A stretch of DNA of 35,158 nucleotides from Nitrococcus sp. GTDB lineage: Bacteria; Pseudomonadota; Gammaproteobacteria; Nitrococcales; Nitrococcaceae. Numbering within the stretch: position 1 is the first letter of the stretch; every line of letters begins with the position of its first letter. A program made the position numbers and the translations under genes. The notes below the pieces were generated by a model. It made no database searches and was not told the DNA's origin. It worked only from the letters and a program-made list of their open reading frames with translations. Location: the NCBI GenBank assembly GCA_030452265.1, contig JAKDMQ010000009.1, forward strand, positions 1-35,158, given 5' to 3'. Below, piece by piece: positions 1 to 35,158 of the stretch.

Positions 1-1729
1 CCTCCACCAGCAGTATCTTCCCGACAAACTCGGGTCTCTGTGTCATCTCGTGAACGGCCTTGAGATGCGCCTGCCCGGGCTTGTCCGCCGGATGCGCCTT
101 GCCCGCGAAAATGAACACGACCGGGCGCTCCGGGTCGTCCAGCAGCTCGCGCAGCCAGGCGAGGTCGTTGAACAGTAGAGTGGCACGTTTGTAGGTGGCG
201 AAACGCCGCGCGAAGCCGATGGTAAGCACATTCGGATCGCCCGGATCGATGAACTTTCGTATGCGATCGAGATGCGGCTCGCTCACTTGGTTGCGCAAGT
301 GCTGCTGGACCAGCGCCTTGTTCACCGCGTGCAGCATCTTCGATTTAATTGATTGCTTCACGCTCCAGAACAGATGGTCCGGGGCATCAAGAAGGCGCTG
401 CCAGTAATCGTAGTCGCAGAGGTGGTTTGGCCAATTCGTCCCGAAGAAGCGGTCCAATTGTTCGCACCAGTCCTGCGAGAGCACCGTCGGGACATGCACG
501 CCGTTGGTGACGTGGCGTATTGGGTTCTCGTCTGGAGGCACTTGGGGCCAGGACTTTGCGCACAGCCTTGAGGACACGTCGCCGTGGATGCGGCTCACGC
601 CGCTGAGATGACGCGAGCCCGATATGGCAAGGGTGGTCATGTTGAACGCGCGCCCATGGCCTTCTTCGGAGAACCGGCCAAGCGAGAGAAGCTCTTGTTC
701 CTTGATACCGAGCCGGCGCACGAGCGGCTCGAAGTAAAGCGTGATGAGGCTCTCGTCAAACTCGTCGTGCCCGGCCGGCACGGGCGTGTGGGTGGTGAAC
801 ACGGTACTGGCCGCGACGGCTTCGAGCGCCGTGTGGTAATCACTACCCGCCTGGACGATCTCGCGCACGCGCTCGAGAATGAGAAAGGCTGGATGGCCTT
901 CATTGCGGTGCCACACGGTGGGGCGGATGTTTAAGGCCCGCAGCGCTCTCACGCCCCCCTCGCCTAGGATGATCTCCTGCTTGATGCGCGTTTCGCCGTC
1001 CCCGCCATAGAGCTGATAGGTGATCCGGCGCTCCTCGGGCGGGTTCGCATCCACTGCCGTATCCAGCAGGTAGAGAGCCACGTGGCCCACGCGCACCTCC
1101 CAGACTTTCACCGTCACCGGACGGTTAGCAAGCTCGAGATCGAGGTACAACTCCTTGCCGCTGGCGTCCCGTGCCGGTTGCACGGGCAGGTTGCTGAAAT
1201 CGGGCTCGGTGTAGGCGGCGACCTGGTTACCCTCGCCGTCGATGCGCTGGGTGAAGTAGCCCGCCTTGTACATGAGCCCCACCGCTACGAACGGCACGCG
1301 CATGTCGCTCGCCGTCTTGCAGTGGTGGCCGGCTAAAATGCCAAGGCCACCGGAGTAGATAGGCAGGCTCTCATGCAGCCCGAACTCGGCGCAAAAGTAC
1401 GCCACCAGATCCTCGTCCCCGAGCTCAGCCACCGGACCCAGGCGAGTCTTATCCTCGTGATAAGTATCATACGCGCTCAGAACCTTGCGGTAGTTCGCGA
1501 GGTACACCTGGTCCTTGACCGCTGCCCGCAGAGCTTGTTCGTCGATGCGGCGCAAAAAAAGCTTGGGATTGTGGCCGACGTATTCCCACAGCCTGTAGTT
1601 GAGGGGCGCAAATAAAGCCCGTGTCGCCCGATCCCAGCTGTACCATAGATTGTTGGCAAGCTCATCCATCCGGGCAAGCTCGTCAGGGATTTTGGGGTGA
1701 ACCTCTAGGACGTACTGTTGTCCAGGCAT
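1..1729 (-). CDS. glgP: Alpha-glucan (glycogen/maltodextrin) phosphorylase, N-terminal part, runs off left edge
   Basis: Reverse-strand translation gives about 576 residues with no stop before the window edge. It reads as a GT35 alpha-glucan phosphorylase of the short bacterial type: an early W-YSWD segment, EFGLHESLPIYSGGLGILAG (the glucan phosphorylase N-terminal signature), TTHTPVPAGHDEF, and a VTNGVH segment. The family releases glucose-1-phosphate from alpha-1,4-glucans in the cytoplasm using PLP. The PLP lysine lies in the C-terminal part and is outside the window. I chose the ATG at 1729 because GGAG lies 11 nt upstream. An in-frame ATG at 1795 would add 22 residues but has no ribosome-binding site and sits beside a palindrome. 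No other glycogen gene is visible. Family assignment is firm; the substrate (glycogen or maltodextrin) is not decided. Confidence 0.9.
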   Translation of the reverse strand, partial: MPGQQYVLEVHPKIPDELARMDELANNLWYSWDRATRALFAPLNYRLWEYVGHNPKLFLRRIDEQALRAAVKDQVYLANYRKVLSAYDTYHEDKTRLGPVAELGDEDLVAYFCAEFGLHESLPIYSGGLGILAGHHCKTASDMRVPFVAVGLMYKAGYFTQRIDGEGNQVAAYTEPDFSNLPVQPARDASGKELYLDLELANRPVTVKVWEVRVGHVALYLLDTAVDANPPEERRITYQLYGGDGETRIKQEIILGEGGVRALRALNIRPTVWHRNEGHPAFLILERVREIVQAGSDYHTALEAVAASTVFTTHTPVPAGHDEFDESLITLYFEPLVRRLGIKEQELLSLGRFSEEGHGRAFNMTTLAISGSRHLSGVSRIHGDVSSRLCAKSWPQVPPDENPIRHVTNGVHVPTVLSQDWCEQLDRFFGTNWPNHLCDYDYWQRLLDAPDHLFWSVKQSIKSKMLHAVNKALVQQHLRNQVSEPHLDRIRKFIDPGDPNVLTIGFARRFATYKRATLLFNDLAWLRELLDDPERPVVFIFAGKAHPADKPGQAHLKAVHEMTQRPEFVGKILLVE

Positions 1730-1798
1730 GCTCGAAAGCGCTCCGCCGTAATCGAAAAATCTCTGAGAGCCTTGTTCTTCATTGTCTTGGCCCATCGT

Positions 1799-1819
1799 GC
1801 ATGCGCGGACTGCGCATGC
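1799..1819. repeat. Perfect inverted repeat GCATGCGC-N5-GCGCATGC upstream of glgP
   Basis: Arms at 1799-1806 and 1812-1819 with loop GGACT. A further half-copy (CATGCGC) follows at 1824-1830. It lies 70 to 90 nt upstream of the preferred glgP start, so it could be an operator or a 5' leader hairpin. No factor is identified. Confidence 0.6.
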
Positions 1820-2095
1820 GGGTCATGCGCAGCGCGGCGGACCGAGAGAACCGCGTGGCGGCAGCTTCCAAGGTACGCGTTGCCCGGGCACTGTAGGGTT
1901 TCGTCGGAAGGAATGCACCCGATTCCTGATCAGGGCAATGGATTATTGCGCTATTGCGGATTGGGAGCAACAACGGCGACTTGTGTCCTCTGTTCCACCG
2001 GACAGTAATGACGCCGCCGTACCGAGGTCGAAACACGACGTATTGCGCAATTGTCACATCCCATCCGCGTTGAGCAGCCGGCTGCGGCGGTGAAA

Positions 2096-2133
2096 GGTTG
2101 GGGCATGGACGTGGTTCTTGGTCCGTGTCAACC
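2096..2133 (-). terminator. Possible ectB terminator hairpin
   Basis: GGTTG...CAACC outer stem, then CA/TG and GGAC/GTCC inner stem around a 10-nt loop, with a small asymmetric bulge. It starts about 50 nt past the ectB stop on the minus strand and is followed there only by TTTC, so it is a weak candidate for an intrinsic terminator. Confidence 0.35.
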
Positions 2134-2185
2134 CGACCAAAGCGCGCTAAATTATGGGCGGTTATGCTTGCTGCCTACAGAGCAA

Positions 2186-3481
2186 TCACTGGCCGGCCGC
2201 CCGCGGCGCACCGACGCCTAGCTCATCCATGGCTTCGATAACGCAACGATCGATGATCTGCAGGCCCTTGTCCAAATCCGCCTGCTCTATGGTCAGCGGG
2301 GGCAGGAACTTGAGCACGGCATCGACCGGGCCTGCCGTTTCAATGATCAGACCATGCGTGAAGGCCTTCGCCGAGATCGTGCTCGCCAGCTCTTTGTGTG
2401 CGAACTCGACCGCCTGCAGCATACCGCGGCCACGCACCTTACCCAATGTCTCCGGGTACTTGCTCGCCAGCTTCTCTAGGGCCTCGCGAATATAGCATCC
2501 CTTGGCTGCCACCTCGCGGCTGAAGGACTCGTCGCTCCAAAAGAGATCGATCGCCCGCTTGGCGGTAACGAAAGCGGGGTTGTGGCCGCGGAATGTGCCA
2601 TTGTGCTCGCCCGGCTCCCAGATATCGTATTCAGGCTTTACCAAGGTAAGAGCAAGCGGTAAGCCATAGCCGCTCAGCGACTTGGAGATCGTAATCAAAT
2701 CCGGATCGAGCCCCGCCTCTTCGAAGCTGAAAAACTTGCCGGTACGCCCGCAACCCGCTTGAATATCATCGACAATCAAAAGCATGTCGTGTTTGCGGCA
2801 AAGCGCCTGGAGACGGCGCAGCCACTCGGCCGAGGCAATATTGACGCCGCCCTCGGCCTGGATGGTCTCGGTAATGACCGCGGCAGGTTGATCGACGCCG
2901 CTACCGGTGTCATCGAGCACGCGCTCGAGATAGTCGATGGTGTTGAATCCCTCGCCTAGGTAACCATCGAATGGCATCGGATCGCTGTGGGTCAACGGCA
3001 GACCGGCGCCCGCACGCTTAAAGGCATTGCCGGTGACTGAAAGCGACCCCAAAGTCATACCATGGAAGGCATTTGTGAAAGCGATAATCTTCTCCCGACC
3101 CTTTGTCTTGCGGGCAACCTTTAATGCACTTTCAACTGCGTTCGTGCCCGTGGGGCCTGGGAATTGGACACGGTGACTCAGGCCGCGCGGCTCGAGTATC
3201 TTCTCGTGAAAGGTTATGAGAAACTCCGCTCGCGCCCGACTCGCCATATCGAGGCTGTGGGTGATGTTGTCGCCGGCCAAATAGTCAATCAATGCCTTTT
3301 TTAGCTCGGGGTGATTATGCCCGTAGTTGAGCACACTGGCTCCAGCGAAGAAATCGAGATAGGCCTTGCCATTAATGTCGTATAGATAAGACCCCTGGGC
3401 CTTCTCGAACACCGTCGGAAAGCTGCGGACGTAGCTGCGTACCTCGGACTCGTAGCGTTCAATAGCTTCCATTAGCTCCAT
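2186..3481 (-). CDS. ectB: L-2,4-diaminobutyrate:2-oxoglutarate aminotransferase (ectoine pathway)
   Basis: 431 aa, full length for EctB, a class III PLP aminotransferase that converts aspartate-semialdehyde plus glutamate to 2,4-diaminobutyrate. Visible family features: FPTVFEKAQGSYLYD near residue 21, the PGPTGTNAVESALK segment near 109, FHGMTLGSLSVTGN near 139, the PLP-binding Asp in IVDDIQAGCGRTG (238-239), and the Schiff-base lysine in SKSLSGYGLPLAL (K267). The ATG start has AGGAGG 8 nt upstream. It follows ectA on the same strand with an 89-bp gap, the usual ectAB order. The expected next gene, ectC, is absent. Confidence 0.97.
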   Translation of the reverse strand: MELMEAIERYESEVRSYVRSFPTVFEKAQGSYLYDINGKAYLDFFAGASVLNYGHNHPELKKALIDYLAGDNITHSLDMASRARAEFLITFHEKILEPRGLSHRVQFPGPTGTNAVESALKVARKTKGREKIIAFTNAFHGMTLGSLSVTGNAFKRAGAGLPLTHSDPMPFDGYLGEGFNTIDYLERVLDDTGSGVDQPAAVITETIQAEGGVNIASAEWLRRLQALCRKHDMLLIVDDIQAGCGRTGKFFSFEEAGLDPDLITISKSLSGYGLPLALTLVKPEYDIWEPGEHNGTFRGHNPAFVTAKRAIDLFWSDESFSREVAAKGCYIREALEKLASKYPETLGKVRGRGMLQAVEFAHKELASTISAKAFTHGLIIETAGPVDAVLKFLPPLTIEQADLDKGLQIIDRCVIEAMDELGVGAPRAAGQ

Positions 3482-3570
3482 TGAGCGTGCCTCCTGGTGG
3501 TCTGTTGCTGAGCAAGTTCACGTGCACGGCTACCGAGCTCGGCACGTGCTGCTGGTGCAAGTGCGTATAG

Positions 3571-4110
3571 TCAGCGTACGTTTGCGGTTTGGGGCAACGG
3601 TCCTATGCAGTATAGCTCCTCATCCTCATGCCCGCCCTCGGGAAACATATGGGCACTGAAGCAAGGGCTGACATGGCACTGCGCGCCAAGTTGTCGGGCA
3701 ATGGCTAAGAAGAGCGCACGCGATGCGGTGTTCGAGGGTGCGACGGTCGTTTCGAGCACTGTGGCGCCCCGGGCACCGGGGCTGCCCAGAAAGCCGAGCA
3801 CGAGCCGCTTGCCTAGACCGCGCCCCTGCATGCTCGGCAAGAGCCCGACCTGCCAGAGAAAAACTACCTCGTGCCGTCTCGGCGGGCGATAGCCGGTAAC
3901 GAAGCCGACAATTTCGCCGTCGCATTCCGCGACTACGCAGGTGTCGGAGAAATCCTTCGCTAACAGTAAGTACAGGTAGCTCGAGTTGGGGTCGAGCGCG
4001 CTGGCTTCCCTGACTACACGCCATATACCACCGCCGTCATCGACATCAGGCTGGCGAATTACAATAGCGTCCTTCTCGTCTAGCTTGCCGCGAGCCACGA
4101 CTGTCTCCAC
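3571..4110 (-). CDS. ectA: L-2,4-diaminobutyrate N-gamma-acetyltransferase (ectoine pathway)
   Basis: 179 aa GNAT-fold acetyltransferase. It carries the EctA pattern LDPNSSYLYLLLAKDFSDTCVVAE (split here: residues 39-48 and 53-62) and the acetyl-CoA loop QGRGLG (95-100). The enzyme acetylates 2,4-diaminobutyrate with acetyl-CoA to give N-gamma-acetyl-diaminobutyrate, the substrate of ectoine synthase. The start is uncertain: GTG at 4110 has no clear ribosome-binding site, whereas an in-frame GTG at 4098 has GGAG 6 nt upstream and may be the real start (175 aa). It is first in the ectAB unit and is preceded by a long AT-rich region that is the likely osmotic-response promoter. Confidence 0.95.
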   Translation of the reverse strand: METVVARGKLDEKDAIVIRQPDVDDGGGIWRVVREASALDPNSSYLYLLLAKDFSDTCVVAECDGEIVGFVTGYRPPRRHEVVFLWQVGLLPSMQGRGLGKRLVLGFLGSPGARGATVLETTVAPSNTASRALFLAIARQLGAQCHVSPCFSAHMFPEGGHEDEELYCIGPLPQTANVR

Positions 4111-4652
4111 AACTCACGGCCGTGCGCGCACCCGTCTACCCAACCGGCCTGGGGCACTCGTTTCAATGTTCGCTCTATTACGACCAAAAAAAGTTTTCCC
4201 GGAAGGTTATAAATCTTCTATCACGAAGATACATTGCCATACGCAAAAGAACGCCCGCTGCTGGCGTCAACTGCCACAGACGAGCTGGCTTGCAATACAA
4301 TAAAATTCTTGGGTTCTGCAACGCAATAATCTAAAAACAGACTGAAATCGATAGGAATTCTGCAACGGGATGTCTGCGTATTATAAGCATAAAATCAGAT
4401 GCTGTCAAGGATTTGCATCCCGACCGATGGCCTAAACTAAAAAGTAATGTATTGATATTTTAATTAAAATTGAGAACGGCAATCGGTCTGATTGTACAAT
4501 GGCGTTCCAGCGGCACCTGTCCGCCGATTAAGTCAGCACAAACGATCAGCGGCACCGGATTGGGAGCCGCCGATGCATTCGTTCTCTTGCGCTGCGCCGG
4601 GGTTTTCACGCAGGCTGCCGAGTCCGGATCGGATCGACGCCATCGGCACTGT
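4111..4652. promoter_or_regulatory. Divergent AT-rich region between ectA and the MFS gene
   Basis: About 540 bp with no convincing gene, markedly AT-rich from about 4180 to 4470, unlike the GC-rich surroundings. It must contain the promoters for ectAB (minus) and the MFS gene (plus). It contains an inverted repeat at 4213-4230 and a 10-bp direct repeat, TTCTGCAACG, at 4314-4323 and 4358-4367 (44 bp apart, about four helical turns). I cannot place -35/-10 boxes securely. Confidence 0.6.
4213..4230. repeat. Inverted repeat ATCTTC-N6-GAAGAT upstream of ectA
   Basis: Perfect 6-bp arms with a 6-bp spacer, about 100 bp upstream of the ectA start, in the AT-rich intergenic region. The spacing and place suit a dimeric regulator site, but no MarR-type ectR gene is seen next to ectAB. 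Confidence 0.45.
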
Positions 4653-6002
4653 ATGACGACTCGCTACGCGATTTCAGGATTCGTTGCGCTATTTATCTCG
4701 CTGGGATTGGTGCTCATCGGCAGCGGCCTGCTCGGAACCTTGCTTGGCGTACGCATGACCATAGAGGCGTTTCCGACGCAAGCCATCGGCCTGATCGCCG
4801 CCTGTTACTCCCTGGGTTTCATCGTGGCTACCCGCGTGTGCGGGCCCCTGATCGGTGAGGTAGGCCATATCCGTAGCTTCGCCGCGTTCTGTGCCATTGC
4901 CGCGAGCTCCACATTGGCACACCCGCTGCTGATCAATCCCTGGCTGTGGGGCATCGAGCGCATTTTTTATGGCTTTAGCATGGCCGGCCTGTTCATGGTC
5001 GTGGAAAGCTGGCTCAATAGCTGCACTCCGCAACCGTTTCGCGGGCGCATTCTAGGCGTCTACGGAGCCGTAACGTATGTTGGACTCGGCAGCGGCCAAT
5101 TCCTGCTACTGACGGGTTCACCCGCTGGCTTTGAGCTCTTTAGCCTCGCGGCGATGCTAAGCGCGCTGTCGTTGGTGCCGATTACGCTCATGCGCACGAT
5201 CTCACCCGAGATCATCACGCTCAGAGCCCTGCGCTTGCGCGAGCTCTACAGCGTATCTCCGCTGGGCGTGGTGGGCGCGGGCGCAACGGGGGTCATCAAC
5301 GGCTCCTTTCTGGGCATGGCGCCGGTGTTCGCCAAGGACATAGGCTTCGCGCAGAGCTCCATCGCCGCGCTAATGGGCTGCACCATAATCGGCGGCTTTT
5401 TGCTCCAGTGGCCTTTGGGCCAACTCTCGGATCTGTATAACCGGCGCTTGGTGATCGCGGTAGTTGCATTCGCCGCGAGCCTATGCAGCATCGGTATCGT
5501 GTATGCGGCTGGGCACAGCGAATACCTCGTGATCGCCTTATCGCTCCTATGGGGCGGCTTGGCGTTCAGCCTCTATTCCATCTGTGCGGCGCTCGCCAAT
5601 GATCTGCTGGAGCCAACCGAGGTGCTGGGCGCGAGTGCCGCACTGCTGCTCATGTACGGTATCGGGCTAATCCTCGGCCCGCTGCTCGCCGCCCAAACGA
5701 TGGCGGCTGTAGGGCCTTTAGGGTTGTTCTGGACTATCGCGGGGGCTGCACTTTGGCTGTCGGGCTACGCCGCTGTTTGCACCTGGGTAGGCGAGCCCAT
5801 CAAGCCCGAAGCGGCTGTACGCTACCGCTCAGTTCCCCGCAACACGCCTTACGCTACCACTTTGGACCCACGCAGCGAGCCGGTGCAGCTCGAGCTCGAT
5901 TTTGCGGATCCCCCGCATGAGCCGGATGTCCCCGAGAGTAAACCGCGAATAGAGAGGACTGAGGTGGAAGGCAAGAATGGAGCGTCCCGGGAGTGGCCGT
6001 AA
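4653..6002 (+). CDS. MFS transporter, YcaD-like
   Basis: 449 aa from the ATG at 4653; the frame is open further upstream but those residues do not look like protein. About twelve hydrophobic segments are visible. The N-terminal half matches the YcaD-type major facilitator pattern: GLLGTLLGVRM, a GLIAACYSLGFIVATR helix, GHIRSFAAF, and GLFMVVESWLNS followed by RGRILGVYGAVTYVGLGSGQ. The last 60 or so residues are a hydrophilic, charged cytoplasmic tail. The substrate is unknown. No strong ribosome-binding site precedes the ATG. It diverges from ectA across the AT-rich region, so osmotic co-regulation is possible but unproven. Confidence 0.9.
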   Translation: MTTRYAISGFVALFISLGLVLIGSGLLGTLLGVRMTIEAFPTQAIGLIAACYSLGFIVATRVCGPLIGEVGHIRSFAAFCAIAASSTLAHPLLINPWLWGIERIFYGFSMAGLFMVVESWLNSCTPQPFRGRILGVYGAVTYVGLGSGQFLLLTGSPAGFELFSLAAMLSALSLVPITLMRTISPEIITLRALRLRELYSVSPLGVVGAGATGVINGSFLGMAPVFAKDIGFAQSSIAALMGCTIIGGFLLQWPLGQLSDLYNRRLVIAVVAFAASLCSIGIVYAAGHSEYLVIALSLLWGGLAFSLYSICAALANDLLEPTEVLGASAALLLMYGIGLILGPLLAAQTMAAVGPLGLFWTIAGAALWLSGYAAVCTWVGEPIKPEAAVRYRSVPRNTPYATTLDPRSEPVQLELDFADPPHEPDVPESKPRIERTEVEGKNGASREWP

Positions 6003-6078
6003 GCTCGAGCGCGCCCTGTCCGCCAACCGCGGCCCGCCCTGATGTCAGCAAACTTGTGCGTAAGGGTCAGGGCGGCTG

Positions 6079-6116
6079 ACAGGCGCGCTGGGCTAGGGCA
6101 TAATCCCTGCGCCTGT
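6079..6116 (+). promoter_or_regulatory. Stem-loop in the leader of the DUF3311/symporter pair
   Basis: ACAGGCGC (6079-6086) pairs perfectly with GCGCCTGT (6109-6116). An inner AGGG/CCCT stem (6095-6098 with 6105-6108) closes a 6-nt loop, and an 8-nt bulge lies on the 5' side. It ends 28 nt before the ATG at 6145 and 76 nt after the MFS stop. No U-tract follows, so it is either a weak terminator for the MFS gene or a leader structure. Confidence 0.5.
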
Positions 6117-6144
6117 CTTGGTCTGGATTGGGGAGTCCGGCAGA

Positions 6145-6342
6145 ATGCGTGCAAAGTTGGGGGCGAAGCGCTTTGTCTGGTATGCGGCGCTGCTTGGAGT
6201 CGTGATCTTGGCCTTGTCGGTGCCTTTGTACAACCGTGTCGAGCCCCTGCTCGCGGGCGTTCCGTTCTTTTATTGGTTTCAGTTGCTATTGGTGGTCGTC
6301 GCCGCGCTGATCACCGGTCTGGCCTACCGGTCGGGCGTTTGA
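6145..6342 (+). CDS. DUF3311 small membrane protein, symporter partner
   Basis: 65 aa from ATG 6145, preceded by GGGGAGT at good spacing; an upstream TTG at 6118 would overlap the hairpin. Two hydrophobic segments (about residues 10-28 and 37-56) are joined by the VPLYNRVEPLLAGVPFFYW segment typical of DUF3311 (YhjC-like) proteins. In many bacteria these sit directly before a sodium:solute symporter of the YhjB type, as here with a 10-bp gap. The pair probably forms one transport unit in the inner membrane. The precise role of the small subunit is not known to me. Confidence 0.85.
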   Translation: MRAKLGAKRFVWYAALLGVVILALSVPLYNRVEPLLAGVPFFYWFQLLLVVVAALITGLAYRSGV

Positions 6343-6352
6343 GGCCGCGGCC

Positions 6353-7942
6353 ATGACGGTAGCCCTGTGGGTGTTCCTGGCCTTGTTTGGCCTCGTGACC
6401 GTGCTCGGTTTCGTGGCCTCGCGCTGGCGCGCGGCAGACCTTGCGCATCTGGATGAATGGGGGCTTGCCGGACGGAGCTTCGGCACGGTCATAAGCTGGT
6501 TTTTGTTGGGCGGCGATCTTTATACCGCCTACACACTCATCGCCGTGCCTGCACTGGTATTCGGCGTTGGCGCCCTGGGTTTTTTCGCGCTGCCCTATAC
6601 CCTGATTGTCTATCCATTTGTGTTCGTGGTGTTTCCGCGGTTTTGGCTGGTGTCGCGACGGCACGGCTTTGTCACCGGCAGCGACTTCGTGCGCGCGCGC
6701 TTTGGCAGTCCCACGCTCGCATCCGTAGTGGCCTTGACCGGCGTGCTCGCGACCATGCCCTACATTGCCTTGCAGTTGGTTGGTATTGAAGTCGCAATCG
6801 GGGCGCTCGGCGTCGGCGGTGAAGGCTGGTGGGGCGACCTGCCGCTCATCGTAGCTTTCGCCATACTGGCCGCTTACACCTACCACAGCGGATTACGCGC
6901 ACCGGCACTTATAGCCGTGGTGAAGGACATACTGATTTACATCACCGTGATTGCGGCGGTAGTGGTCATTCCCGCCAAGCTCGGCGGTTATGCGCAAGTT
7001 TTCGCCGCGGTCCCCGCGGGCAAGCTCTTGCTGCAGCCGCAGCAGGTGGCGCCATATATCACGCTGGCGCTCGGTTCGGCGCTGGCATTGTTCCTCTACC
7101 CGCATGCGCTCACCGGTATTCTCAGCACCAACGGCACGCGCACCCTGAAACGCAACATGGCCCTGCTGCCGGCTTATTCGCTGGTGCTCGGCCTCATTGC
7201 GCTGCTCGGTTACATGGCGCTGGCTTCCGGGGTAGCGAACGACCCCGCATATGCCAGCGGATTTGAGCGCTTTGGCGCTAATTTCGCCGTGCCGGCGCTC
7301 TTTCTGCGCTGGTTTCCCGACTGGTTCGTAGGCGTTGCCATGGCCGCCATCGCCATCGGCGCGCTCGTTCCCGCGGCCATCATGTCGATCGCGGCCGCCA
7401 ACTTGTTCGCGCGCAATCTGTATCGTGAGTACCTACGCCCTGACTGCGACACGCGCGACGAAGCGCGGATCGCCAAGGTGGCTTCGCTGATGGTGAAGCT
7501 CGGCGCGCTCTTGTTCGTCCTGGTGCTGCCTTACAAGTTCGCGATCGAGCTGCAATTGCTAGGCGGTGTCTGGATCATCCAGACCCTGCCGGCGCTGGTA
7601 CTGGGTCTGTACACGCGCAAGCTGCACTCTCGTGCGCTGATCGCCGGCTGGCTAGTGGGCATGATCGGGGGAACCTGGATGGTCGCAAGCCAGCATTTTA
7701 GCGCCATCTTCCCATTACTAGTCGGGGGCTTCGAGCTCTCTGCCTATGCGGCTTTTTACGCCCTGATCCTGAACCTGCTCGTCACAGTCGCCTTATCGGC
7801 ACTGGCGCCGAGACTCGGCTGGCCAAGCGACGAAGACGCGACCCTGGCCCATGACTACTTGGATAATGGCGCGCATGAGAGGGGCAAACAGCACGCATGC
7901 GAGTATCCCGCGACGGTCGCGGAGCGCGCCGACGACGGATAA
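6353..7942 (+). CDS. Sodium:solute symporter (SSF family)
   Basis: 529 aa with about thirteen predicted membrane helices. The SSF fold is recognisable from WGLAGRSFGTVISWFLLGGDLYTAYT near residues 32-57 (split motif), SDFVRARFGS, and the helix around GVAMAAIAIGALVPAAIMSIAAANLFARN, where SSF proteins place Na+-site residues. The C-terminal tail after about residue 480 is hydrophilic. It is probably co-transcribed with the DUF3311 gene 10 bp upstream, matching the YhjC-YhjB arrangement. The substrate cannot be read from sequence; SSF members carry proline, pantothenate, organic acids and others. Confidence 0.93.
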   Translation: MTVALWVFLALFGLVTVLGFVASRWRAADLAHLDEWGLAGRSFGTVISWFLLGGDLYTAYTLIAVPALVFGVGALGFFALPYTLIVYPFVFVVFPRFWLVSRRHGFVTGSDFVRARFGSPTLASVVALTGVLATMPYIALQLVGIEVAIGALGVGGEGWWGDLPLIVAFAILAAYTYHSGLRAPALIAVVKDILIYITVIAAVVVIPAKLGGYAQVFAAVPAGKLLLQPQQVAPYITLALGSALALFLYPHALTGILSTNGTRTLKRNMALLPAYSLVLGLIALLGYMALASGVANDPAYASGFERFGANFAVPALFLRWFPDWFVGVAMAAIAIGALVPAAIMSIAAANLFARNLYREYLRPDCDTRDEARIAKVASLMVKLGALLFVLVLPYKFAIELQLLGGVWIIQTLPALVLGLYTRKLHSRALIAGWLVGMIGGTWMVASQHFSAIFPLLVGGFELSAYAAFYALILNLLVTVALSALAPRLGWPSDEDATLAHDYLDNGAHERGKQHACEYPATVAERADDG

Positions 7943-8172
7943 CTTTTTCCATTACATACAAGTCTGGCTCCAGTCGATCTCGGCTCCTCTAACGCGCCAG
8001 ACCCAGTTACAGCAAGAAGGGTGGACTAGCCGGTAAGAATGGGGGCTTGGCGATGGGGCCCAGTTTAGCGCCTTGTAATTCCGGGGGCTGCTAACGAAAA
8101 TGAGCAACCGCATGGCCGCAAGAGTATTGCGCTGCCTTCGGCGCAAGGTCCATGGCTTCGCAGCACTGCTTG

Positions 8173-8257
8173 GGAGAGGTGGCTGAGTGGACGAAAGCAC
8201 CCGACTTGAAATCGGGCGAGCCTACGGGCTCCGGGGGTTCGAATCCCCCCCTCTCCG
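8173..8257 (+). tRNA. tRNA-Ser (anticodon UGA)
   Basis: Cloverleaf can be drawn. The acceptor stem is GGAGAGG (8173-8179) with CCTCTCC (8250-8256) and discriminator G. The anticodon arm CCCGA-CTTGAAA-TCGGG gives anticodon TGA at 8207-8209. There is a long class II variable arm, and the T-arm is GGGGG-TTCGAAT-CCCCC. CCA is not encoded (TCA follows). Short open frames across it are artefacts. Confidence 0.97.
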
Positions 8258-8469
8258 TCACTCAACCAAGAAAGGGGCTGCCTACTTCCGTTGCTTGCTT
8301 GGGATTCGAGCCCCCGGATAAACTTCATGGGTTCGACGAAAACGGCATGGGCGCCGCGCGACAGCCGGCCAGTCGATACTCACTGACCTCCTTTGTACTT
8401 CAGGATAGCTGCGGAAGCTCCGGGCCTTGATGAGGAGAAGCGGCGGCGGCGGCGGCTGCCGCGGCTGCT

Positions 8470-11157
8470 TCATCCGTCCTGCCCGTGTAACAAACGCATA
8501 TGCGTCTGCAGCGCGTCGACGATGCGCTCGGCGTCGGTCTCGCCAGCACCTTTCCCCGCGAGCTCGCGCGGGTCGAGCGGTTTGCCAAAGCGCAGCCCGA
8601 TGGGGTGCGGGCGCGGCAGACGCCGATCCGGCGGCATGGCTTGATAGCTGCCATGGATGGACACGAGTACCACCGGCACCGGATAGCGCTCGAGCAGCAC
8701 TCCAATGCCGGGGCGGAAAGCCTGAAGCCGCCCGTCCGGCGAGCGCCTGCCCTCCGGGAACAGGATCAGGCTGTTCCGGCGCTTCAGGATCGCGGCGGAA
8801 AACGCCAGGCCGGAGCGGGCGCCGTGCTCAGGATCGATGGGAACAACATGCGCAAGGCGGCTGAACAGACGGGTGAGCGGCCCGGTGAAAACCACGCCCG
8901 TCCAGCCGACCCAGTACGTGGTGCGCAGTCGCCAGCGCGGCAGGGCTGTGGCCACGGCGAAGGGATCCAGGTAGCTCGCGTGACTGCACGCGAGCATGAT
9001 TGGGCCCTCGGCGGGCAAGTGCTCGAGGCCATCGGCGCGCACGCAAAACACACCGCGCATCACGCCGCGGTTCAAGCCGTGCAGCACGCGGCTCATGAGG
9101 CGCAAGGTGGCGCCGGCTGGCTTTATCCAGCGCCGCTGGCGCACGTTCAGAGCGGCTTCGGGCTCCTCCAGCGCCGCCGCCGGGCCATCCGCGCCGGAGT
9201 CGGCCGCGTCTATTAGCTCGCGCAGTAGGTCGCGCACCGACTCGACACGTGCGATCGCTGCCTCGTCCAGCTCCATTCCGGCACGCCGGCCTAGCTCCAT
9301 GGTGAGATTGAGCCACTCCATCGAGTCCACGTGCAGATCAAGCCGCAGGCTGGTGTCAGGGCTGAGGCCGCGCTTCGGGTAGCGTTGCGCCAGATACTCC
9401 CAGGCGCGCCGCGCCGCGCGCTCTTCGAAAAGGCTGCGATCGTCCGCCGACATCTCCTCCGGAGCCAGCGGCTCGCTCTGGATCTTCTCCGCACCCTCGC
9501 GGGCGCGATCGTAGCGCTCCTCCAGCACATGGCGTCGGAGCTTACCCAGCCGGGTGCACGGCAGCGGTTTGCGCGTGACTGCCACGTGCGCTAGGCGCTC
9601 GTAGGAGGGCAGCTCGCGACCCACCTCGTCGGCGGCCTCCCGCACCCGCGCCTCGGCATCCTCGCCCGCGGCCTCGCGACTCGGCACCGCCAGCCCCACC
9701 AGCGCGCCCTCACGCTGCAGCACGCCGAGCTCCCGGATGGCGGGGTGCCGCGCGTAGCGCTCCTCCAGCACGTCGGGCTGCACGTTCTCGCCGCCTTCGG
9801 TGACGATCAAGGTTGAGGCCCGGCCAGTGACATAAAGATAGCCTGCGGTATCCCGATAACCCAAATCGCCGGTGCGATACCAGCCATCCGCGGTAAATGC
9901 CGCGCGGGTTTTCTCCGGAAGGCCGCGATAGCCGGAGAAGACGTTCGGGCCCCGGGCCAGAATCTCGCCCTCACCGGCTCGCGCCCGCTCATCCGGCACC
10001 GGCTCCGGGTCGAGGCGCAGCTCGACGCCCGTCATCGGGCGGCCGACGCTCCCGATGCGCGGCCGGTCCGGGGGGTCCAAGCTCAGTAGCGGCGAGGTCT
10101 CGGTAAGACCGTAGCCCGTGCCTACTTGCCAGCCCAGAGCCTCCAAGGTCCAGGCCAGCTCCGCGTCCAGGGTCGAGCCCCCGGAGGCGAGCACGCGTAG
10201 CTGCGTGCCCATCTCCCGGTGCAGGGGAAAAAGCAGCCATTTACCGAGACGCAGCCGCAGCCTTTCGCGGGCAAAGCGGCTGATCGTCAAGCCGCCGCGA
10301 AATGCCGCGCCGGCAATACGCCCGGAGCCCGCGGCGCGCGCGGCGATAGCGCCTGAGAGGGCGGCGTAGAGCCGAGGCACGCCGATGATGACGCTAGCGC
10401 GGCCGTCGCGTACCGCTCGCACCACCTGCGGGCCAGTCAGGGCCTGGGGGAATATCACCGTCAGACCGAGCGAGATCGGCACCAGCAAGCCGATCACGAA
10501 CGGATAGGCATGATGCAGGGGCAGCGGCAGCAGAACGCGATCGCCGCCGCCCACTACCCGCGCCTTGCGCACAGCGTTGAGTTGTGCCGCGATATTGGCG
10601 TGGCTGAGCGGCACGCCTTTGGGCGGTCCGGTGGTTCCGGAGGTATAAAACAGTGCGGCGCTCGCCTCAGGCTCCGCGCGAGGCAGCGCGCCGGTTCCGC
10701 CCGCGGTAAGCGTGCGCCAGCCATGCGCGCCGGCATCGTTATCCAACAACGCGACGGCGATACCCTCGCGGACTTCCCGCACGCGCCGCGCGCGCGGTGC
10801 ATCGGCAAATACCCAGCGCGCTTGGCTGTCGCCAAGCACATGGCCCAGAGTCTCCTGATCGAGCTGCACGTCGAGCGGCATGACCACGCCGCCAGCACGC
10901 AGAATGGCCAGAGCGGCGATGATCCATTCGGGCCGGTTCGCCGCTAACAGCGCGACCGGCTCGCCGGGCTCGATACGCTCGCGCAAGCCGTGAGCGAGGT
11001 TTCGTACGTAGGTGGCGATCGCGCGGTAGGGCCACTCCTGTGGCCCCTCGCGTGTCCAGGCCTGCACCAGCATCCCCTGCCCCTGCTCGTCTAAGGCATC
11101 GACCAGCGCATCTAAAGTGGAGAAGTGCGTTTCCGCGTCGATTGCCTCGGCCTCCAT
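8470..11157 (-). CDS. Acyl-activating enzyme / acyl carrier protein / PlsC acyltransferase fusion
   Basis: 895 aa with three domains in order. First, an ANL-family adenylating enzyme (about 1-550) with LFYTSGTTGPPKGVPLSH at 169-186, GYGLTETSP near 348, the WYRTGDLGY core motif near 426 and a C-terminal lysine in RLGKLRR (K539). Second, an acyl carrier domain (about 575-650) with the phosphopantetheine serine in LHVDSMEWL (S612). Third, a lysophosphatidic-acid-type acyltransferase (about 700-890) with the HX4D motif SHASYLDP (H726, D731) and FPEGRRSPDG (800-809). The likely job is to activate a fatty acid, load it on the internal carrier and transfer it to a lysophospholipid. E. coli Aas has acyltransferase first, ligase second and no internal carrier, so the order here is reversed. 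The start ATG was taken from the longest frame. It stands alone on its strand. Confidence 0.92.
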   Translation of the reverse strand: MEAEAIDAETHFSTLDALVDALDEQGQGMLVQAWTREGPQEWPYRAIATYVRNLAHGLRERIEPGEPVALLAANRPEWIIAALAILRAGGVVMPLDVQLDQETLGHVLGDSQARWVFADAPRARRVREVREGIAVALLDNDAGAHGWRTLTAGGTGALPRAEPEASAALFYTSGTTGPPKGVPLSHANIAAQLNAVRKARVVGGGDRVLLPLPLHHAYPFVIGLLVPISLGLTVIFPQALTGPQVVRAVRDGRASVIIGVPRLYAALSGAIAARAAGSGRIAGAAFRGGLTISRFARERLRLRLGKWLLFPLHREMGTQLRVLASGGSTLDAELAWTLEALGWQVGTGYGLTETSPLLSLDPPDRPRIGSVGRPMTGVELRLDPEPVPDERARAGEGEILARGPNVFSGYRGLPEKTRAAFTADGWYRTGDLGYRDTAGYLYVTGRASTLIVTEGGENVQPDVLEERYARHPAIRELGVLQREGALVGLAVPSREAAGEDAEARVREAADEVGRELPSYERLAHVAVTRKPLPCTRLGKLRRHVLEERYDRAREGAEKIQSEPLAPEEMSADDRSLFEERAARRAWEYLAQRYPKRGLSPDTSLRLDLHVDSMEWLNLTMELGRRAGMELDEAAIARVESVRDLLRELIDAADSGADGPAAALEEPEAALNVRQRRWIKPAGATLRLMSRVLHGLNRGVMRGVFCVRADGLEHLPAEGPIMLACSHASYLDPFAVATALPRWRLRTTYWVGWTGVVFTGPLTRLFSRLAHVVPIDPEHGARSGLAFSAAILKRRNSLILFPEGRRSPDGRLQAFRPGIGVLLERYPVPVVLVSIHGSYQAMPPDRRLPRPHPIGLRFGKPLDPRELAGKGAGETDAERIVDALQTHMRLLHGQDG

Positions 11158-11361
11158 GCAGCTATCCGCCTATCCGTACCAAAGTCACGTTCCGAGTCTA
11201 GCGGATCCCGATAGATTTGCTCATGTCTGATCGCGGCCCTCGTCACGGCGATATCGAGCTCGGGTCTGGGCCTGGAATGAGGTTCTGACCAGAATATTCC
11301 CATCAGGCGGGTGCGGATCACTCACGGTCCGCTCAGGCGGCGCCGTGTTATCGTTGCGGGT

Positions 11362-11633
11362 ATGTTGGACACATCAAATACAGTAAGCACCTGCAAAGCG
11401 CCGGCATCAGCCAGGCGCACGCGGATACCCAAGCCGAAGCGCTGCGCGATGCGGTAGCTGAATCGGTGGCGACAAAAGCGCAGCTAGAGGACGTCGAGCA
11501 GCGTCTGAGTGCCGAGATCATACAAGTTAGCGCCGATGTCAAACCGTTGCGGTGGGCATTCGGGTTGTTGCTTGGCTTGGTCCTGAGCGTACTGGCGATG
11601 GCAACCGCCATGTTGGTCAAACTGCTGATCTAG
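11362..11633 (+). pseudogene. DUF1640-like coiled-coil membrane protein, frameshifted near its start
   Basis: From about 11370 to 11633 one frame reads like the short DUF1640 coiled-coil family: HIKYSKHLQSAGISQAHAD, then QAEALRDAVAES, ATKAQLEDVEQRLSAEI, and a C-terminal membrane helix ending MLVKLLI. That frame has no start codon back to an in-frame stop at about 11287. The only sensible start, ATG TTG GA at 11362, encodes the expected M-L-D but lies in another frame, so one missing base separates the two. It could be a real frameshift or a sequencing error. Confidence 0.6.
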
Positions 11634-11791
11634 CCGCTCCGCAACCTGCCAACGATTTCCAAGCCCCCTAATAGGAGGTCGCCTTTTCGCGGCGGTGGCG
11701 CTGCGCTGCGATAGCGCCGAACTGTGAGTTGTATGAAAATGTCTTAGTTCTCTGAGCCGGTAGAAACGCAGCGGCGACAGTAACTTAGCAG

Positions 11792-11867
11792 TGGCGCTCC
11801 CACGGGGATTTGAACCCCGGTTTCCGCCTTGAGAGGGCGGCGTCCTCAACCACTAGACGATGGGAGC
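11792..11867 (-). tRNA. tRNA-Glu (anticodon CUC)
   Basis: On the minus strand the acceptor GCTCCCA pairs with TGGGAGC, with discriminator G and encoded CCA (11794-11792). The anticodon arm CCGCC-CTCTCAA-GGCGG gives anticodon CTC, and the T-arm is CGGGG-TTCAAAT-CCCCG. The D-arm TCGTCTAGTGGTTGAGGAC is typical of tRNA-Glu. It is divergent from pcnB, whose open frame extends back over the tRNA and must be trimmed. Confidence 0.95.
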
Positions 11868-11989
11868 GTGATTTAACCTGGCGATACCCACGCGGCATCG
11901 TTCTCGAGCTAAGCCCGCGGCTCGCCGGAAAGGTGGGTATTATACGCCCACCTTGCGAGCGGACAAGTTGTGAGAGTACGCTGGAGCAC

Positions 11990-13300
11990 GTGACGGAGCT
12001 TGCTACCATTCACCCCGAGCCTAACATCATCCCCAGATCCGGGCATGGCATTTCACGCGCCAACATCAGCCCAAACGCACTCAAGGTGCTGTATCGGTTG
12101 AACAATGCTGGCTATGCCGCCTATCTGGTTGGCGGTGGAGTCCGCGACCTCTCCCTTGGGCGCGAGCCGAAGGACTTCGATGTGGCCACCGACGCGAGGC
12201 CCGAGGAGGTCAAGCGGCTGTTTCGCAACTGCCGCCTCATCGGCCGCCGGTTTCGCTTGGCACACGTGTATTTCGGCTGCGAGATCATCGAAGTGGCCAC
12301 TTTTCGAGCCCTGCACGAGGCCGACGGGGAGGCGGGTGACAATGCCCGAGTGCTGCAGGACGGGCGGCTCCTGAGTGACAATGTCTTTGGCAGCATCGAC
12401 GAGGACGCGCGGCGCCGCGACTTCACGGTAAACGCCCTCTACTACCGGATCGGCGATTTTACTCTGGTGGACTACGTAGGCGGCATGGCCGATCTGCAAC
12501 ACGGTGTGCTACGGCTGATCGGCGACGCCGAGGTGCGCTACCGTGAGGATCCGGTGCGGATGCTGCGGGCAGCACGTTTCGCGGTGAAGCTCGGCTTCCG
12601 TATGCACGCGGAGACGGCCGGGCCCATTCCGCGCATGGCGCACCTCTTGAGTCATATTCCCGCGGCACGGTTGTTCGAAGAGGTGCTCAAGCTCTTTCTC
12701 ACCGGTATGGGCCTGCAGGTCTTCGAGTGCCTGCGTCACTACGGACTCTTTGGTTGCCTGTTCCCGGATACCGAAGAGGTGCTGGCGCAAGATGAGCTCG
12801 GTAGTGCGCTCACGTTCCTGTCGCGGGCGTTGGCCAATACCGATGGTCGAATTGCCGAGGGCAAACCCGTGACACCAGCCTTCTTGTTCGCGGCGCTGCT
12901 TTGGCCACCGATCTCACGGCGGCTAGCCAACCTGGGGCAGAATACCGCGGAGCCCATTCAGGTGATTCATGAGACCGCGGGCGAAGTGCTGGAACGGCAG
13001 CTGCGCACCGTGACTATCCCCAAGCGATTTTCAATTCCGATGCGCGAGATATGGTCGCTGCAGCCTCGTTTTGAACGGCGCACGGGTAAACGGGCGCTGC
13101 GATTGCTGAGCCATCCACGATTTCGTGCGGCCTATGATTTCATGCTGTTGCGCGCCGAGGCCGGGGAGGCGGAGGCGGAGCTAGCGCACTGGTGGAAAGA
13201 GCTGCAGCTCTCAGCGGTGGCGCAGCGCGTGGAAATGACCGGCAGCCGTCGGCGATCCGGCAGGCGGAGGCATCGGCGCAAGCGTAACGATACCGCCTGA
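11990..13300 (+). CDS. pcnB: Poly(A) polymerase I
   Basis: 436 aa from GTG 11990 (GGAG lies just upstream). The frame is open to 11810 but that part runs through tRNA-Glu. It matches PcnB: IPRSGHGISRANISPNALKVL at the N-terminus, the nucleotidyltransferase core LVGGGVRDLSLGREPKDFDVATDA with catalytic Asp residues, LFRNCRLIGRRFRLAHVYFG, then RRDFTVNALYY and the RNA-binding segment with VRMLRAARFAVKLGF. The C-terminus is basic (GSRRRSGRRRHRRKR). It adds 3' poly(A) tails to RNA and promotes decay. The stop overlaps the folK start (TGATG), so it is the head of a pcnB-folK-panBC unit, a common gammaproteobacterial order. Confidence 0.95.
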   Translation: MTELATIHPEPNIIPRSGHGISRANISPNALKVLYRLNNAGYAAYLVGGGVRDLSLGREPKDFDVATDARPEEVKRLFRNCRLIGRRFRLAHVYFGCEIIEVATFRALHEADGEAGDNARVLQDGRLLSDNVFGSIDEDARRRDFTVNALYYRIGDFTLVDYVGGMADLQHGVLRLIGDAEVRYREDPVRMLRAARFAVKLGFRMHAETAGPIPRMAHLLSHIPAARLFEEVLKLFLTGMGLQVFECLRHYGLFGCLFPDTEEVLAQDELGSALTFLSRALANTDGRIAEGKPVTPAFLFAALLWPPISRRLANLGQNTAEPIQVIHETAGEVLERQLRTVTIPKRFSIPMREIWSLQPRFERRTGKRALRLLSHPRFRAAYDFMLLRAEAGEAEAELAHWWKELQLSAVAQRVEMTGSRRRSGRRRHRRKRNDTA

Positions 13301-13797
13301 TGGCCGCAAGGATGCCGGCGCGCGTCTTCATCGGCGTGGGCAGCAATCTCGCCAATCCGGTCATGCAGGTCCGGCAAGCCTTGCATACGCTGGTCTGGCT
13401 ACCCTTTACCCGCTTGCAGGCGCAATCCTCACTGTATCGAACCCCCCCAATGGGTCCCGCATGGCAGCCCGATTTCGTCAATGCGGTCGCCGAGCTGCGC
13501 ACCCAACTCACGCCGCGCGTGCTGCTCGCGGCGTTGCAGCGAATTGAAGCGCGCCAGGGCCGCAGCCGTAAGCGCCTGCGTTGGGGGCCGCGCGCGTTGG
13601 ATCTCGACATACTGCTCTGGGGAGCTCGGCGCTTGAAGCTGCCGGGGCTCACGGTGCCGCATCCTGGTATTGCCAAGCGAGCCTTCGTGCTCTGCCCGCT
13701 CGCCGAGCTTGCGCCCGAGCTCCATGTGCCTGGTTACGGGAGCATTGAGCAGATGCTCGCCGGGGTAGATAGCGGCACCCTCGTTCGGATCCGCTGA
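13300..13797 (+). CDS. folK: 2-amino-4-hydroxy-6-hydroxymethyldihydropteridine pyrophosphokinase
   Basis: 165 aa HPPK of folate synthesis, which transfers pyrophosphate from ATP to hydroxymethyl-dihydropterin. Motifs seen: FIGVGSNLANP at the N-terminus, SSLYRTPPMGP, PDFVNAVAEL, the RKRLRWGPRALDLDILLWG signature holding the Mg-binding Asp pair, and LTVPHPGIAKRAFVLCPLAEL. Its ATG overlaps the pcnB stop, so translation is probably coupled. An internal ATG four residues on (MPARVF) is an alternative start. Confidence 0.95.
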   Translation: MAARMPARVFIGVGSNLANPVMQVRQALHTLVWLPFTRLQAQSSLYRTPPMGPAWQPDFVNAVAELRTQLTPRVLLAALQRIEARQGRSRKRLRWGPRALDLDILLWGARRLKLPGLTVPHPGIAKRAFVLCPLAELAPELHVPGYGSIEQMLAGVDSGTLVRIR

Positions 13798-13896
13798 CTC
13801 CGGCCTCTCAACGCACGCTTTAGGTCGCCGGCGCGGCTTCAACCCGGCGCCACTGAGGCTGTACAGTAGCGTTTTCCCAGCTAGGAGGCATGCGTC

Positions 13897-14721
13897 ATGG
13901 ATGTCGAGAAGCTGCGTAGCCGCGCGGCGCCGCGGGTAAACGTCTCACGCCTGCTGCGGATGAAAGCCGATGGCGAGGTAATTGTCTGCCTCACGGCCTA
14001 CGACTACAGCCTTGCCCGCGTGCTAGAGGAAGCCGGCGTCGATGTGATCCTGATCGGCGATACGCTCGGCATGGTCATACAGGGTCAGGAGACGACGCTA
14101 CCGGTAAGGGTCGAGGACATCGTCTATCACACCCGCTGTGTGGCTGCAGGGCGCAAGCGCTCGCTGATTATGGCCGACATGCCGTTTCTGAGCTATGTCG
14201 ATGAAGCCACCGCGCTTCGCAACGCCGGCCGGCTCATGCAGGAGGGCGGCGCCCGCATGGTTAAGCTCGAAGGAACGGCCGATCAGGTCAGTATCGTGAC
14301 GGCCCTTGCTCGGGCTGGTGTCCCAGTCTGTGCGCATCTGGGCTTGCTGCCGCAGCGCATCCACAAGCTCGGCGGCTATAAGGTCACGGGCCGTGACCCG
14401 GCGAGCGCCAACGCCATGATCGATGATGCGTATGCCCTGGAGGCGGCGGGTGCGGATTTGCTGTTGGTGGAATGCATACCCGCCGCGCTCGGGGAGCGCT
14501 TGGCGCATGAGTTGCGCATCCCTGTTATCGGCATCGGCGCGGGACCGGGCTGTGATGGCCAGATCTTGGTGCTCCAGGACCTGCTCGGTATTACGCCGGG
14601 ACGACCACCGAGGTTCGCCAAGAACTTCATGGCCGGTGCTGAGAACATTCAGGCCGCGGTGCAGGCGTACGTGACCGCAGTCAAGGCGCGCCGTTTCCCG
14701 GCCGAGGAACATTGCTTGTAG
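13897..14721 (+). CDS. panB: 3-methyl-2-oxobutanoate hydroxymethyltransferase
   Basis: 274 aa, normal length. PanB makes ketopantoate from 2-oxoisovalerate and methylene-tetrahydrofolate, the first step of pantothenate synthesis. The TIM-barrel motifs are clear: VCLTAYDYSLARVLEEAGVD, ILIGDTLGMVIQGQETTLPV (metal-binding Asp), MADMPFLSY, GARMVKLEG, CAHLGLLPQ, ECIPAALGERLAHELRIPVIGIGAG, and DLLGI near the end. The ATG has AGGAGG 8 nt upstream. It lies 99 bp after folK and 10 bp before panC. Confidence 0.97.
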   Translation: MDVEKLRSRAAPRVNVSRLLRMKADGEVIVCLTAYDYSLARVLEEAGVDVILIGDTLGMVIQGQETTLPVRVEDIVYHTRCVAAGRKRSLIMADMPFLSYVDEATALRNAGRLMQEGGARMVKLEGTADQVSIVTALARAGVPVCAHLGLLPQRIHKLGGYKVTGRDPASANAMIDDAYALEAAGADLLLVECIPAALGERLAHELRIPVIGIGAGPGCDGQILVLQDLLGITPGRPPRFAKNFMAGAENIQAAVQAYVTAVKARRFPAEEHCL

Positions 14722-14731
14722 GGGACGAGGG

Positions 14732-15574
14732 GTGCAGATCGTGCAGCGAATCGCCGAACTGCGGCAGCAGGTTCGGTGCTGGCGAGCGCAGCAGCTCACC
14801 GTCAGCTTCGTGCCAACCATGGGCAATTTGCACGAAGGCCACCTGGCGCTGGTGAAAGCGGCGCGCGAGCAAGGTGAACGGGTAGTGGCGAGCCTATTCG
14901 TCAATCCTACCCAGTTCGGCCCGGACGAGGATTACGCGGCCTACCCACGCAGCCTGCAAGCGGATTGCGCGCGGCTTGAGGCGCTTGCGGTGGACACCGT
15001 GTTCGCGCCATCGGCGTTGGAGATCTATCCGGCGGGTATCGACGGGCACACCCGTGTTGACGTTCCGGCGCTCTCCGGGATTCTCTGCGGCGCCTTTCGT
15101 CCCGGACATTTCACTGGCGTTGCGACCGTCGTTGCCAAGCTGCTTAACATCGTCCAACCGGATGTGGCGGTGTTCGGCCGTAAAGACTACCAACAGTTGC
15201 TGGTGATCCGGGCTATGGTGGCGGATCTCGCTCTGCCGGTCCAAGTGATCGGGGTGCCGACCGTGCGAGAGCCGGACGGCCTCGCCTACAGTTCCCGCAA
15301 TGCTTATTTGACGCCTTCGCAGCGCGCCTTGGCACCCGAGCTCTACCGCACGCTGACCGCGCTGGCGGATGCGCTGCGCGCCGGCGAGTCGAATTTCGCT
15401 CTGCTGGAGACTCGGGGCCGGGGGGCGCTGGAGCAAGCGGGCATGCGCCCGGACTATGTCGAGATTCGCCGCGGTGCAGATCTCATCGAGCCGCACCCGG
15501 GAGATACCGAGCTGGTGGTGCTTGCGGCGGTCTGGCTTGGTAATACTCGGCTGATCGACAACATCGAGCTCTAA
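14732..15574 (+). CDS. panC: Pantoate-beta-alanine ligase
   Basis: 280 aa, normal length. It joins pantoate and beta-alanine using ATP. The adenylating motifs are present: VPTMGNLHEGHLALVKAA (HIGH-like), SLFVNPTQFGPDEDY, FRPGHFTGVATVVAKLLNIVQPD, FGRKDYQQL, and the KMSK-like SSRNAYL. The start is GTG at 14732 behind GGGGACGAGG. It is 10 bp after panB, so they are co-transcribed. panD, sometimes next in this order, is not here. Confidence 0.97.
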   Translation: MQIVQRIAELRQQVRCWRAQQLTVSFVPTMGNLHEGHLALVKAAREQGERVVASLFVNPTQFGPDEDYAAYPRSLQADCARLEALAVDTVFAPSALEIYPAGIDGHTRVDVPALSGILCGAFRPGHFTGVATVVAKLLNIVQPDVAVFGRKDYQQLLVIRAMVADLALPVQVIGVPTVREPDGLAYSSRNAYLTPSQRALAPELYRTLTALADALRAGESNFALLETRGRGALEQAGMRPDYVEIRRGADLIEPHPGDTELVVLAAVWLGNTRLIDNIEL

Positions 15575-15600
15575 TTTTTGTGAACATGTAAGCCCCATCG

Positions 15601-15822
15601 TCAAAAAATCGTGCCACCAACCCTGAGGATGTGATTCGGGCCGTCGAGCTTCACGTCCAGTTGGTCTAGCAGGTCACGCCCCACGATTACTTCGGAGCCG
15701 AGGCCGACGAGTAGTAGGCGATGGCGCGAGCTCCCGATCGCCACCTGCGCCCGATACAAGACCGCCTCCTCCGCGAAACCGCTGACGTGCGTGCACTGCA
15801 GGCCGTTACGGATGAGAAGCAC
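15601..15822 (-). CDS. Retropepsin-like (clan AA) aspartic protease, C-terminal fragment
   Basis: 73 aa from a GTG directly after an in-frame stop. The second half, EVIVGRDLLDQLDVKLDGPNH, matches the C-terminal flap and IG-D-LL segment of small bacterial retropepsin-like proteins. The DTG catalytic motif that should come first is not present in the fragment or in the other frames upstream. It is probably a decayed or truncated gene; function is unlikely. It converges on panC. Confidence 0.4.
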   Translation of the reverse strand: MLLIRNGLQCTHVSGFAEEAVLYRAQVAIGSSRHRLLLVGLGSEVIVGRDLLDQLDVKLDGPNHILRVGGTIF

Positions 15823-15891
15823 CTAGATCGCGTCCGCTTAAATTCGGAGCCAAGACATCCGGCTCTGCCAGTGACATTTTGTTAGACTCAG

Positions 15892-16425
15892 GTGGTTACT
15901 TATCAGCGATGGACGTCGAAAGTGCATAGGTCAAAGCCCCGCACCTCGCTCTACGAGCGAGACTTCCACGCCTGGCTGCAACACACTGTGCGCGCATTGC
16001 GCTCTGGCCGGTGGGAGCTGATTGACCGCGACGCACTTGCCGAAGAGCTGGAGGACATGGGCAAACGCGACCGGCGGGCCATAAAGAGTCACCTGCGCGT
16101 GATTCTTATCCACCTGCTCAAGTGGGCGACGCAGCCGGAAATGCGAAGTCGCGGCTGGCTCGGCTCAATCGGCAACGCACGCGATGCGATTAGCGATATC
16201 CTCGCCGACAGCCCGAGTCTGGCGGGCGAGATCGCCGTGCTCGTCCCCGAGGCCTACCTGCAGGCGCGTAGACAGGCGGCGAAGGAAACCGGCCTGCCTG
16301 CCGAGAGGTTTCCCTCGCGCTGCCCATGGACGGAGGCAGTCTTGCTTGAGGCGGAGATCGAAGCGATGGGCGACCTGCAATCACAGGGCGGGAGGCACCA
16401 ATCGGATGCCGATCCGACCTCGTGA
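15892..16425 (+). CDS. DUF29 family protein
   Basis: 177 aa from GTG 15892; no good ribosome-binding site, so the start is uncertain. The DUF29 pattern is clear: SLYERDFHAWLQ, RWELIDRDALAEELEDMGKRDRRAIKSHLRVILIHLLKW, then SPSLAGEI, AYLQARRQAAKETGLP and FPSRCPWT. The protein is mostly helical and soluble. The family has no assigned biochemical function that I know of and is often found among accessory genes and toxin-antitoxin remnants, as here. Confidence 0.85.
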   Translation: MVTYQRWTSKVHRSKPRTSLYERDFHAWLQHTVRALRSGRWELIDRDALAEELEDMGKRDRRAIKSHLRVILIHLLKWATQPEMRSRGWLGSIGNARDAISDILADSPSLAGEIAVLVPEAYLQARRQAAKETGLPAERFPSRCPWTEAVLLEAEIEAMGDLQSQGGRHQSDADPTS

Positions 16426-16512
16426 GCTCGATAACTGATCCGAAGGCCGCATCATCATCGATGGCTTCGGCGTGGAGAAGTGCCCCGCCTTTCTGTCAGT
16501 CCCCGGCCTATC

Positions 16513-16761
16513 TCAGCCATCTACAGACTGGTCCACGACCGAATCTACATCGGCGCGGAGACGCCGGACATCGATACGCGCCATACGGGCCGCGGCTTCT
16601 GCAAGGGTCGCCCGCGGCGCGAAGCGGCGCGGCTGGATCGGCCGCAGCTCGGCAACAGGCACCCCGTTACGAGTCACCACGATGCTCTGCCCCGCTTGGA
16701 CTTCGCGCAGCACCTGCGCAGAAGCATTGCGCAATTCTCGTTGGTTAATAGTCTTAGCCAT
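16513..16761 (-). CDS. Phd/YefM-type antitoxin, orphan
   Basis: 82 aa from the ATG at 16761; the frame extends to 16905 but the extra residues do not look real. The N-terminus AKTINQRELRNASAQVLREV and the following QAGQSIVVTRNGVPVAELRP are the DNA-binding fold of Phd/YefM antitoxins. The C-terminal toxin-binding tail is present (RMARIDVRRLRADVDSVVDQ). No toxin follows on the minus strand between 16512 and the DUF29 gene, and no PIN or Doc domain is readable in any frame. It is an orphan or a remnant of a lost pair. Confidence 0.8.
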   Translation of the reverse strand: MAKTINQRELRNASAQVLREVQAGQSIVVTRNGVPVAELRPIQPRRFAPRATLAEAAARMARIDVRRLRADVDSVVDQSVDG

Positions 16762-16944
16762 AGCCCCTCGCGTAGCACATGTCGCGCGATGTAGCAATGT
16801 AACCGTTAGCGACTCGGCTGAGAGCCTTCGCCCGCCGGGGCGCCGCTCTCGCGCAGGAAACAACCGAGGCTTAATCGCATCGTGACAATCGCTCACAATA
16901 ATCATAGTAAATACAATTCTTTACGGTTTGTTTCATGGGAGGGT

Positions 16945-17034
16945 GGCATGCCGTCGAAGAATAGGCCGTCTATATTGCTTATAGCGCGGATGGCATGCCA
17001 ACCGCATTCGGCGCTTATGATTTGCCGGCATGCC
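16945..17034. repeat. Three GGCATGCC palindromes near the queG stop
   Basis: Copies at 16945-16952, 16992-16999 and 17027-17034, spaced 47 and 35 bp. The middle copy extends to a 16-bp near-palindrome (GGATGGCATGCCAACC). The last copy lies inside the queG 3' end. There is no U-tract. Confidence 0.5.
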
Positions 17035-18088
17035 GGGCAAGGGCCCAGGCGACATGCTCGCGCACTAACGCCGAGGGGTGTTGCGCACGCGCGCGCAGGA
17101 TGCCGATCACTGCATCGTCACGCGGTGAATTCCCCAACGCGACCGCCAGATTGCGCAGCCAACGCACATGGCCCAATCGGCGAATCGCCGAGCCCGCGGT
17201 ACGCTCCAAAAACTCCGCCTCATCCCAGCGCATGAGCGTAACGAGATCAGCGGTATCGAGGCCATGCCGGGGCCGAAAGGCGGCCTCATCCGTAGGTCGG
17301 GCGAATTTATTCCATGGGCAGACCGCTTGGCAGTCATCGCAGCCGAACACCCGGTTGCCGATCAGGGGCCGCAAAGGCTCTGGAATGCTACCCTGGTGCT
17401 CGATCGTGAGATAGGAAATGCAGCGGCGGGCATCGAGCTGGTAAGGCCCGACAATCGCCTGGGTCGGACAGACATCGAGGCACGCCCGGCAACTGCCGCA
17501 GTGCTCGCTACCCGGTGTGCTTTCCGGCAGTGGCAAGTCGGTGAAAAGCTCGCCGAGGAAAAAATAGGAGCCAGAATCCCGGCTCAGCAACAGCGTATGC
17601 TTGCCGATCCAGCCAAGACCCGCATCGCGTGCCAGCGCCTTCTCCAGCACCGGGGCGCTGTCGACGAACGCTCGATAGCCGAAGGCTCCGGCAACAGCCT
17701 CGATGCGCCGGGCAAGCTGCTGCAGCCGCCGGCGCATGAGCTTGTGATAATCGCCTCCCAAGGCATAGCGGGCGACGAATGCACGGCTGCCATCCCGCAG
17801 GATCCGCACATCGGGCTCGAGCCCAGGCGGTCGATAATTCATGCGCACGCAGATCACCCGCACGGTGCCCGCCAGCAGGCGATTTGGGCGCGCCCGCTTG
17901 ACCCCGTGCCGGCCCATGTAGCTCATATCACCCTGGAAACCGCGGCGCAGCCACTGCAGCAGGTGCGCCTCGTCTACGCCCAGGTTGGGCTTGGCGATGC
18001 CCACCCGGTCGAAGCCAAGCTCCTGGCCCCAGCGCTTGATGTCGCCGGCCAGGGCGTGCAGATCGAGATCCTGCGGCGCGTTGTTCAT
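17015..18088 (-). CDS. queG: Epoxyqueuosine reductase
   Basis: 357 aa, normal length. QueG performs the last step of queuosine tRNA modification, reducing epoxyqueuosine with cobalamin and two 4Fe-4S clusters. Visible: MSYMGRH near 55, the catalytic Asp region FVDSAPVLEKALA (D143), GWIGKHTLLL, the first cluster motif CGSCRACLDVCP (C197, C200, C203, C207), RCISYLTIEH, and the second, FGCDDCQAVCPWNKF (C250, C253, C257). A HEAT-like C-terminal tail follows. It is divergent from nnr, the normal gammaproteobacterial neighbour. Confidence 0.97.
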   Translation of the reverse strand: MNNAPQDLDLHALAGDIKRWGQELGFDRVGIAKPNLGVDEAHLLQWLRRGFQGDMSYMGRHGVKRARPNRLLAGTVRVICVRMNYRPPGLEPDVRILRDGSRAFVARYALGGDYHKLMRRRLQQLARRIEAVAGAFGYRAFVDSAPVLEKALARDAGLGWIGKHTLLLSRDSGSYFFLGELFTDLPLPESTPGSEHCGSCRACLDVCPTQAIVGPYQLDARRCISYLTIEHQGSIPEPLRPLIGNRVFGCDDCQAVCPWNKFARPTDEAAFRPRHGLDTADLVTLMRWDEAEFLERTAGSAIRRLGHVRWLRNLAVALGNSPRDDAVIGILRARAQHPSALVREHVAWALARHAGKS

Positions 18089-18170
18089 TGTCTTATCGTA
18101 CTGATCCCTGAGCGGCTATAGCGCGTGTGGCGATGCCGAAACCCGCGGCGGTGGGCTCTGGCAGGGCCGT

Positions 18171-18226
18171 CGGCGGCATGGAAGCCGCCGTCGAGCCTAC
18201 AGGGAAGTATTCACGGCGTGCCCTGT
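18171..18226. repeat. Double-hairpin intergenic repeat-like element between queG and nnr
   Basis: Hairpin one: CGGCGGC (18171-18177), loop ATGGAA, GCCGCCG (18184-18190). Hairpin two: ACAGGG (18199-18204), 16-nt loop, CCCTGT (18221-18226). The joined layout, GAGCCTACAGGGA...GGCGTGCCCTG, resembles intergenic repeats I recall from other gammaproteobacteria. A genome-wide copy count is needed to confirm that it is repeated. Confidence 0.5.
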
Positions 18227-18315
18227 CAGAGCTCACTGCCCCAGGCCCACAATGCTTCGACAAATATCAGCAACACCCCCGCGCACTGGCGGGCCTTGGG
18301 AATTAGGTGACTATA

Positions 18316-19800
18316 ATGCCACTCATGAACGAACTACCGCGCGAGCTTTATCGAACCGAGCAAAGCCAAGAGCTGGATCGGCTTGCGAGCGCGGTACACG
18401 GCATCCCGGCCGCTGCGCTCATGGAGCGCGCCGGGCGCGCGGCGTACCGGGTGCTGCGCCGGCGTTGGCCCGAGGCGCGGCGCATCTGTATCGTCTGCGG
18501 CGGCGGTAATAACGCCGGTGACGGCTATGTAGTGGCCCGCTTTGCCAGGCGCGACGGCCTGGATGTACGCGTACTGGCGTTAGTCGAGCCGCAGCGCCTG
18601 CAGGGCGCCGCGGGCACGGCCGCCAAGGCCTACCTCGAGCTCGGGAAGGGCGAGCCTTTTCGGGCGCAGGCGCTCGATGATGCGGAGGTCATCGTCGATG
18701 CCTTGCTCGGCACCGGCTTGGATCGTCCGGTGCAGGGGCGATTTGCCGAGGCGATCGATGCGATCAACGCAACAGGCCTGCCGGTGCTCGCCATCGACAT
18801 TCCTTCCGGTATCCACGGCGATACCGGGCAAGTCATGGGTGTGGCAGTGCACGCAGAGGCAACGCCGACTTTCATTGTGCTCAAGCAGGGTTTGTTCACC
18901 GCCGATGCGCCTGATTTCACCGGTGAGGTGACGTTCAGCGCTTTGGACGTGCCGGCCGCGGTTGCAAGTAATATCAAGCCCTCCGCGGTTAGGATCACCG
19001 CCGCAGACGTCAACCCGTGGTTTGTGCCGAGGCGGCGCACCGCGCATAAAGGCCATTTCGGACATGTTCTGGTCGTCGGTGGGGACCGAGGCATGGGGGG
19101 TGCGGTGCGCCTGGCGGCGGAGGCCGCCGCCCGATTGGGCGCTGGGCTTGTCACCGCGGCGACCCGCCCGGAGCACGTGCTGCCAATTCTTGCCGCGCGC
19201 CCGGAGGTGATGTGCCGCGGCGTGGCAGGACCGGAAGAATTGGAGCCCCTGCTCGCCCGCGCGAGCGCCGTGGTGCTGGGCCCTGGATTGGGAAACAGCG
19301 ATTGGAGCCGAGGACTGTTCGAGCGCTGCACTGCATTCGACGGCCCGCTGCTGATCGATGCCGATGGTCTCAATCTACTGGCGCAGACACCCCGGCGGCG
19401 CGATGGCTGGGTTCTGACACCCCATCCCGGTGAGGCGGGTCGCTTGCTCGGCTGCTCTGCCGCCGAAGTGCAAGCCGATCGGTTTGCGGTAGCCACGGCG
19501 CTGCAATCCCGGCTGGGCGGCGTCATCGCTCTCAAGGGGGCGGGCAGCTTGATCCGCGGCGCGGCTCTGACATGGCTTTGCGATCGCGGTAATCCGGGAA
19601 TGGCAAGCGGCGGCATGGGCGACCTATTGAGCGGTATCATCGGCGCCCTGCTCGCCCAAGGGCTCGATCCCGAGACGGCGGCGGTGAGTGGTGTCTGGCT
19701 ACATGCCCTCGCCGCCGATCGGGCGGCGGCGGATGGGGAGCGGGGTCTGCTCGCCACGGATTTGCTCGAGCATTTGCGCGGGCTCGCCAATCTGCAATGA
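18316..19800 (+). CDS. nnr: Bifunctional NAD(P)HX epimerase / ADP-dependent NAD(P)HX dehydratase
   Basis: About 494 aa from ATG 18316 (GTG 18307 or ATG 18325 are possible). It repairs hydrated NAD(P)H. The N-terminal YjeF epimerase domain has IVCGGGNNAGDGYVVARFA (62-80) and AIDIPSGIHGDTG (162-174). The C-terminal ribokinase-like dehydratase has KGHFGHVLVVGGDRGMGGA (248-266), VLGPGLG, TPHPGEAGRL (371-380) and GNPGMASGGMGDLLSG (428-443, with the catalytic Asp); positions count from the GTG at 18307. The stop overlaps the tsaE start (ATGA). Confidence 0.95.
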   Translation: MPLMNELPRELYRTEQSQELDRLASAVHGIPAAALMERAGRAAYRVLRRRWPEARRICIVCGGGNNAGDGYVVARFARRDGLDVRVLALVEPQRLQGAAGTAAKAYLELGKGEPFRAQALDDAEVIVDALLGTGLDRPVQGRFAEAIDAINATGLPVLAIDIPSGIHGDTGQVMGVAVHAEATPTFIVLKQGLFTADAPDFTGEVTFSALDVPAAVASNIKPSAVRITAADVNPWFVPRRRTAHKGHFGHVLVVGGDRGMGGAVRLAAEAAARLGAGLVTAATRPEHVLPILAARPEVMCRGVAGPEELEPLLARASAVVLGPGLGNSDWSRGLFERCTAFDGPLLIDADGLNLLAQTPRRRDGWVLTPHPGEAGRLLGCSAAEVQADRFAVATALQSRLGGVIALKGAGSLIRGAALTWLCDRGNPGMASGGMGDLLSGIIGALLAQGLDPETAAVSGVWLHALAADRAAADGERGLLATDLLEHLRGLANLQ

Positions 19801-20258
19801 CGCGCAAGCTCTGGCTGCGCGGCCCACAGGCCACGACGGCGCTCGGTGCTCAGCTTGCGACGGCCCTGCCGGTGAGCTGCCGCATCGACCTTAGTGGTCC
19901 ACTCGGCGCCGGTAAAACGACCCTCGTCCGGGGCCTGCTGCGTGCATTAGGCCATATCGGGCCCGTGCGCAGCCCGACCTATACCTTGATCGAGAACTAT
20001 CAAATAGCCGATCGCCGCCTCTATCATCTCGATCTTTATCGTCTCTCGGACCCCGAGGAGCTTGAATACATCGGCTTGCGGGACTTGCTCGACGCTCCCG
20101 CCGTGCTGCTGGTGGAATGGCCTGAACGGGGCGCGAGCCTGCTGCCAACGGCCGATCTGATCATCGCGCTGAGCGTTGTCGAGACCCATCGACTTGCGCA
20201 ATTGGCGGCCCACACGCCGATCGGATCGACACTGCTCTCGCGGCTGCCAGATAACTGA
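19797..20258 (+). CDS. tsaE: tRNA threonylcarbamoyladenosine synthesis ATPase TsaE
   Basis: 153 aa, normal length. TsaE is the ATPase that cycles the TsaB-TsaD complex in t6A tRNA modification. It has the Walker A GPLGAGKTTL (34-43), the family motif VRSPTYTLIENY, HLDLYRLSDPEELEYIGL, and VEWPERG near the end. The ATG overlaps the nnr stop by 4 bp, so translation is coupled. The nnr-tsaE-amiB order is standard in gammaproteobacteria. Confidence 0.97.
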   Translation: MTRKLWLRGPQATTALGAQLATALPVSCRIDLSGPLGAGKTTLVRGLLRALGHIGPVRSPTYTLIENYQIADRRLYHLDLYRLSDPEELEYIGLRDLLDAPAVLLVEWPERGASLLPTADLIIALSVVETHRLAQLAAHTPIGSTLLSRLPDN

Positions 20259-20375
20259 GAACAAACGCAAAGTGTTTCGTCTATCTATAGGCAAATAAGG
20301 AAAAACCGACTTGCAAACAGCGGCCGGTTATGGCTAGCTAATAGGAAACGTCGCGGCATAATAACAAGGCCGGAT

Positions 20376-21647
20376 ATGAAGCGTTGGCTGGTATTCATTC
20401 TGCTGTGCTGCGCCTGTACGGGGGCACTGAGTCGACAGGCAGTTATCAAGCGAATCCGAACCTGGTCTGGTCCGGAGCATACGCGGGTGGTTCTCGACCT
20501 CACGCGGGCAGTCGACTATCGCGTGTTCACCCTCAGCAATCCCAGCCGCGCCGTGCTCGATATTCAGTCCGCGGCGCTCACCCACGGGCTATTGGAAGCC
20601 ACCGAGCTCGTCGGCGTACTGGCGGAGGTCCGTGCAGCCGTGCGCAATGACAGCGACCTGCGCGTGGTCTTCGACCTCACCCAACCCGTTCGGCTCAATA
20701 CTTTTCTGGTGGAGCCAAATACAACCTACGGCAACCGTCTCGTCGTGGATTTGGAGAAGGCCCAGGGTCCAGGTGACCCAGTGATGAAGTTGATCCAGCA
20801 GCCCCGGGAGCTGGTGATCGCCATTGATGCCGGCCATGGGGGCGTGGATCCCGGCGCCATCGGCGCGCAGGGGACCTACGAGAAAACGGTCACCTTGGCC
20901 ATTGCCAAGAAGCTTGCCGAGCTGGTATCCGCACGCCCGGGCATGCGCGCCGTGTTGACTCGCACGGGCGACTATTACGTGGGCCTGCGTGAGCGCACCG
21001 AGCTCGCGAGCAAGGCGCATGCCGATCTATTCATATCGATTCATGCCGATGCGATCGCGGATGGCTGGGCCGAAGGGGCATCCGTCTACGTGCTATCAAG
21101 GAACGGCGCCTCGACCGAGGCCGCCCGGCTGCTGGCGCAGCGCGAGAACTCCGCGGGCCGCATTGGCGGCGTTTCCCTGGAAGACAAAAACGACCTGCTC
21201 AGGTCCGTACTGGTCGACCTCTCACGAGCGTACACGATCGAATCGAGCACTCATCTCGCACAATCCATGCTGGAGGCCTTGGCTAACGTGGGCGAGCTGC
21301 ACAAGAGCTCGGTGGAACGCGCCGCATTCGTTGTGCTCAAATCGCTGGACATGCCTTCGGTGTTGATCGAAAGCGCTTTCATCTCCAATCCCGTGGAGGA
21401 GGATCGGTTGCGCAGCAGCAATTATCAGTGGCAGCTCGCGCGCGCGCTGGAGCATGGCATCAGCGGCTATATCGAGGACTTCATGCCGGGCATAGAGCTC
21501 GCCAATACCCATGAGTACGTGGTACGCCGCGGTGATACCTTGAGCGCCATCGCGCAGCAATACAGCGTAAGTGTCAAGCAACTGCGCAAAGCCAACGATT
21601 TAAGCGGCGATGTTATCGTGGTCGGCAGCCGATTGGTGATCCCTTGA
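20376..21647 (+). CDS. amiB: N-acetylmuramoyl-L-alanine amidase with AMIN and LysM domains
   Basis: 423 aa. A signal sequence covers residues 1-19 (WLVFILLCCACTGALS; the cysteines do not form a clear lipobox). An AMIN septal-targeting domain spans about 21-128. The Amidase_3 catalytic domain spans about 146-366, with zinc ligands H154 (AIDAGHGGVDPGA), E169 (YEKTVTL) and H223 (SIHADA) and catalytic E332 (VLIESAFISNP). A C-terminal LysM repeat (380-423) binds peptidoglycan. It is a periplasmic enzyme that splits septal peptidoglycan at division. It follows tsaE by 117 bp. mutL, normally next, is absent. Confidence 0.95.
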   Translation: MKRWLVFILLCCACTGALSRQAVIKRIRTWSGPEHTRVVLDLTRAVDYRVFTLSNPSRAVLDIQSAALTHGLLEATELVGVLAEVRAAVRNDSDLRVVFDLTQPVRLNTFLVEPNTTYGNRLVVDLEKAQGPGDPVMKLIQQPRELVIAIDAGHGGVDPGAIGAQGTYEKTVTLAIAKKLAELVSARPGMRAVLTRTGDYYVGLRERTELASKAHADLFISIHADAIADGWAEGASVYVLSRNGASTEAARLLAQRENSAGRIGGVSLEDKNDLLRSVLVDLSRAYTIESSTHLAQSMLEALANVGELHKSSVERAAFVVLKSLDMPSVLIESAFISNPVEEDRLRSSNYQWQLARALEHGISGYIEDFMPGIELANTHEYVVRRGDTLSAIAQQYSVSVKQLRKANDLSGDVIVVGSRLVIP

Positions 21648-21696
21648 CCCTAGGAGCCTTCTCCGCCGAAGGCGTGCGCTGTCGCGCAGCTCGGTA

Positions 21697-21722
21697 GTTG
21701 GGGTGAGCTTGCGAACCCCAAC
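21697..21722. repeat. REP-like palindrome GTTGGGGT-N10-ACCCCAAC
   Basis: Perfect 8-bp arms at 21697-21704 and 21715-21722 around GAGCTTGCGA. It lies between the convergent amiB and oxygenase genes. A smaller GCCTTC/GAAGGC hairpin lies at 21657-21674. The sequence type (GTAGTTGGGGTGAGC...CGAACCCCAAC) resembles dispersed intergenic repeats I recall from proteobacteria. It may also act as a terminator. Confidence 0.55.
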
Positions 21723-21756
21723 GTTGGCCTCAGTCCCCAAGCCCATATACCTATTG

Positions 21757-22506
21757 TCACGTTGCGTCGTGGAAGATAACGCCAGCGGTATGACGACGCC
21801 CCGAGCGCAGGCGGCTTACGCCGTGGCGCAGGTTCACTCGATACGCCCCGCGTTGGCCTTGCACCGGCCGGCGATGGACGGCGAACACCACGGCGCCCCC
21901 CCGCTGCAGCGGGATCACTTCCGCACGTGACTGCGAGCGTGGACGCTGCTCGGTCAGCACAAACTCACCGCCCGTGAAATCCTCGCCCGGGTTGGACAAC
22001 AAAATGGTAAGTTGCAGTGGGAACACGTGCTCACCGTAGAGGTCTTGATGCAGGCAGTTGTAGTCCCCCGCCTCGTATTGCAACAGCAGTGGCGTCGGGC
22101 GGAGCTGCCCGGCGGCATGACAACGCGCAATGAAATCCGCGTGCTGCGCCGGATAGCGCACGTCGAGATCCATGGCGGCGTTCCAACAATTGGCAAGCGG
22201 CACGAGATGCGCATAGATCGAGCCGCGTAGCCCGCCAATAATGTCGGGCAACGGATAGCTGAAATACTTGTACTCGCCACGGCCGTAGCTGTGGCGCTCC
22301 ATCACGACCCGGCTGCGGAAAATTTCCTCCAGCGGATAAAGCGCGGCCAGCGCGGCGCATTCCCGCGGGGTGAGGAGACCTTCAATCAGCGTGTAGCCCC
22401 GCGCATCGAGATTCTGTGACGCCCTCTCCCAATCGAGCGTCTCGATCCGCTCGGCAATGTATGCGGCCGGGGTAATCGACGGTGCCTTGCTGACCCGTGC
22501 GGTCAT
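21757..22506 (-). CDS. 2OG-Fe(II) oxygenase family protein
   Basis: 249 aa from ATG 22506, chosen because a perfect AAGGAGG lies 7 nt upstream; the longer frame to 22707 overlaps the DUF3800 region. The fold is the double-stranded beta-helix of iron/2-oxoglutarate dioxygenases. The metal triad begins with H-Q-D in CLHQDLYGEHVFPLQ (H153, D155), with a distal His at VFAVHRRP (H211) and a 2OG-binding Arg likely in YRVNLRHGVSRLRSG. GRGEYKYFSYPLPD near 75-88 is a strong family block. The substrate is unknown. It is not EctD, whose motifs are absent. Confidence 0.9.
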   Translation of the reverse strand: MTARVSKAPSITPAAYIAERIETLDWERASQNLDARGYTLIEGLLTPRECAALAALYPLEEIFRSRVVMERHSYGRGEYKYFSYPLPDIIGGLRGSIYAHLVPLANCWNAAMDLDVRYPAQHADFIARCHAAGQLRPTPLLLQYEAGDYNCLHQDLYGEHVFPLQLTILLSNPGEDFTGGEFVLTEQRPRSQSRAEVIPLQRGGAVVFAVHRRPVQGQRGAYRVNLRHGVSRLRSGRRHTAGVIFHDAT

Positions 22507-22633
22507 GCATGTGCCTCCTTTGCCGGCCACGCGTGATGATATTGACGCAACAAGGGGGTTACCATTGCAGTGGCGAGTTGGGCATGCTTCCGCCGCTGGG
22601 TTCGTAGCCGCTTCCCTGCCGTGCCCGATCGGC

Positions 22634-23335
22634 ATGTTAGCAATAAACGGTATTACGGGAGGCCCACGCATCCCGCTGTTTGTCTTGACCTTCTGTCTCA
22701 TCGCCAAGGCCGACTATTGCTCGCAAGTCGCCCCGGTGGTCGCCGGCTTCAAGCATCGTTGGTTCGGGCACGAGGCCATGATTCTGCACGCGCACGAGAT
22801 TCGCAAGGAGAAGGGTGATTTTCGGTTTCTGTTCGATCGGGCCGTTCGGCAACAGTTCATGGATGAACTTTCCGACGTAATGGCTCGGCTGCCCTACACG
22901 CTGATCGCCAGCGCCATCGATAAGCCGCGATTGAATCGGCAGCACGTGGATCCGGACAATCCGTATGCCATCGCGATGCAGTTCTGCCTGGAGAGGGCCT
23001 GGCTCTTCCTGAAGGAGCACGGACAATCCGAGCGCGAGACGCATGTTCTGGTCGAGTCACGGGGCCGCAAGGAGGATGCTGACCTGGAACTGGTGTGCCG
23101 ACGCATTTGCGATGGTGCGAACGCCGTCGGCGAGCGCCTGCCATTCGAGGTCGTGTTCGTGGATAAGAAACAGAATCTTCCCGGCCTACAACTGGCCGAT
23201 CTGGTCTGTCACCCGATCGGCCGACACCTGCTCAAGACACAGCAGGTGAACCGGGCCTATGACATCATCGAGAAGAAATTCCGCCGCAATCGAGAAGGGA
23301 AGATCGAAGGCTACGGGCTGAAGTTCTTCCCCTAG
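22634..23335 (+). CDS. DUF3800 family protein lacking the N-terminal acidic motif
   Basis: 233 aa from ATG 22634. The body, PLFVLTFCLIAKADYC onward, fits DUF3800: FKHRWFGHEAMILHAHEIRK, PYTLIASAIDK, the VESRGRKEDADLEL block, VFVDKKQNLPGLQLADLVCHPIGRHLL and the final YGLKFFP. DUF3800 proteins normally open with a Y-[IL]-D-E-S-G motif thought to be catalytic (RNase H-like fold). Here the aligned stretch reads LAINGITGG, so the Asp and Glu are gone. The upstream part of the open frame overlaps the oxygenase gene and is not protein-like. It is either an inactive copy or a 5'-truncated gene. Confidence 0.75.
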   Translation: MLAINGITGGPRIPLFVLTFCLIAKADYCSQVAPVVAGFKHRWFGHEAMILHAHEIRKEKGDFRFLFDRAVRQQFMDELSDVMARLPYTLIASAIDKPRLNRQHVDPDNPYAIAMQFCLERAWLFLKEHGQSERETHVLVESRGRKEDADLELVCRRICDGANAVGERLPFEVVFVDKKQNLPGLQLADLVCHPIGRHLLKTQQVNRAYDIIEKKFRRNREGKIEGYGLKFFP

Positions 23336-23375
23336 AAAAGCAGAATGGGAGCGATTTCAACCGCACCCCTACGCC

Positions 23376-23393
23376 GATCGGGAACTCCCGATC
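23376..23393. terminator. Hairpin between convergent DUF3800 and PIN toxin genes
   Basis: GATCGGG (23376-23382), loop AACT, CCCGATC (23387-23393), a perfect 7-bp stem. It lies between the two stop codons (23335 and 23470), so it may end transcription from both sides. There is no U-tract on either strand. Confidence 0.4.
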
Positions 23394-23469
23394 CACTTGC
23401 TGACAAGATAGTCCCAATGCATGAGGTTTTCAATACTGACTCTGATGACCCGTCCAAGCCGATTGCGAG

Positions 23470-23916
23470 CTACGTGGCAAACGTTGCGCTGGGCTGCGTT
23501 GTGGCAGTCCAAGGGTTGATGACTGGCACGCCACCAGCTTCATAGGGGGATGTGTCGCGGGATGCCACGATGAACCCACGAGCCGCGGCGATGGCGGCGA
23601 TATATCCGTCCGGGGTGGGAAAGCCTCGCCCGTTGTTCTTAGCCGTAACGGCCAATTCGGCATAGTGGCGCGCTGCGTCCGTATCGAACGCCAAGATGCG
23701 TCCCTGGAACAGCTCCAGCAGCCCATCAAGGGCCCGAGCCAGCATGTTCTTGCGCTTCCCTTCCGGTAGCGCCCTGATGCCATACAGCTGCTCGGCCAGC
23801 GTCACGCTGGATAAGTACAGCGTTTCCGCCGCCTGATCATTCAGCCAGGCCCGCACGGCCGCATGCGGCTCTGGCTTCATCGCCTCGGAGACGACGTTGG
23901 TATCCAGCACGATCAT
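23470..23916 (-). CDS. PIN-domain toxin (FitB/VapC family)
   Basis: 148 aa. It has the PIN-domain acidic residues in the usual spacing: D5 in VLDTNVVSEAMKP, E42 in TLAEQLYGI, D103 in TPDGYIAAIAA and D121 in ASRDTSPYEAGG. The closing GGVPVINPW is typical of FitB-type toxins. These are Mg-dependent ribonucleases that cut RNA and stop translation. The start overlaps the antitoxin stop by 4 bp (ATGA), so the pair is translationally coupled. Residues after about 137 look like an extension. Confidence 0.92.
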   Translation of the reverse strand: MIVLDTNVVSEAMKPEPHAAVRAWLNDQAAETLYLSSVTLAEQLYGIRALPEGKRKNMLARALDGLLELFQGRILAFDTDAARHYAELAVTAKNNGRGFPTPDGYIAAIAAARGFIVASRDTSPYEAGGVPVINPWTATTQPSATFAT

Positions 23917-24143
23917 TCAAATTTCATCGGTTCCGCCGGCGTCTTGTCGCGCACCTTCTCGAGAACCGCGAAGTCTTCATCGGTCAGCCCGATCTTGCGG
24001 CCAAGGGATGCCAGTGCATCGCCCATGCGGATGCGCTGCTCCGGCTTGACCGCCGTTGTAAGGATCTCGCGCACCTCCGCTTCCGTGCTGCGGCCATGCT
24101 CGGCCGCGCGCACGCGCAACGCGCGATGCACGTCATCCGGCAA
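23913..24143 (-). CDS. FitA/VapB-type antitoxin with damaged 5' end
   Basis: 76 aa from TTG 24143. DDVHRALRVRAAEHGRSTEAEVREIL is the ribbon-helix-helix region of FitA-type antitoxins (split: 3-12 and 13-28). Homology clearly runs further upstream as L-T-V-R-N-L before the TTG, but the frame then meets TGA (24164-24162) with no start codon. Losing one base of the G-run at 24158-24161 would instead give TTG-ACC-CTA-ACA, a full M-T-L-T-V-R-N-L start at 24165. So either a frameshift or a very poor TTG start is used. It would neutralise the downstream PIN toxin. Confidence 0.8.
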   Translation of the reverse strand: MPDDVHRALRVRAAEHGRSTEAEVREILTTAVKPEQRIRMGDALASLGRKIGLTDEDFAVLEKVRDKTPAEPMKFE

Positions 24144-24345
24144 GTTGCGTACTGTTAGGGGTCAACGCACGAAAGGGAAAAATCGTACGCTAAGCCTCCC
24201 GCGGTGTCTGTAGCAACCGGAATCGGTCGTGCTCGACTCGCTTTCGAGGGCTGCGCTTACAACGTAGGTCAAATCCGAGCACGATAGCCACGGGGCCGCC
24301 GACTCAATTGTGCTGGTCCGCGCTCGTCACGAGGCGTCCTGATTG

Positions 24346-24774
24346 TCAGGCCGGCGGGAAGTCCGGCGTATGCGCCAGTTCGAGCTTGATACCGTCGGGG
24401 TCGGTGAAAAACAGGGCATAGTAGCCCGGCATGTAACCGTACTCGGCGGGTGCGTTGAGAATATTGGCGCCGATCGTCTTCAGGTGTTCATGGAATTGAT
24501 CGACCTGCTCACGACTGTCGGCTGCGAGCGCGAAATGGTGCAGCCCCGGCGAGTACATGTCCCATTGCTTGTTCGGGCAGTCCGGGTTGCCGGGCCAGAT
24601 GCTGATGGCGCCGCCGGGGCCGCTCCAGATGATGGCTGTTGCCGCCGGATCTTCTATCTCTTGCCCGGGTGCGTAGCCTAGATACTCCAGAATCGATCCA
24701 TAGAACGCCTCGGAACGACCCATATCGGTCACGGTAAGGCCGAAATGGTGCAGTTTGCCTAAGAACTGGGTCAT
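24346..24774 (-). CDS. VOC family (glyoxalase/bleomycin-resistance fold) protein
   Basis: 142 aa with two beta-alpha-beta-beta-beta units: the first opens LHHFGLTVTDMGRSEAFYGSIL (residues 8-29), the second GLHHFALAADSREQVDQF (about 77-94), and FFTDPDGIKLELAHTP closes the fold. Metal ligands expected at the two LHHF histidines and the glutamates are present. The ATG has AAAGGA at good spacing. The reaction is unknown; VOC proteins near old yellow enzymes include glyoxalase I, which removes methylglyoxal. It lies downstream of the flavoprotein reductase gene on the same strand. Confidence 0.9.
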   Translation of the reverse strand: MTQFLGKLHHFGLTVTDMGRSEAFYGSILEYLGYAPGQEIEDPAATAIIWSGPGGAISIWPGNPDCPNKQWDMYSPGLHHFALAADSREQVDQFHEHLKTIGANILNAPAEYGYMPGYYALFFTDPDGIKLELAHTPDFPPA

Positions 24775-24837
24775 GGGTCTGTCCTTTCGTTTCTCGGACT
24801 TACACGAACCACAGCGGTCGGTGAGACACGCGTGGGA

Positions 24838-26214
24838 TCATGCCGTACCGTCGAATACCGCGCGCACCAGTTCCGGCAGACTCGGATGTGTATGGATGCT
24901 GTCGCGTACCAGGCCCGCCGTGCCGCCGGCGTTCATTGCGATGACGACCTCGTGCACTAGGTCCGCGGCCTGCGGGCCGATCATGTGAAAGCCGAGGATG
25001 CGGTCGCTGCCGCGTTCGACAATCAGTTTGGCGAAACCCGGCGGGGCGCCGACGATCTTGCCCTTGGCGATATCGGCATAGTCGACGCGAGCGGTCGCGT
25101 AGTCCAGGCCCTGATCGCGACATTGGGCTTCGGTCAGCCCGACCGCGCCGATTTGGGGATGGCTGAATACCGCGTGCGGGTTGGCGCGATAGGTTACCGT
25201 CTCGGCGCCGCCCTGCGAATTGCGGTAGGCCAACTCGCCTTCGTAGCTGGAGGTGTGCTTGAACATCGCCTGGCCGATGATATCGCCGTAGGCGTAGATA
25301 TCCGGATGACGGGTGCGCAGCGTATCGTCCACTTGCACGGCGCCTTTGTCATCGATGTCGACGCCGGTCTGGTGCAGCGCCAGCGCGTCGCTGTTGGGCT
25401 GGCGTCCGGCGGCCAACAGGATGTGTTCGGCGCTGACGGTCGTGGTCCGTCCGTCAGCGTCTTCCACCACGACGGATTTGTTACCGCCCTCGGCCCGCGC
25501 TTGAACCGCACGGCCGGTGACGAGCGCGACCTGCTTACCGAATTCGCGGGTGAACAGCTCGCGGACATCGTGGTCCTCGGCCAGCAGCCTGGGCGAGCCG
25601 TTGATGACCGTGACGTCGGTGCCCAGCGCGGAGAAAAAATACCCCAGCTCGGCGCCGATATAGCCGCCGCCGACAACGATCAGGCTGGCCGGTCGCCGTT
25701 CGAGTTCCAGCACGCTTTCGTTGGTCCAGTAGCCGGCCTGCTCGATCCCGTCGATCGGCGGTACATCCGCGCGGGCGCCGGCGGCGATGAACAGCTTGTC
25801 GCCGGTGATGCGCCGGCCGTCCTCGGTTTCCAGCAGCTTGTCGCCGACGAAGCGGACCCGGCTGTAGAACGGCGTCATCGTGTCTTCGACCCATTGCCGG
25901 GCGCCGGCGGCGTTGTCGGTACGGGCGCGGCGCATGTCGCGCATGATCCGGCCGAAGTCCACGTTGACCGACGACTGATCCAACGTGATACCGAAGTCGG
26001 CGGCACTACGGATGGTCTGCATCACTTCGGCCGACTGGATTAGCGTCTTGGTCGGGATGCAGCCGAAGTTCACGCAGGTGCCGCCGATGGCATCCGGCCG
26101 GTCGGTAATCAGGGCGACGGATTTGCCGTCCTTTACGGCGTAATACGCCGCGGTCAGGCCGGAGCCGCCGCCGATGACGACGATGTCGAAATGTTGTGTA
26201 TCTTGCATGGGCAT
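24838..26214 (-). CDS. Pyridine nucleotide-disulfide oxidoreductase (dihydrolipoamide dehydrogenase / mercuric reductase-like)
   Basis: 458 aa class I flavoprotein disulfide reductase. It has the FAD dinucleotide fold VVIGGGSGLTAAYYA (12-26), the redox pair GGTCVNFGCIPTK (C47, C52), the NAD(P)H fold VVGGGYIGAELGYFF, the second FAD motif YAYGDIIG and the C-terminal acid-base pair IHTHPSLPE (H443, E448). It moves electrons from NAD(P)H to a disulfide or similar acceptor in the cytoplasm. It lacks the lipoyl or heavy-metal domains that would name the substrate. An ATG at 26208 (MQDTQHFD) is an alternative start. Confidence 0.93.
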   Translation of the reverse strand: MPMQDTQHFDIVVIGGGSGLTAAYYAVKDGKSVALITDRPDAIGGTCVNFGCIPTKTLIQSAEVMQTIRSAADFGITLDQSSVNVDFGRIMRDMRRARTDNAAGARQWVEDTMTPFYSRVRFVGDKLLETEDGRRITGDKLFIAAGARADVPPIDGIEQAGYWTNESVLELERRPASLIVVGGGYIGAELGYFFSALGTDVTVINGSPRLLAEDHDVRELFTREFGKQVALVTGRAVQARAEGGNKSVVVEDADGRTTTVSAEHILLAAGRQPNSDALALHQTGVDIDDKGAVQVDDTLRTRHPDIYAYGDIIGQAMFKHTSSYEGELAYRNSQGGAETVTYRANPHAVFSHPQIGAVGLTEAQCRDQGLDYATARVDYADIAKGKIVGAPPGFAKLIVERGSDRILGFHMIGPQAADLVHEVVIAMNAGGTAGLVRDSIHTHPSLPELVRAVFDGTA

Positions 26215-26327
26215 AAATCAGCGGTTGAGTGATGACTTCCGGCCCTCAGAATAACGCTGGCCAGCGGCTACGTCGCCGGCGGCCGGGCGCGATTCCGTCA
26301 TTTTGTGCCAGTTCCGCCATCTTTCAA

Positions 26328-28196
26328 TCAGGTTCCGGTGGCGGTGGGGTGTCGATCCGCCAGCGTCCGTTGGTCGCTGCGGGCCCCGGCACCGCGCAAC
26401 AGACGCCAGCCGAACAGGGTCGCCAGTACGCTGGCCAGCATGATGCTGACTTTGGCCTGGGCCAGGACGGTGGGGTCTGAAAACGCCGATTCGGCGATGA
26501 ATATCGACATTGTGAAGCCGATGCCGCACAAGGCGCCGGCGCCAGCCACTTGCCGCCAGTTGAATTCTTGTGGGCTATCGGCCAATCCGCTGCGCGCGGC
26601 CAGCCAGGCGCCGAGGGTGATACCCAGCGGCTTGCCGATGACAAGCCCCGCGAGTATGCCCAGGCTCAACGGCTGCAGTAGCTGCAACGTGTCGGCCGTC
26701 AATACGATGCCGGCATTCGCCAGTGCGAACAGCGGCAACACCAGATAGGACGACCACGGTTGCAGATTGCGTTCCAGGCGCTGCGCCGGTGACAAAAGCC
26801 GTTCGACCATTGATTCCAGGCCGCGCACGGCCGCCTGGTACTGACCCTGTTGGCGTTCCCCGCTCGGCGGCGTTTCCAGACTATGGAACAGCGCCATGCT
26901 CTGGCCGTGCAACTGCGCCGGCCGCGGACGGCTGCGAGTGGGCACGGTGAATCCGAGCAATACGCCGGCCAGGGTGGGATGCAGCCCGGAATGCAGGACC
27001 GCCGCCCACAGCCCGAGGCCGATCAATGCATAGGGCAACGCCCAGTACACCCGTGCCCGGTTCAACCCATAGGCAGCCGCGGTGAACACCGCCGCCAGCG
27101 CCAGGCCGGGCAGGCCGACGTGATCCGTGTAGACCAGGGCCAAAACGAGGATGGCGCCGACATCGTCAGCGATGGCAAGCGTTGCTACGAACACCCGCAA
27201 CGCCAGCGGCACGCGCGAGCCGAAGGCCGCCAACAAGCCGAGGGCAAACGCCGTATCGGTGGCTATCGGCACGCCCCAGCCTGCGGCGTGGGGGCCGCCC
27301 GCGTTGAACAGCCAGTAGATCAAGGCCGGTACGGCCATGCCACCGGCCGCGGCGGCCAGAGGCAGGATGGCGCGACGGGGTTTTCGCAACTCACCGGCGG
27401 TGACTTCGCGCTTGATTTCCAGCGAAACGACGAAAAAGAAGATAACAATCAGGCCGTCGTTGACCCATTCATGCAGCGTCAGTGGCAGAGCCCAGGGGCC
27501 GAGACGCAGGGCGAATTCGGTGTGCCACAGGGCAAAATAGCTTCCCTGCCAGGGCGAATTGGCCCATATCAGTGCGATGACGGCGGCGCCGAGCATCAAC
27601 GCCCCGGCCGAGACGGACAATCCGGCGAAATCTTGTGCCAATGCCCGGACCTTCCAACCCAGCGGTTGGCGCATCGCTTCCAGCACGGATTCCTCGTCCC
27701 AAGCCCCGTCGTAGCGGCGGCCGTTGATGAAGAACGACGGTGTTGCGTGCGCGCCGCTTTCGAAAGCGTGATCGAAATCCTCGCGCACCCGCGGCTCGTG
27801 GGTTCGTTCGTCGAGTTCGTGGGCGAACCGTTCGGTGTCCAGCCCCAGTTCCGCGGCGCCTGCCACCAGACTGTCGCGATCGAGCGCATCCTGATGGTCG
27901 AACAGATAATCGTGCATGTCCCAAAAGCGGTCCTGGTCCGCCGCGGCCTCCGCCGCCTCGGCCGCGCGTTGCGCATCCGGGTGCAGACGGGTATTGGGGA
28001 AATGCCGAAATACATAGCGCACCCGTCCGGACAAACGCCCGTCCAGCAGTGGCCCGATGACCGCGTGGGCGCGCCGGCAGTAAACGCATTGATAATCGCC
28101 ATATTCGACCAGGGTGACATCGGCACCGTCGGGACCTCGCACGTGGTCGCGGCCCGAATCGACCGGGGGTCGGAGTGGCGTCGGTTGCGTGGGCAC
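26328..28196 (-). CDS. nhaA: DsbA-like thioredoxin domain fused to NhaA Na+/H+ antiporter
   Basis: 622 aa from GTG 28196 (AGGA upstream). Residues 1-180 are a DsbA/thioredoxin-4 domain with the active site EYGDYQCVYCRRAH (C37, C40) and the cis-proline loop ATPSFFINGRRYDG (P153). Residues 185-605 are NhaA: LHEWVNDGLIVIFFFVVSLEIKRE, then ATDTAFALGLLAAFGSRVP and AIADDVGAILVLALV, which hold the ion-site aspartates (D314, D344, D345). No signal peptide precedes the thioredoxin domain; NhaA has its N-terminus inside, so the redox domain is probably cytoplasmic. Role: Na+ export and pH control, perhaps gated by thiol state (inference). Confidence 0.95.
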   Translation of the reverse strand: MPTQPTPLRPPVDSGRDHVRGPDGADVTLVEYGDYQCVYCRRAHAVIGPLLDGRLSGRVRYVFRHFPNTRLHPDAQRAAEAAEAAADQDRFWDMHDYLFDHQDALDRDSLVAGAAELGLDTERFAHELDERTHEPRVREDFDHAFESGAHATPSFFINGRRYDGAWDEESVLEAMRQPLGWKVRALAQDFAGLSVSAGALMLGAAVIALIWANSPWQGSYFALWHTEFALRLGPWALPLTLHEWVNDGLIVIFFFVVSLEIKREVTAGELRKPRRAILPLAAAAGGMAVPALIYWLFNAGGPHAAGWGVPIATDTAFALGLLAAFGSRVPLALRVFVATLAIADDVGAILVLALVYTDHVGLPGLALAAVFTAAAYGLNRARVYWALPYALIGLGLWAAVLHSGLHPTLAGVLLGFTVPTRSRPRPAQLHGQSMALFHSLETPPSGERQQGQYQAAVRGLESMVERLLSPAQRLERNLQPWSSYLVLPLFALANAGIVLTADTLQLLQPLSLGILAGLVIGKPLGITLGAWLAARSGLADSPQEFNWRQVAGAGALCGIGFTMSIFIAESAFSDPTVLAQAKVSIMLASVLATLFGWRLLRGAGARSDQRTLADRHPTATGT

Positions 28197-28205
28197 AGGG
28201 CCGTC

Positions 28206-28370
28206 CTATCCCTGGTCAACCAGCGGCCGGATACCGACGCGCAAACTAGACGGCAATGGCGCACCCGGCCACCGCGATGCATGCGGCTGGCGGATCTCTG
28301 CGGCTTGTTCGATGTCGGCGGCGGTAATGTGCCCGTCAGTATCCACGGATGCACGGTTGTGCTGATTCAT
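28206..28370 (-). CDS. Small hypothetical protein upstream of nhaA
   Basis: 54 aa, MNQHNRASVDTDGHI then TAADIEQAAEIRQPHA. The stop lies 9 bp before the nhaA GTG. The ATG has no clear ribosome-binding site. No family is recognised. The frame and tight spacing suggest a leader peptide or a small real gene in the nhaA operon, but this is weakly supported. Confidence 0.35.
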   Translation of the reverse strand: MNQHNRASVDTDGHITAADIEQAAEIRQPHASRWPGAPLPSSLRVGIRPLVDQG

Positions 28371-28388
28371 GTGGGTTGCTCGTATACG

Positions 28389-28574
28389 TTACTCAAGGTA
28401 GTCGGTGCCGCTGACAGGACGTCTGCCTTCCTCGAATTCCTCGATTATCCTGGCGTTGAACGCCGGAATGTCGTCGAAACGAACGGCCACCACCGCACGT
28501 ACTTGATGCGGTTGGCTGTTTGGCCTGGCATCAGGTTTATTGCTCCAGGTGAGCATCCATGGTGATGTCGGCAT
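28389..28574 (-). CDS. Possible small protein or gene remnant after osmC
   Basis: 61 codons open; the 5' part overlaps osmC, so a GTG near 28496 would be the more likely start (about 35 aa). The end reads VAVRFDDIPAFNARIIEEFE then EGRRPVSGTDYLE, which looks protein-like. I do not recognise the family. It could be the tail of a lost gene. Confidence 0.2.
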   Translation of the reverse strand: MPTSPWMLTWSNKPDARPNSQPHQVRAVVAVRFDDIPAFNARIIEEFEEGRRPVSGTDYLE

Positions 28575-28962
28575 TCAGTACTTTGGACACCGGGCAGCCG
28601 GCCTTGGCTTTCTCGGCCGCCTGCTGGAACGCTTGCTGATCGGTATCCGGCACCTTGGCGGACACGTCGAGGTGAACGGCCGTGATATCGAAGCCGCCCT
28701 CGGCCTGTTCGAGGCTGACGGTGGCCGTGGTGTCGATACGCTCAGGCGTGAGGCCGTCCTCGCCCAGAATCATGGATAGGGCCATGGAATAACAGCCGGC
28801 ATGGGCAGCGCCAATGAGCTCCTCGGGGTTGGTGCCCTTGCCGTTCTCGAATCGGGTGCCAAAGGAATACTGGGTGTCGGAGAGCACGCCACTGTCAGTG
28901 GAGATGACACCCTTGCCTTGTTTGAGATCGCCCTGCCATTGGGCGTTTGCATTGCGTTTCAT
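28537..28962 (-). CDS. osmC: OsmC family organic hydroperoxide reductase
   Basis: 141 aa, same length class as E. coli OsmC. The two catalytic cysteines are in [13 protein letters not shown] (C57) and [14 protein letters not shown] (C123), and the catalytic Arg is in [22 protein letters not shown] (R37, motif split). It reduces organic hydroperoxides with lipoyl or thiol electrons in the cytoplasm. The ATG has AGGAG at good spacing. It lies 54 bp after an SDR gene on the same strand. A partner lipoyl reductase could be the flavoprotein at 24838-26214 (inference). Confidence 0.95.
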
Positions 28963-29016
28963 AATGAACTCCTTTACGTGGGTTGCTGGATTGACTGAAA
29001 AGCCGCTGCCGGCTGT

Positions 29017-29754
29017 TTACAGTTCCTGTTGAGTGGGGCGGATGATCAATTCGTTGATATCGACATCGCCGGGCTGCTCGATGGCGTATACGATTGCCTT
29101 GGCGATCGCGTCGGCGTCGATGGCATCCTCGTAGAGCTTGTTGGCCGATTCCGCCGCCTCTTCGTGGCTGATGTGGTCGGTCAACTCGGTGGCCACTGCG
29201 CCCGGGGAAATATTGGTGGAACGAATTTCACCATTGGATTCCAGGCGCAAGCCTTCGGACAACGCTTTCACCGCGAATTTGGTCGCGCAATAAACGGCGC
29301 CGCCGGGCATGACCTTGTGTCCGGCAACCGAAGACAGGTTGATGATGTGGCCGCTGTGCTGCTCGCGCATGGTGGGCAGTACCGCGGCGATGCCGTAGAG
29401 CACCCCCTTGAGATTCACGTCCACCATCTGCTCCCACTCGTCGACCTTGAGGGCGTCGAGCGGGGCCAGCGGCATCAGGCCGGCGTTGTTGAGCAGTACG
29501 TCGATGCGGCCGAAGGTATCCTTGGCGGCCTGCGCCAGCGCTTCGACCTGACTTCGATCGGTCACATCGGTGACGCGATAGGCCGCTTGACCGCCATCGA
29601 CTTCGATCGACGAAACGAGCTCCTTGAGTCGGGATTCGCGGCGGGCGCCCAGCATCAGCTTGGCGCCGCCTTCGGCCAATCGGCGGGCCGTAGCTTCACC
29701 CAGCCCGCTGCTGGCGCCGGTAATAACAACAACTTTGTCGGCAATTCCATTCAT
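29017..29754 (-). CDS. Short-chain dehydrogenase/reductase (classical SDR)
   Basis: 245 aa, complete classical SDR. It has the NAD(P) motif [14 protein letters not shown] (11-24), a basic residue pattern GARRE after beta-2 that favours NADPH, LLNNAG (87-92), and the active site Ser at INLSSVAG (S141-142) with YCATK (Y155, K159). The C-terminus [10 protein letters not shown] is typical. AGGAGA lies 6 nt before the ATG. The substrate is not known; enzymes like this reduce ketones or aldehydes. It lies between osmC and the TetR gene on the same strand. Confidence 0.95.
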
Positions 29755-29808
29755 TTCGATTCTCCTTGGTGAAAGTGATTATCAGGCGGCTCCTGCGTTC
29801 TTCGGTAC

Positions 29809-29833
29809 GCAATCCGGCTTTTCCCCGGATTGC
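29809..29833. repeat. Perfect 9-bp inverted repeat GCAATCCGG-N7-CCGGATTGC
   Basis: Arms at 29809-29817 and 29825-29833 around CTTTTCC. It lies between the end of the TetR gene (29997, minus) and the SDR start (29754, minus), so it could end the regulator transcript or sit in the SDR leader. There is no U-tract on the minus strand. Confidence 0.5.
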
Positions 29834-29996
29834 GAGCGGTTCAGGCAACCGTTCTGGACAGCACCGTGTCGTTCATGGCGCTGTGTAAATTTCTGCAGGG
29901 CAAGTGCGCTGCGTAAAGCGTAACGCTATCGAGAACCCGCGACTTCGCTTGAAGTGTCGGCCCGGATGATCATCGGATTGCGCTTCCAACTCGACA

Positions 29997-30596
29997 TCAA
30001 TTTCGACCATCCAGCATCCTGCTGAAAAACATGTCGGCAAACGCCGTCATCGGCGTAGTCGAGCGAGCGACCTTGGCGCGCAGGATGGCGCCTTCCCAAC
30101 CGTTGAGCAGAATTTCGGCCAGTTGTTCCACATCCTGGTCGGGGTCAATTTCATTCGCGGCACGGGCTTGCTCCAGGCAGTGCACGAAGCGCTGCGTCCA
30201 GCGGCTGAAGACCGTATCCAGACGGTCTCGAAAAACTTCCTTCTGCGCGGCGAGTTCCTGGCTCAGGTTGCCAATCAGACAACCTCGTCCGTAGTCATAC
30301 CGAACCATGTCCGCCAAGCCGGCGTCGAAGTAATTGCGGATACGCTGAAGCGGAGCCACCGTGGTGTCATTCAACAAGTTCTCGAGGCGGGCGTCATATT
30401 CGGCGTCGAAATCGTCGATCACCGCCAGCCCGAAATCCTCCTTGCTGGAAAAATAGTAGTAAAACGAGCCCTTGGGCACGCCAGCGGCGCTTAACACCGC
30501 GCTGACGCCGGTGTTGTTAAAGCCCTGCCGCGCGATGATTTCACTACCGGCGCGAATCAGTGCCTGACGTGTTTCGGTTCGTGTCATGCTTGACAT
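29997..30596 (-). CDS. TetR-family regulator, NemR-like, with Cys106 and Lys175
   Basis: 199 aa from ATG 30596, the same length I recall for E. coli NemR. The N-terminal helix-turn-helix reads ETRQALIRAGSEIIARQGF then VSAVLSAAGVPKGSFYYYFSSKEDFG. In the ligand domain GRGCLIGNLSQEL places a Cys at 106, and GAILRAKVARS places a Lys at 175. In NemR the Cys106-Lys175 pair is the reported electrophile/HOCl switch. This is strong evidence for a redox-sensing repressor; AcuR-type homologs are the main alternative. The ATG is 1 nt from an operator-like repeat, so it is likely autoregulated. It is divergent from the old yellow enzyme. Confidence 0.88.
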   Translation of the reverse strand: MSSMTRTETRQALIRAGSEIIARQGFNNTGVSAVLSAAGVPKGSFYYYFSSKEDFGLAVIDDFDAEYDARLENLLNDTTVAPLQRIRNYFDAGLADMVRYDYGRGCLIGNLSQELAAQKEVFRDRLDTVFSRWTQRFVHCLEQARAANEIDPDQDVEQLAEILLNGWEGAILRAKVARSTTPMTAFADMFFSRMLDGRN

Positions 30597-30617
30597 AATA
30601 GACCGGTCATCTATAGA
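30590..30617 (+). promoter_or_regulatory. Promoter of the old yellow enzyme operon
   Basis: TTGACA (30590-30595, perfect -35), 16-nt spacer, TATAGA (30612-30617, good -10). It points towards the plus-strand detoxification genes and would give a leader of about 270 nt. The spacer and the first bases of the -10 box are filled by an inverted repeat, a classic layout for TetR repression. Confidence 0.7.
30598..30614. promoter_or_regulatory. Putative TetR/NemR-like operator ATAGA-N7-TCTAT
   Basis: Inverted repeat ATAGACCGGTCATCTAT with an inner GACCGGTC palindrome. The left half, TAGACC, equals the half-site I recall for the E. coli NemR box. It lies between the -35 box and the 3' half of the -10 box of the plus-strand promoter and touches the regulator start codon, so one site could control both directions. 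Confidence 0.65.
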
Positions 30618-30640
30618 ATGCAAATGATGAACTTCCGGGT

Positions 30641-30868
30641 TTGCCTCAAGCGGCCGGCGCACCAAGATCGCGTCCATCCGAAACGCTTGGGGCGGCCCGC
30701 GTTCTGCAGCGACCGACTTGGTCGAGGACGGCCTATGAGCGCATTGCGATACAGCCTGATATCGACCAGCCGGAACCGGACGAAGACGACGCCATTGACG
30801 GCATCATCCAGGCGATGACGTACCAGCGTGAGATCGTCGCCGAACGAAAGCTGAACCGACTCTCTTAG
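30641..30868 (+). CDS. Possible leader ORF before the old yellow enzyme
   Basis: 75 codons from a TTG without ribosome-binding site, ending 24 bp before the old yellow enzyme ATG. The second half is acidic and protein-like (AIQPDIDQPEPDEDDAIDG, then IIQAMTYQREIVAERK). The family is unknown. It fills the otherwise long leader and may be a remnant or an unrecognised small protein. Confidence 0.25.
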   Translation: MPQAAGAPRSRPSETLGAARVLQRPTWSRTAYERIAIQPDIDQPEPDEDDAIDGIIQAMTYQREIVAERKLNRLS

Positions 30869-30892
30869 AGACGTGCCAAGGAGCATCAACCA

Positions 30893-32056
30893 ATGTCTGA
30901 AAGTCAGCCCATTCCGAAAACCGATCGCTACCCGATGCTGTTTTCCCCCGTGCGTATCGATTCGCTGCGGCTGGCCAACCGCGCGGCCGTGTCGCCGATG
31001 ACGCGCACCAGCGCCAATCCCGACGGTAGGCCCACCGATCAGATGGTCGAATATTATCGTCGCTACGCCCGCGGCGGCTTTGGGCTGGTCATCACGGAAG
31101 GCACGTATACCGATACCGTTCATGCTCAGGGTTATTTCCGGCAACCCGGCATCGCAACCGATGCGCAGGGCGCCGCCTGGCAGCCGGTGGTCGATGCGGT
31201 TCACGCCGCGGGTGCCGCGATCGTGGTCCAGCTGATGCACGCCGGAGCCCAGGGCCAGCACGAGGGCACCGCGACCGTCGCGCCGTCGGCGGTGCGGCCC
31301 TACGGCAAGACCAATCCGATCTATCACGGCGACGGCAAGGAATACGGGGTGCCCGAGGCGCTCACGGAGACCGGCATCGTCGAGGCGATCGATGGCTTCG
31401 TCGCCGCGGCGAAGCGCGCGCTGCAGGCCGGGTTCGACGGCGTGGAGATCCACGGCGCCAACGGCTATCTGCTGGATGAATTCATCACCGATTATTACAA
31501 CCGGCGCGACGACGAATACGGCGGCGACATCGGCAACCGCGTGCGCATGGTCCGGCGGGTCATCCAGAGCGTGCGCGATGCGGTGGGGCGTGATTTTACC
31601 ATCGGCGTGCGGTTGTCCCAGACCAAGATCAACGATACCGAGCATCGCTGGAACGGCCCGGAAGACGCCGCCGTGATCTTCCGCGCCATGGCCGAAGCCG
31701 GGGCGAGTTATATCCACGTCACCGGCGCCGGCGCGGTCGATCCGGCGTTTTCCGACGACGGCCCAAGTCTGGTTCAACTGGCGGCCGAGCACGGCGGCGG
31801 CATCGCAGTAATCGCCAACGGCCGGCTGTACGACGCTAGCAAGGCCGAGGCGCAGTTCGATACAGGCGGCGCGAGCCTGGTCGCCGTCGCGCGCGGCGCC
31901 TTGGCCAATGCCGATTGGCCGCGGCGGATCGCGGCCGGCCGCGCTCAAAACGACTTTGACCCGGACTTGCTCCAGCCGCTGGCCACGCTGGACAACCAGG
32001 CCGATTGGGAAGACGGCCAGGCGAGTATCTTCGAGCCGCTGCACAAATCGTCGTAG
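30893..32056 (+). CDS. Old yellow enzyme family NAD(P)H:flavin oxidoreductase
   Basis: 387 aa TIM-barrel FMN enzyme. Motifs: LANRAAVSPMTRTSANPDG near 27-45, GLVITEGTYTD, VVQLMHAGAQGQHEG, the substrate-activating H-x-x-N in IHGANGYLLDEF (H187, N190), YYNRRDDEYGGDIGNRVR (201-218), and the phosphate-binding VIANGRLYD / VAVARGALANADWP near the C-terminus. AAGGAG precedes the ATG. These enzymes reduce activated C=C bonds of electrophiles such as quinones, enals and maleimides (NemA type). It stands divergent from a NemR-like regulator, which strongly suggests induction by electrophiles. Confidence 0.95.
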   Translation: MSESQPIPKTDRYPMLFSPVRIDSLRLANRAAVSPMTRTSANPDGRPTDQMVEYYRRYARGGFGLVITEGTYTDTVHAQGYFRQPGIATDAQGAAWQPVVDAVHAAGAAIVVQLMHAGAQGQHEGTATVAPSAVRPYGKTNPIYHGDGKEYGVPEALTETGIVEAIDGFVAAAKRALQAGFDGVEIHGANGYLLDEFITDYYNRRDDEYGGDIGNRVRMVRRVIQSVRDAVGRDFTIGVRLSQTKINDTEHRWNGPEDAAVIFRAMAEAGASYIHVTGAGAVDPAFSDDGPSLVQLAAEHGGGIAVIANGRLYDASKAEAQFDTGGASLVAVARGALANADWPRRIAAGRAQNDFDPDLLQPLATLDNQADWEDGQASIFEPLHKSS

Positions 32057-32093
32057 CGCAGAGTCGTCAAGGAAAAATCTTTCACGAATACAC

Positions 32094-32109
32094 GTTGTAA
32101 CGTTGTAAC
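32094..32109 (+). repeat. Tandem repeat (GTTGTAAC)x2
   Basis: Two perfect adjacent 8-bp copies, in the 130-bp gap between the old yellow enzyme stop and the dehydrogenase start. It may be part of a second internal promoter or a regulator site; nothing more can be said from sequence. Confidence 0.4.
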
Positions 32110-32186
32110 CACGAAAAGTCGCGGGCGGTACGAAAGAAAGCGTGCGTGCCCGTGTCAACCACAGTCCATTCGCACAGGAGCAAGCC

Positions 32187-33335
32187 ATGCGTGCAGTTGT
32201 CTACAAGGGCCCCCACCAAGTCCAGGTCGAAAACGTACCCGATGCCAAGCTCGAACATCCCACCGATGTCGTGGTGCGCATTACCAGCACCAATATCTGC
32301 GGCTCGGACCTGCATATGTATCAGGGCCGCACCGATTTCGAGGAAGGCCGGATCATCGGCCACGAGAATCTCGGTGAGGTGGTCGAGGTCGGCAAGGGCG
32401 TACATAAAGTCCACAAGGGCGATCGCGTGTGCCTGCCGTTCAATATCGGCTGCGGTTTCTGCAAGAACTGCGAGGCGGGCAAGACCGCGTTCTGTCTCGA
32501 AGCCAATCCGGGTTTCGCGGGCGCCGCCTACGGCTACGCCAAGATGGGCCCCTACAGCGGCGGCCAGGCCGAATATCTGCGCGTACCCTACGCCGACTTC
32601 AATTGCCTGGTCCTGCCGGAAGACGCGGCCGAGAAAGAAAACGACTATGTGATGCTCACCGACATCTTCCCCACCGGCTGGCACGCCACCGAGCTGGCCG
32701 GTATGCGCGACGGGGATTCGGTGCTGGTCTGGGGCGACGGACCGGTCGGCATCATGGCGGCATACTCGGCGGTGCTGCGCGATGCCCGCCAGGTGATGAT
32801 CGTCGGCCACCACGCCGATCGCTTAAAGCTGGCCGAGGATTTTGGCGCCATCACGATCAATGAAAGCGATGTCGACCCCCAGGAGGCGATCGCCGAACAT
32901 ACACAAGGTGAAGGCGCGGACCGTGCCTGCGAGTGCGTGGGCTATCAGGCGCACAACCAGGACGGGGAAGAACAGCCCAATCTGGTGATGAACAACCTGG
33001 TGAAGGCGGTCCGGCCGACCGGCGCCATCGGCGTGGTCGGCCTGTTCGTGCCCGAGGACCCGGGCGCGGCTAGCGAGATGAATCAGCGCGGCCAGATCGC
33101 GTTCGACATGGGTTTGTTTTTTGAAAAAGGGCAGCGAATGGCCACCGGGCAGGCCGACGTCAAGGCCTACAACCGACAACTGGCCGATCTGGTCTTTCAC
33201 GACAAGGCGCAACCGTCGTTTCTGCTGTCGCACGAGTTGACGCTGGACGAAGCGCCCGATGCCTACGAGAACTTCGACAAGCGCGCCGAAGGCTGGACCA
33301 AGGTGGTCTTGAAGCCCGGCAAGAATGGCGGGTGA
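32187..33335 (+). CDS. Zinc-dependent alcohol dehydrogenase, glutathione-independent formaldehyde dehydrogenase-like
   Basis: 382 aa from ATG 32187, which has AGGAG 7 nt upstream; the longer frame to 32142 lacks one. It is a medium-chain dehydrogenase: catalytic zinc ligands in NICGSDLHMYQGR (C38) and IIGHENLGEVVEVG (H59, E60), structural zinc cysteines in CGFCKNCEAGKTAFC (C89, C92, C95, C103), GGAYGY-like AAYGYAKMGPYSGGQAEYL, SDIFPTG-like DIFPTGWHATELAG, and the nucleotide fold WGDGPVGIMAA. These blocks match Pseudomonas putida formaldehyde dehydrogenase, which works without glutathione and keeps NAD bound. It likely oxidises formaldehyde or other aldehydes. Confidence 0.92.
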   Translation: MRAVVYKGPHQVQVENVPDAKLEHPTDVVVRITSTNICGSDLHMYQGRTDFEEGRIIGHENLGEVVEVGKGVHKVHKGDRVCLPFNIGCGFCKNCEAGKTAFCLEANPGFAGAAYGYAKMGPYSGGQAEYLRVPYADFNCLVLPEDAAEKENDYVMLTDIFPTGWHATELAGMRDGDSVLVWGDGPVGIMAAYSAVLRDARQVMIVGHHADRLKLAEDFGAITINESDVDPQEAIAEHTQGEGADRACECVGYQAHNQDGEEQPNLVMNNLVKAVRPTGAIGVVGLFVPEDPGAASEMNQRGQIAFDMGLFFEKGQRMATGQADVKAYNRQLADLVFHDKAQPSFLLSHELTLDEAPDAYENFDKRAEGWTKVVLKPGKNGG

Positions 33336-33418
33336 TTGCGCTCGACCTTTCCCGGCCCATCGAAACGCCAGAAGTTTGCTGGTGATTTTTTCTTCACGAC
33401 GCAATAGGAGTTACTGAT

Positions 33419-33829
33419 ATGCAACAACTTGCCAGTTTGTCCCTCGAGGACGCGCAGCGCGTCATTCAGGCCGGCATTGAAAAAGCCGAGGAAGTAGGCC
33501 AGCCGCAGAATGTGGCAGTAGTAGACGTCGGCGGTAATCTGGTTGCCCATGCCCGCATGGATGGGGCGTGGATCGGCAGTGTGGATATCGCCATCAACAA
33601 GGCATTCACTTCGCGCGCGTTCGATATTTCCACCCAGGATTTATCGGATAACGCCCAACCCGGCGAGCAGTTTTACGGTATCCAGGTTTCCAACCACGGT
33701 CGCGTGATGAGCTTCGCCGGCGGTTTGCCGTTGACCCAGGACGACGCGATCGTCGGTGCGGTGGGCGTGAGCGGCGGCACCGGTGAACAGGATCAGGCGG
33801 TGGTGGAGGCGGCGGCCGCGGCCTTTTAG
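33419..33829 (+). CDS. GlcG/HbpS family (DUF336) protein
   Basis: 136 aa, normal length. Motifs: SLEDAQRVIQAGIEKAEEVG, NVAVVDVGGNLVAHARMDGAW, DIAINKAFTSRAF, and the glycine-rich end PLTQDDAIVGAVGVSGGTGEQDQAVVEAA. The family is small and often found beside oxidoreductases; HbpS members bind haem and act as redox sensors, others have no known role. AGGAG precedes the ATG. It lies 83 bp after the dehydrogenase and 48 bp before the next SDR, within the same operon. Confidence 0.92.
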   Translation: MQQLASLSLEDAQRVIQAGIEKAEEVGQPQNVAVVDVGGNLVAHARMDGAWIGSVDIAINKAFTSRAFDISTQDLSDNAQPGEQFYGIQVSNHGRVMSFAGGLPLTQDDAIVGAVGVSGGTGEQDQAVVEAAAAAF

Positions 33830-33877
33830 GGGCTGCGCCATAACCCGTTAAATCCATAAGCTTTACGGAGACAATGA

Positions 33878-34669
33878 ATGGACTTGCAACTCGGCGATAA
33901 AACCGCATTGGTCACCGGCTCGACCGGAGGCATCGGCTTCGCCATCGCCCAGGGCCTGGCCGCAGAAGGCGCGGCGGTTATTGTGAACGGGCGTGATGAA
34001 CAACGGGTCAAGGATGCGATTGAGCGAATTAAAAGCAAGCATCCCAACGCCGAAGTCGGGGGCATGCATGCGGACCTTGCAAGCCGTGAAGGCGTAGAAC
34101 AACTTACGGACCACGCGCGCAAAACCGACATCCTGGTCAACAACGTCGGTATTTTTGAGCCCAGGGAATTTCTCCAGATCGAAGACGACGACTGGCAACG
34201 CTTTTTCGACGCCAACGTAATGAGCGCCGTACGGCTGTCGCGCCATTACCTGCCCGGCATGCTCGAACGCGGCTGGGGGCGCCTGCTGTTCATATCCAGC
34301 GAGTCCGGCATCCATATTCCCGCGGAGATGGTGCATTACGGCTTCACCAAGGCGGCGCTGCTCGCGGTGTCGCGCGGCATTGCGGAAAGCATACCCGGCA
34401 CCGGCGTAACCGCGAACGCCATTTTGCCGGGGCCTACGCGCTCGGAAGGCGTCAGTGAAATGCTGGCCGACATGGCCGACGAAGGCCAGTCGCAAGACAG
34501 CGTGGAGCAGGCGTTTATCGAAAACGAGCGTCCCAGTTCACTGATCAAGCGGCTGGCAACGCCCGAAGAGGTCGCCAACCTGGTGGTGTATATGGCCAGC
34601 CCGCTGTCGTCGGCCACCACCGGCGCCCCGATGCGCGTGGATGGCGGCGTTGTCCGCGCGATGACCTGA
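33878..34669 (+). CDS. Short-chain dehydrogenase/reductase
   Basis: 263 aa classical SDR. NAD(P)-binding motif LVTGSTGGIGFAIAQ (11-25), VNGRDE, ILVNNVG (85-91, with Val in place of the usual Ala), active site Ser in FISSESG (S140-141) and YGFTK (Y154, K158). The C-terminal motif MRVDGGVVR replaces the common VDGG end. NAILPGPTRSEG fits a family often annotated as 3-oxoacyl reductase-like, but the substrate is unknown. GGAG precedes the ATG. It is 24 bp before the next gene, so they are co-transcribed. Confidence 0.94.
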   Translation: MDLQLGDKTALVTGSTGGIGFAIAQGLAAEGAAVIVNGRDEQRVKDAIERIKSKHPNAEVGGMHADLASREGVEQLTDHARKTDILVNNVGIFEPREFLQIEDDDWQRFFDANVMSAVRLSRHYLPGMLERGWGRLLFISSESGIHIPAEMVHYGFTKAALLAVSRGIAESIPGTGVTANAILPGPTRSEGVSEMLADMADEGQSQDSVEQAFIENERPSSLIKRLATPEEVANLVVYMASPLSSATTGAPMRVDGGVVRAMT

Positions 34670-34693
34670 AAAGCAAACCCCGAGGAGTTCTGT

Positions 34694-35158
34694 ATGAAAG
34701 TATTAATAGCAGGTGCCAACGGTAAAATCGGTCAGCGCCTGGTCAAACAAATGGCTGAAAGCGCGCATTCCCCGCGGGCGATGATCCGCAATCCCGCCCA
34801 GGCTGAGGAATTACAAGCCCTCGGCGCCGAAACCGTGGTGGCGGATCTGGAGGACGATTGCAGCGGGGCCCTGAAAGGTTGCGACGCGGTTATATTCACT
34901 GCCGGTTCCGGGCCGGACACCGGCCCGGATAAAACCGTAGATGTGGATCAAAACGGGGCGATCAGTCTGATCGACCAGGCCAAGGCCGCCGGGGTACAGC
35001 GATTTCTTATCGTCAGTTCCATGCGAGCCGAAGACCCAGAAGCAGGACCGGAAAAAATGCAGCACTACCTTCGTGCAAAGAAGAATGCGGATGACTACCT
35101 GCGCCCACGGCTAATTGGTTCTATCAGCCGTTGTTCTGGCGTGGCGCTGATGGCCGCG
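34694..35158 (+). CDS. NAD(P)-binding atypical SDR (NmrA/YwnB-like), truncated by right edge
   Basis: 155 codons with no stop. It has the N-terminal NAD(P) motif VLIAGANGKIGQRLVKQM, AMIRNPAQAEEL, a CDAVIFTAGSG strand-4 segment, DQNGAISLIDQAKAAGVQRFL, and VSSMRAEDP then MQHYLRAKKNADDYLR, typical of YwnB-like atypical SDRs. Ribosome-binding site GAGGAG precedes the ATG. After DDYLR (about 35103) the sequence stops resembling the family, which should continue SGLDYTIVRPG. See findings for a possible junction. It is the last visible gene of the plus-strand operon. Confidence 0.85.
   Translation, partial: MKVLIAGANGKIGQRLVKQMAESAHSPRAMIRNPAQAEELQALGAETVVADLEDDCSGALKGCDAVIFTAGSGPDTGPDKTVDVDQNGAISLIDQAKAAGVQRFLIVSSMRAEDPEAGPEKMQHYLRAKKNADDYLRPRLIGSISRCSGVALMAA

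Follow-up and report, generated by a model that had tools for sequence, protein, structure and literature searches.

Among described regulators, AcuR of R. sphaeroides (acuR-acuI-dddL; NF051457; PDB 3bru by sequence similarity) is the closest named model for the regulator studied here, which also resembles NemR of E. coli (nemRA-gloA; PDB 4yze). Published work on NemR ties Cys106 to bleach and Cys21 and Cys116 to electrophiles. In Hypocrates, a NemR-based sensor, the response to NaOCl survives replacement of the Lys by Ala, and a sulfenamide was not detected (PMC8748444). AcuR is reported to be leaderless, with its ATG just after the -10 box. Its operator in R. sphaeroides is a repeat similar to the one described below, with a published spacing of n6 between GAC and GTC, and base changes in it lead to constitutive expression (PMC3017554). 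The acrylate residues of Halomonas AcuR are Y82, K86, R120, and W183, whereas its DMSP residues include K86, F105, and F179. In AltR, another distant homolog, which comes from the alt cluster for thiosulfinate tolerance of Pantoea ananatis, the conserved Cys100 is required, and thiosulfinates act as inducers but NEM and diamide do not (PMC13178969). Induction requires a conserved Cys in both NemR and AltR. One Cys and one operator shape are common to regulators that have different inducers (bleach and electrophiles for NemR, acrylate and DMSP for AcuR), and annotation of a bleach sensor from a Cys/Lys pair is therefore unsafe.

Family placement of the regulator

The window (the whole 35,158-nt stretch of Nitrococcus sp. 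DNA that was analyzed) belongs to a 3.68-Mb draft genome of 419 contigs with an estimated contamination of 5.9%, which leaves the local reading unaffected. It carries on its minus strand a regulator gene whose open reading frame, counted from the first ATG, runs from 30596 (the annotated start) to 29997 and encodes 199 amino acids. The TetR_N (48.5 bits) and TetR_C_13 (91.4 bits) domains of the product both pass the Pfam gathering thresholds, which are 24 and 27. Like NemR, the regulator belongs to the TetR_C_13 branch, and the two proteins align without gaps. In an alignment of 109 sequences, C106 (within RGCLIGNLSQEL) and K175 (within RAKVARS), both in the 199-residue numbering, occupy the columns of NemR C106 and K175, confirming what the initial annotation had proposed for these residues. 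The pocket positions R(-36), Y(-17), L(+57), and W(+61), given as offsets from the Cys, are also identical in the two proteins. In other respects the proteins differ. They share 31 to 33% identity, and the columns of NemR C21 and C116 hold I and A in the window regulator, whose only cysteines are C106 and C140.

In a maximum-likelihood tree of 80 proteins, built with a quick method and containing several long branches, the NemR clade (EcNemR, L017, and L162; support, 99) leaves out the window regulator, as does the acuI-linked clade (support, 100). The regulator is instead sister to a Salinisphaera halophila protein (L033; support, 93; 68% identical), and the pair falls within a mixed set from Halomonadaceae, Halospina, Marinobacter, Geobacteraceae, and cyanobacteria (support, 81). 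Judged by sequence, the regulator belongs to the TetR branch that includes NemR and AcuR, although it falls outside both of these clades. It is a cousin of the NemR bleach sensor, not NemR itself, and adds one new member to a known regulator type. The earlier label "NemR-like" is consequently apt for the broad branch, the Cys and Lys columns, and the family operator, whereas a functional assignment to NemR does not hold, given the identity of 31 to 33%, the position outside the clade, and the lack of C21 and C116.

The best-scoring NCBIfam model is AcuR (224 bits, under the cutoff of 247) and the closest solved structure is 3bru. These matches, with a similar operator and leaderless layout, could point to an AcuR-type regulator that binds a small unsaturated acid (acrylate) or DMSP noncovalently, a reading that we consider very improbable. 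The score lies under the family cutoff, the protein is outside the acuI-linked clade, and no acuI gene adjoins it. When AcuR pocket positions were located by counting from the conserved Cys, the Halomonas residues Y82, K86, F105, F179, and W180 were found to be replaced, so that the acrylate residues Y82 and K86 have become Glu and Arg and the DMSP residues K86, F105, and F179 are lost; R120 and W183 are kept. The acrylate/DMSP pocket residues are conserved in those acuI-linked Halomonas homologs that were checked. An identification as AcuR itself was rejected on the same grounds. By analogy with AcuR, the conserved Cys could still serve a ligand pocket rather than a covalent switch.

The conserved Cys is found in 107 of the 109 aligned homologs, AcuR-type regulators among them, and two homologs lack it. 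The Lys column holds K in 72 homologs and R in 32. It is K in 32 of 33 relatives without acuI (L033 to L068), compared with 23 K and 19 R in the 42 acuI-linked regulators, which makes the Cys a trait of the family and the Lys a trait of the group without acuI. Because the Cys is nearly universal and is common to the acuI-linked AcuR-type proteins as well, it is no predictor of bleach sensing.

The initial annotation had predicted a locus inducible by bleach or electrophiles. A NemR-type sensor, in which a Cys106-Lys175 switch makes the OYE (old yellow enzyme) operon bleach inducible, would accord with the two residues in the NemR columns, with the Lys of nearly all close relatives, and with the four shared pocket positions. 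It is nonetheless unlikely, since the protein is distant from NemR and outside its clade, the Cys is widespread, Hypocrates, built on NemR, works without the Lys, and AltR, which has a conserved Cys100, ignores NEM and diamide. The prediction of a bleach switch is not sustained by this evidence, and bleach induction of the locus is a guess.

An extra Cys lies four residues ahead of the conserved one (CxxGC) in 26 of the 33 relatives without acuI. At this position 40 of the 42 acuI-linked regulators have Phe or Tyr, and the window regulator has Tyr. The CxxGC pair is a possible two-cysteine switch in those relatives, absent from the window protein.

The operator and two overlapping promoters

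The inverted repeat ATAGA-N7-TCTAT described in the initial annotation is present at 30598 to 30614 (ATAGA, 30598 to 30602; TCTAT, 30610 to 30614) and lies 1 nt from the annotated regulator start. Chance does not account for it, since it contains a 15-bp core operator, TAGATGACCGGTCTA (30599 to 30613, minus strand), which fits the family operator (consensus TAGACGAYYGGTCTA) at 9 of 10 scored positions, as do 0.02% of shuffles. This is the sole site in the 3.68-Mb genome with at most one mismatch to TAGAYNANYGGTCTA; no second operator was found at that threshold. The family box is common to the upstream stretches of the homologs, where it lies over the regulator -10 box. A box matching at least 9 of the 10 positions was found in 33 of 42 acuI-linked and 26 of 38 other homologs, whereas shuffling of the upstream regions yields one in 0.05% and 0.5% of cases, respectively. 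The operator thus has more behind it than the initial annotation could draw on. The GAC-GTC spacing is n5 in the window and in the fetched homologs, so n5 is the family norm and no defect. NemR also has a repeat of the TAGAC...GTCTA type ahead of its gene, although the E. coli repeat, TAGACCGACTGGTCTA, is 1 bp longer than that of the window. AltR uses a different operator, CAATCTAC-N6-GTAGATTG. Three Methylophaga homologs (L036, L038, and L042) carry the operator in two tandem copies upstream of the regulator.

The predicted promoter of the regulator (30595 to 30624, minus strand) has the -10 box TATTAT at 30595 to 30600 and a weak -35 box, either TTTGCA at 30619 to 30624 (N18) or TTGCAT at 30618 to 30623 (N17). 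The -10 box is separated by 7 nt from the ATG of Met4 (TATTAT-GTCAAGC-ATG), exactly as in S. halophila. Spacings of 6 to 8 nt occur in 31 of the 33 box-bearing acuI-linked homologs and in 18 other homologs. Judged from this layout, the window shares the AcuR trait of a leaderless gene with a TAGAC-type repeat over its -10 box. Since the -10 box lies exactly 7 nt upstream of Met4, as in the leaderless AcuR family, Met4 (30587), three codons past the annotated ATG, is probably the start, giving a gene at 29997 to 30587 and a protein of 196 amino acids. The open reading frame behind the 199-residue protein reported earlier is thus retained, but its start is probably misplaced; numbering from Met4 would shift by three, to C103 and K172, with the equivalence to the NemR columns unaffected.

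The regulator gene stands head to head with an OYE gene (Oxidored_FMN; 30893 to 32056, plus strand), which has a leader of about 270 nt. The promoter facing this gene (30590 to 30619, plus strand) has the -35 box TTGACA at 30590 to 30595 and a -10 box that may be read as TAGAAT at 30614 to 30619 (N18) or as TATAGA at 30612 to 30617 (N16). The N16 version, as first annotated, is present and scores 10/12, although the N18 version scores 11/12; among dinucleotide shuffles of the OYE leader, sites of at least 11/12 and at least 10/12 occur in 0.07% and 2.0%, respectively. The operator sits in the spacer of this promoter, and the promoter of the regulator overlaps on the opposite strand. The earlier placement of the operator within the OYE promoter is thus correct as to location. 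The promoter overlap is the one feature that suggests control of the OYE gene, and the operator, judged by where it is conserved, appears to serve primarily the regulator's own promoter. It was absent from all 36 fetched loci of OYE homologs, which lend no comparative support to control of the divergent OYE.

The repressor might then govern its own transcript and the short-chain dehydrogenase gene SDR1 only, the OYE genes being constitutive or otherwise controlled and the overlap accidental. The conservation of the operator at the regulator's own promoter agrees with this explanation, as does the fact that the window OYE is not the NemA-type partner found in relatives and has homologs without the operator. 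The long OYE leader, with its unplaced reading-frame remnant (30716 to 30865, plus strand, ending in AERKLNRLS*; no homolog in 58 other genomes or in plasmids), also fits. An 11/12 sigma-70-like promoter that holds the operator in its spacer, matched in so few shuffles, speaks against an accidental overlap, and we regard this explanation as somewhat unlikely.

Neighboring genes and a proposed switch

On the OYE side, the plus strand encodes a Zn-dependent dehydrogenase (32187 to 33335) related to glutathione-independent formaldehyde dehydrogenase (FDH) but below the NCBIfam cutoff, an HbpS/GlcG-like protein (PF03928; 33419 to 33829), and a second short-chain dehydrogenase, SDR2 (33878 to 34669). 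The window OYE shares 34% identity with NemA and 38% with the OYE in the operon of S. halophila, and it belongs to a subfamily other than that of NemA. The locus resembles nemRA-gloA in its OYE neighborhood but differs in gene order; the window regulator is also probably leaderless, and its adjacent OYE is divergent rather than a nemA-type gene of the same operon. Elsewhere in the genome, a contig-end fragment (G000:C66:182-301) is 70% identical to the final 40 residues of the window OYE and is possibly, by this match, a second OYE.

Beyond the regulator and in the same direction lie SDR1 (29017 to 29754, minus strand), an OsmC-family peroxiredoxin (28537 to 28962, minus strand), a DsbA-like/NhaA fusion, a pyridine nucleotide-disulfide oxidoreductase, and a glyoxalase-fold (VOC) protein. 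The OsmC gene is 54 bp downstream of SDR1 and probably shares its transcript. Cotranscription of the regulator and SDR1 is not certain, because their 242-bp gap holds a perfect 10-bp inverted repeat with a 7-nt loop (29808 to 29834) and no T-run; this hairpin was considered as a repeat element and rejected, being single copy in the genome. In the fusion protein (26328 to 28196, minus strand), a DsbA/thioredoxin-like domain is joined to the N terminus of a complete NhaA Na+/H+ antiporter. The DsbA part has a counterpart, 47% identical, that is encoded as a protein of its own in the regulator operon of S. halophila.

The recurrent partner of the regulator is SDR1, a conserved neighbor (72 to 83% identical) that relatives combine with an OYE of the NemA type. 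The uncharacterized S. halophila locus, with the order REG-Trx-OYE-SDR1-ABM-AhpC/TSA-DsbA, has an SDR1 83% identical to that of the window, the same operator, and the same 7-nt leaderless spacing but differs in placing Trx and a NemA-type OYE (49%) between the regulator and SDR1. Its contig begins 26 bp upstream of the regulator, so a divergent gene would be out of view. SDR1 is 72 to 75% identical in Halospina, Pleurocapsales, Leptolyngbya, Waterburya, and Pleurocapsa, each with a NemA-type OYE, the order being REG-OYE-SDR1 in Halospina and REG-SDR1-OYE in the cyanobacteria. A NemR-type regulator of Pantoea agglomerans heads the same trio, with the OYE first and the SDR after it. Marinobacter has REG-Trx, and Methylophaga has the regulator beside a quinone oxidoreductase-like gene (functions read from sequence by eye). 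In two members of the Geobacteraceae an acuI-like gene adjoins the regulator. The company of OYE, SDR, thioredoxin, peroxiredoxin, and quinone oxidoreductase genes in relatives argues for defense against reactive chemicals but names no chemical.

The alt cluster likewise contains members of the OYE, SDR, DsbA, thioredoxin, disulfide reductase, and OsmC families, and AltR is an autorepressor with one essential conserved Cys. A homologous alt (thiosulfinate) cluster was nevertheless rejected: its enzymes are 21 to 33% identical to those of the window, and AltR gave no blastp match to the window regulator at an E value of 1e-4, so that the kinds of genes are alike and no more.

The gene content, the alignment, the conservation and uniqueness of the operator, the promoter overlap, and the leaderless spacing are observed features, and from them we infer repression, Cys modification, a class of inducers, regulation of the OYE transcript, and the operon extent. 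The reading that we favor, with reasonable though limited confidence, is a local autorepressor that governs a divergent pair of oxidoreductase transcripts and depends on its conserved Cys, where reaction with an electrophile or oxidant would free it. A TetR_C_13 homodimer would occupy the single operator and so cover both the regulator's leaderless promoter and the spacer of the OYE-FDH-HbpS-SDR2 promoter, silencing both. A thiol-reactive electrophile or oxidant would modify the Cys in the NemR C106 column and take the protein off the DNA. Induction would follow for the regulator-SDR1(-OsmC) transcript and probably for that of the OYE gene, and toxic carbonyls, quinones, or peroxides would be reduced. 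The locus is in this respect a compact divergent switch, open to testing, with two oxidoreductase transcripts that a single dimer could shut down.

More tentatively, the regulator may represent an uncharacterized set of repressors that control OYE, SDR, thioredoxin, and quinone reductase genes and perhaps sense an unnamed electrophile. As an equally tentative part of this suggestion, members of the set would retain the operator of AcuR, and many of them its leaderless start as well, but would have no acuI partner and, where this was checked, no acrylate pocket. Its hosts are Gammaproteobacteria, cyanobacteria, Planctomycetota, Melainabacteria, and Geobacteraceae. On a Pantoea agglomerans plasmid from diseased onion (L162, 7284 to 10522), a NemR-type regulator, an alkene reductase, and an SDR lie in a row, and this trio is distinct from the P. 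ananatis alt cluster.
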